The notes under the pieces were generated by a model. The model searched no databases and was not told the origin of the DNA. It worked only from the letters and a program-made list of their open reading frames with translations. A stretch of 51,810 bases of DNA, taken from positions 1-51,810 of the forward strand of contig JAGQVN010000065.1 in assembly GCA_020437905.1 (NCBI GenBank), written 5' to 3'. This document shows, piece by piece, positions 1 to 51,810 of this stretch. The first letter of the stretch is position 1. Every line of letters begins with the position of its first letter. This DNA is from Flavobacteriales bacterium (GTDB lineage Bacteria > Bacteroidota > Bacteroidia > Flavobacteriales_F > PHOS-HE28). The translations under genes were made by a program, and so were the position numbers.

Positions 1-2
1 CA

Positions 3-335
3 TCAGATGCTGAAGCTCTCTCCGCACCCGCAGGTCCGGTTGGCGTTGGGGTTGATGAACTGGAAGCCCTTTCCATTCAGGCCGCCGCTGAAATCGAGGG
101 TGGTGCCCAGGAGGTACAGCAGGCTCTTCTTGTCCACCACCACCTTCACGCCGTTGTCCTCGAAGACCTTGTCGCCGTCCTTCATCTGGTCGTCGAACTC
201 CAGGTCGTACATCAGGCCGCTGCAACCACCACCCTTGACCCCAACACGTACGAAATGTTGAGGCCCTCTGCCTTCCTGGCCAAGTAGCTTGGTTACTTCT
301 TGTCTGGCGCTGTCGCTAACGTTGATCATGACCAT
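3..335 (-). CDS. IscA/SufA-type iron-sulfur cluster assembly protein
   Basis: A 110-residue A-type carrier (HesB/IscA/SufA/ErpA family) that accepts or delivers Fe-S clusters in the cytoplasm. The three family cysteines are present: one in GGCSGL near residue 38 and the pair in the C-terminal CGCGESF. Length is normal for the family. Two in-frame ATGs lie close together (335 and 329); the second gives the usual MI-V-S start and could be the real one. The stop is at 3-5, so the gene is complete. A 17-bp palindrome sits just upstream. I cannot tell SufA from ErpA or IscA by sequence alone, so no symbol is given. Confidence 0.9.
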   Translation of the reverse strand: MVMINVSDSARQEVTKLLGQEGRGPQHFVRVGVKGGGCSGLMYDLEFDDQMKDGDKVFEDNGVKVVVDKKSLLYLLGTTLDFSGGLNGKGFQFINPNANRTCGCGESFSI

Positions 336-343
336 GAAACTTA

Positions 344-360
344 TTTAGAATAATTCTAAA
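344..360. promoter_or_regulatory. 17-bp palindrome, candidate operator of the Fe-S protein gene
   Basis: TTTAGAATAATTCTAAA is an inverted repeat with a single central base. Its inner 15 bp have the 7-1-7 shape typical of Fur-family (Fur/PerR) boxes. It ends 8 bp before the first ATG of the Fe-S protein gene. On the minus strand a TTG (361-363) and a -7-like TAAGTTTC (337-344) flank it, so a bound protein would cover the promoter spacer. The symmetry is seen directly; the regulator is inference. Confidence 0.5.
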
Positions 361-499
361 CAAGAGACGGATGCAAAGTTAAACCCTCGGAGGAGCTGGG
401 CAAAGGGTCCGAAGGAGAACAACTGGCATGCTGTTCCGTTCGCTGCCGCAACAAGTGCGACCTTTGCGGTGACGATCGGAAAGAAGGGATCAAGCTGAT

Positions 500-1537
500 A
501 TGACCAGTGACCAACTGCGAACAGAGTTGTCCGAATTAGGCGAATTTGGCTTGATCGAACGGATATCCTCCAAGGTGGATCTGACGCAGGCAGGCACCAT
601 CAAAGGGATCGGTGATGATGCTGCGGTCATCGATCCCGGCACGGAGTATCAAGTGGTTACGTCGGATATGCTCGTTGAGGGGGTCCATTTTGACCTGAGC
701 TATGTGCCGCTCAAGCATCTGGGCTATAAGGCCGTTGTGGTGAACCTGAGCGACATTCTGGCGATGAACGCCACCCCGCACCAGATCACGGTATCTCTTG
801 CCTTGAGCAACCGGTTCCCAGTGGAGGCCGTGGATGAGTTATACGCCGGCATACTGCTGGCATGCAGGAACTATGGCGTTGACCTGGTCGGTGGCGATAC
901 ATGCAGCAGCACCAGTGGAATGATCATTGGTGTGACAGCTGTCGGAACGGCGCTCAAGGGAACGATCGTGTACCGCTCAGGTGCCAAGGAGCACGACCTT
1001 CTGGTCGTGAGCGGTGACCTTGGTGGTGCGTACGTGGGACTTCAGGTTTTGGAGCGGGAAAAGGCTGTGTTCGCCGAGATTGGTACTCAGCCCGACCTGG
1101 AGGGCCACGACTACATCCTGGAGCGTCAGCTGAAGCCTGAAGCGCGCAAGGATGTCATCGAACTGCTCAATGGAATGAAGGTACTCCCAACGAGCATGAT
1201 CGACATCAGCGATGGCCTGGCCAGTGACGCGTTGCATCTGGCCAAGGCATCCGGAACGGGTGTTCGGATCTTCGATGAGAAACTACCGATCGATCCCGCG
1301 ACGTACGGCACCGCTCGCGATTTCGAACTGGATCCGACAACGTGCGCGTTGAACGGGGGAGAGGATTATGAGCTGCTTTTCACCATCCCACTGAACGATC
1401 ATGACAAGGTGAAAGGGAATCCCCACCTGACCGTCATCGGACATATGACGCACGCGTCCGAAGGTTGTCATTTGGTGGACAAACAGGGAGTTCTTCATCC
1501 ACTGACCGCGCAAGGATGGAATGCGTTCCGTGACTGA
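500..1537 (+). CDS. thiL: thiamine-monophosphate kinase
   Basis: 345 residues, normal for ThiL, which phosphorylates thiamine phosphate to thiamine diphosphate with ATP in the cytoplasm. Family motifs run in order: GIGDDAAV (36-43), VTSDMLVEGVHF (53-64), the metal-binding GGDT (131-134) and DISDGLASD (235-243). The gene stands alone between the divergent Fe-S gene and a convergent unknown gene. The 164-bp upstream region has no TPP riboswitch that I can recognise. A weak -7-like GACCTTTG lies at 459-466. The ATG at 500 fits the N-terminus of homologues. Confidence 0.95.
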   Translation: MTSDQLRTELSELGEFGLIERISSKVDLTQAGTIKGIGDDAAVIDPGTEYQVVTSDMLVEGVHFDLSYVPLKHLGYKAVVVNLSDILAMNATPHQITVSLALSNRFPVEAVDELYAGILLACRNYGVDLVGGDTCSSTSGMIIGVTAVGTALKGTIVYRSGAKEHDLLVVSGDLGGAYVGLQVLEREKAVFAEIGTQPDLEGHDYILERQLKPEARKDVIELLNGMKVLPTSMIDISDGLASDALHLAKASGTGVRIFDEKLPIDPATYGTARDFELDPTTCALNGGEDYELLFTIPLNDHDKVKGNPHLTVIGHMTHASEGCHLVDKQGVLHPLTAQGWNAFRD

Positions 1538-1559
1538 GAACCCTTGAATCTCCGCTGTT

Positions 1560-3116
1560 TCAGGCTGCTTTCCCGGAGCGTTCGGCCCTTCTCCTGACGG
1601 ATCCCGCATAAGTACCACCTTCGATCTTGCATGTGGCCCACGCCACTGGATCGAAGTGCTCGAAGACCACTGAATCGAACGGATTCTTCTCTACCGGTCC
1701 CAGGTCCAGGAGGAATTGTTCATAGGCTGAACGCGTCTGGCCTGCGTTCTTGGATCGGATCAACTGCTTGACAAGCCTGAAGAAGATGGTCTCGAAGTGA
1801 TGGTCCTGGTGGTGGATACGAAAGGACCGCTCAGCGTTCCTGAGGGTGTATCCCAAGAGGTCGTGATCACCCTTGTCGCAGCGTATGACCAACTCAAGGA
1901 CCCTTCCGAACCCGACCAATTCCGCTCCACCGTCCGCTCCTGTCCCGTTCAACAGTCGGTGGCACCATTTCAACGCTTCACCCAGTTCTCCGTGGCCGTA
2001 ACAGGCGTATGCACATTGATAGTGGAACGCTCCCTTCCGAAGAGGGTCCATGCTGTCGCCATAGCGCTGCAGTCCGCGATCCACGGCCGGCACGATGGCG
2101 ATCGCCTTGTCGAAAGCTCCTTGATGCGAATGGATCGACAGTTCCAAACTGTAGCTCATGGTGAACAGTTTCAGTTCCAGGTCGTCACTATCCGGCATAC
2201 CCCATTCGGCAGGTGCACCGCGGAATCGGGCAAGCAATTTGCGAGCCTCGCTGTGGCGACCCATGCGCATGGACACATAGGTCAGATTGGAGAGGACGGC
2301 AAGCACTTCTCCCGGCGTACCGATGAAATGCGAAGGCGCGGTTTCCATGACCTTCAGGTTGGCGGACAAATGTTCATGGCAGTTCTCGAGCTCTGAAAGG
2401 GCGAACGCAGCAGCGCTCTGCAAATGATGGAACAGATAACGCGCTCGGTCCGACAATAAGGGTCCCTGGTGACGGTCCGAGTGATCGTCCAACAACGAAC
2501 GCAGCTCATTCCTACGCCCCTCTCCGCGCACCTGACCGATGCGATACAACGAAGCGAATACCCGACTTTTCAGGGACCACAGGGCATCGATCTGTGCGAT
2601 CCTTGCCAGCGTGTCCTCGGATAGCTGTACCAGTTCCATCAGAGCCTTTCGATCGGCATATTTCTCACGTTCGAGGGCGCGGCGCTTCCTTTGGATCACT
2701 TCAAGCATCATCGTATGCTTTTCCATCCGCTCGGCTTGCTTCTCGATACTGCGGAGCAGCTTGAGCCCATCCGAATACAGGGCCTTGTCCATCAGGATGT
2801 CAACTTCCTGCATTCGTCGCATCAGTTGTGCATCCACGGACCTTCCGGCATGATAGTCTGTCAGGCTGTGCAGAATGCTTTCGTATAACCGCCGTTTGGT
2901 GATGGCAAAGCGGTTCGTGAAGGAGCGATCCTTGAACTTGTGAAGGAGCGCCTCCTCATCATAGACCTCCATGCTTGACATGGCATCGAACAGCTTTTTC
3001 TGAACGCTCTGTCCAGCCACTTTGTGACGCGATACATGTAGCTTGAAGTAGCGCTTCTCAGCACGCGTCATAGAGCGGATCAGTCGATGAACATGTTCGT
3101 GGGCCTTGTTCGGCAT
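1560..3116 (-). CDS. conserved hypothetical protein, probably helical repeat
   Basis: 518 residues from the ATG at 3116. The reading frame is open back to 3191, but those 25 codons do not look coding and contain part of a hairpin. I do not recognise a named family. The N-terminus is basic (MTRAEKRYFKLHVSRHK, about 14-30), and the rest is rich in Leu, Ala, Arg and Glu with helix-pair spacing that suggests a TPR-like array, for example around residues 240-420. There is no signal peptide or membrane segment, so it is probably cytoplasmic. It ends 22 bp from thiL, tail to tail. It may be a Bacteroidota-specific protein; function unknown. Confidence 0.75.
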   Translation of the reverse strand: MPNKAHEHVHRLIRSMTRAEKRYFKLHVSRHKVAGQSVQKKLFDAMSSMEVYDEEALLHKFKDRSFTNRFAITKRRLYESILHSLTDYHAGRSVDAQLMRRMQEVDILMDKALYSDGLKLLRSIEKQAERMEKHTMMLEVIQRKRRALEREKYADRKALMELVQLSEDTLARIAQIDALWSLKSRVFASLYRIGQVRGEGRRNELRSLLDDHSDRHQGPLLSDRARYLFHHLQSAAAFALSELENCHEHLSANLKVMETAPSHFIGTPGEVLAVLSNLTYVSMRMGRHSEARKLLARFRGAPAEWGMPDSDDLELKLFTMSYSLELSIHSHQGAFDKAIAIVPAVDRGLQRYGDSMDPLRKGAFHYQCAYACYGHGELGEALKWCHRLLNGTGADGGAELVGFGRVLELVIRCDKGDHDLLGYTLRNAERSFRIHHQDHHFETIFFRLVKQLIRSKNAGQTRSAYEQFLLDLGPVEKNPFDSVVFEHFDPVAWATCKIEGGTYAGSVRRRAERSGKAA

Positions 3117-3183
3117 AGTGCTTGTCGTTGGGGTCTGTACGATACCTATCGAAAAGGTAGAGCGTTCGACTAGCGCGGCCACG

Positions 3184-3207
3184 GGGCACACGAGGAACGG
3201 TGTGCCC
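3184..3207. other. hairpin upstream of the 518-residue protein gene
   Basis: GGGCACAC (3184-3191) and GTGTGCCC (3200-3207) form a perfect 8-bp stem with an 8-nt loop. It lies 24 bp beyond a second hairpin that looks like a terminator. There is no T-run beside it, so it may be leader structure of the minus-strand gene that starts at 3116, or a backup terminator. Confidence 0.4.
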
Positions 3208-3230
3208 GATCGGATGATCGGAAAAGAATG

Positions 3231-3250
3231 AAGGCCCGGGACCGGGCCTT
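3231..3250 (-). terminator. terminator of the signalling operon
   Basis: AAGGCCCG and CGGGCCTT form an 8-bp GC-rich stem with a 4-nt loop. It lies 18 bp past the stop of the small lipoprotein gene. Read on the minus strand it is followed by CATTCTTTTCC, a short T-rich tract, as expected for an intrinsic terminator. Confidence 0.75.
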
Positions 3251-3268
3251 CACATGCTGACGAATACG

Positions 3269-3580
3269 TTACTGGGATACTTTCTTCCGGCTTCGCTCAT
3301 TGTCCGCTTCGTCATCCCCATCGTCGGAGATGCCATCATCCCCGCCGCCAGGATCTTCAGGCGACCGAAGTCCACTCTTCCCCGCAGTCAGGGAGGAAGG
3401 CCCAACAGGAGCAACTTCGGTCCGACCGTCCTTGACAAAAATGGCCGAACGTTGCTCCAAAGCAGGGTCACCGTGGTCACAAGGAGCAACGAGACCATCC
3501 TTCCCACAACCGACCAGCCCGACAGTGACCAGGACAAGTAGGCCGTGCAGCAGCATCTTAAAGGGATGAAGGAGGTTCAT
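3269..3580 (-). CDS. small acidic lipoprotein coupled to the sensor kinase
   Basis: 103 residues. Residues 1-25 form a signal peptide ending in a lipobox, LVGC, with Cys25 as the likely lipidated residue. The mature part is short, and residues 72-94 are rich in Gly and Asp with a charged Arg/Lys tail. I recognise no family. Its ATG overlaps the TGA of the kinase gene by 4 nt (ATGA), so the two are translated together. That placement suggests an envelope accessory of the kinase, but this is inference. A terminator follows directly. Confidence 0.7.
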   Translation of the reverse strand: MNLLHPFKMLLHGLLVLVTVGLVGCGKDGLVAPCDHGDPALEQRSAIFVKDGRTEVAPVGPSSLTAGKSGLRSPEDPGGGDDGISDDGDDEADNERSRKKVSQ

Positions 3581-6500
3581 CGTTCTTCAAAGATAGCACC
3601 GGACGACCCCGCCCACAAGCCATCCACAGGCTGATCTGACGAACGGTCGTAGGGCAGGTCGATGGTCACTTTCGTACCTATGGAACGGCCATCCGGTCCG
3701 GCGACCTGCGCTGGCCCAACTATACGAATGTCGGCCACCTGAAGATTGCGTAACACATCTGCGCGGCCTTTGGTGATCTCGATTCCACGGGAGATATGGT
3801 CACCCTTGCTTCGCGGTCGTGCCATGCTGGTTTCCACACCAATGCCATCATCGGTGATCTCGACCCGCACATGTCCCTCGTCGGCAGTTGTGACCTTGAT
3901 GACAACGCGGCCCGACCCCTGCATGGGGAGGATGCCATGCCAAATGCTGTTCTCCACATATGGCTGTAGCATCATCGCCGGAAGTTGTACGCGATGTGGG
4001 TCCACATCTTCGGCGGTTATCAGCTCATATTCAAATCGGTCTTTGAACCGCATGTGCTCCAGGACCAGATATAGCTCAAGGCGCTCCATCTCCTCGGCAA
4101 GAGTGGTGGTATCACTTTGGCTTGCATCCAGGTTCTTGCGGATCAGTTTGGCAAAGCTTGTCAGGTACCGGTTGGCCATGGTCCGGTCCTGACTGTTGAT
4201 ATAGTACTGGATGCTGTTCAGTGCGTTGAACACGAAATGGCGGTTCATGTTCGCGTTCAGCGCTTGTTGTTCCAATTGCAGCATCCGCGAGCGCAGGACG
4301 AGCTGCCTCGTCTTTTCTCGTCGCTCGTTGCGCAACTTGCGATACCGAAGGAGTAGGAACAGTGTTGCGGACAACGTGGCAAGGAGCAAAGCGAAGAACC
4401 ATCCCTGCAGCCAGAAAGGAGGGGTGACCCGGAACGGAAGCTCGGCGACCGAGCTCCAGGGACCCTGTGCCCGTGCGGCCATGACCTGGAACACGTACTC
4501 ACCATGTGGCAGGTTGGAAAAGCTGGCGAAACGCGCATCCGTTGAAGGCAGCCAGTCCTCGTCCAGACCCTGCAGGCGATACCGGAAGCGTAATTCGTTG
4601 GGTTCCGCGAGGGCAACGGCGGTGTAGTCGAATGTCAGGTAATTGCGCAGGTGGCCGACCCTCGGTTGGATGGGAAGCCCATTGGAGGCTGAAAGACTGT
4701 CACAGTTCCCCGACCAATCCGTGGGTTCCAGAAAGGACCGGACGGCTGTGATGTACACGGTCGGCGCGGACAGCTGCGCGCGTGAAGGGCCGCGTGAAGG
4801 GTCGTGAAGCACGAGGCCCGCAGCAGTGCCGAAAAGACACCGCCCGACGGGGTCCACATGGGCCGCGTTCAGGTTGCATTCAAGGCTGCGCAGCCCATCG
4901 TTCAGGGTGATGTGAAGGGGCTTGTGATCAGGGACCAACAGGCTGTCCGGATCGGCATGGTAGAGGCCATTGTTCGTCCCTATCCAGAGCCACCCGTTCG
5001 GATCCGTGGTGATGAGGTCTATATAGTTCGAACCGAAATCCTTCCCAAGCCGCCTCACCGTCAGGGATCCTTTGCGGACACATGCCAGACCGTTCGAAGT
5101 GCCCACCCACATTCGACCCTTACCATCCTCAGTGAGGCAGAAGACGACCTTGGAAGGCATGCCTTCTGTCGGCCCGAAATGCTTGATCGCTCCGCGCTCT
5201 TCCACGGTCAGACCATTGTCATGACCCAGCCAGAGGCGGCCTTGTCCATCCCGCACAATGCTTCGAACCGAACGCAGTTCAACCCATCCCGCTACGTCCA
5301 GTCCGGATAAGGATCCGTCCGTTCCCACCCGCTGGACCCCTTCCCGGGTCCCGATGAGCAGGTCGCCGCTCTTTTCCTCCCAGATCGAAAGGACGCGTTC
5401 GTTCAGGTCCTCCACAGCCTCGGTCAGGGGCATCACCATCCCACCTCGGATCCGGCACAAGCCTTCACTGGTGCCGAACCAGAGATCTCCGGTCCGCGAA
5501 CGCAGTCCGCACCACACCGTGTTGTTGGGCAGTCCATCCAGGGTCGTCACCATGGCCATGCCATCCGTGCGACAGATGCCGTTGCCGTAAGTCCCGAGCC
5601 AAAGGTCCCCGCTATGGTCCGGTACGATGCACATGACCTGATCGCTGCACAGGCCGTCCTTCTGTGTAAAGGTGACGAAGCGATCACCGGTATAGCGGAT
5701 GGCACCAGCCCCATCCGTACCGAACCACATATTCCCTTCCCGGTCTTGATGGATGCACCAGATGTTGTCGTTCGGCAATCCCTGATGAACGGTGAATGAT
5801 CGGAAGCGCCCACGCTCCATGAGATTTACACCGAACTTGGTGCCTACCCACAGGCGCCCTTCTCGATCCGTGAGCAAGGCACGGATATTGTCCTGCAATA
5901 GGCCTTTGGTCTCGTCGAACTCCAGGAACGACCCGTCATCAAGGAGTTGGAAAAGCCCGTCACCGAACGTGCCGACCCAGATCGAACCTTTTGGTCCGTG
6001 CGCCAGGGCACTGATGCTTTTGCTCGCGGTATCCCCGACCTGGATGCTTTGCAGCTTGTTACCGGACCAACGCATCAAGCCGTTCCTGGTGCCCACCAGA
6101 AGGCCGCCGTCCGGCATGGAGAGCAACACCCGGGGTTGAAGGGATCCAAGCACGGCTCCCCCTTCGAGCGCGGAGGATCGCCCTTCCTTATAGCGGAATA
6201 CACCCTCCCCGTCCACGGCAATGAACAGGCTGCCGTCAGTCCTAAGAGCAAGGTCCATGATCCTTCCATGGTGGGCGGGACCCGGAAGTGCGACACGCTG
6301 CGGCGGCAGGCCGTTGTGGGAACGGACAAGACCGCCACCGGTTCCAAGCCAAACGGAGCCATCCGGACCGCAAAGCACGGCGGAGACCTGGGCATCTGGA
6401 AGCCCCTCCTGAAGCGCCAGGTTGGTGAACAATGTACCGTCGGTTCGGCTGGCCCCACCGAGGGTGCCGAACCACATGAACCCTTGCGCATCCTGGGCGA

Positions 6501-6621
6501 TGCAGCGCACCTGGCTTTGGGCCAGACCTTCCTCGGGCGTATACTGGATGAATCCGTACTGTTGGGCATGGGAACGACCCGCCACCAGGACAAGCAACGA
6601 GGTCAGCAGGCTCCGCAGCAC
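3577..6621 (-). CDS. LytS-type sensor histidine kinase with two-component propeller
   Basis: 1014 residues from a GTG at 6621, 14 bp after the regulator stop; this start gives a clean signal peptide ending SHAQQ. About eleven two-component propeller blades follow, each with a W-x-G-T-x-x-G core (GFMWFGT, GRLWVGT, GDLWLGT and others), then a Y_Y_Y domain, one membrane helix (about 738-760) and a His_kinase domain with phospho-acceptor His795 in NRHFVFNALNSIQ. The ATPase domain has ENSIWHG and DDGIG. The sensor part is periplasmic and probably reads a cell-surface or carbohydrate signal, as in related Bacteroidota kinases. It should phosphorylate one or both adjacent LytTR regulators. Confidence 0.92.
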   Translation of the reverse strand: MLRSLLTSLLVLVAGRSHAQQYGFIQYTPEEGLAQSQVRCIAQDAQGFMWFGTLGGASRTDGTLFTNLALQEGLPDAQVSAVLCGPDGSVWLGTGGGLVRSHNGLPPQRVALPGPAHHGRIMDLALRTDGSLFIAVDGEGVFRYKEGRSSALEGGAVLGSLQPRVLLSMPDGGLLVGTRNGLMRWSGNKLQSIQVGDTASKSISALAHGPKGSIWVGTFGDGLFQLLDDGSFLEFDETKGLLQDNIRALLTDREGRLWVGTKFGVNLMERGRFRSFTVHQGLPNDNIWCIHQDREGNMWFGTDGAGAIRYTGDRFVTFTQKDGLCSDQVMCIVPDHSGDLWLGTYGNGICRTDGMAMVTTLDGLPNNTVWCGLRSRTGDLWFGTSEGLCRIRGGMVMPLTEAVEDLNERVLSIWEEKSGDLLIGTREGVQRVGTDGSLSGLDVAGWVELRSVRSIVRDGQGRLWLGHDNGLTVEERGAIKHFGPTEGMPSKVVFCLTEDGKGRMWVGTSNGLACVRKGSLTVRRLGKDFGSNYIDLITTDPNGWLWIGTNNGLYHADPDSLLVPDHKPLHITLNDGLRSLECNLNAAHVDPVGRCLFGTAAGLVLHDPSRGPSRAQLSAPTVYITAVRSFLEPTDWSGNCDSLSASNGLPIQPRVGHLRNYLTFDYTAVALAEPNELRFRYRLQGLDEDWLPSTDARFASFSNLPHGEYVFQVMAARAQGPWSSVAELPFRVTPPFWLQGWFFALLLATLSATLFLLLRYRKLRNERREKTRQLVLRSRMLQLEQQALNANMNRHFVFNALNSIQYYINSQDRTMANRYLTSFAKLIRKNLDASQSDTTTLAEEMERLELYLVLEHMRFKDRFEYELITAEDVDPHRVQLPAMMLQPYVENSIWHGILPMQGSGRVVIKVTTADEGHVRVEITDDGIGVETSMARPRSKGDHISRGIEITKGRADVLRNLQVADIRIVGPAQVAGPDGRSIGTKVTIDLPYDRSSDQPVDGLWAGSSGAIFEER

Positions 6622-6635
6622 CTTGTTGGTCGGTA

Positions 6636-7394
6636 TCAGAAGGTCTGGATCAGGGCAAGGAACTCGGGCAGTTTCCTGCGGGAGACAGGTACCATGGCAC
6701 CATTGTCCAGGATGGCCATGTTCCCTTCCGAGCGGCTGAAGCTCTTGAGGTGTTCCAGGTTGATGATGAACGATTTGTGCACCCGGAAGAATCGGTCCTT
6801 GGCCAGGCTGTTCTCGAACACCCGGATATGCTTGCTGCTGAGGGCCCGCTTGCCGTCGCACGTATGCAAGGTGGTGTAACTGTCATTCGCCTCCAAATAG
6901 AGGATGTCCTCGTACTTGTACAACACGAGCCCGTCACGCCCGGGAACCGCGATACGGCCGGACAGCGCTGATCCGGGTTCCTGGAGGAGGCTCTCGATGG
7001 CCTCAGCGCGCCTGGCGCCATCGGTCGGGTCTGCGGCCATTCGGACGATCTTCCCGGCAGCGCGTTGCAATTCTTCAGCATCGATCGGCTTCTCAAGATA
7101 GTCCAGAGCGTTCTCCTTGAAGGCGCGCAACGCGAACTCGTCATAGGCGGTCGTGAACACCACGGCTAATTCCTGGTCCTGTATCGATCGCAGGAGGGAG
7201 AAGCCATCCTCTCCGGGCATTTTGATGTCCAGGAAGAGCGCTTGAGGGTTGAGCTCGGCGATCTTCTTTCGTGCCTCTGCGGCACTTCCAGCCTGGCCGA
7301 CCACTTCCAGGTCCGGACAGTGCTCTTCGACAAGGAGTTGCAGGTTCTGTCGGGCATCCGGTTCGTCATCCACGATCAATATGCGCGTCCTCAT
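6636..7394 (-). CDS. LytTR-family response regulator
   Basis: 252 residues. The receiver domain (about 1-120) has the acidic pair DDE (9-11), phospho-acceptor Asp56 in FLDIKMP, the TAYDEFA switch region and the KPID lysine. The C-terminal LytTR DNA-binding domain (about 150-250) has YLEANDSYTTLH and the FFRVHKSFIINL core. It lies 14 bp upstream of the kinase gene in the same operon, so it is the most likely cognate regulator. Its direct-repeat targets cannot be deduced from the window. Confidence 0.93.
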   Translation of the reverse strand: MRTRILIVDDEPDARQNLQLLVEEHCPDLEVVGQAGSAAEARKKIAELNPQALFLDIKMPGEDGFSLLRSIQDQELAVVFTTAYDEFALRAFKENALDYLEKPIDAEELQRAAGKIVRMAADPTDGARRAEAIESLLQEPGSALSGRIAVPGRDGLVLYKYEDILYLEANDSYTTLHTCDGKRALSSKHIRVFENSLAKDRFFRVHKSFIINLEHLKSFSRSEGNMAILDNGAMVPVSRRKLPEFLALIQTF

Positions 7395-7470
7395 GGGTTC
7401 CTACATTCGATATCCAAAAGGTAACGGTCCCTGATGCGAAAGGTCCAATGATGTCCTGAGCGGATCTCCT

Positions 7471-7495
7471 GATCGATCGAACGGTTCGACCGATC
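7471..7495. other. intergenic hairpin between the two regulator genes
   Basis: A 9-bp imperfect stem (7471-7479 with 7487-7495, one A-C mismatch) closes a 7-nt loop. No T-run follows on either strand, so it is not an obvious terminator. It could affect mRNA processing or the relative expression of the two regulators. Confidence 0.3.
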
Positions 7496-7506
7496 GAGCG
7501 GACGGG

Positions 7507-8280
7507 TCAACGCACCTGGTCCAAAAAATGGTCCAATCTGTTCCGGGCGATCGGGAGGCGACTTCCATCCTGCATGACCGCGAAATGACCGTCCTCCCGC
7601 ACGTATTCGCACAGATGGTGGCGATTGATCAAGTGCGACCGATGGATCCGCACGAACGCTCCGTCATCCAACAGGTCCTCGTACACGGCAAGGGTCCGTG
7701 TATCCAAGTATCGCGTCCCATCCTGGAGATGCAACATGGTGCAGTTCCCTTCGGCCTGCAGGTGCACCAGTTGATCGACCTTGAAGATCTTGAACCCACG
7801 GGCATGGTCGACCACGATCCGTCCTTCGGGAAGCAATGAATCGCGCAGGGTCCGGCCCAAGGAACTGCGGTACGCTTCCCGCCGGTCCTGGGAGGCGGCC
7901 ATCTCGCCGAGTCGTTTGACCGCCTGATCGATCGCCCTGTCCAGGTCCTCGGGGTCAATGGGTTTCAGGATGTAGTCCAACGCATGGGCCTTGAACGCCT
8001 CAATGGCGAAATCCTTGAAGGCCGTGACGAAAATGATGACGCAACGCGGGTCTTCCAGGGAGGCCACCAGGTCAAGTCCTTCTGAGGCACTGGGCATACG
8101 GATATCCATGAACACCAGATCAGGATCCAGATCTCTGATCTGCTCAGCACCGCTCAATGGGCCATCGGCCTCGCCACAGACGATCACCTCCGGGTGCTCG
8201 GTCTCGAGCATGGCACGAAGGTTCTTGCGAGCGAGGAGCTCATCATCCACGATCAGTGCGCGAATGGTGGTCGGGTTCAT
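7507..8280 (-). CDS. second LytTR-family response regulator
   Basis: 257 residues with the same architecture as the neighbour: receiver domain with DDE (12-14), phospho-acceptor Asp59 in FMDIRMP, TAFKDFA and KPID, then a LytTR domain with HLQAEGNCTMLHL and FVRIHRSHLINR. It is 112 bp upstream of the first regulator on the same strand and is separated from it by a hairpin. No second kinase is seen nearby, so it may share the propeller kinase or have a partner elsewhere. The two regulators are clearly diverged, not a recent copy. Confidence 0.92.
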   Translation of the reverse strand: MNPTTIRALIVDDELLARKNLRAMLETEHPEVIVCGEADGPLSGAEQIRDLDPDLVFMDIRMPSASEGLDLVASLEDPRCVIIFVTAFKDFAIEAFKAHALDYILKPIDPEDLDRAIDQAVKRLGEMAASQDRREAYRSSLGRTLRDSLLPEGRIVVDHARGFKIFKVDQLVHLQAEGNCTMLHLQDGTRYLDTRTLAVYEDLLDDGAFVRIHRSHLINRHHLCEYVREDGHFAVMQDGSRLPIARNRLDHFLDQVR

Positions 8281-8604
8281 GCACTGGCGAAAATAGGGGG
8301 CGTCGGAGTGCCTGCTACGCGCCGCTCACTGGACAGGGTTGACCGTTCCCCGTTGGCATTTAGGTGCCCGATGGGACACCAGCCTACTTTGGGGATGTTG
8401 ATAAACCCGAGTTGCCATGATAACAGTCCTACACGAGCCTTTCTGGATCTTCAATGATCAAGGGCACTGAACAAGGTTCTTCCTCATAGGGAGGTTTTGG
8501 TGGGATGGCCCCGCGGTCCGAAAGGCCGTGGGGCTTTCTCTTGAGGGCTTGAAACCAGCCAAGCGCGTATCTCGTAAACAAGGGACCAGCATTCCTTTGA
8601 GAAC
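8281..8604. other. 324-bp gap without a recognisable gene
   Basis: I see no convincing protein-coding frame on either strand. The only clear structure is a strong hairpin with a T-rich tail at 8508-8542 on the plus strand. Promoters of the minus-strand regulator operon should lie here, but I found no exact TAnnTTTG match in that direction. Confidence 0.6.
8508..8542 (+). terminator. orphan intrinsic-type terminator
   Basis: GCCCCGCGG (8508-8516) pairs with CCGTGGGGC (8526-8534), with one G-T wobble. The inner part adds a CC/GG pair capped by a GAAA tetraloop. TTTCTCTT follows. The shape and tail fit termination of plus-strand transcription, yet no plus-strand gene lies directly upstream. It may end a small RNA or act as an attenuator before the small gene at 8605. 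Confidence 0.5.
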
Positions 8605-8850
8605 ATGCACGAGATCCAGATACGTGTCGACAACATTGAGCGCCTGCTCATGTTCGACTATGATCCCGAGAACGAGGATGCACTGTTCGATATCGTAGAC
8701 CCTCAAGGGCGTATCGTGAAGACCGGTGATGTGCATGGTCCGGTTACGCGTGTACGGATCATGGACCTGGACGGGGACGATTATTTCCTGCTGGTCATGG
8801 ACGGAGAGCGGTCAGCGGTGAGCCCGATACATCTCAAACGAGCATGCTGA
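8605..8850 (+). CDS. small protein resembling a free-standing T9SS sorting tail
   Basis: 81 residues, no signal peptide. Residues 28-78 look like the beta-sandwich sorting tail of T9SS cargo (type A). FDIVDPQGRIVKTGDVHG lines up with QIYDPVGKLVREGRVHG in the tail of the secreted haem/copper protein at 37.6-39.1 kb, and DYFLLVMDGE fits the usual Y-x-L-x-L strand. With no signal peptide or cargo domain it could not be exported by that route as it stands. It may be a remnant of a longer cargo gene or an unusual cytoplasmic protein. Its stop overlaps the start of the next small ORF (TGATG). Confidence 0.55.
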   Translation: MHEIQIRVDNIERLLMFDYDPENEDALFDIVDPQGRIVKTGDVHGPVTRVRIMDLDGDDYFLLVMDGERSAVSPIHLKRAC

Positions 8851-9008
8851 TGCACACCACGGTCTCGGAACCTTCCGTCCCGATCTACTGGGCCATCGAT
8901 ATGTCGGGTTCCGCCGTCGTTCAGGATCGGAATGGGAACATGCAACATCCTACTGAAAGCACCACCACCCTTGAGGAAGACATACGAGTGGTCTTCCACC
9001 TCGTTTAG
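8850..9008 (+). CDS. short ORF coupled to the T9SS-tail-like gene
   Basis: A 52-residue frame whose ATG overlaps the previous stop in TGATG, the arrangement of translationally coupled genes. Codon use resembles nearby genes (GTC, GAC, ATC, TCG). It starts MHTTVSEPSVPIYWAID. I recognise no family and see no membrane segment or signal peptide. It ends at 9006-9008, overlapping the opposite-strand pepP remnant by a few bases. It could be a real small gene or part of a decayed locus. Confidence 0.35.
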   Translation: MHTTVSEPSVPIYWAIDMSGSAVVQDRNGNMQHPTESTTTLEEDIRVVFHLV

Positions 9009-9119
9009 ACCTCCACCGCCTTTCGATCCATCAGTTCCTCTACTGCGTCAGCAGACGGGGATGTCCTTGAACAAGGTGCCAAAGATGAGCGTGGCGTTAC
9101 CGATGAAGCGGATGTACAT
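9005..9119 (-). pseudogene. remnant of the 3' end of a second pepP-like gene
   Basis: Read on the minus strand, MYIR then LFKDIPV (9054-9074), one extra base at 9053, then ADAVEELM (9029-9052) and RKAVEV match the C-terminus of the intact pepP product (IYIR, LFKDIPVEADAVEELM, RKEVML). The part between MYIR and LFKDIPV is about ten residues shorter than in PepP and only weakly alike. In the 15 codons of LFKDIPV plus ADAVEELM there are nine base differences from pepP, all silent. So this is not a fresh duplication; it is the tail of a diverged paralogue or imported copy, now cut off and frameshifted. Confidence 0.6.
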
Positions 9120-9191
9120 GGGGTGAGGGTTTTGTATGGAAATGCGGCACCGCCGCTTTCGCAACGCGGGACATGTAGAACCGGCAATACG

Positions 9192-9755
9192 TTAACGGCT
9201 TTGCTTCAGCACCTTGTTGACCATGGAGGCCAAAGTGCGCAACTCGGTCAGTCCATGCTTCACATCCTTTTGTGCCATCACATGATGATAGGAAGTGAAA
9301 AGCCACCTCCTCTTTCCGGTATTCGTGACCATTCGTAAGCTAATGAGCCACTCTCTTCGATGATATGGACCGAAATAATGGGAGCGCAGGATCGGACCTT
9401 CCACACGCGCGATCTGCACTTCTGTGAAGGAGATCGTGCGATAGCCCCACTATGTGCTGTATCGTAGCGTTCGTTCGGGTGCGTACACGGTGAACAGAAC
9501 AGGCCGATGCGATAGTCTCCAAAGCAGGGCGCCGACCGTGAACAACAGCGATCCTATCAGGAGCCAACCCAAGCCGCATATGTATGCATTATCCAGGATC
9601 ATTGCGATGCCTAACCCCGAACAGATCAGGACCGCGATGCCTATGCCGATGGTGGTCGGGAGAATGCCACCGACCTCCGAGTGACGTACCTCGATGCCAT
9701 GTGGACCTGCGACCAACCGGAGTTTCAGGTAGGGCAACTCCTGACCGTCCAACAT
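9192..9755 (-). pseudogene. two-helix membrane protein gene interrupted by an in-frame TAG
   Basis: The frame starts at ATG 9755, only 6 bp after the pepP stop. It reads 101 residues to a TAG at 9450-9452, then continues in the same frame for 85 more residues to TAA at 9192-9194. The first part has two hydrophobic segments (about 31-55 and 58-80) followed by VLFTVYAPERTLRYS. The second part reads smoothly as protein (YRTISFTEVQIARVEG and on to SMVNKVLKQSR). A single point mutation explains this better than two genes. The layout recalls membrane proteins with a C-terminal PH-like domain, but I do not recognise the family. Confidence 0.6.
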
Positions 9756-9761
9756 GGTGCC

Positions 9762-11072
9762 TTATAGCATAACCTCCTTCCGGACGCTCGCCATCAACTC
9801 CTCCACTGCATCCGCCTCCACCGGAATGTCCTTGAACAGGTCGTCCTGCCCGTCCTTGGTCACCAGAATGTCGTTCTCCAAACGGATGCCGAGGCTTTCC
9901 TCGCGGATGTAGATCCCAGGTTCCACGGTGAAGCACATGCCTTCTTTGATCGGCTCGTTCCACAGGCCCACATCGTGCACATCCAGACCGATGAAATGGC
10001 TGGTTCCGTGCATGAAGTACTTCTTGTAGAGCGGGGCTTCAGGGTTCTGGTCCTTCACGTCGTTCTTGTCCAAAAGGCCAAGGCCGATCAATTCGCTCTC
10101 CATGATCCTGCCCACCTCCTTGTGATAGTCGGCCAGCATGGTCCCCGGACGCAGCAGCTTCGTCGCTTCATTCTTCACGCGCAGCACCGCATCGTACACG
10201 GCGCGCTGCCGCTTGGTGAACCGGCCGTTCACCGGCAGACAGCGGGTCAGGTCGCTTGCATAGCCGCCGTATTCACAGCCGAAGTCCATCAGGATCACAT
10301 CCCCATCCTTGCAGGGCTTGTCATTATCGATGTAGTGCAGCACGCAGGCGCTGGATCCGCTCGCGATGATCGGGGTGTACGCATGCCCACGCGAGCCGTT
10401 CCGGATGAACTCATGTGTGATCTCGGCCTCGACCTCGTATTCCATCACGCCCGGCTTAAGGAAGCCACACACCCGTTCAAATGCCTTTCCCGTAATGGCG
10501 ATCGCGCGGCGCATCTGGTCCACCTCCTGAACTGTCTTGCGGCTCCTTATGCGATGCATGATGGGGGCGCTCCTCCGCACGGTATGTAAGGCGAATTGAG
10601 CGCGCAAGGCTTTGTTCATCCGATCCGTGCGGGTCTCCACCTCATTGCCCTGGCGCAGGTGTTCGTTGCTGTTCAGATAAAGGCTTTCGCATTGGGGCAC
10701 CAGGCGGGTCAGCGTGGCCTCATAGGCACTTGTCCATTGCACATTGGCGATCCCGCTCAATGCAGTGGACTCCTCCTTCGTGAACTTGTGGCCCTCCCAG
10801 ATGGCGATGTGCTCGTTGGTCTCGCGCACGAACAGGATCTCGCGGTCCTTCGGGTCCATGGCATCGGGGAAAAGCAGGAGAATGCTTTCCTCCTGATCGA
10901 TGCCGGTGAGGTACATGATATCGGTGGCCTGCTTGAAAGCCATGGTGCCATCAGCGCTTGTGGGCATGATGTCGTTGCTGTGAAAGACAGCGAGGCCTCC
11001 TTTTTCCATGGCCTGGCGGAAGCGGGCACGGTGTTCGCGATAGGTGGCTGCGGAAAGCGGGGTATAGCGCAT
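9762..11072 (-). CDS. pepP: Xaa-Pro aminopeptidase (M24B)
   Basis: 436 residues, normal for aminopeptidase P, which removes an N-terminal residue before proline. An N-terminal creatinase-like domain (1-170) precedes the pita-bread catalytic domain. The metal ligands are visible: Asp in LMDFGCEYGG, Asp in ASDLTR, His in GTSHFIGLDVHD, Glu in TVEPGIYIREE and Glu in GIRLEND. The ATG at 11072 gives MRYTPLSAATYREHRARF, the expected start. It is probably co-transcribed with the broken membrane gene 6 bp downstream. A 3' fragment of a related gene lies about 0.65 kb further on. Confidence 0.95.
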   Translation of the reverse strand: MRYTPLSAATYREHRARFRQAMEKGGLAVFHSNDIMPTSADGTMAFKQATDIMYLTGIDQEESILLLFPDAMDPKDREILFVRETNEHIAIWEGHKFTKEESTALSGIANVQWTSAYEATLTRLVPQCESLYLNSNEHLRQGNEVETRTDRMNKALRAQFALHTVRRSAPIMHRIRSRKTVQEVDQMRRAIAITGKAFERVCGFLKPGVMEYEVEAEITHEFIRNGSRGHAYTPIIASGSSACVLHYIDNDKPCKDGDVILMDFGCEYGGYASDLTRCLPVNGRFTKRQRAVYDAVLRVKNEATKLLRPGTMLADYHKEVGRIMESELIGLGLLDKNDVKDQNPEAPLYKKYFMHGTSHFIGLDVHDVGLWNEPIKEGMCFTVEPGIYIREESLGIRLENDILVTKDGQDDLFKDIPVEADAVEELMASVRKEVML

Positions 11073-11153
11073 GATCGGTTAGGTGGATCGCTAAGTTAGT
11101 GGCCTTGCGGTGTTGTTCTTGTCCCATGCTTCCGGGCGATGACATTCCTCAAC

Positions 11154-11183
11154 TTGCCCCGAACCTTGCTACGGCTACATTTG
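11154..11183 (+). promoter_or_regulatory. promoter of sdhCAB
   Basis: TTG at 11154-11156 and TACATTTG at 11176-11183 are 19 bp apart, an excellent fit to the Bacteroidota -33/-7 consensus (TTG and TAnnTTTG). The start codon of sdhC is 37 bp further downstream. Confidence 0.75.
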
Positions 11184-11220
11184 TTGCCTCAACGCGCAGT
11201 CCGTACCGATCCGCATCTCC

Positions 11221-11895
11221 ATGGCACGATCCGCCCTTCTAGGTTCTTCACTGGCGAAGAAGTATTGGATGGCCCTGACGGGCCTTTTCCTTTGCATCTT
11301 CCTCATCGCACACCTCGCTGGCAACCTGCAGTTGCTGGACATGAGCCCCGACGGTCAGCTCAAATTCAACGCCTACGCCAAGTTCATGACCACCTTCCCA
11401 TTGGTGAAGGTCGTGAGCTACCTGCTCTACGCGAGCATCCTATTCCATGCCTTTGACGGCATCCTGCTGGCTCTGCAGAACCGAAAAGCACGGCCCGTGC
11501 GCTACCACTATGAGAAGGCCGGTGCGAACAGTACTTGGTACAGCCGGCAGATGGCTTTGCTGGGAACGCTGGTCCTCGTGTTCCTTGTGATCCATATGAA
11601 GGGGTTCTGGTATGAGATGCATTGGGGGGACCTGGGTCTGGACGCGGATGGTAACAAGGACCTCTATACTTTGGTCGCGGCTGCTTTTTCGCAGCCATGG
11701 TATGTGGCCATCTATGTGGTGAGCATGGCCGTCCTGGCATTCCACCTTTTGCACGGTTTCGCCAGTGCGTTCCAATCCTTGGGCTTGAACCATCCCCGAT
11801 ATACTCCTCTGATCAAGAACGTGGGGGTCTTCTTCGCCGTGGTGGTGCCCGTCTTCTTCGCACTCATTCCTGTTTGGATGTTCATCAACGCCTGA
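11221..11895 (+). CDS. sdhC: succinate dehydrogenase/fumarate reductase cytochrome b subunit
   Basis: 224 residues with five hydrophobic helices (about 18-36, 63-84, 108-128, 158-180 and 198-221) and conserved histidines near or in helices (AHLAG, LFHAFDG, VIHMKG, HLLHG). This is the fused B-type anchor with two haems b, as in Wolinella and Bacteroidota, which replaces separate SdhC and SdhD. It anchors SdhA/SdhB to the inner membrane and passes electrons to menaquinone. It is first in the operon, 8 bp before sdhA, behind a strong consensus promoter. Confidence 0.95.
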   Translation: MARSALLGSSLAKKYWMALTGLFLCIFLIAHLAGNLQLLDMSPDGQLKFNAYAKFMTTFPLVKVVSYLLYASILFHAFDGILLALQNRKARPVRYHYEKAGANSTWYSRQMALLGTLVLVFLVIHMKGFWYEMHWGDLGLDADGNKDLYTLVAAAFSQPWYVAIYVVSMAVLAFHLLHGFASAFQSLGLNHPRYTPLIKNVGVFFAVVVPVFFALIPVWMFINA

Positions 11896-11903
11896 CCTGA
11901 GCC

Positions 11904-13907
11904 ATGACCAAGCTCGATAGCAAGATCCCAGCCGGACCGATCGATCGGAAGTGGACCGATCACAAGGGACATATCCGCGTCGTGGCGCCTGCGAACAAGC
12001 GTCGGATCGACGTGATCGTGGTAGGCACAGGCCTTGCCGGCGGTGCCGCTGCCGCTTCGCTGGCTGAGTTGGGTTACAACGTGAAGGCGTTCTGCTTTCA
12101 GGATAGTGCCCGCCGCGCACACAGTATCGCCGCTCAGGGCGGCATTAACGCAGCAAAGAACTACCAGAACGATGGTGACAGTGTCTACCGCTTGTTCTAC
12201 GATACGGTCAAGGGCGGTGACTACCGTGCGCGCGAAGCGAATGTGTATCGCCTTGCGGAGGTGAGCGCGAATATCATCGATCAATGCGTGGCGCAAGGTG
12301 TGCCTTTCGCCCGTGACTACGGCGGCTTGTTGGACAACCGCTCATTCGGCGGTGTGCAGGTAAGCCGGACCTTCTATGCGCGAGGTCAGACCGGTCAGCA
12401 ATTGCTGCTCGGGGCATACAGTGCCTTGATGCGCCAGGTCGGGAAGGGTGCGGTGCAGATGTTCGACCGACACGAGATGCTCGACGTTGTTGTCGTGGAC
12501 GGCAAGGCACGCGGGATCATTGCTCGGAACCTCATTACCGGCGAGATCGAGCGGCATGGCGCGCATGCGGTGTTGCTGTGTACCGGTGGTTATGGCAACG
12601 TGTTCTTCCTGAGCACCAATGCCATGGGCAGCAATGTCACGGCGGCATGGAAAGCGCACAAGCGGGGTGCCTTCTTCGGTAATCCGTGCTACACGCAGAT
12701 CCACCCGACCTGTATTCCGGTGAGCGGCACGCATCAAAGCAAGCTCACGCTCATGAGCGAATCGTTGCGGAACGATGGTCGCATCTGGGTCCCGAAGAAA
12801 TTGGAGGATGCCCGCGCGATCCAGGAGGGAAGGAAGAACGGGAAGGATATCCCGGAGGAGGATCGCGACTATTATCTGGAACGGCGCTACCCCGCATTCG
12901 GGAACCTGGTTCCCAGGGACGTGGCGAGTCGAGCGGCCAAGGAGCGTTGCGATGCGGGTTTCGGGGTGAACAAGACGGGGGAGGCGGTCTTCCTCGACTT
13001 CTCCTCCGCCTTCGAGCGATATGGCAAGGTCGAAGCCAACGTTCGCAAGATCGAGAACCCATCCCCGGAGGAGATCCTGCGCCTGGGAAAGGAAGTGGTC
13101 GCGGCCAAGTATGGCAACCTCTTCGACATGTATGAGAACATAGCGGGAGAGAACCCCTATGAGCGGCCCATGAAGATCTATCCCGCCGTGCACTATACCA
13201 TGGGAGGCTTGTGGGTCGATTACAACCTGCAGACCACCGTGCCTGGCCTGTTCGCGTTGGGGGAGGCCAATTTCAGTGACCATGGGGCGAACCGCCTTGG
13301 AGCCTCGGCGCTCATGCAGGGCCTGGCGGATGGCTACTTCGTCATCCCTTACACGGTGGGGGACTATCTGGCCGATGACATCCGTACCGGACCCATCAAG
13401 ACGGACACGCCCGAGTTCGATGCCGCGGAGAAGGAGGTCACAGATCGGATAGCTCATTTCCTGAACAACCAAGGCACCAAGCCGGTCGACGACTTCCATC
13501 GACGATTGGGCAAGGTGATGTGGAACAAGTGCGGGATGGCACGCAATGCCCAGGGGCTGCAGGAAGCGATCGCAGAGATCCGTCAGATCCGTGAGGAATT
13601 CTGGAAGGATGTGAGGGTGCCCGGAAAAGCGGATGAGCTGAACCAGGAGCTGGAGAAAGCAGGTCGGGTCGCTGATTTCCTGGAGTTGGGCGAATTGATG
13701 TGCCTGGATGCGCTGACGCGAAATGAAAGCTGCGGTGGTCACTTCCGGGAGGAGTACCAGACGCCGGAAGGAGAAGCGCTCCGCGACGATGAGCATTATG
13801 CCTTCACCTCGGCCTGGGAGTGGACGGGGGATGCAGGAGCGGCGAACCTGCACAAGGAGCCGCTCGTTTTCGAGGAAGTGAAGTTGACGCAACGTTCATA
13901 CAAGTGA
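11904..13907 (+). CDS. sdhA: succinate dehydrogenase flavoprotein subunit
   Basis: 667 residues, the length of B-type flavoproteins. The Rossmann motif [12 protein letters not shown] is at 39-50, and His73 in [12 protein letters not shown] is the expected covalent FAD attachment site. HPTCIP and the C-terminal segment [13 protein letters not shown] fit the family. It oxidises succinate to fumarate on the cytoplasmic face of the complex. The gene is 8 bp after sdhC, and its TGA overlaps an in-frame ATG of sdhB. Confidence 0.97.
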
Positions 13908-13915
13908 TGGGTACC

Positions 13916-14668
13916 ATGAAACTGACCCTCAAGATCTGGCGCCAATCCGGCCCCAACGACAAAGGCAAAATGGTGTCCTACCCCGTGAATGATGTGTCCG
14001 AGGACATGTCCTTCCTGGAGATGCTCGATGTGCTGAATGATGAACTCGTTCGCAACGGAGATGACCCGATCGCCTTCGATCATGATTGTCGCGAGGGGAT
14101 CTGTGGATCGTGCAGTCTCTTCATCAATGGGGAGGCTCACGGGCCCGGTAGGGGCATTACCACATGTCAGCTACACATGCGCAAGTTCAAGGATGGCGAC
14201 GTCATCCAGGTCGAACCATGGCGCGCAGGTGCATTCCCGGTCGTGAAGGACCTGGTGGTCGATCGGAGCGCTTTCGACCGCATTCAAGCGGCAGGCGGTT
14301 TCGTGAGCGTGAACACCAGTGGTAATCTGGTCGATGGGAATGCGATACCCATCCCAAAGAACGACGCGGATAGTGCCTTCGACGCGGCCACCTGCATCGG
14401 CTGCGGGGCATGCGTAGCAACATGCACGAACAGCAGCGCCATGCTGTTCGTGGCGGCGAAAGTGAGCCAGTTCGCGCTCCTGCCCCAGGGCCGGCCGGAG
14501 GCAAGGAAGCGCGTGTTGGCCATGGTGGAGCAGATGGACAAGGAGGGATTCGGCAATTGCAGCAATACGGGTGCTTGTGAGGTGGAGTGTCCCAAGGGCA
14601 TCAGCCTGGAACACATTGCCAGGATGAACCGGGAGTACGTTGCTGCAAGCGTGACGAAGGATCGGTAG
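13916..14668 (+). CDS. sdhB: succinate dehydrogenase iron-sulfur subunit
   Basis: 250 residues from ATG 13916; an earlier in-frame ATG at 13907 overlaps the sdhA stop (TGATG) and would add three residues. Ligands for all three clusters are visible: CREGICGSC plus a later Cys for [2Fe-2S], [11 protein letters not shown] for [4Fe-4S], and [15 protein letters not shown] for the last cluster sites. It carries electrons from FAD to the haems of SdhC. It is the last gene of sdhCAB. Confidence 0.96.
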
Positions 14669-14732
14669 CGATCCTTTCTCGGCCTTGCCTGCCCGGCTTC
14701 AAGATCCGGTTGGATATAGCGATCTTCGCACC

Positions 14733-15884
14733 ATGCCCGGTCCGATGATCCGATCGAAGCTTCCCGACACGGGCACCACGATCTTCTCGGTAATGGCGCG
14801 TATCGCCAGTGAGAGCGAAGCCATCGATCTGGGTCAGGGATATCCCGATTTTCCTGTGGACGAGAAGCTTGCCTCGCTGGTAGAGGCAGCCATGAAGGCC
14901 GGGCACAATCAGTACGCGCCCATGCCTGGACTTCCCGTACTGCGTGGTGCGATAGCGGCCAAGGTGGCACGATGTTACGGCGTTGAATGTGACATGGAAC
15001 ATGGCGTCACGATCACAGCCGGGGCCACTCAGGCCTTGTTCACAGCCTTTGCGGCCATTGTGCAGCCTGGCGATGAGGTGATCGTGATCGACCCCTCTTA
15101 TGATTGTTATGCTCCGGCCATCGAACTGTTCGGAGGCAGGGCCGTTCGCGTGCAGCTTGGCCCTGACATGCGATTCAATGCGGAACGGGTCTCCGCAGCT
15201 ATTGGTCCAAGGACCCGCGCCTTGGTGATCAATACTCCGCATAACCCGGCCGGGACTATCCTCCGGCATGATGACATGCGTGCATTGGCCACCCTCCTGC
15301 GTGACACGGATATTCTGCTCATCAGCGATGAAGTGTACGAGCATATCGTGTTCGAGAACGAAAGACACGCATCCGTTCTGCGCTATCCGGATCTCCGTGA
15401 GCGTTCCTTCGTGGTGTTCAGTTTCGGAAAGGTGTTCCATGCGACCGGTTGGAAGATGGGCTATGTGCTGGCACCCAAGGCGATGATGGCCGAGTTCCGC
15501 AAGGTGCACCAATACAATGTGTTCAGTGTGAACACCCCGATGCAGCATGCATTGGCCGAATACATGCAGGACCCGGATCATTATGAGGGTATTTCCCGCT
15601 TCTTCGAGGCCAAACGGGATCGCTTCCTCATCGGGCTTCATGCATCGCGGTTCACGCCGCTACCCTGCGAAGGCTCTTACTTCCAATTGGCAGACTACGG
15701 TCGTATCAGCGACGAACCGGATACGGTCTTTGCCGAGCGCCTCGCTCGTGAACATGGGGTTTCGGCGATACCCCTGAGCCCTTTCTACAAGGACCCCCCC
15801 CAGGGCATGAGGCTGCTTCGATTCTGCTTTGCCAAGCAGGACGAGACCTTGGATGAGGCCATCGACAGGTTATGCGAGATCTGA
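14733..15884 (+). CDS. PLP-dependent aminotransferase, methionine/kynurenine type
   Basis: 383 residues from ATG 14733. Fold type I class I/II aminotransferase with NTPHNPAG, SDEVYEHIVF and the PLP lysine in SFGKVFHATGWKMGY. These features match the YbdL/methionine aminotransferase and kynurenine (glutamine transaminase K) branch. It overlaps the omega-amidase gene by 13 bp. Together the pair fits the glutamine transaminase-omega-amidase route: glutamine donates an amino group to a keto acid such as 2-oxo-4-methylthiobutanoate, and the amidase clears the resulting 2-oxoglutaramate. Substrate choice is inferred. Confidence 0.88.
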   Translation: MPGPMIRSKLPDTGTTIFSVMARIASESEAIDLGQGYPDFPVDEKLASLVEAAMKAGHNQYAPMPGLPVLRGAIAAKVARCYGVECDMEHGVTITAGATQALFTAFAAIVQPGDEVIVIDPSYDCYAPAIELFGGRAVRVQLGPDMRFNAERVSAAIGPRTRALVINTPHNPAGTILRHDDMRALATLLRDTDILLISDEVYEHIVFENERHASVLRYPDLRERSFVVFSFGKVFHATGWKMGYVLAPKAMMAEFRKVHQYNVFSVNTPMQHALAEYMQDPDHYEGISRFFEAKRDRFLIGLHASRFTPLPCEGSYFQLADYGRISDEPDTVFAERLAREHGVSAIPLSPFYKDPPQGMRLLRFCFAKQDETLDEAIDRLCEI

Positions 15885-16651
15885 GTATCACCCTGGTCCA
15901 GTGTTCGCTGGACTGGGAAGACCCGTTACGCAATTGTGACGCGATGACCGAGCGATTGGACGCCGTGCCTTCCGGGTCCGACCTGATCGTGCTTCCAGAG
16001 ATGTTCTCCACGGGTTTCACCATGGGCTCTCGAACCCTCGCTGAACCCATGGATGGACCGACCGTGGACCGAATGCGTCAATGGGCTGGGGCTCATGATG
16101 CCGCCGTCTTCGGTAGCATCATCGTTCAAGAAGGCGACAAGCGGTACAATCGCGGCTTGTTCGTGCGGCCCGATGGAGCCGTTGTCCACTATGACAAGCG
16201 CCATCTGTTCCGCTTTGCTCAAGAACACGAGCACTATGCTGCCGGGGATCGGCGCGTCGTCGTCGATTGGCGCGGATGGAGGATCCTTTTGCAGATCTGC
16301 TTCGATCTGCGATTCCCGGTTTTCAGCCGGAACCGGGGCGATTACGATCTGGCATTGTACGTGGCCAATTGGCCTGAAGCGAGACGCGCGCCTTGGAGCA
16401 CGCTTTTGCAGGCCCGAGCGATCGAGAACCAATGCTATGTGGCTGGCGTGAACCGGGTGGGCGAGGATGGCAACGGGATCGCATACTCCGGTGATTCGGT
16501 GGTTGTCGATCCGAAGGGGGAGGTACTTGCCTCCCTTGGACCTTCAGCGGAAGGTCTTGTCAACTGCAGCCTTGATCGTGTTTCTCTGGAGGAGTTCCGG
16601 GAGAAGTTCCCGGTGGCAAAGGATGCCGACAGTTTCGAATTGGAGTTTTAA
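15872..16651 (+). CDS. nitrilase-family omega-amidase
   Basis: 259 residues. The nitrilase triad is present: Glu43 in VLPEMFSTGF, Lys109 in HYDKRHLF and Cys143 in LQICFDLRFPVF. This motif set is that of YafV/Nit2-like omega-amidases, which hydrolyse 2-oxoglutaramate or 2-oxosuccinamate to the keto acid and ammonia. The start lies 13 bp inside the end of the aminotransferase gene, so the two are co-translated, which supports the assignment. It ends 36 bp from the convergent giant surface protein gene. Confidence 0.88.
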   Translation: MRDLSITLVQCSLDWEDPLRNCDAMTERLDAVPSGSDLIVLPEMFSTGFTMGSRTLAEPMDGPTVDRMRQWAGAHDAAVFGSIIVQEGDKRYNRGLFVRPDGAVVHYDKRHLFRFAQEHEHYAAGDRRVVVDWRGWRILLQICFDLRFPVFSRNRGDYDLALYVANWPEARRAPWSTLLQARAIENQCYVAGVNRVGEDGNGIAYSGDSVVVDPKGEVLASLGPSAEGLVNCSLDRVSLEEFREKFPVAKDADSFELEF

Positions 16652-16687
16652 GCTCCTGCCCGTCACGACAGCCGAGCGCCACGTCCC

Positions 16688-19600
16688 TCAACGGAGCACC
16701 TGAACATGTCCCATCTGCTGATGCTCCATGCCCACTTTGCCCGTTTCGTCCTCGATGAACCGGTAACGCATCTTCCACACGTACATGTCGTTCGGGACAA
16801 GGTCCCCACCGACCCGGCCGTCCCACAGCACATCCAATGAGTTCGATGTGAACAGCACGCCGCCCCAGCGATCAAAAACGGTGAGCTCCATGGTGGCTAC
16901 GTTCTTCCCCACCGGCCCCCAATAGTCATTGATGCCATCGTTGTTCGGCGTGAACGTGTTGGGTACGTACAGCGTCGCAGGGCAGAACTCAGTGACCACG
17001 ACCGAATCGCGTAAAGCGCAGTCGTATTGGTTGGTGATGTTCACGAAATACCAGCCGTAGGCCCCGGCCAGGATCATCTGGGTCTGTGCGCCGGTGCTCC
17101 AGTCGAACTGGCTGCCATCGTTCCCGGCATTGATGACCACGTAATGGGGGTCTTCGTCCAGGCATACGAACTGCTCCCGGCTGATTATTCTGGCAGGTGC
17201 GGGGTTGAAGGTCGTCTGGACCTCGTCCGTACTGACGCAATATCCATTGCTGACCGATACCGAGTAGGTGCCGCCTTGCATGACATCGATCGAAGAGGCT
17301 GTGGCCCCCGTGCTCCAGGCATACGTATTCCCGGCTTGACCAGCGTTCAGTGTGAGGACATCCCCTTCGCAGAGCACGGTATCCGGTCCCAGGTCCACGA
17401 TCGGGAAAGGCACGAGTAGTACGGTGGCGTCGAAGGTCTCCGCACAGTTGGCCGGGCTCGTTACCAGGACCTCGTAGGTCCCGCTGCTGTCAGCCACAAT
17501 GGTCATGGTGTTCGCGCCGGTGTTCCACTGGTAGGCACTTCCGACATTCCCCGCATCGAGCACGACCGTCTGATCCACACACGCGGTCACATCCAACAGC
17601 AGGTCCGACGGTGCCGGTTCGATCGTGACGACGACCGAATCACGCACGGTACATGGACCATCCGTTACCTCTGCCCAATAGATGCCCGTGTTGGTGGGTG
17701 TGATCGAGGCACTGGTCGCTCCGGTGTTCCACAGGTGTGCGAGCCCAGGGTTCGCAGCGTTCAACTGGAACGATGCGTTCGAGCACACCGTCGTATCCGG
17801 ACCGAGATCCACTTGGGGTTCAGGGACAAGCACCACGATGGCATCGAAGGTGAGCGAGCAGTTCTGGATGTTGGTCACGGTCACCGAGTAGGTGCCGCTG
17901 CTCGATGCCACAATGGTCTGCGTGGTCTCATTGGTGTTCCACTGATAGGTCGAACCGGAATTCCCGGCGTCCAGCACAGGGAGGGTTGACTCGCAGGTGG
18001 TGATGTCCTGCAGGACATCCAGCGGATCGGGGAGCAGTTCCACCTGAACGACATCGCTGTTCACGCATCCTGCAGGACTGGTGGCGGTGGCACTGTACGT
18101 GCCGCTCTGGCTCACGGTGATGCTTGGTCCGATGGCCTGAGTGCTCCATAGCACCGTATTTCCGGGACTGTTCGCGTTCAATGTGGTGGAGGTAGCGCCG
18201 CAGATGGCCTGATCGGGTCCCAGGTCGACAACGGGAAGGGGGGCGAGGGTCACAAAGAATGTCTTGATCGTCTGACAACCTTGCGGATCGGTGATCTCAA
18301 CCGTGTACGTACCTGAGCTGTTCACGCTGACCTGCTGCGAGGTCGGGCCGTGGGACCAGAGGTAGCTGAAGCCGGGGAATCCAGCATCCAGTAAGACGCT
18401 TTCTCCCTGACAGGCGCTTTCAAATACCGGTGTAATGAGGTTGTCAAAGGCATCGGTCACTTGCACGCTGCCTGTGATGCTGCATCCGTTCACATCGGTC
18501 ACTGTAACAGTGAATAGCATGGTCGTGTCCGCCATGATCACCGGCGAAGCGACCGATCCGGAGTTCAACAGATTGGCAGGGCTCCATGCGATCGTGAACG
18601 GAGCGGGGAGGTTGTGCTGGACGTTCAATTGAAAGCCGAGCGTGTTGCAGAGCGTTGTATCGGGAGTGGTCTGCAACTGATAGCCCGTGGTCACTATGAC
18701 CTCCACGCTGTCGGTGATCGCACATCCGCTCTGCGTATCGGTCAGCGTGGCCAGGTAGTTCGTCGTTGCCAATGGGGTGGCAATGGGGGTGAGGCTCGTT
18801 GCGGAGCTGAGGGTGTTCGAGGGGCTCCAGACCAGAGTTGTCGGACCGTTGGCCTGTATCTGCGCCGAAAGGGTCGTGCTGTTCCCCTGACACAACATGG
18901 TCTGGGCTGCGGAAACGCTCAGCCCCATCAGTTGACCCACTGTGACCGTGATGTCATCCGTTGCCTCGCATCCGATATCGGACAGCACATGCACCGTGTA
19001 GGTGGTCGTGCTTTGCGGCGTGGCGACCGGATCGGGAACATCAGGTGCAGAAAGACTTCCGTTGTTCGGGCTCCAGGAGTAGGAGGCCACGTTGCCTGAG
19101 CTGGGAACCGCTTCCAAGGGGATCCCGGATACATCGCAGATGGTGGTGTCGGCTCCGACCGTGACGGAGAACGGAGGCTGCACTTCGATCCAGATGGAAT
19201 CGTTCGTGCTGCACCCGCTGGTACTGGAGGCCTCCACGAAGTACCAAGTACTGCTACCGGGTGCGGCAGAAGAGGTCGGCTGGCCGGGTTGGTTGACGGA
19301 AGCGGATGGGCTCCATGCGAAATTCACGGCGCTGTTGTCATAGTGCGTGATAACCACATTGTCCAGGGCCCAGACATCCTCTCCGACGCCACTGTGTGCC
19401 AGTTGTCGCCAGCGGAAGGACGTGGTGTTGGTCTGCGCCGCGATCGGGATATCCAGTGAAACGGAGGTAAAATTGGGATAGCCTGACTCGTCAAAATGTT
19501 CAAGCAAGGTCCATGTCGCGCCATTGGTGGAATACTCCAAGCGAACATCCTCACCGGGGTCTGCATCTTCGCAGGGCGCAATGCCATCCGCGATCTTGAG

Positions 19601-21670
19601 CAGGAAGTAAATACGTCCACCATTGGTCAGGTCCAGGTCAACGGTCCGGGCCCTGCGCTGCGCACCGCCATCAAAGAACAGGGCGTTCCCGGAGACGGAT
19701 CCACAGGTGGTCGAGGGAGCCCCAGCGTTCACACTGAGCCACATGGGAGACAGCCCTCCTTCGAACTGATCGAACACCAGGGCCTGTTCGGCATCTGCGA
19801 CCAAGGTGAGAGGGTCGCCCAGGCAAATGGCACTATCACTTGAACTGCTTCTTACGCCGAAGAGCAGATTGGGGTCCACTTCGACCAGTACACTGTCCAC
19901 CACGGTCCCACAACCCAATGGGCTGGTCACGTGAAGGCGGAACCAGGTATCGCTCATCGGATAAGCGATGGGATCCGGTATGGTCGGGTCGCTCAAGGTG
20001 CCTGGAGGACCCCAATTGACATCGAATACGGAAGTATCGGGGACGGGGGCGCTGCCCAACTGGACCTGGCCGAATTGACACACGGTCGATGAAAGGGATC
20101 CATTGGCCAGCGCTTGGATGCTTCCAGGAACCTCAAGCCCAATGTGGTAGACGAAGCGCCGTTCACATCCGCTCAAGGGCAGGGTCTCCACGGCAGCAAT
20201 GCTGGAATTGCCGGAAGGCGTGTAGGTATAGCTCGTTCCTGAGGAGAGGACCACTCCAGGCGCATCCAGGTCCTCCCAGTGCACGCTCGTGAAGTCGGGA
20301 GGTGCGTTCAGCGTTACCGGGCCGGATGCGCACAACGTTGAATCCAGGCTCGCATCGGGTGAATAGGTCCTGTTGCACACGCGCGCATAGCTTTCACCGG
20401 TGCCCAACCCATGCACATAGGCATGAAAGCCTTGTGGGGCATCGATCACATGCGATCCCGGGGACACTGCAACACTCGCATGGACATAGCTCGGGCATTG
20501 AGCATACGGGGTGAACTGTGCGGCAGGGACCGGGTTGCCATCCATTGTTAGCAGTCCGATCAGGGATGCCGGCGCGACGAGGTCGACCCGATGAACGGAT
20601 ATTTGAGGTGAAGCGTGCGTGGTGAAACGCACGTTGCGTGTTGTCTGACCATCCGGTTCAACGAGGAGCAGCGATGGATCACCACCTCCGGCGCAGTTGT
20701 AGCCTTCCATGACCTGAGCCACGGACACCGGGCTGTTCGCGGTGATACATACGGGCCCTGTCACCCCGTTCACCACATGGTCGTCCCCAGCGTTCAGTGG
20801 GATCGGGAACCCTCCATCGATCGAGATCGATGTATTGTTCTGTGCGGCTACGACCCGAATGGTGTGCGAGGTGGTACCGGAGAGATGTGCGGTATGAAAG
20901 TTCGTTCCCCATCGTTCGATGGGTCTCAGCTGCTCATAAATGTGGTCGCATGCGGGACAGCCCACGGGCACATTCGCGCACATGGAGCCGGAGAACACCG
21001 CGAATGGCCTGCACGGACCACTGTTGTCGGTTCCTTCCACCAGGGTCCCCGTTAGATCGGTGGAGGCGAGAGCGGACTGGACCTGATAGGATTCACCAGC
21101 GTTCAGGCTGACCAGGAATGGGACCCCGGCGGGTCTTCCTCCGGCCGTGTTCACGCTTGGTGTGATCCGAACCTCGGTCCCATCTTCGGTCGCCACGACC
21201 AGCAGCTCGCTCTTATAGAAATCATTGAACCCGGGAAGACCGCGATACGCCTGGGCGCGATAACTGGTACCCAGGGCGCTTTGGGGAAGTGCCTGGGTCA
21301 CATCATGGGTGAAGCTTTGATAGCTGGCCGCCGCAACCATGATCGGATCATTCGATTCGACCTTTATGCCAAGCGGTCGTATCACCTCGGACCCTTGGTT
21401 CTCGGCCAGCGCCGGCACCACGACCACGGTGCTCCCATTGGCCGGTATGGAGAACGACTGGCTCCACCCGGAGAGGGGGATGCTGACCGTTCCATTGGTC
21501 GCTACAGTAGCTTGGAGCGACAGTCTCAACTCTTGGGCTCCATACGCATTCTGCATGAATCCCAGCCAGAACAATTCGCCAGCAGTATTCCACGTCGCGC
21601 CTGATTGAGCATGCGTGGTCGTGGGGCAAAGCGCAAGGGTCGCGATCAGGATGCGCAATGCGTATCTCAT
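16688..21670 (-). CDS. giant T9SS-exported surface protein, copy 1
   Basis: 1660 residues from ATG 21670, chosen because it starts a signal peptide ending TTHAQS. In order: an IgGFc-binding-like head (about 25-440, with FWLGFMQNAYG and ESYARVCNRT); a reelin-like domain (about 635-785); Ig-like segments with TTTYTVHVLS-type strands; about seven short repeats with an (N/D)AGNxGSxYxWxT core; and a T9SS type B (CHU_C) tail over the last 90 residues, VPNTFTPNNDGINDYW to MGHVQVLR. It is expected on the cell surface after type IX secretion, perhaps as an adhesin. The next minus-strand gene upstream is a paralogue with its own terminator, so this copy probably has its own promoter. Confidence 0.9.
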   Translation of the reverse strand: MRYALRILIATLALCPTTTHAQSGATWNTAGELFWLGFMQNAYGAQELRLSLQATVATNGTVSIPLSGWSQSFSIPANGSTVVVVPALAENQGSEVIRPLGIKVESNDPIMVAAASYQSFTHDVTQALPQSALGTSYRAQAYRGLPGFNDFYKSELLVVATEDGTEVRITPSVNTAGGRPAGVPFLVSLNAGESYQVQSALASTDLTGTLVEGTDNSGPCRPFAVFSGSMCANVPVGCPACDHIYEQLRPIERWGTNFHTAHLSGTTSHTIRVVAAQNNTSISIDGGFPIPLNAGDDHVVNGVTGPVCITANSPVSVAQVMEGYNCAGGGDPSLLLVEPDGQTTRNVRFTTHASPQISVHRVDLVAPASLIGLLTMDGNPVPAAQFTPYAQCPSYVHASVAVSPGSHVIDAPQGFHAYVHGLGTGESYARVCNRTYSPDASLDSTLCASGPVTLNAPPDFTSVHWEDLDAPGVVLSSGTSYTYTPSGNSSIAAVETLPLSGCERRFVYHIGLEVPGSIQALANGSLSSTVCQFGQVQLGSAPVPDTSVFDVNWGPPGTLSDPTIPDPIAYPMSDTWFRLHVTSPLGCGTVVDSVLVEVDPNLLFGVRSSSSDSAICLGDPLTLVADAEQALVFDQFEGGLSPMWLSVNAGAPSTTCGSVSGNALFFDGGAQRRARTVDLDLTNGGRIYFLLKIADGIAPCEDADPGEDVRLEYSTNGATWTLLEHFDESGYPNFTSVSLDIPIAAQTNTTSFRWRQLAHSGVGEDVWALDNVVITHYDNSAVNFAWSPSASVNQPGQPTSSAAPGSSTWYFVEASSTSGCSTNDSIWIEVQPPFSVTVGADTTICDVSGIPLEAVPSSGNVASYSWSPNNGSLSAPDVPDPVATPQSTTTYTVHVLSDIGCEATDDITVTVGQLMGLSVSAAQTMLCQGNSTTLSAQIQANGPTTLVWSPSNTLSSATSLTPIATPLATTNYLATLTDTQSGCAITDSVEVIVTTGYQLQTTPDTTLCNTLGFQLNVQHNLPAPFTIAWSPANLLNSGSVASPVIMADTTMLFTVTVTDVNGCSITGSVQVTDAFDNLITPVFESACQGESVLLDAGFPGFSYLWSHGPTSQQVSVNSSGTYTVEITDPQGCQTIKTFFVTLAPLPVVDLGPDQAICGATSTTLNANSPGNTVLWSTQAIGPSITVSQSGTYSATATSPAGCVNSDVVQVELLPDPLDVLQDITTCESTLPVLDAGNSGSTYQWNTNETTQTIVASSSGTYSVTVTNIQNCSLTFDAIVVLVPEPQVDLGPDTTVCSNASFQLNAANPGLAHLWNTGATSASITPTNTGIYWAEVTDGPCTVRDSVVVTIEPAPSDLLLDVTACVDQTVVLDAGNVGSAYQWNTGANTMTIVADSSGTYEVLVTSPANCAETFDATVLLVPFPIVDLGPDTVLCEGDVLTLNAGQAGNTYAWSTGATASSIDVMQGGTYSVSVSNGYCVSTDEVQTTFNPAPARIISREQFVCLDEDPHYVVINAGNDGSQFDWSTGAQTQMILAGAYGWYFVNITNQYDCALRDSVVVTEFCPATLYVPNTFTPNNDGINDYWGPVGKNVATMELTVFDRWGGVLFTSNSLDVLWDGRVGGDLVPNDMYVWKMRYRFIEDETGKVGMEHQQMGHVQVLR
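19330..19785 (-). other. reelin-like domain in surface protein copy 1
   Basis: This coding segment holds CGSVSGNALFFDG, a VDLDL strand, GEDVRLEYSTNGATW, a FRWRQ strand and GEDVWALDNVVI. That order (CGS-x-x-GxALxF, ..LxYSxNGxxW, FRWxQ, GxDxWxxDxxxI) is the signature of the jelly-roll subrepeats of animal reelin as I remember them. A matching segment sits at the same place in the tandem paralogue. Confidence 0.6.
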
Positions 21671-21763
21671 TCTGGTAGGTCGTCTTGCGTTATTGCCAGC
21701 CAGCAGCAGCAATGGTTCGCGCCGTACATACGAGCCGCACGGCCAAAAGTTGCCGGTAAAAGA

Positions 21764-21796
21764 CCAAAAAAAGGGCCAACCTTCCGGCTGGCCCTT
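21764..21796 (-). terminator. terminator of surface protein copy 2
   Basis: AAGGGCCA (21771-21778) and TGGCCCTT (21789-21796) form an 8-bp stem, with two further C-G pairs inside a mismatch and a 4-nt loop. Read on the minus strand, a run of T residues follows directly. It begins 22 bp past the stop of copy 2 and separates the two paralogous genes. Confidence 0.8.
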
Positions 21797-21818
21797 CTTC
21801 ACATTACTAACAGCGGAT

Positions 21819-24800
21819 CTAACGAAGGAGGGTCACATGCCCCATCTGCTCCTGTTCAGCACCGAGGGTGCCGTTCTCATCCTCGACAAAGCGATACTTG
21901 ATCTTCCAAACGTATACACCGTCTCGAACAGGACTACCGTTCATCTTTCCATCCCAGAAGCTCTTGTCGTCCTTGCCTGTGTAGATCAATGTCCCCCAGC
22001 GGTCGAAGATGTTCAGCTCCATGGTGCCGATATTGTTCCCAAGGGGATAGAACAGGTCATTGACCCCGTCGCCATCAGGGGTGAAGGTATTCGGCACGAA
22101 ACAGGTTGGCGGGCAGTATTCGATCACCTCGATGCTATCCGTGATCGTGCAGTTCAGTGGGGTGGTGATCTCCACCACATACCAGTCATACGTATCCGCA
22201 TCAATGGTCTGTGTGGTCTCATCGGTGCTCCACATGAACGTGCATCCCGGATTTCCGGCATCCAGCAAGATCTTGTTCGGGGGTACATCCAGGCACACTA
22301 CCACCTTGTCCTCCAGGATCGGGATCGGAAGAGGGTTGAAGACCAAGGTGATGGAATCGCGCGTAGTGCAATACCCATTGAACACGTCCACCCACACGAT
22401 GGCATCATCCGTAGCGTAATTGGTCTGTGTCGTTACCCCATCGCTCCACAGGAAGGACTCACCCGGATTGTCGGCATCCAACCACATGGTATCCGTATCA
22501 CAGAGCGCTTCGTCAGGTCCGAGGTCGACGACCGGGAACGGGCTGAATGTCAGGACCGCATCCGCGGAGTCCACGCAGAAAGTCGGGGTGGTGACCACAA
22601 CGGAATAGACACCCGAAACACTATCCACCTGGATCGTCTGCGTGGTCTCGTTGGTGCTCCAGAGGTACCAACTTCCTGGATTGCCGGCGTTCAGGTCCAC
22701 GGTCTCGGAGATACAAACCATGGTGTCGCTCAACTGGATGACCGGCAAGGGGTCGAAGACCACCAGGATCGAGTCGCGGTTGGTGCAATCATTCTGGTCC
22801 ATTACTTCCACCCAATAAGTGTCGTCCGTGCTCACCGTGATCGTTTGTGTGGTCTCGGTGGTATTCCAGAGGTACTGGGAACCTGGATTGCCGGCATCCA
22901 TGGTCCAGGCCTCGCCGATGCACAGCGAAGTATCGGGCCCAAGGACGATCACGGGCAGCGGATCGACGGTCACTTGTGTGGTGAAGGTGGTCTGGCATCC
23001 GCTCGTATCGGTGATCACCACGGTGTAGTCCGCGGCCGTGGTCACTGTGATCGTTTGGGTGGTCTCATTGTTCGGGGTCCAGGCATAAGTGCTGCCGGGA
23101 TAGCCCGCATCGATGACCATGGTGTCACCCGCGCAAAGGGACGAGTCCGAGATGAAGGTCAGGTCATCGAAGGGGACCGTGATATTGACCGTATCCCTTG
23201 CAGAGCACCCCAAGGGGTCCTGAACGACCACGATGTATTGTGCAGAAGAATCGAAGGTGATCGTCGGGGTGGCCGTATTGGCACCGATCAAATACGGAGC
23301 AGGCGTCCAGGAATAGACCGGGTTGGGCACATTGTGTTGCACATCCAGTTGGAATCCAACGGGGTCACAGAGCGTCGTATCATTGGTCCCGGTGACCAAA
23401 TAGGCGGTGCTCACGTTGATGAGAATGTTCTCGACCAGGATGCATCCACTTACCGTATCGGTGACCGTCAACTGATAGTCGGTCGTTACTACCGGCGTAG
23501 CTAACGGGTCCTGGATGGTCGCATCGTTCAACGATGCGGCCGGGGTCCATGAATAGACCAAATTGGTCGTACTGCCATTGATGCTCGCATCCAGCGTCGT
23601 GCTTTCTCCCTGGCAGAGGTCATCGTCCAACGTGCTGATGGTGAGGCCCAAAGCCCCGGAAACGGTCACGGTCACACTGTCGGTCTCCACGCATCCAAAG
23701 CCGGTGGTCACGGTCACATAGTAGGTGGTCGTTACGGCCGGGGTCGCCACCGGGTCCTGAACGAAATCTGCGCTCAACGTGGCCCCAGGCGTCCAGGACC
23801 AGGTATGGTTGGCGCCTCCATTGGGAATGGCATCCAACTGGATGCCGGCAATGTCGCAGATCGATGTATCAGGGGTCACGTCGATGCTGAAGGGTTGACC
23901 TACATCAATGAAAACCGAGTCCTGATAACTGCACTGCGTCTGGTTATCCACCGAGGTCACGTAATACCAGCCCGAAACGGTCGGGTAGGACATGGGGTCA
24001 GCAATGTTGGCCGCGCTCAGTGTGGCCGCGGGGGACCAGTTGAACGTCAACCCTGTGAGATCCTGGACGCCAATCGACACATTGTCGAGGCTCCAGTTGT
24101 CGTTCCCTGGGCCTCCGCTGGCGAGCTGTCTCCAACGGAACAGCGTGTTCGCGGTCTGAGCCCCCACTGGTATCGGTACGGTCACGGTGGTGAAGTTGGG
24201 ATAGAGGAATTCCCAATAGGTGGCGATCACCGTCCATGCCCCCCCTCCATTGGTGGAGTATTCCAAGACCACATCCTCGCCGGGGTCGGCATCATCACAG
24301 GGTGGAGCACCTGCCCCGATCTTAATGGCGAATCGGATCGAGCCCCCGGCGGAAACATCCAAGCCGATCGTTTCCGCCTGTCTGGGGTTCGGCCCGTCGA
24401 AATACAGGGCATCGCCGAACACGCTTCCGCAAGCATTCCCGATCACCCCCCCCTGCACACTGTTCCACATGACCCCCAATGCGGTCTCGAAGGTGTCCGT
24501 GGCGATGATCTGGTGAACGTCCAGGTCCAGTTGCGAGGAATCGCCCAAACAGAGGACATCGACCTCGGTCAAGGCATCATAGACCAGCACATCGCCGGGG
24601 ATGACATTGATGAACAGGCTGTCGAACGCTACCGCACAACCGTTCAAGGTGCTCACGCTCACGAAGAACCACCCCGATTGGGTGGGCGTGGCGATCGGGT
24701 TGGCAATGGACCCATCGTTCAACTGGGGATCCGGCCACCAATTGTACAGATAGGTGCCAGGTGGCTGAACATCCACGTCCAACTGAACGGTCTCGTTCGA

Positions 24801-26420
24801 GCAGATCGTGATGGATGCAGGGGCCGGCACTCCGTTCGCTGTTGGGCTCAGGATGGGAGGGGTGTCCACCTCCACACTGAAGAAATATTGTTCCTCGCAC
24901 TGGCTCAAGTTCTCATATCCGGTGACCACATAAATGTCGCTACCCGTCGGTGTGAATGTGTAGCTCAGACCAAAGTGTAGCGTGTCCGTCGGGTCGCTCA
25001 CGGTGGTCCAGAAGGGGTCGAAAATGGGATTGGCCGGCGCCAGCGTAAGCGTTCCTGTGCTATCCACACCACAGAACACCGAGTCGATGTTCAAGGGAGG
25101 TACCGGTGTAAAGGAACCGACGGAGTACGCATAGCTCTCTGCGCTACCCATGCCGTAGACATAGGCGCTCAATCCACCGGGGCAGGTCAGCGTGTGGCTT
25201 CCTGCCGTGAGCGGCACCGTGGCATATGATTGCGTAGCGCAGGTTGGGAAGGCCGTGAACGAACCGGCTGGAACGAGCGCGCCGTCCAAGGACACCTGGT
25301 TCACATTGGAAGTCTCGGTCACAATGTTCAGGAAGTGGGCGGTGATCACCGTGGAAGCGACCGTGGCGAAAGTGATGTTGTCGATCTGCTGGTTCTCCGC
25401 GTTCAGGATCAGGAGTGCGGGGTCACCTGCTCCGCCACAGTTGATCCCTTGCATGAACTGAGCGACGCTGAACGGTTTGTTCCCTTCGAAGCAAGCCGCC
25501 GGTGCGAAATTGTTCACCTCCACGAATTGCCCGGCGTTCAGGATGATAGGAGCACCGCCGTTCACCGTGACCTGGGTGTTGTTCTGGTCGGCAAGAATGC
25601 GATAGGTATGCCCGGTCGTGGTGGAGAAGGGCACAGAATAATACTTCGTACCCCACACGTTCCGCGGCAGATTCTGTTCGACCACGTGGTCGCACGCTGT
25701 ACAGCCATTGGGAATATTCGTGCAAAGCGATCCGGAATGGACAGCAAAAGGCCTGCAACTACCGCTGGCTGCCGTCCCGATGATCGTGGACCCGGTAAAG
25801 TCCCCGGTCGTATTGCTCGCCTTGACCTGATACGTCTGTCCGGAATCCAATTGCACGGTCCAAGGGACCCCGGCCAGGTGCCCACCTTCCGTATCGCTTG
25901 TGGTGGTGATCTCCAGTTCCGTGTCGTCCTGGGTCGCTATGATCAGGAACTCCGAGACCAGGCCCGAGACCCCTGAGAGACCTGGATAGGCATGGATCCG
26001 GTACTCGGTACCCAGGGATTGGGTCGGATAGATGGTGGTGCCATCGGCTGTGTACGACTCGAAGTTGATCGCGAAGACCGCCACCGTATCACTGGCCTCA
26101 ACCAACACGGATAGGTCCTCGATGACCTCGGAGGTGTAGTGCATGGCCTGTGCAGGGGTCAACGTGACAGTGGTCGTCACGTTCGGCACCACGTTGAAGG
26201 GAATGCTCACCCCCGTCAAGGGCATGGTTACCGTGCCCGTGGCTGCCGTGTAGGAAGTGATGAAGATATCCAGGCGCTGATTGGCGTTCCCTTGGTAATT
26301 CTCCATGAACCCCAACCAGAATTCCTTGCCCATCGTGGGCACTACGCCTTGCCCGGCCACCTGGGTGGATACGATCAAGGAACAAGCAAAACCTCGAAGG
26401 ATCTTACTCCACATGGTCAT
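21819..26420 (-). CDS. giant T9SS-exported surface protein, copy 2
   Basis: 1533 residues from ATG 26420 (a second ATG is at 26414), with a signal peptide ending QVAGQ. Architecture follows copy 1: IgGFc-binding-like head (EFWLGFMENYQG to GSAESYAYSVG, about 30-445), reelin-like domain (about 640-790), four Ig-like segments with TTTYYVTV-type strands, about five repeats of the form DAGNPGSxYLWxTxETTQTI, then a T9SS type B tail (FVPNTFTPDGDGVNDLF to MGHVTLLR). The two proteins are clearly related but diverged along their length and differ in repeat number. It is likely a surface adhesin or matrix protein; its ligand is unknown. Confidence 0.9.
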   Translation of the reverse strand: MTMWSKILRGFACSLIVSTQVAGQGVVPTMGKEFWLGFMENYQGNANQRLDIFITSYTAATGTVTMPLTGVSIPFNVVPNVTTTVTLTPAQAMHYTSEVIEDLSVLVEASDTVAVFAINFESYTADGTTIYPTQSLGTEYRIHAYPGLSGVSGLVSEFLIIATQDDTELEITTTSDTEGGHLAGVPWTVQLDSGQTYQVKASNTTGDFTGSTIIGTAASGSCRPFAVHSGSLCTNIPNGCTACDHVVEQNLPRNVWGTKYYSVPFSTTTGHTYRILADQNNTQVTVNGGAPIILNAGQFVEVNNFAPAACFEGNKPFSVAQFMQGINCGGAGDPALLILNAENQQIDNITFATVASTVITAHFLNIVTETSNVNQVSLDGALVPAGSFTAFPTCATQSYATVPLTAGSHTLTCPGGLSAYVYGMGSAESYAYSVGSFTPVPPLNIDSVFCGVDSTGTLTLAPANPIFDPFWTTVSDPTDTLHFGLSYTFTPTGSDIYVVTGYENLSQCEEQYFFSVEVDTPPILSPTANGVPAPASITICSNETVQLDVDVQPPGTYLYNWWPDPQLNDGSIANPIATPTQSGWFFVSVSTLNGCAVAFDSLFINVIPGDVLVYDALTEVDVLCLGDSSQLDLDVHQIIATDTFETALGVMWNSVQGGVIGNACGSVFGDALYFDGPNPRQAETIGLDVSAGGSIRFAIKIGAGAPPCDDADPGEDVVLEYSTNGGGAWTVIATYWEFLYPNFTTVTVPIPVGAQTANTLFRWRQLASGGPGNDNWSLDNVSIGVQDLTGLTFNWSPAATLSAANIADPMSYPTVSGWYYVTSVDNQTQCSYQDSVFIDVGQPFSIDVTPDTSICDIAGIQLDAIPNGGANHTWSWTPGATLSADFVQDPVATPAVTTTYYVTVTTGFGCVETDSVTVTVSGALGLTISTLDDDLCQGESTTLDASINGSTTNLVYSWTPAASLNDATIQDPLATPVVTTDYQLTVTDTVSGCILVENILINVSTAYLVTGTNDTTLCDPVGFQLDVQHNVPNPVYSWTPAPYLIGANTATPTITFDSSAQYIVVVQDPLGCSARDTVNITVPFDDLTFISDSSLCAGDTMVIDAGYPGSTYAWTPNNETTQTITVTTAADYTVVITDTSGCQTTFTTQVTVDPLPVIVLGPDTSLCIGEAWTMDAGNPGSQYLWNTTETTQTITVSTDDTYWVEVMDQNDCTNRDSILVVFDPLPVIQLSDTMVCISETVDLNAGNPGSWYLWSTNETTQTIQVDSVSGVYSVVVTTPTFCVDSADAVLTFSPFPVVDLGPDEALCDTDTMWLDADNPGESFLWSDGVTTQTNYATDDAIVWVDVFNGYCTTRDSITLVFNPLPIPILEDKVVVCLDVPPNKILLDAGNPGCTFMWSTDETTQTIDADTYDWYVVEITTPLNCTITDSIEVIEYCPPTCFVPNTFTPDGDGVNDLFYPLGNNIGTMELNIFDRWGTLIYTGKDDKSFWDGKMNGSPVRDGVYVWKIKYRFVEDENGTLGAEQEQMGHVTLLR
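24060..24510 (-). other. reelin-like domain in surface protein copy 2
   Basis: The segment encodes CGSVFGDALYFDG, GLDVSAGGSIRFAIKIG, GEDVVLEYSTNGGGAW, LFRWRQLASGG and GNDNWSLDNVSIG. It is the counterpart of the domain in copy 1 and has the same reelin subrepeat signature, including the CGS start and the FRWRQ strand. Confidence 0.6.
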
Positions 26421-26564
26421 TTGTTCGTTGAGCTACGAACGGCTCGCAGCTGTGCGTTCGGTCAAAATACGTTCATCGGACCGATCTGGTGGATCAGTCA
26501 TAATTCCCAAGGGTGACGTTGAATTTACACAGATGGTTGCCAACCGCTTGAAATAGTTCTGGTT

Positions 26565-28157
26565 TCAAAGGTCCCAATCCACCTTTACCACCCAATCCAC
26601 CCGTACGGTCACCTTTTCCTGGTGAAGTAGGACCTCTTCAGGAGAACGCCTGCCGGTCAGATCGCCCGTGTCCCACACCCCGTTCCGGTTCCGATCCACG
26701 ATCGCTTTCAGGGAATAGGCCCCGGGCCGCACGTGCGGGAACTTCACGGCATACTGGTCGCTGGGGCTCTCCACCTGATAGGCGATACGCCCCGAAGCAT
26801 CGAGCAACTGTACGATGAGACCTCCCTCCCTTCCTTGTGTCGGGTTGAGTTTCAGCTCCAATGCCCCGGTCGCGTTCGAGCCGCCGCTACCCGGTTCGAT
26901 GAGCAAACTATCGCTCCATGACCCGTAGATATCCCTGATCGCGCGGGGTAATAGCAGAAGCGACGCACTGTCCGGCACCGGACCAACGAACTCGAGCCGT
27001 ACGGTGCGACTATCCATGGTATCCTGGACAAAGCTGAAGGAGCCCGCTCCCAGGCCACCTGCGGCAACAAGTCTGTTGGAATTCAACGAGGCGACCGGTC
27101 TTGCGCAGCGTATCCGCCATTGTGGACCGAGCGGACCCGGGACCGAAAAGGGCTGAAGTTCAAGGGTATAGGGGAATTGTTCGCGAACCCGGTACGTCAA
27201 TGTGTCGACCGGTCCATCGCTTTCGCGGATGACGAAGCGCATTCCTGCCAAGGCTGTGGTATCGGCAGGCCAGGCCAGGAGCGTATCCCTGCCCTTGTTC
27301 CAGTGGACCTCCCAATCGGGGTCCGTCCCGTTGGAGGGCAGCGATTCAATGGCGATCTGGCCGGCACGCCGCGTGAACACCATTTCCCAGGCGCGATCGG
27401 CGGTGACTTGATGGGATAGGACGCACTGCCGAGCGCTGGCTTCTCGGAACAAGTTGAGGGTCAAAAAGTCGATCGCGGTGTCCGAAGCACTGACAACGAC
27501 AGGTTCCGGCAGGAAGGCGATATCCTCATTGGGAAGGTCGTACCGAAGATTCCCGTTCTGGTCGCTGAGTCCCAAGACAACATATCTCCCTTCCGGAAGA
27601 AAGGGGACCACGAACAGACCCTGTTCGTCCGAGCGGGTGAAATAGGATGGGCGTCCCGTTCGGAAGGAACTGGTGTCGTTCTCAGCATAGAGCAAGACGA
27701 CCGCTTTGCTGACCGGGGCACCTGTGAAAGCATCGGTCACCACGCCGGCCAGGACCAGACTGTCGACATGATCTCCGGTGGAGATCACATAGATCAGCTC
27801 AGTGGCCTTGTTACCCTCGGTCAGGTCGGATACCGCCTCGGTCAGGTTGAAGACATACGTCGAATCGGGACCCAGTGGGGCGTTCAAGTGGATGGTCATT
27901 CCATAAGGTCCGAAGCGTTTCACTGTGGGAGGCGCAGCCAGTGGGGGTGAGACCAGCACCTTGTTCCGGCCGCTGTTCACTTGAATGCGTTCATCGAATC
28001 GGAGCATGATCTCGTCCGTGGCGACACGGGTGGCTCCATTCGCAGGCAAAGCGTCGATCAGGACCGGAGGGTCGGTGTCCACATCCCCTCCGGAAGGGGC
28101 CCGCACCTGGGCACACGCGGAAAACAGCAGCAACCATGCTGCGTACCTGGACCTCAT
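26565..28157 (-). CDS. Ig-like (Big_5) domain lipoprotein
   Basis: 530 residues. The signal peptide ends in a lipobox, LFSAC, with Cys15 lipidated. The DTDPPVLIDALPANGATRV start and FDERIQV segment are typical of Big_5 Ig-like domains of Bacteroidota lipoproteins. A carboxypeptidase-regulatory-like region follows (GVVTDAFTGAPVSKAVVLLY, about 135-155, and LPEGRYVVLGLSDQNGN). The C-terminal third ends in a beta segment with DRNRNGVWDTGDL. It is an envelope protein of unknown role. Its ATG overlaps the stop of the methionine sulfoxide reductase gene by 4 nt, so they form an operon with comF. Confidence 0.82.
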   Translation of the reverse strand: MRSRYAAWLLLFSACAQVRAPSGGDVDTDPPVLIDALPANGATRVATDEIMLRFDERIQVNSGRNKVLVSPPLAAPPTVKRFGPYGMTIHLNAPLGPDSTYVFNLTEAVSDLTEGNKATELIYVISTGDHVDSLVLAGVVTDAFTGAPVSKAVVLLYAENDTSSFRTGRPSYFTRSDEQGLFVVPFLPEGRYVVLGLSDQNGNLRYDLPNEDIAFLPEPVVVSASDTAIDFLTLNLFREASARQCVLSHQVTADRAWEMVFTRRAGQIAIESLPSNGTDPDWEVHWNKGRDTLLAWPADTTALAGMRFVIRESDGPVDTLTYRVREQFPYTLELQPFSVPGPLGPQWRIRCARPVASLNSNRLVAAGGLGAGSFSFVQDTMDSRTVRLEFVGPVPDSASLLLLPRAIRDIYGSWSDSLLIEPGSGGSNATGALELKLNPTQGREGGLIVQLLDASGRIAYQVESPSDQYAVKFPHVRPGAYSLKAIVDRNRNGVWDTGDLTGRRSPEEVLLHQEKVTVRVDWVVKVDWDL

Positions 28158-28639
28158 GCCCAGCGGTCCAGGAGTTGGGCAACACGCTCCAATCCCCGTG
28201 CATCGCGCTCATCCAGCCCACCCTTTTCGGTGCTGTCAACATCGAGTACAGCGACCAGGTTACCCGAACGATCACGGACGGGAACGACGATCTCGGAGCG
28301 TGCTTCCGAGCTGCAGGCGATATGCCCGGGGAATGCGTCCACATCCGGGACCACGAGGGTACGCCCCTCTTTCCAGGCACTGCCGCAAACCCCTTTGCCA
28401 TAGGCGATGCGGGTACAGGCGATCGGACCTTGGAACGGGCCCAGGTGAAGCTCGTTCCCGACCACACGGTAGAACCCGACCCAGAGGAACGCGAACGTGT
28501 CATGGATCGCTGCGGCAAGATTGGCCATTGCTCCGACCATGTCCGGTCCCTCGGCGACCAGAGCAGCGGCCTGGGGGAGCAAGGCATCATAGCGGACCTC
28601 CCGGTCCGTGGTGGATGCAATGTTCAGCATTTCGGGCAT
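28154..28639 (-). CDS. msrC: free methionine-(R)-sulfoxide reductase (GAF domain)
   Basis: 161 residues from ATG 28639. A single GAF domain with Cys75, Cys85 and Cys109; their spacing (10 and 24) equals that of the catalytic cysteines of E. coli fRMsr (84, 94, 118). Supporting text is GPIACTRIAYGKGVCGSAW and DVDAFPGHIAC. The enzyme reduces free L-methionine-(R)-sulfoxide in the cytoplasm with thioredoxin. It starts 17 bp after comF and overlaps the downstream lipoprotein gene by 4 nt. The in-frame ORF extends upstream into comF, but homologues begin at this Met. Confidence 0.93.
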   Translation of the reverse strand: MPEMLNIASTTDREVRYDALLPQAAALVAEGPDMVGAMANLAAAIHDTFAFLWVGFYRVVGNELHLGPFQGPIACTRIAYGKGVCGSAWKEGRTLVVPDVDAFPGHIACSSEARSEIVVPVRDRSGNLVAVLDVDSTEKGGLDERDARGLERVAQLLDRWA

Positions 28640-28656
28640 GGCGCAAAGGTATCCTG

Positions 28657-29364
28657 CTATGCCATGGCCGCCACCATGGCGCTCACGCGAACGTTCGGGG
28701 TGCTCAGGAGGGCTCTGGCACATGCCTCCATTGTAGCGCCGGTGGTGATCACATCATCGATCAGCAGTACATGGCGTCCCGTCAAGCTACCGGGATCGGT
28801 CAATTCGAACGCTCTGACCACGTTCAGCCAGCGTTCCTGCCGTCCTTTGCGGGTTTGGCTCGGGGTAGGCACTGTGCGGACCAGCTCGTTCGCGAGTGGC
28901 TCCAATGGCCAAACCTCCCGGAATCCATCCACCAGCAATTGGGCCTGATTGTAGCCTCGGGTCCGCAACCGCGAGGGGTGTAGCGGAACCGGTAGGACCG
29001 AGTCGATCCCCTCAAAGCGTGAGGAAGCGACCACGGCCTTGGCCATCAAGCATCCTAGCTCCATCCCGATATCCCGATCACCCTGGTATTTCAATCGGTG
29101 GAGCATGCGTTTCACCTGACCGGATCGATTGAATCGCAACAAGGCCGATGCTGCGTGCATGTCCACTTTGCCGAGGAAGAGCTGCTCCACGGGGTTCCCG
29201 GGCATATCATGGAAACGCGTGAAAGGGAGATCGTTCGCGCATGCCAAACATGCTCCCCGTTCGGCTTGCATCAACGGGTCATCGCAAGCAGCACAGCGTC
29301 TGGGCAGAAAGAGGCCCAACAGATCGCTGAACCAGTGGTCGGTCTTGTTCCGGACGGATGCCAA
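28657..29364 (-). CDS. comF: ComF-family phosphoribosyltransferase-like protein
   Basis: 235 residues if started at the TTG at 29364; no ATG precedes the zinc motif except far upstream, across the start of the divergent gene. The N-terminus has the double-Cys zinc site (RRCAACDD and CLACANDLPF). The C-terminal type I PRTase domain has LPVPLHPSRLRTRGYNQAQLL and the PRPP loop VLLIDDVITTGATMEAC. ComF is needed for DNA uptake in several bacteria, probably at the inner face of the membrane. It heads an operon with msrC and a lipoprotein gene. The start codon is the uncertain part. Confidence 0.88.
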   Translation of the reverse strand: MASVRNKTDHWFSDLLGLFLPRRCAACDDPLMQAERGACLACANDLPFTRFHDMPGNPVEQLFLGKVDMHAASALLRFNRSGQVKRMLHRLKYQGDRDIGMELGCLMAKAVVASSRFEGIDSVLPVPLHPSRLRTRGYNQAQLLVDGFREVWPLEPLANELVRTVPTPSQTRKGRQERWLNVVRAFELTDPGSLTGRHVLLIDDVITTGATMEACARALLSTPNVRVSAMVAAMA

Positions 29365-29458
29365 GGCTGCGTTGTTGAAAATTGGGCTCGCTGTCAGCCG
29401 GCAGCCGCCGGCACGGGGATAATTTAGCGCCCAAATACCATTCACGGTATACCTGCAC

Positions 29459-30382
29459 ATGGACCAGTCCAACACGAACGCGCCCGGCACAGGGGCCCCT
29501 CGATCCCGCTCGAACACCGCGCTATTGGCATTGGTGGTCCTGCTCCTGATCAGCAATGTGGTGATGCTCTACCTTCTTACTCAGAGCAAACGTCAGAACG
29601 AGAGCACGCAGGCTGAAGTGGAACAAGTGTCCAGCGAGAAGGAGAACGTGACGCGCATGCTCGAGGACATGCTGGCCCAGTATGACACCCTGGACACCGA
29701 GAACGAGCAGCTTCGAACAGAGATGGATGCTCAGCGGGAGCAGATCGAGGACCTGCTGGCCCAGGTGAAGCGCGGCAAGACGGATCTGTTCAAGGCGAAG
29801 AAGGAGGCCGAGACCCTGAGGAAGATCATGAAAGGGTACGTGGTCACGATCGACTCGTTGAACCAGGCGAACCAGCTACTTACCGCGGAGAACCTGACCA
29901 TCCGGCAGGAGCTCGGTGAGGTGCAAGGTGAAAAGGAGGCCCTGCAGACCATGTCCGAAGAGCAACGGGCGCTGATCAGAGAGGGGTCGATCCTGACGAC
30001 TACGAGCATCTCGGCGGGGGCTCTGTTCCTCCGGAACAACGGCAAGCAGGTCGATACACAGCGTGCCAGCAAGGCTGAAATGGTAAAATGCTGTTTTACG
30101 CTCGGGGAGAACCGCGTGACCAAAGCAGGGGATAAGACCTTGTACATGCGGATCATCAGCCCGGATGGAAAGGTCCTGCCGGCCAGCGAATCCAATAACC
30201 GCTTCCAATTCGAAGGGGTGGAAGGGGAGTTCAGCAGCAAGCGCGAGCTCAATTACCAGAACCAGCCAGTGGATGTATGCATCTTCTGGAACGCGTCAGG
30301 TAGCATGAGCACGGGTCAGTATATCGTGGAGATCTACGAGGCCGGGGAAAAGGTCGCACGGACGACCTTCGACCTGAAGTGA
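29459..30382 (+). CDS. coiled-coil inner-membrane protein
   Basis: 307 residues. A short cytoplasmic N-terminus is followed by one membrane helix (about 20-41), a long coiled coil (about 45-180, rich in Glu, Gln and Leu with heptads) and a C-terminal beta-rich domain (about 190-307) with MVKCCFTLGENRVTKAGDKT and QYIVEIYEAGEKVA. I do not know a named family, but the layout occurs widely in Bacteroidota. The C-terminal part is probably periplasmic. It is divergent from comF and convergent, with a 2-bp gap, to the outer-membrane protein gene. Confidence 0.8.
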   Translation: MDQSNTNAPGTGAPRSRSNTALLALVVLLLISNVVMLYLLTQSKRQNESTQAEVEQVSSEKENVTRMLEDMLAQYDTLDTENEQLRTEMDAQREQIEDLLAQVKRGKTDLFKAKKEAETLRKIMKGYVVTIDSLNQANQLLTAENLTIRQELGEVQGEKEALQTMSEEQRALIREGSILTTTSISAGALFLRNNGKQVDTQRASKAEMVKCCFTLGENRVTKAGDKTLYMRIISPDGKVLPASESNNRFQFEGVEGEFSSKRELNYQNQPVDVCIFWNASGSMSTGQYIVEIYEAGEKVARTTFDLK

Positions 30383-30384
30383 GC

Positions 30385-33300
30385 TTAGAAGAAGGCCCGG
30401 ACCTGTGCCCCCCCGACATGGATCACAGGCACATCTCTGGATGACCGTCCGTTATAGGTCAGGTCGATCTGCAGGTTGTTGCTCAGTTTGCGCTGGATCG
30501 CCACGCTCCAGGTCAGATTGGAGCCCACCTTCAGTCCCGACAGCATTTCGTTGCCCAACGAGCTGTTCTGCTCGCCATCATAGGCGATGGTGACCCAATT
30601 CCCGTTCACTTGCAGGCTCCCCTTTCCTGCAGTGCTCCAACGTACCTCGAAGCCCAGGTCCTGGATGTTGGCGGCTTCCCCGCCGAACTCCTCCCGGTTC
30701 CGCTTGTCCGTATACCGGAAGGAAATGGCTCCTCGAAGGTTGGTGTTCGGGCGCCAGGTCACCCGCGGCCTTACACCGCTTTGGTCGATCCAGAATGTCC
30801 GACCCTCGATCAGGTCGGAGTTGTTGGATACCCGGCCGATCTCCGCTTCCACATCCGCTGTCCATTGATCGGTCGTGTTCCATCGGATCCGGAATTGATC
30901 GAATTCGCGGACCCGGGCTTCAAAACCGTTCAACAGCAGGGTCTTGGTACGGTCGTTCAGGTAGGTATGGTCCACGGTCCAGGTCCTGCTGGACCGGTCA
31001 TAGTACAAGGTGTTCCTGACCGATGAAAGGAACGAGGTAAGCAAGGTGTCGGTGGGGTCGGGATCGAAGGGGTCCAAGGCGACCAGAAGGTCATCTGTCC
31101 GGGTGCGCCGGTCGCTGCGGTATGAAGCCATGTCGGAAAATCGTCCGATGAAGCCTCTAAAGCCTTTTGCAGTGCCCCATTTTGCCGCTGGACGGAGGTC
31201 GAACGCGGCGCTGAACTGGTTGTTGTATGCACGGACGAAATCATTGGTCTGAACGTTGACGCGCAGGTAGTTCGCTTCGTATCCGAAGTTGGCCAGCTCG
31301 AATTCGTTCAATTCCTTGATCCCGTTGTTGTTGTAGTCGATCCAGACATAGACCCCCTGGCCCGCCGGCACCTCGACATAGACGAACGCCCTTCGCTGTT
31401 CCAATCCGCTCCCGAACTCATAGAACAGGTCCCAGATCATGAGCCCCTTGCCCAGGTTCAGGTCGTGGTCCAAGCGCAGCAGGTAGGTGTCCTCCGGCCT
31501 TTGAGTGGTCAATGTGCTATCCTCGATCCGCAACTGCCTGTACGTCAAACTGGTTGAAAAACGGTTGTTCGGGTTCCGCCCAAGATCGAGCCCTGCTGTA
31601 TAGGCGGTCGCTGTGGTGCTGCGGACCAATTCTCCGGACTTCAGGGCATCGTCGTAACGCTGTCCTGCAGAAAGGCGGAACTTGTTGCGAAAGGTGTCAG
31701 GGCTTTGCACGAACACCTCCCAATCGAAGAATTGATAGCTGCCCACCTCCAGTTGGTCCGTGGTGTCAGCACGTCTGCGGTTCAGTTCGTGCTCGTCCTG
31801 GATGCCCACGGTGATCCACGGCATGTGACGCGCGATGCGGAATTTGTTGCGGACGAAGTCCGTCCTTATGGGCTCCCGGGTACTGAGAAAACTGGCCTTG
31901 CCGATGATCTCGTTCGCACCGGGGCGCAGGTCGCTGACCAGCTCCTGACGCCATCCCGAGTAGCGATCACGGACCTGGAACGTGTTCGAGGAATACGCGA
32001 TCGAGCCGCTCCTGGCTGAACGAAGTCCAACGGAGGCCCCAGCCAGCAGTTGATCGCCATCAAGTGGAACGGTCAGTGCGTTCCAATCCCGTTCGAACTC
32101 CACCGCCCGGTATCGTTCCACGGGTCTGAACGTGCTCGTAAGTCCCTCGCCCATCAAGCCTACCACAAGTTCCAGGGTCGTGTCTTTTCCACCCAGGGGG
32201 AAGGCCTTTTCAAGGTCCAGGAACGCTGCCACTCCCTCGTCGTTCCCGTCGTCCAGGGGGCTGAACGTGTTCCGGTCAAGCCTGGAGTACGCCAATTCGG
32301 TGGAAGTACGGAGCCCGTTGTCATTCCGATGATCATGCCCCAGGGTGACGACCTGCTGCACCCGTGGGGTCACCAATGGTCGTACGGGAGCGTATTCTCC
32401 CCTGCGTACGATCAGCCCGCTCACGGTGTCGGGTGCCACCCATCGGAACACGCGACCGTTCGGTGTGAACTCCTGCTGCACATAATCACCGTTCCCTATG
32501 CCCACATTGCTGAATGAGACCCTGAAGCGGGCCAATTCCGGGTCCGCGCTGAACACATAGACCGGCGTATAGCCCAAACTGTCCAGCTGTCGGTACAACA
32601 CTTCGTTCTCGTCAAAGGCCACACTGTCCACTCCCGGGACCACTGCGGCCAGAGGATCATCCCCCGCATCGAACAGGACCTGTCGTTCGGCATCGGTCAG
32701 GCTTTGCTGAAGGGGTTGGTTCTTGTGGTCCTGTTCGGAGAAGACGCTCAGGCGGAACTGCTCCTTACCCAGGTCGAACGTATCATCCAGGCGGACCATG
32801 GAGCGGGAATAGTTCCGCTCGCTGTATTGGAATTCGACAATGATCCTTCGGTCCTTGGTGATCAGGCGTTTCGCCGTAAAGGAGATCTCTGCGGTGTTGT
32901 AGTCGATCACATAGTCGAACTCCTGTCCGCGCAGGAGCAACTGGCCATCGATGAACACGCGTTCGGTGCCGGAGAGTACGATGATGAAACTTTCGCCCTG
33001 ATCGCCGCGCAAGCGATAGGGTCCTTGGACCCCTTCCACACCCTGGATCAGGTTGCGCGCGAATTTGCCTTTGGACAACGCTGCGGTGGCCCCGACCTCG
33101 TTGCGCGCCCGATCGTTCAACCGCGATCGTTGCGTGAAGGACAGGCCCTGATTCTTCTTCAAGTAGGTCAGAAAATGGCTCTTGGGGCGTTGCAGGACGA
33201 GGTCGCCCGCGATGAGCTCCCAATTCTCATCGAACAATTTGATGAACACTTGGTCGAAGTCCTGAAGTTCAGCTGTATTTCCGTCCGCCTGCACCGGGAT

Positions 33301-33888
33301 GTTGTTGTCCGTGATCGAGGCAAGCACGTTCACCCGGTCGGTGATCTTCCCGCTCAGCTCGAGGTTCAGGGTGCTATTGACGGACAGGTCCTGGTTGTTA
33401 CCAAAGAGTACACCACGACTGATACTGCCCGTCTTGTTCAACCCGGAACTGCTGAACAGGTCTTCGCGTCGATCCGAAGCAACGTATTTGAAGGGATCGG
33501 GCTTCGAACCGGCAGGCGCCAGCAAGCGGTCGCGCTCCTTGTGCGCAAAGCGTTTGGTGAACAACAGAGGGAGCACGCGATAGCGCGCCACCAGTGTATC
33601 GGTCGGCAGAGGCCCGTTCCAGGTGATCTCGCCTTTCAGGTCGCTCAGCGTATAGCGCTCTGCCGGCACCGCCTGGCCGTTCCGGGCCAGGGTCAATGAG
33701 CCCGGTGCGATGCTCAGCGTATCCAAAAGGAACACGGCAGAGTCCAGGAAGACCCGCTTTGTGCGCAGATTGCCCAGCTCCTGGGCTTGGACCACAGGGG
33801 CGAGAACGACCCACGTCAGAGCCAGGCAGCACAGGACCTGCCGTAGCGGTGCAGGGCCGAAAGGGAACACGGGAAAGCAAGTACGCAC
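30385..33888 (-). CDS. large outer-membrane beta-barrel protein
   Basis: 1167 residues with a signal peptide ending VVQAQE. After a short N-terminal domain (about 35-120) comes a conserved block, GNNQDLSVNSTLNLELSGKI then TDNNIPVQADGN and ELQDFDQVFIKL (about 160-220), then a long run of alternating hydrophobic strands rich in Arg, Tyr and Asp. The chain ends in Phe-Phe, the usual C-terminal signal of barrel proteins inserted by BAM. I know this type only as a Bacteroidota-specific outer-membrane protein; the function is not known to me. No TonB plug or T9SS tail is visible. Confidence 0.82.
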   Translation of the reverse strand: MRTCFPVFPFGPAPLRQVLCCLALTWVVLAPVVQAQELGNLRTKRVFLDSAVFLLDTLSIAPGSLTLARNGQAVPAERYTLSDLKGEITWNGPLPTDTLVARYRVLPLLFTKRFAHKERDRLLAPAGSKPDPFKYVASDRREDLFSSSGLNKTGSISRGVLFGNNQDLSVNSTLNLELSGKITDRVNVLASITDNNIPVQADGNTAELQDFDQVFIKLFDENWELIAGDLVLQRPKSHFLTYLKKNQGLSFTQRSRLNDRARNEVGATAALSKGKFARNLIQGVEGVQGPYRLRGDQGESFIIVLSGTERVFIDGQLLLRGQEFDYVIDYNTAEISFTAKRLITKDRRIIVEFQYSERNYSRSMVRLDDTFDLGKEQFRLSVFSEQDHKNQPLQQSLTDAERQVLFDAGDDPLAAVVPGVDSVAFDENEVLYRQLDSLGYTPVYVFSADPELARFRVSFSNVGIGNGDYVQQEFTPNGRVFRWVAPDTVSGLIVRRGEYAPVRPLVTPRVQQVVTLGHDHRNDNGLRTSTELAYSRLDRNTFSPLDDGNDEGVAAFLDLEKAFPLGGKDTTLELVVGLMGEGLTSTFRPVERYRAVEFERDWNALTVPLDGDQLLAGASVGLRSARSGSIAYSSNTFQVRDRYSGWRQELVSDLRPGANEIIGKASFLSTREPIRTDFVRNKFRIARHMPWITVGIQDEHELNRRRADTTDQLEVGSYQFFDWEVFVQSPDTFRNKFRLSAGQRYDDALKSGELVRSTTATAYTAGLDLGRNPNNRFSTSLTYRQLRIEDSTLTTQRPEDTYLLRLDHDLNLGKGLMIWDLFYEFGSGLEQRRAFVYVEVPAGQGVYVWIDYNNNGIKELNEFELANFGYEANYLRVNVQTNDFVRAYNNQFSAAFDLRPAAKWGTAKGFRGFIGRFSDMASYRSDRRTRTDDLLVALDPFDPDPTDTLLTSFLSSVRNTLYYDRSSRTWTVDHTYLNDRTKTLLLNGFEARVREFDQFRIRWNTTDQWTADVEAEIGRVSNNSDLIEGRTFWIDQSGVRPRVTWRPNTNLRGAISFRYTDKRNREEFGGEAANIQDLGFEVRWSTAGKGSLQVNGNWVTIAYDGEQNSSLGNEMLSGLKVGSNLTWSVAIQRKLSNNLQIDLTYNGRSSRDVPVIHVGGAQVRAFF

Positions 33889-34026
33889 CGAAAGCGTGAA
33901 AATTATCCGAAGGTCGGCGAAGCGGCATCATTCGTCCATCAAGATCCGATCGTTGATGCTATGCGCTGGTCTGCGAACGTCCGTTGGGAGGATACGGCTA
34001 CATTGCCGGCCACATTGCGCGATCGG

Positions 34027-35763
34027 GTGAACAGGATCCTGACCGGACTAGTCTTGCTGGCCTTGCTGGCCGGGTCGTGCGGGGACGCTGAGCAAGGGGC
34101 GCTCCGCGAGGCGAGAGGCGGTAAACGTTACGGTGGCGTCTTCAACGCCAACGAGACGGAGATCCTTCGAAGCATCTTTCCGCTCAGCCTGTCGCAGGCA
34201 TCCGCCCATCGGATCGCTGCGCAGATATACCAAGGCCTGGTGCGCTTGGACCCGTTGGACCTGAGCATACGACCGTGCATTGCCGAACGCTGGGAGGTGG
34301 ATCCCACCGCCACGGAATACACGTTCCATCTCCGGCAGGATGTGTTCTTCCATGACGATCCCGTTTTTGCGGACAAGGAGGACCGCCGCGTGGATGCCTA
34401 TGATGTCCTGGAGTGTTTCAAAGCCATCTGCACCGATGACCGGAACAACCAAATGTTCTGGCTCTTTCAAGATCAGGTGGTCGGTGCGAATGCCTATTTC
34501 GCAGCTACCTCCGAAGGTGAATTCCCCGAGGAGGGCGTGGTCGGGCTCCAGGTGATCGATGGATCGACGTTCCGGATAAGTCTGGTGCATCCAATGCCGA
34601 ACTTCCTGCAAGTTCTTGCCCATCAAGGCTGCTGGATCTGGCCCAGAGAGCTCATGGATGCCTATGGGAACGACTTGATGACCCATGCCATCGGGACCGG
34701 GCCGTTCCGGATGAAGGTGCATGTTCCAGAGGAAGCCCTGGTCCTGGAGCGCGACCCGGACCACTGGGCTACCGACGAACATGGGAACCGCCTGCCATTC
34801 TTGGACGCTGTCCGATTCACTTTCGAGCCCGAGAAGGAGAAGGAATTGGACCGGTTCCTGGATGGCCACATCAGTTGTGTGTTCGAACCGCCGGTGGGAC
34901 GTGTGGATGTGTTGAACGACAGTGTGGATCCAGGCTCGGGTGAGCGGCGCTTTGTGGTCCAGTCGGTCCCGGCATTGACCGTACAGTTCTACGGGTTCAA
35001 TGCTTCGCGTTGGCCTTTCGACGACCCCTTGGTACGAGCCGCGTTCTCGCTGGCGATGGATCGGCGCACCATTGTGGACAGTGTCCTGCAGGGACTTGCC
35101 GTGCCAGCAGAACATGGACTGGTGGCACCGGGTATTGCGGGCTATCCATACCAACAGGTGACCGGCCATCATTTTGCACCGGACAGCGCAAGGAAGCTGC
35201 TCGCTCAAGCCGGTTACCCTGGAGGGAAGGGCCTGCCCTCTGTGATCTTGAACGTGAATACCGGTGGGTTCGGCTACATCAAGGTCGCCGAAGCGGTCCA
35301 GGATATGCTCCAGCGTGAGTTGGGTGTTCCGGTGACCATCTCCGCTTTACCCTCGGATAGCCATTTTGAGCAGATCGAATCCGGCAGGGCCCTGTTCTGG
35401 CGCGAAGGGTGGTTGGCGGACGTCCCTGATCCCGAGAACTTCCTCGCCCTGCTGTACGGGAAGAACGCGGAACCGGATACGGCTCTGCCCACGTTCCTGA
35501 ATACGACCCGCTTCATCGACCCAACGTTCGATTCGCTGTTCGCCAGTGCGCAGCGTTCCGTGGATCCGACGGAGCGATTATCCCTTTTCGCCCAAGCCGA
35601 GGATGTGGCCATGAGCGCGTTCGCCCTTACGCCCATCTATCATGAACGCTCCGTACGCCTGCTCCGTCCGGAGGTCCGCGACATGCCGATCAATTCCATG
35701 GAATACCGTGACCTGGGCGCCGTCTGGTTCGCGAAGGACCCCGATGGTTCAGCCAAGCGCTAG
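34027..35763 (+). CDS. peptide/solute-binding lipoprotein (SBP_bac_5)
   Basis: 578 residues from a GTG at 34027, which gives a compact lipoprotein signal peptide with lipobox LAGSC. An upstream ATG at 33961 would add 22 residues that look non-coding. The body matches family 5 extracellular solute-binding proteins: RIAAQIYQGLVRLD, HLRQDVFFHDDPVF, GTGPFRM, RAAFSLAMDRRTIV and WLADVPDPENFL. These bind oligopeptides or related ligands for ABC import. No permease or ATPase gene is near, so the partner lies elsewhere. The 3' end overlaps the convergent gene by 15 bp. Confidence 0.9.
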   Translation: MNRILTGLVLLALLAGSCGDAEQGALREARGGKRYGGVFNANETEILRSIFPLSLSQASAHRIAAQIYQGLVRLDPLDLSIRPCIAERWEVDPTATEYTFHLRQDVFFHDDPVFADKEDRRVDAYDVLECFKAICTDDRNNQMFWLFQDQVVGANAYFAATSEGEFPEEGVVGLQVIDGSTFRISLVHPMPNFLQVLAHQGCWIWPRELMDAYGNDLMTHAIGTGPFRMKVHVPEEALVLERDPDHWATDEHGNRLPFLDAVRFTFEPEKEKELDRFLDGHISCVFEPPVGRVDVLNDSVDPGSGERRFVVQSVPALTVQFYGFNASRWPFDDPLVRAAFSLAMDRRTIVDSVLQGLAVPAEHGLVAPGIAGYPYQQVTGHHFAPDSARKLLAQAGYPGGKGLPSVILNVNTGGFGYIKVAEAVQDMLQRELGVPVTISALPSDSHFEQIESGRALFWREGWLADVPDPENFLALLYGKNAEPDTALPTFLNTTRFIDPTFDSLFASAQRSVDPTERLSLFAQAEDVAMSAFALTPIYHERSVRLLRPEVRDMPINSMEYRDLGAVWFAKDPDGSAKR

Positions 35764-36477
35764 GTGTTCCGTGAGCCGTCGGTAGACCAATTGTTTGGCC
35801 AACGGCATATAGGTCTCGATACGTGGCAGATGGATCTCCGATTCAAGGACGAACATCGCCGGGGTGGGCATAGCCCTGTAGGATCGGGTCAGGTCCCCTT
35901 TGATCCATTCGTAGGTGGTCCCCAGATCGATCGTATAAGTGGATACGAAACGGGTGACCACACTGCGGTACTGAAGGTCGCTTCGGCTCTCCCGATACAG
36001 CGGCATGCTATAAGTGTAGGCGCTTGCCTCCGCGCCTTGCCGCAATAGGAGAAATCCTTCGCGGTCGTTCATCGGCAGCACTCCCACCGGGGCCAGGTCG
36101 ATGTGTTCGAGCAGGTAGGCACGCAAGGCAAGGCCCTCCTCGTTCCAGCGCTCCAGCTCCGGCAGCGCGAATGCGATGATCTCATCGATGACCTCGAATA
36201 TCTCCAGTTCCTTGGCCCGGTTGAACTGCAACCGCGCGGATCCCGGGTCGACACCGCTCAATTCCTTGGGCAAAAGCTCCTGCATTTCCACCCGTTCTTC
36301 CCGAAGACGAACCAATTCAAGGGCCCGTTCACGCAGTTCATGCAGGTGGGGGTACAACCGGCGTTGCCGGAAGCGCTCCTGGATGCGCTGCAGGTAGGCC
36401 AGCAGGAGGTATTGCTTCAGTTCCAGGTCCAATGCGGGAAGCAGGACCCAATCCTTAGGCAGGTTCGTGGTGTCCAT
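35749..36477 (-). CDS. conserved hypothetical protein
   Basis: 242 residues, no signal peptide or membrane helix. The first half is Leu/Arg/Glu-rich and probably helical (ALDLELKQYLLLAYLQRIQ at 15-33, then a likely coiled region). The second half has more beta character, with RFVSTYTIDLGTTYEWIKG. I recognise no family; it is probably a cytoplasmic Bacteroidota protein. It overlaps the 3' end of the solute-binding lipoprotein gene and is divergent from the OmpA-like gene. A -7-like TTTATTTG lies upstream at about 36514-36521 on the minus strand, with one mismatch to consensus. Confidence 0.75.
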   Translation of the reverse strand: MDTTNLPKDWVLLPALDLELKQYLLLAYLQRIQERFRQRRLYPHLHELRERALELVRLREERVEMQELLPKELSGVDPGSARLQFNRAKELEIFEVIDEIIAFALPELERWNEEGLALRAYLLEHIDLAPVGVLPMNDREGFLLLRQGAEASAYTYSMPLYRESRSDLQYRSVVTRFVSTYTIDLGTTYEWIKGDLTRSYRAMPTPAMFVLESEIHLPRIETYMPLAKQLVYRRLTEHLALG

Positions 36478-36582
36478 GGCAAGTTCCTATTGCTCTGAAC
36501 GCAGTGTTCACAAATAAAGTTCCTTCCGCGGAATGCGAACTACGTGCCTGAAGATCTTTGCCACGGTCCGAGACCCAAGACC

Positions 36583-37536
36583 ATGCTGATGACCAAGCAC
36601 CTGCTTTCTTTCTTCGCGTTCCTGTTCATCGGTTTTTCGGCCTGTGTTCCTGCCCGAAAATACGAAGAGGTGAATGGGAGGATCGCGGGTTATCAAGCCG
36701 ATAGCGAAGCCGCACAGGCCAAGGCGCGCGAAGTGCAATCCATGCTCGATGAGCAGGCTGTTCGACTGGAGGAATTGGAACGCAACAACAAGCGCCTGGA
36801 ACGTGATACCCTGGTCATGGGCAATTCGCTCCGCACCATGCAGCGTCAATACGATAAGATCAATGACCTGAACGACGAACTTCTCGAGAAGTACAATAAG
36901 CTGCTGGCGGGCGGCGACAGTGAGAACCGGAAGTTGCTCACCGACCTGGAGGCCCTGCGGCTTGACCTGCAGAACAAGGAGGATTCGATCGCACGCTCGA
37001 GCAAGGCCCTGGCCCAGCGGGAGGCTGCTCTCGCCGATCTGCGTGCGGAATTGGAGCTGAAGGACCAGGCCATGAAGGACCTCAAGGCACGGGTGAGCCG
37101 TGCTTTGACGGCCTACGAAGGGAAAGGGCTCACAGTGGAACAACGCGATGGTCGCCTCTACGTGAGCATGGAGAATAAGCTCCTGTTCCCGAGCGGAAGT
37201 GCCATGGTGGATGAGAATGGCCGAAAAGCCTTGGTGGACCTGGCGAAGGCCATCGAGGGTGACAAGGACATCAGCATCCTGGTGGAAGCGCACACGGACA
37301 CGGACAAGTTCCTGCCTGGGTCCCGTTTCCAGGACAACTGGGAGTTGAGCGTGGAGCGGGCCACAAGCGTGGTGCGCATCCTGCAGGAGAACAGCCGTAT
37401 CGATCCTCAGCGCATCACGGCCGCAGGGCGCAGTGAGTACCTGCCCTTGGACCCTCAGGATAAGAGCAAGAACCGGCGGATAGAAGTGATCCTTTCCCCC
37501 GACCTGAGAGGCTTGTTCGGCCTCGTGGCGCAGTAA
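36583..37536 (+). CDS. OmpA-family peptidoglycan-binding lipoprotein
   Basis: 317 residues from ATG 36583 (ATG 36589 is also possible). The signal peptide ends in lipobox FSAC. A long coiled coil (about 30-175) precedes an OmpA C-terminal domain with LLFPSGSAMVD, VEAHTDTD, NWELSVERATSVVRIL, RITAAGRSEYLP and NRRIEVIL. It should sit in the outer membrane and bind peptidoglycan, spacing or anchoring the envelope. It is followed 49 bp later by the secreted haem/copper protein gene on the same strand. Confidence 0.92.
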   Translation: MLMTKHLLSFFAFLFIGFSACVPARKYEEVNGRIAGYQADSEAAQAKAREVQSMLDEQAVRLEELERNNKRLERDTLVMGNSLRTMQRQYDKINDLNDELLEKYNKLLAGGDSENRKLLTDLEALRLDLQNKEDSIARSSKALAQREAALADLRAELELKDQAMKDLKARVSRALTAYEGKGLTVEQRDGRLYVSMENKLLFPSGSAMVDENGRKALVDLAKAIEGDKDISILVEAHTDTDKFLPGSRFQDNWELSVERATSVVRILQENSRIDPQRITAAGRSEYLPLDPQDKSKNRRIEVILSPDLRGLFGLVAQ

Positions 37537-37585
37537 GGTTCGAAAAGGCTGCTGAGGTCCGGCCTCAACCTATCTTGCACTGGCG

Positions 37586-39136
37586 ATGGCCAACCACGCG
37601 TTTCCCGCTCTGGTCTGCGTGCTTCTTTACGGAAGCATTTCCGGCCAGGATCCGATCTGGAGCCCGGATGTGGCGAACATCATTTACGATCATTGCAGTT
37701 CGTGCCATCACGAGGGGGGTATCGCACCCTTCTCTTTGATGAGCTACTCGGATGTGGTGGGCGCAGGGAATGTGATCCCAGGCGCCATTACCACCCGCCA
37801 TATGCCCCCCTGGCCAGCGGATCCCGAATACCGGCATTTCAGCAATGAGAATGTACTTACCCAAGCTGAGATCGATGCGGTCGTGGATTGGATCAATTTC
37901 GGTGCTCCTTTCGGCGATCCGGGCCTCGAACCGACACCACCGGTCTACCAGCCGACCGGGTCTGTCCTGACGACCATCGACCATGTGGTGGCCATCGAAC
38001 CCTATACGCTGCAGAGCAACAACGACGAGTATCGCTGGTTCGTCGTGGAGAATCCCTTCTCCGATACGGTGTTCATCAACAAAATGGAGGTGATCCCCGG
38101 GTTGGACGCGGTCGTTCACCACTGCGACATCAGCTATGACCTGACCGGTGCTTCGCTGGCCAACGATCTGCTGGACCCCTTGCCCGGGTTCAATGGACAG
38201 ACCGGCAGCCCCACGTACAGCTACTACATGAACGCGTGGCAGCCCGGCGGGGACGTCATCAACTATCCTCCGGGGTGGGGCATCGCCGTACCGCCCGAAG
38301 CGGACTTTGTGCTGGAGATCCATTACGGCCCGGATGCCATCGGTCAGGTCGATTCCACCCTGATCAACATGCAGTTCACTGCCGGGCAGGAGATACGCCC
38401 GGTCCGTGTGGGCTGGCTGCTGGGGCAGTCGGCCCCGACGCTGGTGGATGGTCCTTTCCAATTGCCGGCCAACACGATCAGTACATACCATCAGGAATAC
38501 ACCGTGCCGACCACGCGCTCCTTCATCGGCATCTGTCCGCATATGCATTTGTTGGGCAAGAGCTATAAGATCTGGTACGAGACTCCGGGTCAGGACAGCA
38601 TCCCCCTGATCGACATCCCGCAATGGGACTTCCATTGGCAGCGCTATTACTACTTCCAGAGTGTGGAAGTGATACCTGCAGGCAGCGTGATCAAGAGCAT
38701 TGGGGTCTACGACAACACCTTCCAGAACCCGTACAACCCCAATATCCCTCCGCAGAACGTCTACCTCGGACCGACCACGACGGACGAGATGTTCCTGACC
38801 TTCTTCATCTGGGCCAATTACGAACCAGGTGATGAGTTCATCGTGCTGGACAGTACCTTGTTCGCTGGGGTCGATGGCCCTCCGTTGGAGGATGCAGGTT
38901 GGATCGCGTTCCCCGATCCAGCCATTGACCACATCAATATTGGTCCGGTCCGTGATCGCGACCTGGAGCGCTGGCAGATCTACGACCCGGTGGGGAAGCT
39001 GGTGCGGGAAGGCCGTGTGCATGGCGCCTTGGATGCCTATCTGACTGTGGACCTGATCGGGCTGAAGCCTTCGGTATATCGCTTGGTGCTCATAAGTCCC
39101 AATAGGGTTACCTCTCGGGCCTTCGTCAAGCAATGA
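37586..39136 (+). CDS. secreted haem c/copper monooxygenase-like protein with T9SS tail
   Basis: 516 residues, signal peptide ending SISGQ. Residues 30-115 form a small cytochrome c-like domain with CSSCH (37-41) and HMPPW as possible axial ligand region. The middle resembles copper type II ascorbate-dependent monooxygenases (AVVHHCDISYD, LEIHYG, GICPHMHLLGKSY, with paired His and a late Met/His region). The last 75 residues are a T9SS type A tail (IYDPVGKLVREG to TSRAFVKQ). It should be exported to the cell surface. The substrate is unknown. Confidence 0.85.
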   Translation: MANHAFPALVCVLLYGSISGQDPIWSPDVANIIYDHCSSCHHEGGIAPFSLMSYSDVVGAGNVIPGAITTRHMPPWPADPEYRHFSNENVLTQAEIDAVVDWINFGAPFGDPGLEPTPPVYQPTGSVLTTIDHVVAIEPYTLQSNNDEYRWFVVENPFSDTVFINKMEVIPGLDAVVHHCDISYDLTGASLANDLLDPLPGFNGQTGSPTYSYYMNAWQPGGDVINYPPGWGIAVPPEADFVLEIHYGPDAIGQVDSTLINMQFTAGQEIRPVRVGWLLGQSAPTLVDGPFQLPANTISTYHQEYTVPTTRSFIGICPHMHLLGKSYKIWYETPGQDSIPLIDIPQWDFHWQRYYYFQSVEVIPAGSVIKSIGVYDNTFQNPYNPNIPPQNVYLGPTTTDEMFLTFFIWANYEPGDEFIVLDSTLFAGVDGPPLEDAGWIAFPDPAIDHINIGPVRDRDLERWQIYDPVGKLVREGRVHGALDAYLTVDLIGLKPSVYRLVLISPNRVTSRAFVKQ

Positions 39137-39162
39137 GCAAGCTCCCGGGAAGATCCTCAGGC

Positions 39163-40524
39163 CTAACCGAACAAGGCCATCAAGACCTCATCCACCTGAC
39201 CGACCGGCACTACTTGAATGCCGAGGTCCCTGGGTAGTCCCTTGGTGCCTTTGGGCACGAATACCTGCTCGAAGCCCAGCTTGGCGGCTTCGGCCACGCG
39301 CTGTTCCATGCGGTTCACCGGACGGATCTCGCCGGTCAGGCCCACCTCACCGCAGAAAGCGGCGGTATGGGGCACCGGGATGTCGGCATTACTGCTGAGC
39401 ACGGCGCAGACGACGGCCAGGTCGATGGCCGGTTCCTCCACGCGGAAGCCGCCGGCTAGGTTCAGGAACACATCCTTGGAACCCAGCTTGAAGCCACAGC
39501 GCTTCTCCAGCACGGCGAGCAGCATGTTCAGGCGCCGCAGGTCGAAGCCGGTGGCGCTGCGTTGCGGGGTGCCATAAACGGCGCTGCTTACCAGGGCCTG
39601 CACTTCGATCAGCAGAGGGCGCATGCCTTCGAGCGTGGCGGCAACGACCACGCCGCTGGGCCGCTCACCGCGGTCGCCGAGCAGCACCTGGCTGGGGTCC
39701 TCCACGGCCATCAGGCCATCGCCGCGCATTTCATAGATGCCCAGTTCATTGGTGCTACCGAAACGGTTCTTCAAGGGTCGCAGCAGCCGGTAGGCATGGT
39801 CCCGGTCCCCTTCGAACTGCAGCACCGCATCCACCATGTGCTCCAGGACCTTGGGCCCCGCCAGGTAGCCTTCCTTGGTGATGTGCCCGATGAGCACCAC
39901 AGGAATGTTGGTGGTCTTGGCCAGGCGAAGGAGCTCTGCGGTGCATTCCCGCACCTGTCCTACACTGCCCGGGCTGGCGTCGAGCGTAGCGGTGTGCAGG
40001 GTCTGGATGCTGTCGATCACCAGCAGGTTGGGCTCCAGCTCATCCACCTGCTTCATCAGGTTCTGTGTGTTGGTCTCGGTGAGCACGAAGCAGTTGGGCC
40101 CCTTCCCTTGGATGCGTTCCGCCCGCATCTTGATCTGGTGCTCGCTTTCCTCTCCGCTGACGTACAGGGTGCGCGGCGCCCCGTTGCGCAGAGCCGTTTG
40201 AAGCAACAGCGTGCTCTTGCCGATGCCCGGCTCGCCGCCGATCAATACGATGCTGCCGGGCACCAGGCCTCCGCCAAGCACGCGGTCCAGTTCCCGGTCG
40301 CCCAGGGTCAGACGCGGACCTTCCTCGGCGGAGATGGCGTCCAGAGCGACGGCCTTCGGGCTGCGGGCGCGCAGGTTACGGCTGGCGGTGCGGCGTTCCT
40401 CCACGCGGTCCACCACCTCTTCCACCAGCGTGTTCCACTGTTTGCATTGTCCGCATTGGCCCAACCACTGGGCATGGGCGGCCCCGCATTGCTGACAAAT
40501 GAACCGGGAGCGGACCTTAGCCAC
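39163..40524 (-). CDS. radA: DNA repair protein RadA
   Basis: 453 residues, full length. An N-terminal zinc finger ([18 protein letters not shown]), Walker [13 protein letters not shown], the RadA-specific KNRFGSTNE motif and a C-terminal Lon-like domain are all visible. RadA is a hexameric helicase that helps branch migration in recombination. It is last in the operon panC-panD-UPF0104-rfaE2-radA, and its start overlaps the end of rfaE2 by 8 bp. Confidence 0.97.
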
Positions 40525-41017
40525 GGATGCGGTCCAGGATCGAAGTGGTGGAGAAGCCTTCCACCAGCTTCAGCGAGCGCACCTGACCACCAGCAGCGCG
40601 CACCACATCGGCCCCCACGATGTCCTTTTCGGCCCAGTCGCCTCCTTTCACCAGGACCTCCGGCTTCAGGCCCTGGATCAGTTCCAAGGGGGTGGCTTCG
40701 TCGAAAACGACCACCAGATCCACACAACGCAATGCGGAAAGCACCTTGGCCCGGCTTTCCTGGTCATTCACGGGCCGATCGGGACCTTTGCCCAGTCCCC
40801 GCACACTGCTGTCGCTGTTGATGCCCACCACCAGGCGATCGCCCAAGGCTGCGGCTTCCTCCAAATACTCGACGTGGCCTCGATGCAGGATGTCGAAACA
40901 GCCGTTGGTGAACACGATCCGGTCCTCCTTGACACGCCAAATACAGGCCTGGCGGATCATGCCTGCATGGTCTGTGATGTGCTGATCGAAGGGTGTGGCT
41001 TGCACTTCCGTGATCAT
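40517..41017 (-). CDS. rfaE2: D-glycero-beta-D-manno-heptose 1-phosphate adenylyltransferase
   Basis: 166 residues, the length of stand-alone RfaE2 (the C-terminal half of HldE). The nucleotidyltransferase signature [35 protein letters not shown] and LVKGGDW are present. It makes ADP-heptose for the lipopolysaccharide inner core. Its ATG overlaps the stop of the UPF0104 gene by 4 nt and its end overlaps radA by 8 bp. The kinase and isomerase partners are not in the window. Confidence 0.93.
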
Positions 41018-42030
41018 GGGGTCTCGCTACTTCGGGAGATCAAAAGTAGCGATAGCCCGCCCAGCACGATGATCATCAAGGTTTGCGCCACCCAGATGAG
41101 CCAACCCATGGCCAACGCCTCGGGCCGAAGGAGCCCTCCGCCTTCTGGAGGGGCCATGTAAATGCTGACGATCAAAGCCACGAATGCCGGGTAGACGCCG
41201 ATCCCACCCTGGACGAGCACGATGCCAATGGCTCCGGCGATGAAACCGGCCAGAATGCCCGCAAGAGGCACCTCTGCGGTAGCTGGAAGGCACAAGAAGC
41301 CAACGGCGAACATGAGCACATAGAGGACCCAGATGGCCAGGGTATGCAGGATGAAGGCCACGGGTTTCGGCGTATGCAGGACCGATCGCAGGCCCTCACC
41401 GAAACCACGCAGGGTATCCATCAGGCGGGCCCGAAGAGCCGGGCGCTGGAGCAAGAGGTAGCCACCAACAGCGACCCCGATCAATGCAACGCCCATGATC
41501 ACCCAACCCCAGGGGAACCCATCGGTTGGCTCCTCGCCTTGTCCTGCCCGAAAGGAGGCGATCCGTTCCTGGTACATTTCGCGCATGTCCCATTGCAGCC
41601 ACATGGCAGCAGCGAACAGCAACCCGAGCAGGACAAGGTCCACGGCCCGTTCCGCCATGATGGTCCCGAAGCCTTTCACGAACGGGACCTTCTCGCGGCG
41701 GTACAGCAGTGCGGCCCTGGAGGCCTCTCCGGCGCGCGGAAGGAGCATGTTCATGAAGTAACCGCTCATGACCGCATGGTAGCAGGTCCAGAAACGGGGT
41801 GTATAACCCATGGGTAGCAGTAAATAACGCCAACGCCAAGCCCTGCTCATGTGGCTGAGCCAGCCGAAGACCACGCTCAGGGCCAGCCATCCCAGTTCGG
41901 CGCGGCCGAAGGCATCGAACAGCTGGAGCTTGTGTTCCTGGGAAAGTGCGTTGTAGAAGTAAAAGATGAGCCAGATGCCGAGCGCAACCGGTACGAGCAC
42001 CTTCAGCGCCGCCACCAAGCTCCGCTTCAT
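41014..42030 (-). CDS. UPF0104/LPG-synthase-type flippase-like membrane protein
   Basis: 338 residues with about eight hydrophobic helices. The [15 protein letters not shown] and [19 protein letters not shown] motifs and the overall layout match the lysylphosphatidylglycerol synthase transmembrane domain family (UPF0104). There is no attached aminoacyltransferase domain, so it is the membrane part only, as in many Bacteroidota. Its exact role is unknown; lipid flipping is inferred from relatives. It starts 4 bp after panD and overlaps rfaE2 by 4 nt. Confidence 0.88.
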
Positions 42031-42034
42031 GGGC

Positions 42035-42388
42035 TCAGGACTTTAGCTTATTGGTTCGTTCGTCAGGAAAAATGATGCTGGGCCTGAATTTCCTGGCGGC
42101 CGCCACGCTCATGCGCGCGTATGAGAGGATGATCACCACATCACCCACCTGGCAGGTTCGGGCGGCCGGACCGTTGAGGCTGATGATCCCCGAACCGCGT
42201 TCACCTTTGATCACATACGTTTCGATCCGAGCACCGCTATGGCAGTTCAGCACCGTGACCTTTTCCCCTTCCACCAGCCCAACAGCATCGACCAGGTCCT
42301 CGTCCACCTGGATGCTGCCGATGTAATTCAGGTCAGCCTGGGTGACCGAGACCCGATGGATCTTGGCGCGCACCACTTCGATGCTCAT
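42035..42388 (-). CDS. panD: aspartate 1-decarboxylase
   Basis: 117 residues from ATG 42388. This start places the self-cleavage site Gly24-Ser25 (NYIGSIQ) at the canonical position, so Ser25 becomes the pyruvoyl cofactor. YVIKGERGSGIISLNG and VGDVVIILSYA are family motifs. It converts aspartate to beta-alanine for pantothenate. It follows panC, which uses that beta-alanine, in the same operon. An ATG at 42403 is the only close alternative start. Confidence 0.96.
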   Translation of the reverse strand: MSIEVVRAKIHRVSVTQADLNYIGSIQVDEDLVDAVGLVEGEKVTVLNCHSGARIETYVIKGERGSGIISLNGPAARTCQVGDVVIILSYARMSVAAARKFRPSIIFPDERTNKLKS

Positions 42389-42444
42389 CTCCTTCTCCGT
42401 CATTCCCCGTGTTCGCTTGAGGAAGGCAAAGTTAGCTCTTGCCG

Positions 42445-43305
42445 TTACGCATGGGTGCGTTGGCGCTTCACGGTCAAATTGTCGATCAATCGGACCTCTC
42501 CGATCCGGGCTGCCACCAACGCGATCAGGGTGTCCCTGGTGCCCCATTCGTTCACTGGTCGCAGGTCCTCGGGGTCAGCAAAGGCCAGGTATTCGAGCGT
42601 TAGCCGGGCGGAGGAGCGGAGCAGGCCGTGTGCCTTTTCCAAGGCTTGGTCCAGGGAATGGCTTTGAGCCATTTCCTCCATGACCTTCAGGGCTTTATAA
42701 AGGCTGGCAGCGAGGGTGCGATCGCCTGGTCCCAGCAGTCTGTTCCTGCTGCTCATGGCCAGCCCGTCCGATTCTCGCAGCGTGGTCACGGACGAGACCT
42801 GCTCCGGCCAATGTTCCTGTCGCGCCACGTGCTTGATGATCGTGAGCTGCTGCCGGTCCTTCTCACCGAAGAACGCATGTTCGGGGCGCACGAAATGGAA
42901 CAACCGCTCCACGGCGTTCAACATGCCCTCGAAGTGGCCCGGACGAAGTGGACCCTCCCATACCGAATCGAGTCCGGCGAGGTCGCGCTTTACCGGGAGC
43001 ATACCCTCGTACAGTTCCTCGTTCTCCGGAAGGAATAACACATGCGCCCCGACCTGCTCGAGCAACAGCACATCCTCCTCAACCTGACGTGGGTAACGTT
43101 CCAGGTCACGTGGATCATTGAACTGCAGTGGATTGACGAAGATGCTGACGACCACCCTTTCACACCGGGCTTGGGCCGCGGATACAAGGGCAAGATGACC
43201 CGGATGCAGAGCCCCCATGGTGGGAACAAAGCCAATTGAGCGACATGCACCGCGCTGAGCGGCCGACCATGCGGCCATTTCCAAGGTACTGCGAATAAGC
43301 TCCAT
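42445..43305 (-). CDS. panC: pantothenate synthetase
   Basis: 286 residues from ATG 43305, normal for PanC. Motifs: PTMGALHPGHLALV (HIGH-like), FVNPLQF, FFGEKDRQQL and the SSRN loop (MSSRNRLL). It joins pantoate and beta-alanine with ATP. It is the first gene of the operon that continues with panD 56 bp later. It is divergent from the glycogen-synthase-like gene, with a shared 109-bp upstream region. Confidence 0.96.
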   Translation of the reverse strand: MELIRSTLEMAAWSAAQRGACRSIGFVPTMGALHPGHLALVSAAQARCERVVVSIFVNPLQFNDPRDLERYPRQVEEDVLLLEQVGAHVLFLPENEELYEGMLPVKRDLAGLDSVWEGPLRPGHFEGMLNAVERLFHFVRPEHAFFGEKDRQQLTIIKHVARQEHWPEQVSSVTTLRESDGLAMSSRNRLLGPGDRTLAASLYKALKVMEEMAQSHSLDQALEKAHGLLRSSARLTLEYLAFADPEDLRPVNEWGTRDTLIALVAARIGEVRLIDNLTVKRQRTHA

Positions 43306-43352
43306 GGGAAGGCCGCGGCGGCCTCGTGGCGCCGCCAAGCTAGTTGATCCGG

Positions 43353-43383
43353 TTGAAAAACGCCCCGGATATCCGTAATTTTG
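43353..43383 (+). promoter_or_regulatory. promoter of the glycogen-synthase-like gene
   Basis: TTG at 43353-43355 and TAATTTTG at 43376-43383 are separated by 20 bp, a full match to the Bacteroidota -33/-7 consensus. The start codon is 31 bp downstream. It drives the glycogen-synthase-like, DUF4270 and glmS genes if they form one transcript, as their 5-bp and 7-bp gaps suggest. Confidence 0.75.
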
Positions 43384-43414
43384 TACTCAAGAATCCCCGA
43401 AACGTACGACAAGC

Positions 43415-44230
43415 ATGAAGAACGCAAAGGTGTTGACCATCTCCCAATCCATTCACCCCTTTCTTGAAACACCTGAGATGGCCAATGCGGCCAGGCATCT
43501 TCCTCAAGGCTTGTTGGAGGGAGGGAATGAGATCCGGGTCTTCATGCCCAAGTTCGGCTGCATCAATGAACGTAGGCACCAGTTGCACGAGGTCATCCGG
43601 TTGAGCGGCATGAACCTGATCATCAACGACACCGACCATGCCCTGTTGATCAAGGTGGCCAGTGTGCCGAACGTTCGCATGCAGGTCTACTTCATTGACA
43701 ACGAGGAGTATTTCAAGCGAAAGAGCACTTGGGCAGCCAAGGATGGGAGCTTCCACAAGGACAACGATGAGCGTGCTTTGTTCTTCTGCCGCGGTGTGCT
43801 GGAGACCGTACGGAAGCTCGGATGGGTGCCGGACATCATCCACTGCCATGGTTGGATGACCTCCTTCGTGCCCTTGTATATCCGCCACAAGTTCGCGGAC
43901 GACCCGCACTTCGAGAACGCCAAATTGGTGTACAGCGTCTATGACGAAAAGCCGGAGGCCTTGGACAAGGATATGACCAAGAAGTTGGCCTTGGAGGGCT
44001 TCCCGGAGGAGCTGCTCAAGGACCTGAAGAAGCCGACCACCGAGGACCTGTACAAGTTCGGCATGTCGCTTAGCGATGCTGTGGTGAAGGGTAGTCCCAA
44101 GCTCAGCAAAGGGTTGGAGGGCGTGATCAAAAGTGTTGACAAGCCGGTATTGGAGAGCCCATCGGAGGATGAGCTGGTGGCATTGCACACCGAGTTCTAC
44201 CAGTCCATCTTGGAGGAAGCTTTGGTCTGA
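43415..44230 (+). CDS. glycogen/starch synthase N-domain-like protein
   Basis: 271 residues, related to the N-terminal (GT5) half of glycogen synthase only; the C-terminal ADP-glucose-binding half is absent. KVLTISQSIHPFLETPEMANAA stands where true synthases have the K-x-G-G-L motif, so the substrate-binding lysine and both glycines are missing. The middle is well conserved (INERRHQLHEVIRLSGMN, MQVYFIDNEEYFKRK, DIIHCHGWM). I recall the same short form next to panC in other Flavobacteriia. It is probably not a glycosyltransferase; a regulatory or binding role is a guess. Confidence 0.85.
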   Translation: MKNAKVLTISQSIHPFLETPEMANAARHLPQGLLEGGNEIRVFMPKFGCINERRHQLHEVIRLSGMNLIINDTDHALLIKVASVPNVRMQVYFIDNEEYFKRKSTWAAKDGSFHKDNDERALFFCRGVLETVRKLGWVPDIIHCHGWMTSFVPLYIRHKFADDPHFENAKLVYSVYDEKPEALDKDMTKKLALEGFPEELLKDLKKPTTEDLYKFGMSLSDAVVKGSPKLSKGLEGVIKSVDKPVLESPSEDELVALHTEFYQSILEEALV

Positions 44231-44235
44231 GCCCG

Positions 44236-45591
44236 GTGCATGGACCTTTAGGATACGTGACTGCACGGCCCTGGAACGGGGCCGTGCTTCTTTTTGGTCT
44301 GCTGGTGCTCTTTTCCTGCAAGCGGCCTGAAGATGGTATCGGATTGGGTTTGATCGATCCGAACGACACTTTGAACGCGCGGGTGGTGGATACCCTGACG
44401 GTGATCGCGTACACGGTGAAGGAAGAGCCGGTCCGGACCAGCAACCTGAGCAGGAATGCGCTGGGCAGTTATGTCGATCCCGAGTTCGGTCCGGTGGATG
44501 CCTCCTTTTACACCCAAGTGCGGCTTTCGACCAATAATGTCGGTGCGGGACAGGACAATTCCATGCTGGTGTGCGATTCCATCGTGCTCGCCCTCGTGTT
44601 CGATGCCGCTGCACCCGTTTACGGCGACCTATCCCCTCAACGCTTTCAAGCGTTCGAACTGGCCGAGGACCTGTTCGCGGATTCTATTTACCTCAGCACG
44701 GACCTGGCTGCTACGTTCCTTGACGATCTGGTGGCGGAGCATTTTTCCCTTATCCGACCCGAACCGACCCGTTCCGTGGTGATCGACGGCGACACGCTCC
44801 TGCCACAGCTGAGGATCCGCATGGACCAGGAACTTGGCCAGCGCCTTCTGGGTCGTTTCGGACAACCCGAGCTGGTGGACAACGAGGCCTTCCTGGACTA
44901 TTTCAAGGGCTTGTATGTGCGTACGGACAACAATGGACAGGCCCCCTTTCAAGGCGGTGTCCTGAACTTTGATCTGCTCTCAGCCGGGTCCAAGCTGACG
45001 ATCTATTATCGGAACGAGCTGCCAGGGGAGGAGGATACATTGAGCTACGACCTGCTGATCAACACCAATTGTGTGCGTTACACGCGCTGTGAACATGGTC
45101 ACGACCAGGCCTTGGAGCCCGGTCTTCCAGCCGTGCTGTCGGATAGCACCCTGGGGATCCAAGGGAACTATGTTCAAGCCTTGGGAGGCACCCGGCTTCG
45201 TCTGGCCCTTCCTCACCTTGAGGACCTGGAGGCCATAGGTCTGCGAGCACTTGCCAAAGCGGAATTGATCGTCCCTTTACGGGGTGCACCCCCGGCGCTC
45301 TATCCCCCACCGAACCAGATGTTCCTGTTCCGGATCGGAGAGGATGGCCAGGATGTGGTCCTTCCGGATCAGTTGTCGACCGTAACCAGCATCGGGGGCT
45401 CCCTGGTGAGCGACCAATACCGGTTCGTGATCACCCGCTATGTGCAAGGTTTGCTGACCGGGACCTATCCCAATGATGGTATGGCCATGGTGCCTGGCAA
45501 CGGAGGGATCTCTGCGGCCCGGGCTACCACAGCCGGCCTGCTGGATCCCGAGGACCCCTTGAGGCTGGTCCTTACTTTTACCACATACTGA
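44236..45591 (+). CDS. DUF4270 lipoprotein
   Basis: 451 residues from GTG 44236, 5 bp after the previous gene; a GTG at 44257 is also possible. The signal peptide ends in lipobox LFSC. The mature part begins KRPEDGIGLGLIDP and has GSYVDPEFGPVDASFYTQVRL, the hallmark of DUF4270, a Bacteroidota outer-membrane lipoprotein family of unknown function. It lies between the glycogen-synthase-like gene and glmS, a neighbourhood I recall from other Flavobacteriia. Confidence 0.88.
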   Translation: MHGPLGYVTARPWNGAVLLFGLLVLFSCKRPEDGIGLGLIDPNDTLNARVVDTLTVIAYTVKEEPVRTSNLSRNALGSYVDPEFGPVDASFYTQVRLSTNNVGAGQDNSMLVCDSIVLALVFDAAAPVYGDLSPQRFQAFELAEDLFADSIYLSTDLAATFLDDLVAEHFSLIRPEPTRSVVIDGDTLLPQLRIRMDQELGQRLLGRFGQPELVDNEAFLDYFKGLYVRTDNNGQAPFQGGVLNFDLLSAGSKLTIYYRNELPGEEDTLSYDLLINTNCVRYTRCEHGHDQALEPGLPAVLSDSTLGIQGNYVQALGGTRLRLALPHLEDLEAIGLRALAKAELIVPLRGAPPALYPPPNQMFLFRIGEDGQDVVLPDQLSTVTSIGGSLVSDQYRFVITRYVQGLLTGTYPNDGMAMVPGNGGISAARATTAGLLDPEDPLRLVLTFTTY

Positions 45592-45598
45592 ATAGGAC

Positions 45599-47443
45599 AT
45601 GTGCGGCATAGTTGGATACGTGGGCGACAAGGATGCTTATCCCATCCTTATCAATGGCCTGAGGAGGCTCGAGTACCGAGGCTACGACAGTGCTGGGGTT
45701 GCCTTGGTCCATGGTGGTTCCTTGCATGTGCATAAATGCAAGGGCAAGGTGAGCGACCTCGAGGCGCATATGGAAGGACAGGAAAGGTCGGGGAGCACAG
45801 GTATCGGGCACACCCGGTGGGCCACCCACGGGCCTCCCAACGATGTGAACGCGCATCCTCATCAGAGCAGCAGTGGGGACCTTGCTCTGATACACAATGG
45901 CATCATCGAGAATTACGCAGCGATCAAGGAGGAGCTGACACACCGTGGTCACACCTTTTTAAGCGATACGGATACCGAGGTCCTGGTCCATCTGATCGAC
46001 GATGTGAAACGGACCGAGGAAGTGGACCTTCCCGAGGCGGTGCGCTTGGCTTTGGATAGTGTTGTCGGAGCCTATGCCATAGCTGTGGTGGATCGGAATT
46101 CGCCGGACATGATCGTTGCAGCACGCAAGAGCTCACCCCTGGTGATCGGGATCGGGGCGGACGGTGAGCATTTCCTGGCGAGCGATGCCACACCGATCGT
46201 GGAACATACCAAGAACGTGGTCTATCTGGAGGATGGGGAGATCGCCGTGATGGAAAAGGGCTCCACGCTGAAGATCCGGAACATCAAGAACCAAGAGAAG
46301 ACCCCGTTCATCCAGGAGTTGGAGATGCACTTGGAGGCCTTGGAGAAAGGCGGGTACGACCACTTCATGCTCAAGGAGATCCATGAGCAGCCGCGAAGCA
46401 TTCGGGATTCCATGCGTGGGAGACTGAACCTGGCCAAGGGTGAGGTCGTCCTGGGCGGCATCAAGGATTACGAGCAGCGCTTCGTGAACGCCAGACGGAT
46501 CCTGATCGTGGGCTGCGGTACCAGCTGGCACGCCGGTCTCGTGGGCGAGTATCTGCTCGAGGACCTGGCCCGCATTTCGGTCGAGGTCGAGTATGCCAGT
46601 GAGTTCCGTTACCGGGACCCGATCATTGACGAGAACGACATTGTCATTGCCATCAGCCAGAGCGGGGAGACAGCGGATACCCTGGCAGCCATTGAGCTGG
46701 CAAAAGGGAAAGGAGCTACGATCATCGGGATCTGCAATGTGGTAGGAAGCAGCATTGCGCGCGTGACCCACGCAGGCTCTTATACGCATGCCGGGCCTGA
46801 GATCGGTGTCGCAAGCACCAAGGCCTTCACGGCGCAGGTGACCGTCTTGACGCTCATGTCGCTGATGATCGGTCATAAGAAAGGCACCATATCGGGTTCG
46901 CATTTCTATCGCCTGCTGAACGAATTGGAGAGCATCCCGGACAAAGTGGAAAAGGTTCTCAAGAACGAAGCTCAGATCAAGTACATCGCAGATATCTATC
47001 GGAGCGCATCAAATGCGTTGTACCTGGGGAGGGGAAGTTCTTTCCCGGTGGCTCTGGAAGGAGCGTTGAAGCTGAAGGAGATCAGCTATGTCCACGCCGA
47101 GGGGTACCCTGCCGCCGAGATGAAGCATGGACCCATTGCGTTGATCGATGAGGAGATGCCCGTGTTCGTGATCGCCACCAAAGGCGCCAGCTATGAGAAG
47201 GTGGTCTCCAATATTCAGGAGGTGAAAGCCCGGAAGGGGAAGATCATCGCCATCGTTACGGAAGGTGACAAAGCGGTTAAGGAACTGGCCGATCACGTGA
47301 TCGAGATACCCGAAACAGTGGACCAGTTCGTACCGCTATTGAGCGTGGTGCCCTTGCAGCTGATCAGCTACCATATTGCGGTCATGTTGAACAGGAACGT
47401 GGACCAACCGCGGAACTTGGCCAAGAGCGTTACGGTGGAGTAA
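45599..47443 (+). CDS. glmS: glutamine-fructose-6-phosphate aminotransferase
   Basis: 614 residues, full length. The N-terminal glutaminase starts MCGIVGYVG with catalytic Cys2. Two SIS domains follow, with GCGTSWHAGLVGEYL, SQSGETADTLAA and the C-terminal DQPRNLAKSVTVE. It makes glucosamine-6-phosphate, the first step toward peptidoglycan and LPS amino sugars. It starts 7 bp after the DUF4270 gene, so there is no room for a glmS ribozyme. The 3' end overlaps the convergent TM2 gene by 14 bp. Confidence 0.97.
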   Translation: MCGIVGYVGDKDAYPILINGLRRLEYRGYDSAGVALVHGGSLHVHKCKGKVSDLEAHMEGQERSGSTGIGHTRWATHGPPNDVNAHPHQSSSGDLALIHNGIIENYAAIKEELTHRGHTFLSDTDTEVLVHLIDDVKRTEEVDLPEAVRLALDSVVGAYAIAVVDRNSPDMIVAARKSSPLVIGIGADGEHFLASDATPIVEHTKNVVYLEDGEIAVMEKGSTLKIRNIKNQEKTPFIQELEMHLEALEKGGYDHFMLKEIHEQPRSIRDSMRGRLNLAKGEVVLGGIKDYEQRFVNARRILIVGCGTSWHAGLVGEYLLEDLARISVEVEYASEFRYRDPIIDENDIVIAISQSGETADTLAAIELAKGKGATIIGICNVVGSSIARVTHAGSYTHAGPEIGVASTKAFTAQVTVLTLMSLMIGHKKGTISGSHFYRLLNELESIPDKVEKVLKNEAQIKYIADIYRSASNALYLGRGSSFPVALEGALKLKEISYVHAEGYPAAEMKHGPIALIDEEMPVFVIATKGASYEKVVSNIQEVKARKGKIIAIVTEGDKAVKELADHVIEIPETVDQFVPLLSVVPLQLISYHIAVMLNRNVDQPRNLAKSVTVE

Positions 47444-47804
47444 GCTGCTTCCGGTCACCGGCCCACATGAATACATGCTCGTTGTGCCGGTACGGGTCCA
47501 GGTCCTTCGTGAAAAGCACGTGCCCCAGGTCGATCAGTGCCAGTATCCCGAACCCTCCGAACGTGATCCCATAGATGATCGGGACCTTGGGGCTGGTGCC
47601 GAGATAGAGGCGATGAGCCCCAAAGGTTCCCAGCCCAAGGTTCAGGACCGCTGCGATCAGGCGTTCCGGCTCCTGGGTCGTTGATGCAGGTGTTGCGCGC
47701 AGCGGTGCATCGATCGAAGCCTCCATCGAACGATAAGGTCCCATGCCTTTCACCCAAAAGCACAAGGCCAGCTGAAGCATCACGAGCAAGGTCCTCGCGC
47801 CCAT
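47430..47804 (-). CDS. TM2-domain membrane protein
   Basis: 124 residues. An N-terminal hydrophobic segment (about 4-18) may be a signal peptide. The C-terminal TM2 domain has two helices around the GTFGAHRLYLGT motif and GGFGILALIDLGHVLF. Function is unknown. It lies 35 bp downstream of the superoxide dismutase gene on the same strand and may share its promoter. A later Met (residue 21) could be the start if the N-terminal segment is not used. Confidence 0.8.
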   Translation of the reverse strand: MGARTLLVMLQLALCFWVKGMGPYRSMEASIDAPLRATPASTTQEPERLIAAVLNLGLGTFGAHRLYLGTSPKVPIIYGITFGGFGILALIDLGHVLFTKDLDPYRHNEHVFMWAGDRKQLTPP

Positions 47805-47839
47805 GCTCCGAAGTTAGGCCAATGCGGAACGGAAGAAAG

Positions 47840-48448
47840 CTACCGACCGGCCTCGAACCTTCGCGCCACCTCTTTCCAGTTCACCACGTTCCAGAAAGCG
47901 GCGATGTAGTCCGGCCGTCGGTTCTGATAGTGCAGGTAGTAGGCATGCTCCCAGACATCCAAGCCAAGGATCGGGGTGCCTCCGCATCCGGTCTCCGGCA
48001 TCAACGGGTTGTCCTGGTTCGGGGTCGAGCAGACCTCCAACTTCCCACCCTTGTGCACACAAAGCCAAGCCCAGCCGGACCCGAACCGGGAGGCAGCAGC
48101 TTTGGAAAAGGTTTCCTTGAAGGCATCAAAGGAGCCGAAGGAGGAGTTGATGGCCCCTGCCAGGTCACCGGTGGGTGTACCTCCGGCATTCGGTGCCATG
48201 ATGGTCCAGAACAAGCTGTGATTGTAGTGCCCACCACCATTGTTGCGTAGCGCGGCATTGCTCATATCCATGCTTCGGCACAGGTCCTCGATCGACCTAT
48301 CGGCCAGGTCGCCTCCGGCGATGGCATTGTTCAGGTTGGTGACATACCCGTTGTGGTGCTTTCCATGGTGGATCTGCATGGTCTGCTGATCGATGTGGGG
48401 TTCCAATGCGTTGTGAGCGTACGGTAGTTCAGGCAGGGTAAAGGCCAT
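47840..48448 (-). CDS. Fe/Mn superoxide dismutase
   Basis: 202 residues. The first ligand is in [13 protein letters not shown] (about 24-36), followed by [11 protein letters not shown], and the [18 protein letters not shown] signature with the last two ligands. It dismutates superoxide in the cytoplasm; there is no signal peptide. Iron versus manganese cannot be decided by reading alone, so neither sodA nor sodB is assigned. A TATCTTTG -7 element lies 38 bp upstream. Confidence 0.95.
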
Positions 48449-48485
48449 TTCGTCTAAGGTCTTGGATTGTTGGTCGTTGATCGTT

Positions 48486-48493
48486 CAAAGATA
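48486..48493 (-). promoter_or_regulatory. -7 element of the superoxide dismutase gene
   Basis: TATCTTTG on the minus strand is an exact TAnnTTTG match, 38 bp before the ATG. A TTG lies 14 bp further upstream, closer than the usual 19-21 bp, so the -33 part is weak. Confidence 0.55.
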
Positions 48494-48539
48494 ATCCCCC
48501 TCCACTCCAACCTCTGGTCCTTGGATCAACCATTGGTCA

Positions 48540-48547
48540 TACATTTG
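48540..48547 (+). promoter_or_regulatory. -7 element of the small lipoprotein gene
   Basis: TACATTTG is an exact TAnnTTTG match 31 bp before the ATG of the small lipoprotein. A TTG ends 16 bp upstream (48521-48523), slightly closer than usual. Confidence 0.6.
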
Positions 48548-48578
48548 CCCCCACTTTCACCAATACCAGACACGCAAA

Positions 48579-48872
48579 ATGATCAAGAAGTTCGCAGTGA
48601 TGGCCGTATTCGCAGCCATGTTCGTTGCCTGTGGCAGCGGTGCCGAAGAGGCCATGGACGACGCGGCCAATGAGATCGAGAACACCACGGATAAGGCGGG
48701 TGACATGCTCGACGAGGCAGCCAACGACATGAAGGCTGCTGGGGATGAGGCCATGGATGCCGCTGGCGCCGCTGTGGATAGCGCTGCTGCTGCTGCCGAA
48801 AGCGCAATGGATGCTGCCGGCGAGGCCGTTGACAAGGCCGCCGCCGATGCCAAGGAGGCGGTGACCAAGTAA
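48579..48872 (+). CDS. small Ala-rich lipoprotein
   Basis: 97 residues. The signal peptide ends in lipobox FVAC with Cys18 lipidated. The mature part is almost only Ala, Asp, Glu, Met and Lys in short amphipathic repeats (DEAANDMKAAGDEAMDAAG and AMDAAGEAVDKAAADAKEA), so it should form one long surface-active helix, like LEA or YtxH-type proteins. It is monocistronic, with its own -7 element and a strong terminator, which suggests high or tuned expression. Function unknown. Confidence 0.82.
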   Translation: MIKKFAVMAVFAAMFVACGSGAEEAMDDAANEIENTTDKAGDMLDEAANDMKAAGDEAMDAAGAAVDSAAAAAESAMDAAGEAVDKAAADAKEAVTK

Positions 48873-48896
48873 GCACTGGCTTTCAGCCGATCAAGG

Positions 48897-48923
48897 AAGG
48901 GGCCTCGCGCCCCTTTCTTGTTG
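48897..48923 (+). terminator. terminator of the small lipoprotein gene
   Basis: A 7-bp stem (AAGGGGC at 48897-48903 with GCCCCTT at 48909-48915) with a short loop is followed by TCTTGTTG. It starts 24 bp after the stop codon. Confidence 0.75.
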
Positions 48924-48931
48924 AAAGAGCC

Positions 48932-50548
48932 TCAGCTTTCTATAGCCAGCCGCTCCCGTGCCATCATGTAGATGCTATCCGATCCCAGAAGTACGCCGTA
49001 ATAGCCTTGGGCACCCCAGATATTGCGGGCAATGTTGGCCTTCAGACGTTCGGTGATCACGCCTGATGACCGCTGCATCTCACCCGGTCCAGGATGAATA
49101 CCTTGTTCGTTCGCCATTCGCTGCAGTTCGTTCAACAGGGCCTTGTCCACCACGAACCGGTCCTTGAATTCCTTGGGGTCACCTAATTCGATCAGACGCT
49201 GTCGCTTCGCATCGGCCACCTCGAAGGCAAAGCGGTTCAGGGTGCCTGAGAAGAACAGGTCAGAGAGATAGTTGGTGTTGCCCGCAGTATCGGCAGGGAC
49301 GAACAGATCGGGCATGATACCACCGCCGCCGAATACGGCACGTCCGGCCCGCGTGCGAAAAAGCTGGCTGCTGTCCACGCGCATGCTGTCCGCCGACAGG
49401 AATTCTCCGTGGTCCATGCGCGCCTGCAGGTCTTCACCGTATTCGATACCCGAACCGTAGGGCCGCTGGATGCTTCGGCCGGATGGCGTGTAATAGCGCG
49501 CGGTGGTCAGCCGCAGCGCACTTTGATCGGGAAGGTCCATGTGCTCCTGCACCAGCCCCTTGCCGAAAGACCTTCTACCCACAATGAGGCCGCGATCGTT
49601 GTCCTGAACTGCACCCGCTACGATCTCGCTGGCCGAGGCGGAACCCTCGTCGATCAGGATGGCCAAGGGGATCTCCTGGAGCAGTCCGTCATCCGTGGCC
49701 CGGTATTCCTGCTTCGGGTGCGCTCGTCCCTGCGTATAGACGATCATGCTTCCTTCGGGAAGGAATTCATCCGCCAGGCTGATGGCTGCGTTCAGGTACC
49801 CGCCGCCATTGCCACGCAGGTCAAGCACCAGTCGTTGCATGCCTTGCTCCAGGAGCTGTTGTGCCGCTGTGAGGAATTCATCGTGCGTGGTCCTCGCAAA
49901 ACGGATCAATTTGATGTATCCGGTCCCATCTTCATCCAACAGGGAGACCGCCACGCTATTGATCGGCACCTTGCCCCGCTGGATCTCCACTTGGAACCCC
50001 GAAGCTTTCCCGCGGCGCAGGAGGTCCACGGTCACCATGCTGCCACTGGGTCCCCGAAGCAGGTCCATGACATCCTGGTTGGTGATGCCGACCCCGGCCA
50101 TGTTCCTTCCGTCCGCACGGAGAATGCGATCACCAGCGAGGATACCGAGAGCTTCGCTGGGGCCTCCTTCCACCGGAGCGATGACCACCACGGTGTCGTT
50201 CTGGATCGAGAACTCCACGCCGATCCCGTCGAAACTGCCGTCCAGGGGTTCCTGTGCGGCGCGCAGTTCCTCCGCGCTGATGTAGTAACTGTGTGGGTCA
50301 AGGCGTTGAAGCATGTCCTGGATCACCTCTTCCACCAAGGCTTGCTTGCGTACCGTATCCACATACTGACGGTCGATCAGGTCGAGCACCTGTTGCACCT
50401 TGTCGTTCGCATTGCTGTTCCGCAACAGAAAGAAGGATCCGCGACCTTCCTGTGAAGGGGTGTTCGACCCGTGGCCTAAGAAAAGCCCTGCTACCAGGGC
50501 CAGGGAGACGAGCAAGGGGACGAGCGGTGAGATCGATGGACGCTGCAT
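48932..50548 (-). CDS. CtpA-type S41 processing protease
   Basis: 538 residues. An N-terminal membrane anchor (about 8-26) is followed by a helical domain, a PDZ domain (about 105-190, with GIGVEFSIQNDTVVV and ILAGDRILRADG) and the S41 catalytic core. The nucleophile is in DEGSASASEI and the general-base Lys in RRSFGKGLVQ. It is a periplasmic C-terminal processing protease. It starts 3 bp after the dCMP deaminase stop, so the two share a transcript. Confidence 0.93.
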   Translation of the reverse strand: MQRPSISPLVPLLVSLALVAGLFLGHGSNTPSQEGRGSFFLLRNSNANDKVQQVLDLIDRQYVDTVRKQALVEEVIQDMLQRLDPHSYYISAEELRAAQEPLDGSFDGIGVEFSIQNDTVVVIAPVEGGPSEALGILAGDRILRADGRNMAGVGITNQDVMDLLRGPSGSMVTVDLLRRGKASGFQVEIQRGKVPINSVAVSLLDEDGTGYIKLIRFARTTHDEFLTAAQQLLEQGMQRLVLDLRGNGGGYLNAAISLADEFLPEGSMIVYTQGRAHPKQEYRATDDGLLQEIPLAILIDEGSASASEIVAGAVQDNDRGLIVGRRSFGKGLVQEHMDLPDQSALRLTTARYYTPSGRSIQRPYGSGIEYGEDLQARMDHGEFLSADSMRVDSSQLFRTRAGRAVFGGGGIMPDLFVPADTAGNTNYLSDLFFSGTLNRFAFEVADAKRQRLIELGDPKEFKDRFVVDKALLNELQRMANEQGIHPGPGEMQRSSGVITERLKANIARNIWGAQGYYGVLLGSDSIYMMARERLAIES

Positions 50549-50551
50549 GGC

Positions 50552-51001
50552 TCAATCCAATTCGATGGGATCCAATATCACTCCCCCTTTTCCAAGCAGC
50601 TCAAGTCCGGAGGGGTCCTTGTAGGCATGGAGATACACCACCCGTTTGATGCCAGCCTGCAAGATCAGCTTGCTGCACTCTTTGCACGGCGAATGCGTCA
50701 GGTACAACGTACCGTTTCGGGCATTGTTCGTGCTGCGGGCCACTTTCATGATGGCATTGGCCTCGGCATGCAACACGTACCAAAGCGTCGATCCCTCCTC
50801 ATCCTCACAATCGTTCGGGAATCCTGTCGGCGTTCCGTTGTAACCATCACTGATGATCATGCCTTCCCGAACGATGAGCGCACCGACCTGCTTGCGCGTG
50901 CAGTGGCTCAAACGAGCCCATTCCAAGGCCATGCGCATGTACGCGCGGTCATAGCGTTCCTGCTTTCTTGGGTCGGAATAGACCAGCTGATCCTGTTCCA
51001 T
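50552..51001 (-). CDS. dCMP deaminase family protein
   Basis: 149 residues. The zinc site is HAEANAI plus PCKECSKLI, and GYNGTPTGFPNDCED is typical of deoxycytidylate deaminases, which make dUMP for thymidylate synthesis. A ComE-type relative cannot be excluded. It lies 45 bp after tRNA-Leu and directly before the protease gene. Four 8-bp tandem repeats occupy its leader. Confidence 0.92.
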   Translation of the reverse strand: MEQDQLVYSDPRKQERYDRAYMRMALEWARLSHCTRKQVGALIVREGMIISDGYNGTPTGFPNDCEDEEGSTLWYVLHAEANAIMKVARSTNNARNGTLYLTHSPCKECSKLILQAGIKRVVYLHAYKDPSGLELLGKGGVILDPIELD

Positions 51002-51007
51002 GCCATC

Positions 51008-51039
51008 ATCTGATCATCTGATCGTCTGATCATCCGATC
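51008..51039. repeat. four tandem 8-bp repeats ahead of the deaminase gene
   Basis: ATCTGATC, ATCTGATC, GTCTGATC and ATCCGATC follow each other without gaps. Each contains GATC, so the array is rich in partial palindromes. It lies between tRNA-Leu and the deaminase start codon. Confidence 0.85.
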
Positions 51040-51046
51040 GGCCGGG

Positions 51047-51128
51047 TACCCAGGGCGGGACTTGAACCCGCACGACTTGCGTCATCGGTGTTTGAGACCG
51101 ACGCGTCTACCAATTCCGCCACCTGGGC
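51047..51128 (-). tRNA. tRNA-Leu (anticodon CAA)
   Basis: Read on the minus strand: acceptor GCCCAGG with CCTGGGT (first pair G-T), D arm GCG...CGC with GGTAGA, anticodon stem TCGGT/ACCGA around loop CTCAAAC (anticodon CAA), a long variable arm (ACG...CGT) as in leucine tRNAs, T arm GCGGG/CCCGC with TTCAAGT, and discriminator A. The CCA end is not encoded. It decodes UUG. Confidence 0.95.
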
Positions 51129-51177
51129 AAGTTGGACCTGAACATACGGTCCGAAGATGGGAGCGCGAAGATACCGC

Positions 51178-51810
51178 CTAGAGCTGTCCCAACAAGCCCC
51201 CGAGATCCACCTTCTCACGAACGATACGATCCAGTTCGCCGATGGCAACGCGTTCCTGGGCCATGGTATCCCGATCCCGGATGGTCACGGTATCGTCCTT
51301 TAAGGTTTCATGGTCCACAGTGATGCAATAGGGGGTTCCGATCGAGTCCTGTCTGCGATAACGTTTTCCGATGGAGTCCTTTTCGTCGTATTGGCAATTG
51401 TGGTCCACCTTGAGCCGCTCCATGATCGAACGTGCTTTTTCAGGCAGGCCGTCCTTCTTGACCAAAGGGAGAACGGCCAGCTTCACGGGGGCCAAGGGGG
51501 CGGGAATGCGCAATACCTCGCGCGTGCTGCCATCCTCCAGGTCCTCCACCTGATGGGCGGCGCTCAGGATGGCTAGGAACATGCGGTCCAGCCCGATGGA
51601 GGTCTCCACCACGTAGGGCACGTAGCTCTCGTTGGTCTCGGGATCGAAGAACTGCAGCTTCTTCCCACTGAAGCGCTCGTGGTTGGCCAGGTCGAAGTCC
51701 GTGCGGCTGTGGATGCCCTCGAGCTCCTTGAAGCCCATGGGGAACTGGAACTCGATGTCGCAGGCGGCGTTGGCGTAGTGCGCCAGCTTGATGTGGTCGT
51801 GGAACCGGTA
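51178..51810 (-). CDS. glyS: glycine-tRNA ligase, 3' part (cut by the window edge)
   Basis: The frame is open to the window end and carries 210 codons of the C-terminal half of the single-chain (alpha2) class II glycyl-tRNA synthetase: YRFHDHIKLAHYANAACDIE, GFKELEGIHSRTDFDL, VPYVVETSIGLDRMFLAIL (motif 3) and the anticodon-binding domain with LAPVKLAVLPLV and IGTPYCITVDHETL. It charges tRNA-Gly. The N-terminal part lies beyond 51810. It precedes tRNA-Leu on the same strand by 49 bp. The alpha2 type is often just called glyS or glyQS. Confidence 0.95.
   Translation of the reverse strand, partial: YRFHDHIKLAHYANAACDIEFQFPMGFKELEGIHSRTDFDLANHERFSGKKLQFFDPETNESYVPYVVETSIGLDRMFLAILSAAHQVEDLEDGSTREVLRIPAPLAPVKLAVLPLVKKDGLPEKARSIMERLKVDHNCQYDEKDSIGKRYRRQDSIGTPYCITVDHETLKDDTVTIRDRDTMAQERVAIGELDRIVREKVDLGGLLGQL

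Follow-up and report, generated by a model that had tools for sequence, protein, structure and literature searches.

Reelin subrepeats are generally treated as modules from which a neural protein of animals is built. Subrepeat B (PF21471) is represented in mouse reelin repeats 3, 5-6 and 8 (PDB 2DDU, 2E26, 7LYU). Reelin has a carbohydrate-binding-module (CBM)-like fold (PMC4882317), and it binds ApoER2 and VLDLR via two lysines of subrepeat 6A (PMC4814460). A reelin-related fold is also found in the Cleaved_Adhesin domains of the Porphyromonas gingivalis gingipains, which are Ca2+-binding jelly-rolls of Bacteroidota exported by the type IX secretion system (T9SS) (PMC4882317). Long repetitive RTX adhesins such as AhLap of Aeromonas hydrophila, FrhA of Vibrio cholerae and MpIBP carry a separate module in a discontinuous Ig-like domain; ligand-binding domains are recognised as emerging from such split domains, and one of them binds fucosylated glycans (PMC12077191, PMC10865825). 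Finally, T9SS type B surface proteins of Bacteroidota combine an IgGFc_binding domain (PF17517), Ig_7/PKD arrays and a CHU_C domain. We found nothing in the open-access literature on bacterial reelin domains.

We analysed a stretch of 51,810 nt (the window) from an uncultured Flavobacteriales bacterium (contig JAGQVN010000065.1, assembly GCA_020437905.1), in which two adjoining genes on the minus strand encode giant T9SS proteins, here called protein 1 (P0001) and protein 2 (P0002). Their whole-protein architecture is that of the T9SS type B surface proteins, from which they differ by a nested reelin-like head. With the RTX adhesins they share a long repetitive build in which a discontinuous Ig-like domain houses a separate module. 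Those adhesins, however, use type I secretion with RTX repeats and carry PA14, PBD, lectin-like CBM or vWFA heads, whereas proteins 1 and 2 have a T9SS type B C-terminal domain and a head of reelin B fold.

Two adjoining genes for giant T9SS proteins

The genes and their terminal domains are as follows.

16688..21670, minus strand: protein 1, 1660 aa counted from the likely ATG (21670), with a signal peptide (MRYALRILIATLALCPTTTHAQ)
20408..21298, minus strand: IgGFc_binding domain (PF17517) of protein 1, residues 169-465 (Pfam E=5e-62)
16751..16966, minus strand: T9SS type B sorting domain of protein 1 (CHU_C/Pfam E=2.8e-12; TIGR04131 E=2e-14)
21819..26420, minus strand: protein 2, 1533 aa, with an N-terminal signal peptide
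25152..26045, minus strand: IgGFc_binding domain (PF17517) of protein 2, residues 126-423 (Pfam E=3.8e-65)
21882..22100, minus strand: T9SS type B sorting domain of protein 2 (CHU_C/Pfam E=2.9e-15; TIGR04131 E=2e-13)
21767..21800, minus strand: terminator-like hairpin with a 15-pair stem and a T run, a sequence pattern lying in the intergenic region directly past the stop of protein 2

The longest reading frame of protein 1 starts at a GTG (21802) at the edge of this hairpin. Terminator-like sites are as numerous in the region as in shuffled sequence, and this one has the longest stem. The C-terminal TIGR04131/CHU_C domains, together with the T9SS translocon gene SprA in the same genome (SprA_N, 521 bits), mark both proteins as predicted type B cargo; these sorting domains stand in the place that RTX repeats and a type I secretion signal would take.

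A reelin B-type domain in both proteins

The earlier note had pointed out the pattern of reelin subrepeats in a segment at the same place in the two proteins, and profile boundaries place it as follows.

19337..19777, minus strand: Reelin_subrepeat-B-like domain of protein 1, residues 676-822 in the longest reading frame, which are 632-778 from the likely ATG at 21670 (PF21471 E=1.1e-28; also phmmer)
24060..24503, minus strand: Reelin_subrepeat-B-like domain of protein 2, residues 640-787 (PF21471 E=1.2e-28; also AlphaFold and Foldseek)

Each protein has one PF21471 copy that scores 99.9 bits against a curated cut-off of 27, a value inside the range given by the two A subrepeats of mouse reelin tested with the same profile (82-124 bits). 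In phmmer searches of the PDB the sole significant matches were mouse reelin chains (E 1e-50 and 2e-36), and a profile hmmsearch found reelin at E 9e-74 with the next non-reelin match at E 0.26. Identity to single mouse reelin B subrepeats is 31-46%. The AlphaFold model of the protein 2 domain was predicted with a pLDDT of 92.3, and its best eight Foldseek matches were all reelin (TMq 0.86-0.92, rmsd 1.5-2.2); no unrelated sandwich came first. A chance or generic beta-sandwich likeness was rejected on the phmmer, hmmsearch and reelin-only top Foldseek matches. Because only reelin was matched in the PDB, at reelin-level TM and with this identity, the segment is a true homologue of reelin, specifically of its B subrepeat, and both sequence and predicted fold bear out the proposal that an exported surface protein of a bacterium carries a reelin-type jelly-roll.

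The assignment to the B type agrees with several features. The domain aligns without the insertion of about 15-20 residues that forms the long A-type loop of 5A, 6A and 8A. In profile scoring, A-type stretches reached 20-50 bits, and the reelin B subrepeats, namely those of repeats 3, 5, 6 and 8 and the final domain in 6a48, reached 70-105. The likeness does not extend to a whole reelin repeat: a Pfam search found no EGF module in either protein, and as each has a single PF21471 stretch and lacks an A subrepeat, the A-EGF-B order is absent. An N-terminal Reeler domain also gave no Pfam match in either protein, and IgGFc_binding is found there instead.

The motif order noted earlier was recovered in both proteins, with CGSV-x-G-x-AL-x-F-DG, LEYSTNG-x-W, FRWRQ and a terminal LDNV-x-I; strict Asp-box spacing (S/T-x-D/N-x-G-x-x-W) holds in protein 2 but not in protein 1, which is one residue shorter (STNGATW). 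The CG-C pair, the FRWxQ strand and the W-x-x-D(N/D)V end are common to reelin B and the bacterial domain, as is an Asp-box-type strand, with the one-residue shortening in protein 1. Among 94 prokaryotic or phage copies the Asp-box Trp is kept in 87 and the CG...C cysteine pair in 92, and the other two lack both cysteines. From this co-occurrence we infer one conserved disulfide that would pin the jelly-roll. An acidic set (D73, E76, D135) is near-invariant in prokaryotic copies and mostly absent from reelin. D3 and D140 are conserved and are candidate residues for a putative structural Ca2+ site on the convex face, where Ca2+ is probably bound as in reelin.

Nesting in a split Ig-like domain

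The sequences flanking the reelin-type domain form two parts of one Ig-like domain in each protein.

19778..19855, minus strand: upstream flank of the split Ig-like domain, protein 1 (joined-flank profile test)
19169..19336, minus strand: C-terminal part of the split Ig-like domain from strand C onward, protein 1 (joined-flank tests)
24504..24593, minus strand: N-terminal part of the split Ig-like host domain, protein 2 (joined-flank test, composite model)
23886..24059, minus strand: C-terminal part of the split Ig-like host domain, protein 2 (joined-flank test, composite model)

When the flanks of protein 1 were joined, they matched Ig_7 over model positions 8-84 of 84 (E=7e-5, under the curated cut-off). 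The insertion lies between Ig strands B and C. Because joining the flanks gave several single domains a weak Pfam match or none, a lineage-specific Ig profile was used on the joined flanks, with a shuffled control. Near full-length Ig profile matches were obtained after joining for 79 of 93 copies in relatives, and the median gain was 10.4 bits versus 0.2 in the control. The upstream flank contributed at least 5 bits in 65 of the 93 copies, compared with 2.6% of shuffled flanks. The remaining copies (about 14 of 93) have another type of host domain, are non-nested, or fall below the resolution of this test. A composite AlphaFold model of the protein 2 domain with its host (pLDDT 90.4, pTM 0.85) has the Ig strand continuing directly into the jelly-roll (residues 20-33) and the chain returning at 167-187. 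What is new here, as judged from the profiles and the predicted model, is a domain of reelin B type that is inserted inside an Ig-like domain as a discontinuous-Ig insertion. Nesting is not required for the fold, because in cyanophage the domain lies within a baseplate protein and the Methyloprofundus copy is non-nested.

Distribution, alternatives and proposed role

The earlier note had expected such a domain to be unusual, and it is not: 65 of 98 sampled relatives score above the PF21471 cut-off, all 45 examined genomes of the genus have a match, if sometimes a weak one, and matches also occur in many other families. The PF21471-type domain is an already database-known family that is common in this bacterial lineage. 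In a named genome scan, all 68 loci were from Bacteroidota. Relatives were also found by tblastn in baseplate proteins of annotated cyanophages and on a Methyloprofundus plasmid from Bathymodiolus gill tissue; viral contigs scanned with an alignment and with the Methyloprofundus protein yielded none. In most carrier proteins the domain occurs once, at a fixed position.

The identity of up to 46% between protein 1 and reelin 6B might suggest recent horizontal transfer of reelin repeats from an animal to the source genome. We regard this as most improbable, given the matches throughout the genus and in many other families and the lack of an EGF or A subrepeat alongside. In addition, a single branch separates 48 bacterial and phage copies from eight mouse subrepeats (89/96; 96/98 in the other set), mouse reelin being the whole eukaryotic side of the tree, and because prokaryotic and mouse sequences fall on opposite sides of this one branch, recent animal transfer is not seen. 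Ancient transfer in either direction may have occurred. It is just as improbable that the likeness to reelin is superficial and the segment an ordinary carbohydrate-binding jelly-roll of the CBM, MAM or cleaved-adhesin type. CBM29, CBM22, CBM16 and MAM are indeed the next folds matched, and reelin shares the CBM-like fold, but any PDB entry other than reelin among the matches listed has a TM of at most 0.65 (MAM entries, TMq up to about 0.55). Unlike the gingipain domains, the segment also gave no Cleaved_Adhesin or MAM match in Pfam (E<=1), nor one to CBM; it may still function as a glycan binder.

The suggestion of a ligand resembling lipoprotein receptors found no support. Engagement of LDLR-family receptors or other animal proteins would draw on the strong homology to reelin and on the plasmid-borne relative from mussel gill, yet we consider it very unlikely. 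In both proteins glycines (G37 and G133) align with reelin K2360 and K2467 (residue identities from PMC4814460, with the spacing of 107 used to place them), and those lysines are of A type whereas the domain is of B type. The bacterial domain thus differs from reelin in being single, inserted in an Ig-like domain and devoid of the receptor-binding lysines. Moreover, the bacterial carriers found are metagenome-assembled genomes, whose names in several cases refer to activated sludge or comparable sources. A role as a structural brace, in which the inserted module stiffens or protects the long Ig/PKD stalk and has no ligand of its own, is less easily set aside, but we still think it unlikely. 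A Bacteroidota protein with a PKD/Ig stalk can have a structural role, which counts against an adhesive head. The conserved core motifs (Cys pair, Asp-box, FRWxQ, W-x-x-D) are mostly structural as well, and reelin subrepeats pack into a stiff rod (PMC4882317). A brace would, however, be expected in many stalk domains and not once at a fixed place, and inserts in split Ig domains bind ligands where tested (PMC12077191, PMC10865825).

Considering the homology, predicted fold, nesting, conservation, sorting signal and translocon gene together, we moderately favor a model in which proteins 1 and 2 are T9SS-exported adhesins with a reelin-B head nested in an Ig stalk. Each protein would be exported and attached to the surface, with an IgGFc-binding-type N-terminal domain followed by a PKD/Ig-like stalk array and the type B sorting domain. 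One Ig-like stalk domain would be opened between strands B and C by the reelin B-subrepeat homologue, whose jelly-roll would be held by the disulfide and the putative structural Ca2+. The head may project sideways off the stalk and, by analogy with the inserts in split Ig domains of RTX adhesins, would be the ligand-binding part. Carbohydrate binding is possible, and a surface glycan is a more likely putative ligand than a protein receptor. More tentatively, and with considerable doubt, Bacteroidota may have built widespread T9SS split-domain adhesins with a reelin-B head, and the animal reelin repeat may descend from such a module, B-type first and A-type later.

In this setting the reelin-B module is an old surface component that is common among environmental Bacteroidota. 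Through its nesting, the split-domain rule by which ligand-binding heads are spotted in RTX adhesins extends to T9SS proteins, and the rule allows candidate heads to be picked out directly from the many giant proteins of Bacteroidota that are uncharacterised. The bacterial versions, being single domains, also provide models of the reelin B fold that are simple and expressible.

Sequence family and predicted fold of the reelin-like segment

The two tandem genes encode giant T9SS surface proteins, each with a single segment bearing the motifs that an earlier note, a reading of the sequence alone, had assigned to a reelin-like jelly-roll:

16688-21802, minus strand: longest ORF of protein 1 (P0001), GTG start
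19337-19777, minus strand: reelin B-like domain of protein 1 (P0001 676-822)
21767-21800: terminator-like hairpin of 15 pairs, between the two genes
21819-26420, minus strand: ORF of protein 2 (P0002)
24060-24503, minus strand: reelin B-like domain of protein 2 (P0002 640-787)

Each ORF product combines an IgGFc_binding domain (PF17517) with PKD/Ig-like repeats and the type B sorting domain of a T9SS protein, and the T9SS translocon gene sprA is present in the genome. The GTG of the longest ORF of protein 1 lies at the edge of the hairpin; translation likely starts at the ATG at 21670, which is followed by a signal peptide. Numbered from this ATG, the domain of protein 1 spans residues 632-778, which bears out the place proposed for it in the earlier note (about 635-790). 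Because the hairpin lies between the genes, the pair may be transcribed separately. Elsewhere in the window, a 1167-amino acid ORF (30385-33888, minus strand) has no Pfam or NCBIfam match.

Pfam's own model for Reelin_subrepeat-B (PF21471) gave 99.9 bits in both proteins, against a cut-off of 27. Under this model three B subrepeats of mouse reelin scored 132-156 bits and two A subrepeats 82-124, so the bacterial domains score within the span of the reelin A subrepeats. The A subrepeats are marked by an extra loop, which the bacterial copies lack. Pairwise identity to individual reelin B subrepeats was 31-46%, and the significant PDB matches were reelin chains only, in both single-sequence and profile searches. 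Judged by sequence, the segment is a reelin B subrepeat. Its AlphaFold model (pLDDT 92.3, pTM 0.89; 15 sequences in the alignment) was compared with the PDB using Foldseek. The top eight matches were all reelin (TMq 0.86-0.92), followed by CBM29 and others at 0.65 or less among the matches listed. Since reelin ranked best in the comparison that had been set as the refuting test, the outcome favours the original reading, and the predicted fold is likewise that of a reelin B subrepeat.

Nesting in an Ig-like domain

Compared across all relatives, the flanks show that the reelin-like domain follows the beginning of an Ig/PKD-like domain (C-x-G ... L) and that the remainder of this host (W-S/T-P ... 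C ... D-S-V-x-I-x-V) comes after it. With a profile derived from 97 intact Ig domains in these same proteins, we found that the joined flanks matched over nearly the full length in 79 of 93 copies. The upstream flank added a median of 10.4 bits, versus 0.2 bits when shuffled, and the gain was at least 5 bits in 65/93 copies versus 2.6% with a shuffled flank. The joined flanks of protein 1 also matched positions 8-84 of 84 of Pfam Ig_7, below the curated cut-off. When the whole composite of protein 2 was modelled (pLDDT 90.4, pTM 0.85), the Ig strand at 20-33 continued into the jelly-roll and the chain returned at 167-187. The reelin-like domain is nested inside an Ig-like domain. At four other loci (L103, L119, L121 and L130) the flanks resemble a different beta-sandwich; in the two tested, L119 and L130, the joined flanks matched HYDIN/BACON-type Ig models, and the same head has therefore been placed in host domains of at least two kinds. 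The host domains at these four loci suggest repeated insertion of a mobile head.

Distribution and evolution

In the window's genome, two copies are full and three further matches are partial and weak. A match at E<=0.001 was obtained in every one of the 45 genomes sampled from the genus (only weak ones in G029 and G040), and copies above the cut-off were found in 65 of 98 relatives and in 20 of 395 genomes drawn evenly across the phylum. Two motif patterns, made from the window's own relatives and hence biased towards near kin, were run against the genomes of about 85,000 species and returned 68 loci, all titled Bacteroidota and mostly Flavobacteriales MAGs. The family is already in Pfam and common in this lineage; a reelin domain in a bacterium is therefore not new to databases. 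By match coordinates, the two members of the tandem pair are also neighbours in about nine genomes from the genus, and in the tree the two window copies group with different relatives; the duplication is therefore older than these species. Five loci (L113, L115, L118, L123 and L128) have another architecture of about 1110 residues, with a pair of reelin-like domains close to the N terminus, separated by about 80 residues, of which the first represents a divergent subfamily; inspection by eye revealed no EGF module in their linkers.

Outside Bacteroidota, tblastn located copies in a plasmid and in phages:

L132:7902-8555, Methyloprofundus plasmid pINp10 (AP023241.1): 217-aa protein
L133:6001-6276 and L135:5001-5270, Synechococcus phages: domain in giant gp7-type baseplate structural proteins
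L134:about 5800-6741, 635-kb uncultured phage record (LR745206.1): Bacteroidota-style signal-peptide protein

The plasmid protein, from Bathymodiolus gill tissue, has a signal peptide and a weak PEP-CTERM tail; its only other part is a single reelin B-like domain (PF21471 E=8.9e-23). Genes for type I secretion are found about 4.5 kb from its gene. The baseplate copies matched PF21471 at E about 1e-12. The L134 protein is 55% identical to one Bacteroidota copy and apparently shares the nested reelin-in-Ig layout; phage capture or mis-assembly are both possible.

Trees combined 45-48 copies from prokaryotes or phages with 8-10 subrepeats of mouse reelin, the animal side being mouse reelin from PDB chains only. 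The two sets fell on opposite sides of a single branch (support 96/98; 89/96 with phage and plasmid copies added), and therefore a recent transfer from an animal was not seen; any ancient transfer could have run in either direction. Within reelin, the A and B subrepeats each occupied one side of a branch.

Conserved residues and proposed function

Neither protein contains an EGF or Reeler domain, and the module in each is a single subrepeat, not a reelin repeat. Two lysines of reelin subrepeat 6A bind ApoER2/VLDLR (PMC4814460), whereas the aligned residues in the bacterial domains are glycines. Of 94 prokaryotic or phage copies, 92 retain both zipping cysteines and the other two have neither; the Methyloprofundus copy and also that of cyanophage S-RIM8 lack the pair. 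This joint presence or absence is as expected for a putative disulfide. The second Arg of the RXR motif at the core of reelin subrepeats (PMC4814460) aligns with the Arg of FRW, which is Arg in 73/94 copies and Gln or Lys in the rest. Asp73, Glu76 and Asp135 (P0002 domain numbering) are invariant or nearly so in prokaryotic copies, Asp135 in 94/94, but the acids at these positions are mostly not kept in reelin. These three acids may make up an additional site for a metal or a ligand. The domain may bind Ca2+.

The ligand-binding domains of RTX adhesins are identified by their emergence from split Ig-like domains, which keep them clear of the stalk, and one such head of Aeromonas hydrophila binds fucosylated glycans with micromolar affinity (PMC12077191; PMC10865825). 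The window proteins share this layout, but their export route and head differ. Because of the shared layout, we propose that the reelin-like module would project as the head by which a T9SS adhesin binds its ligand, which would most likely be a surface glycan. A search of the open-access literature found no description of a bacterial reelin domain or of the nesting. We regard these proteins as a T9SS counterpart of the split-domain adhesins in which the head is of the reelin B type.
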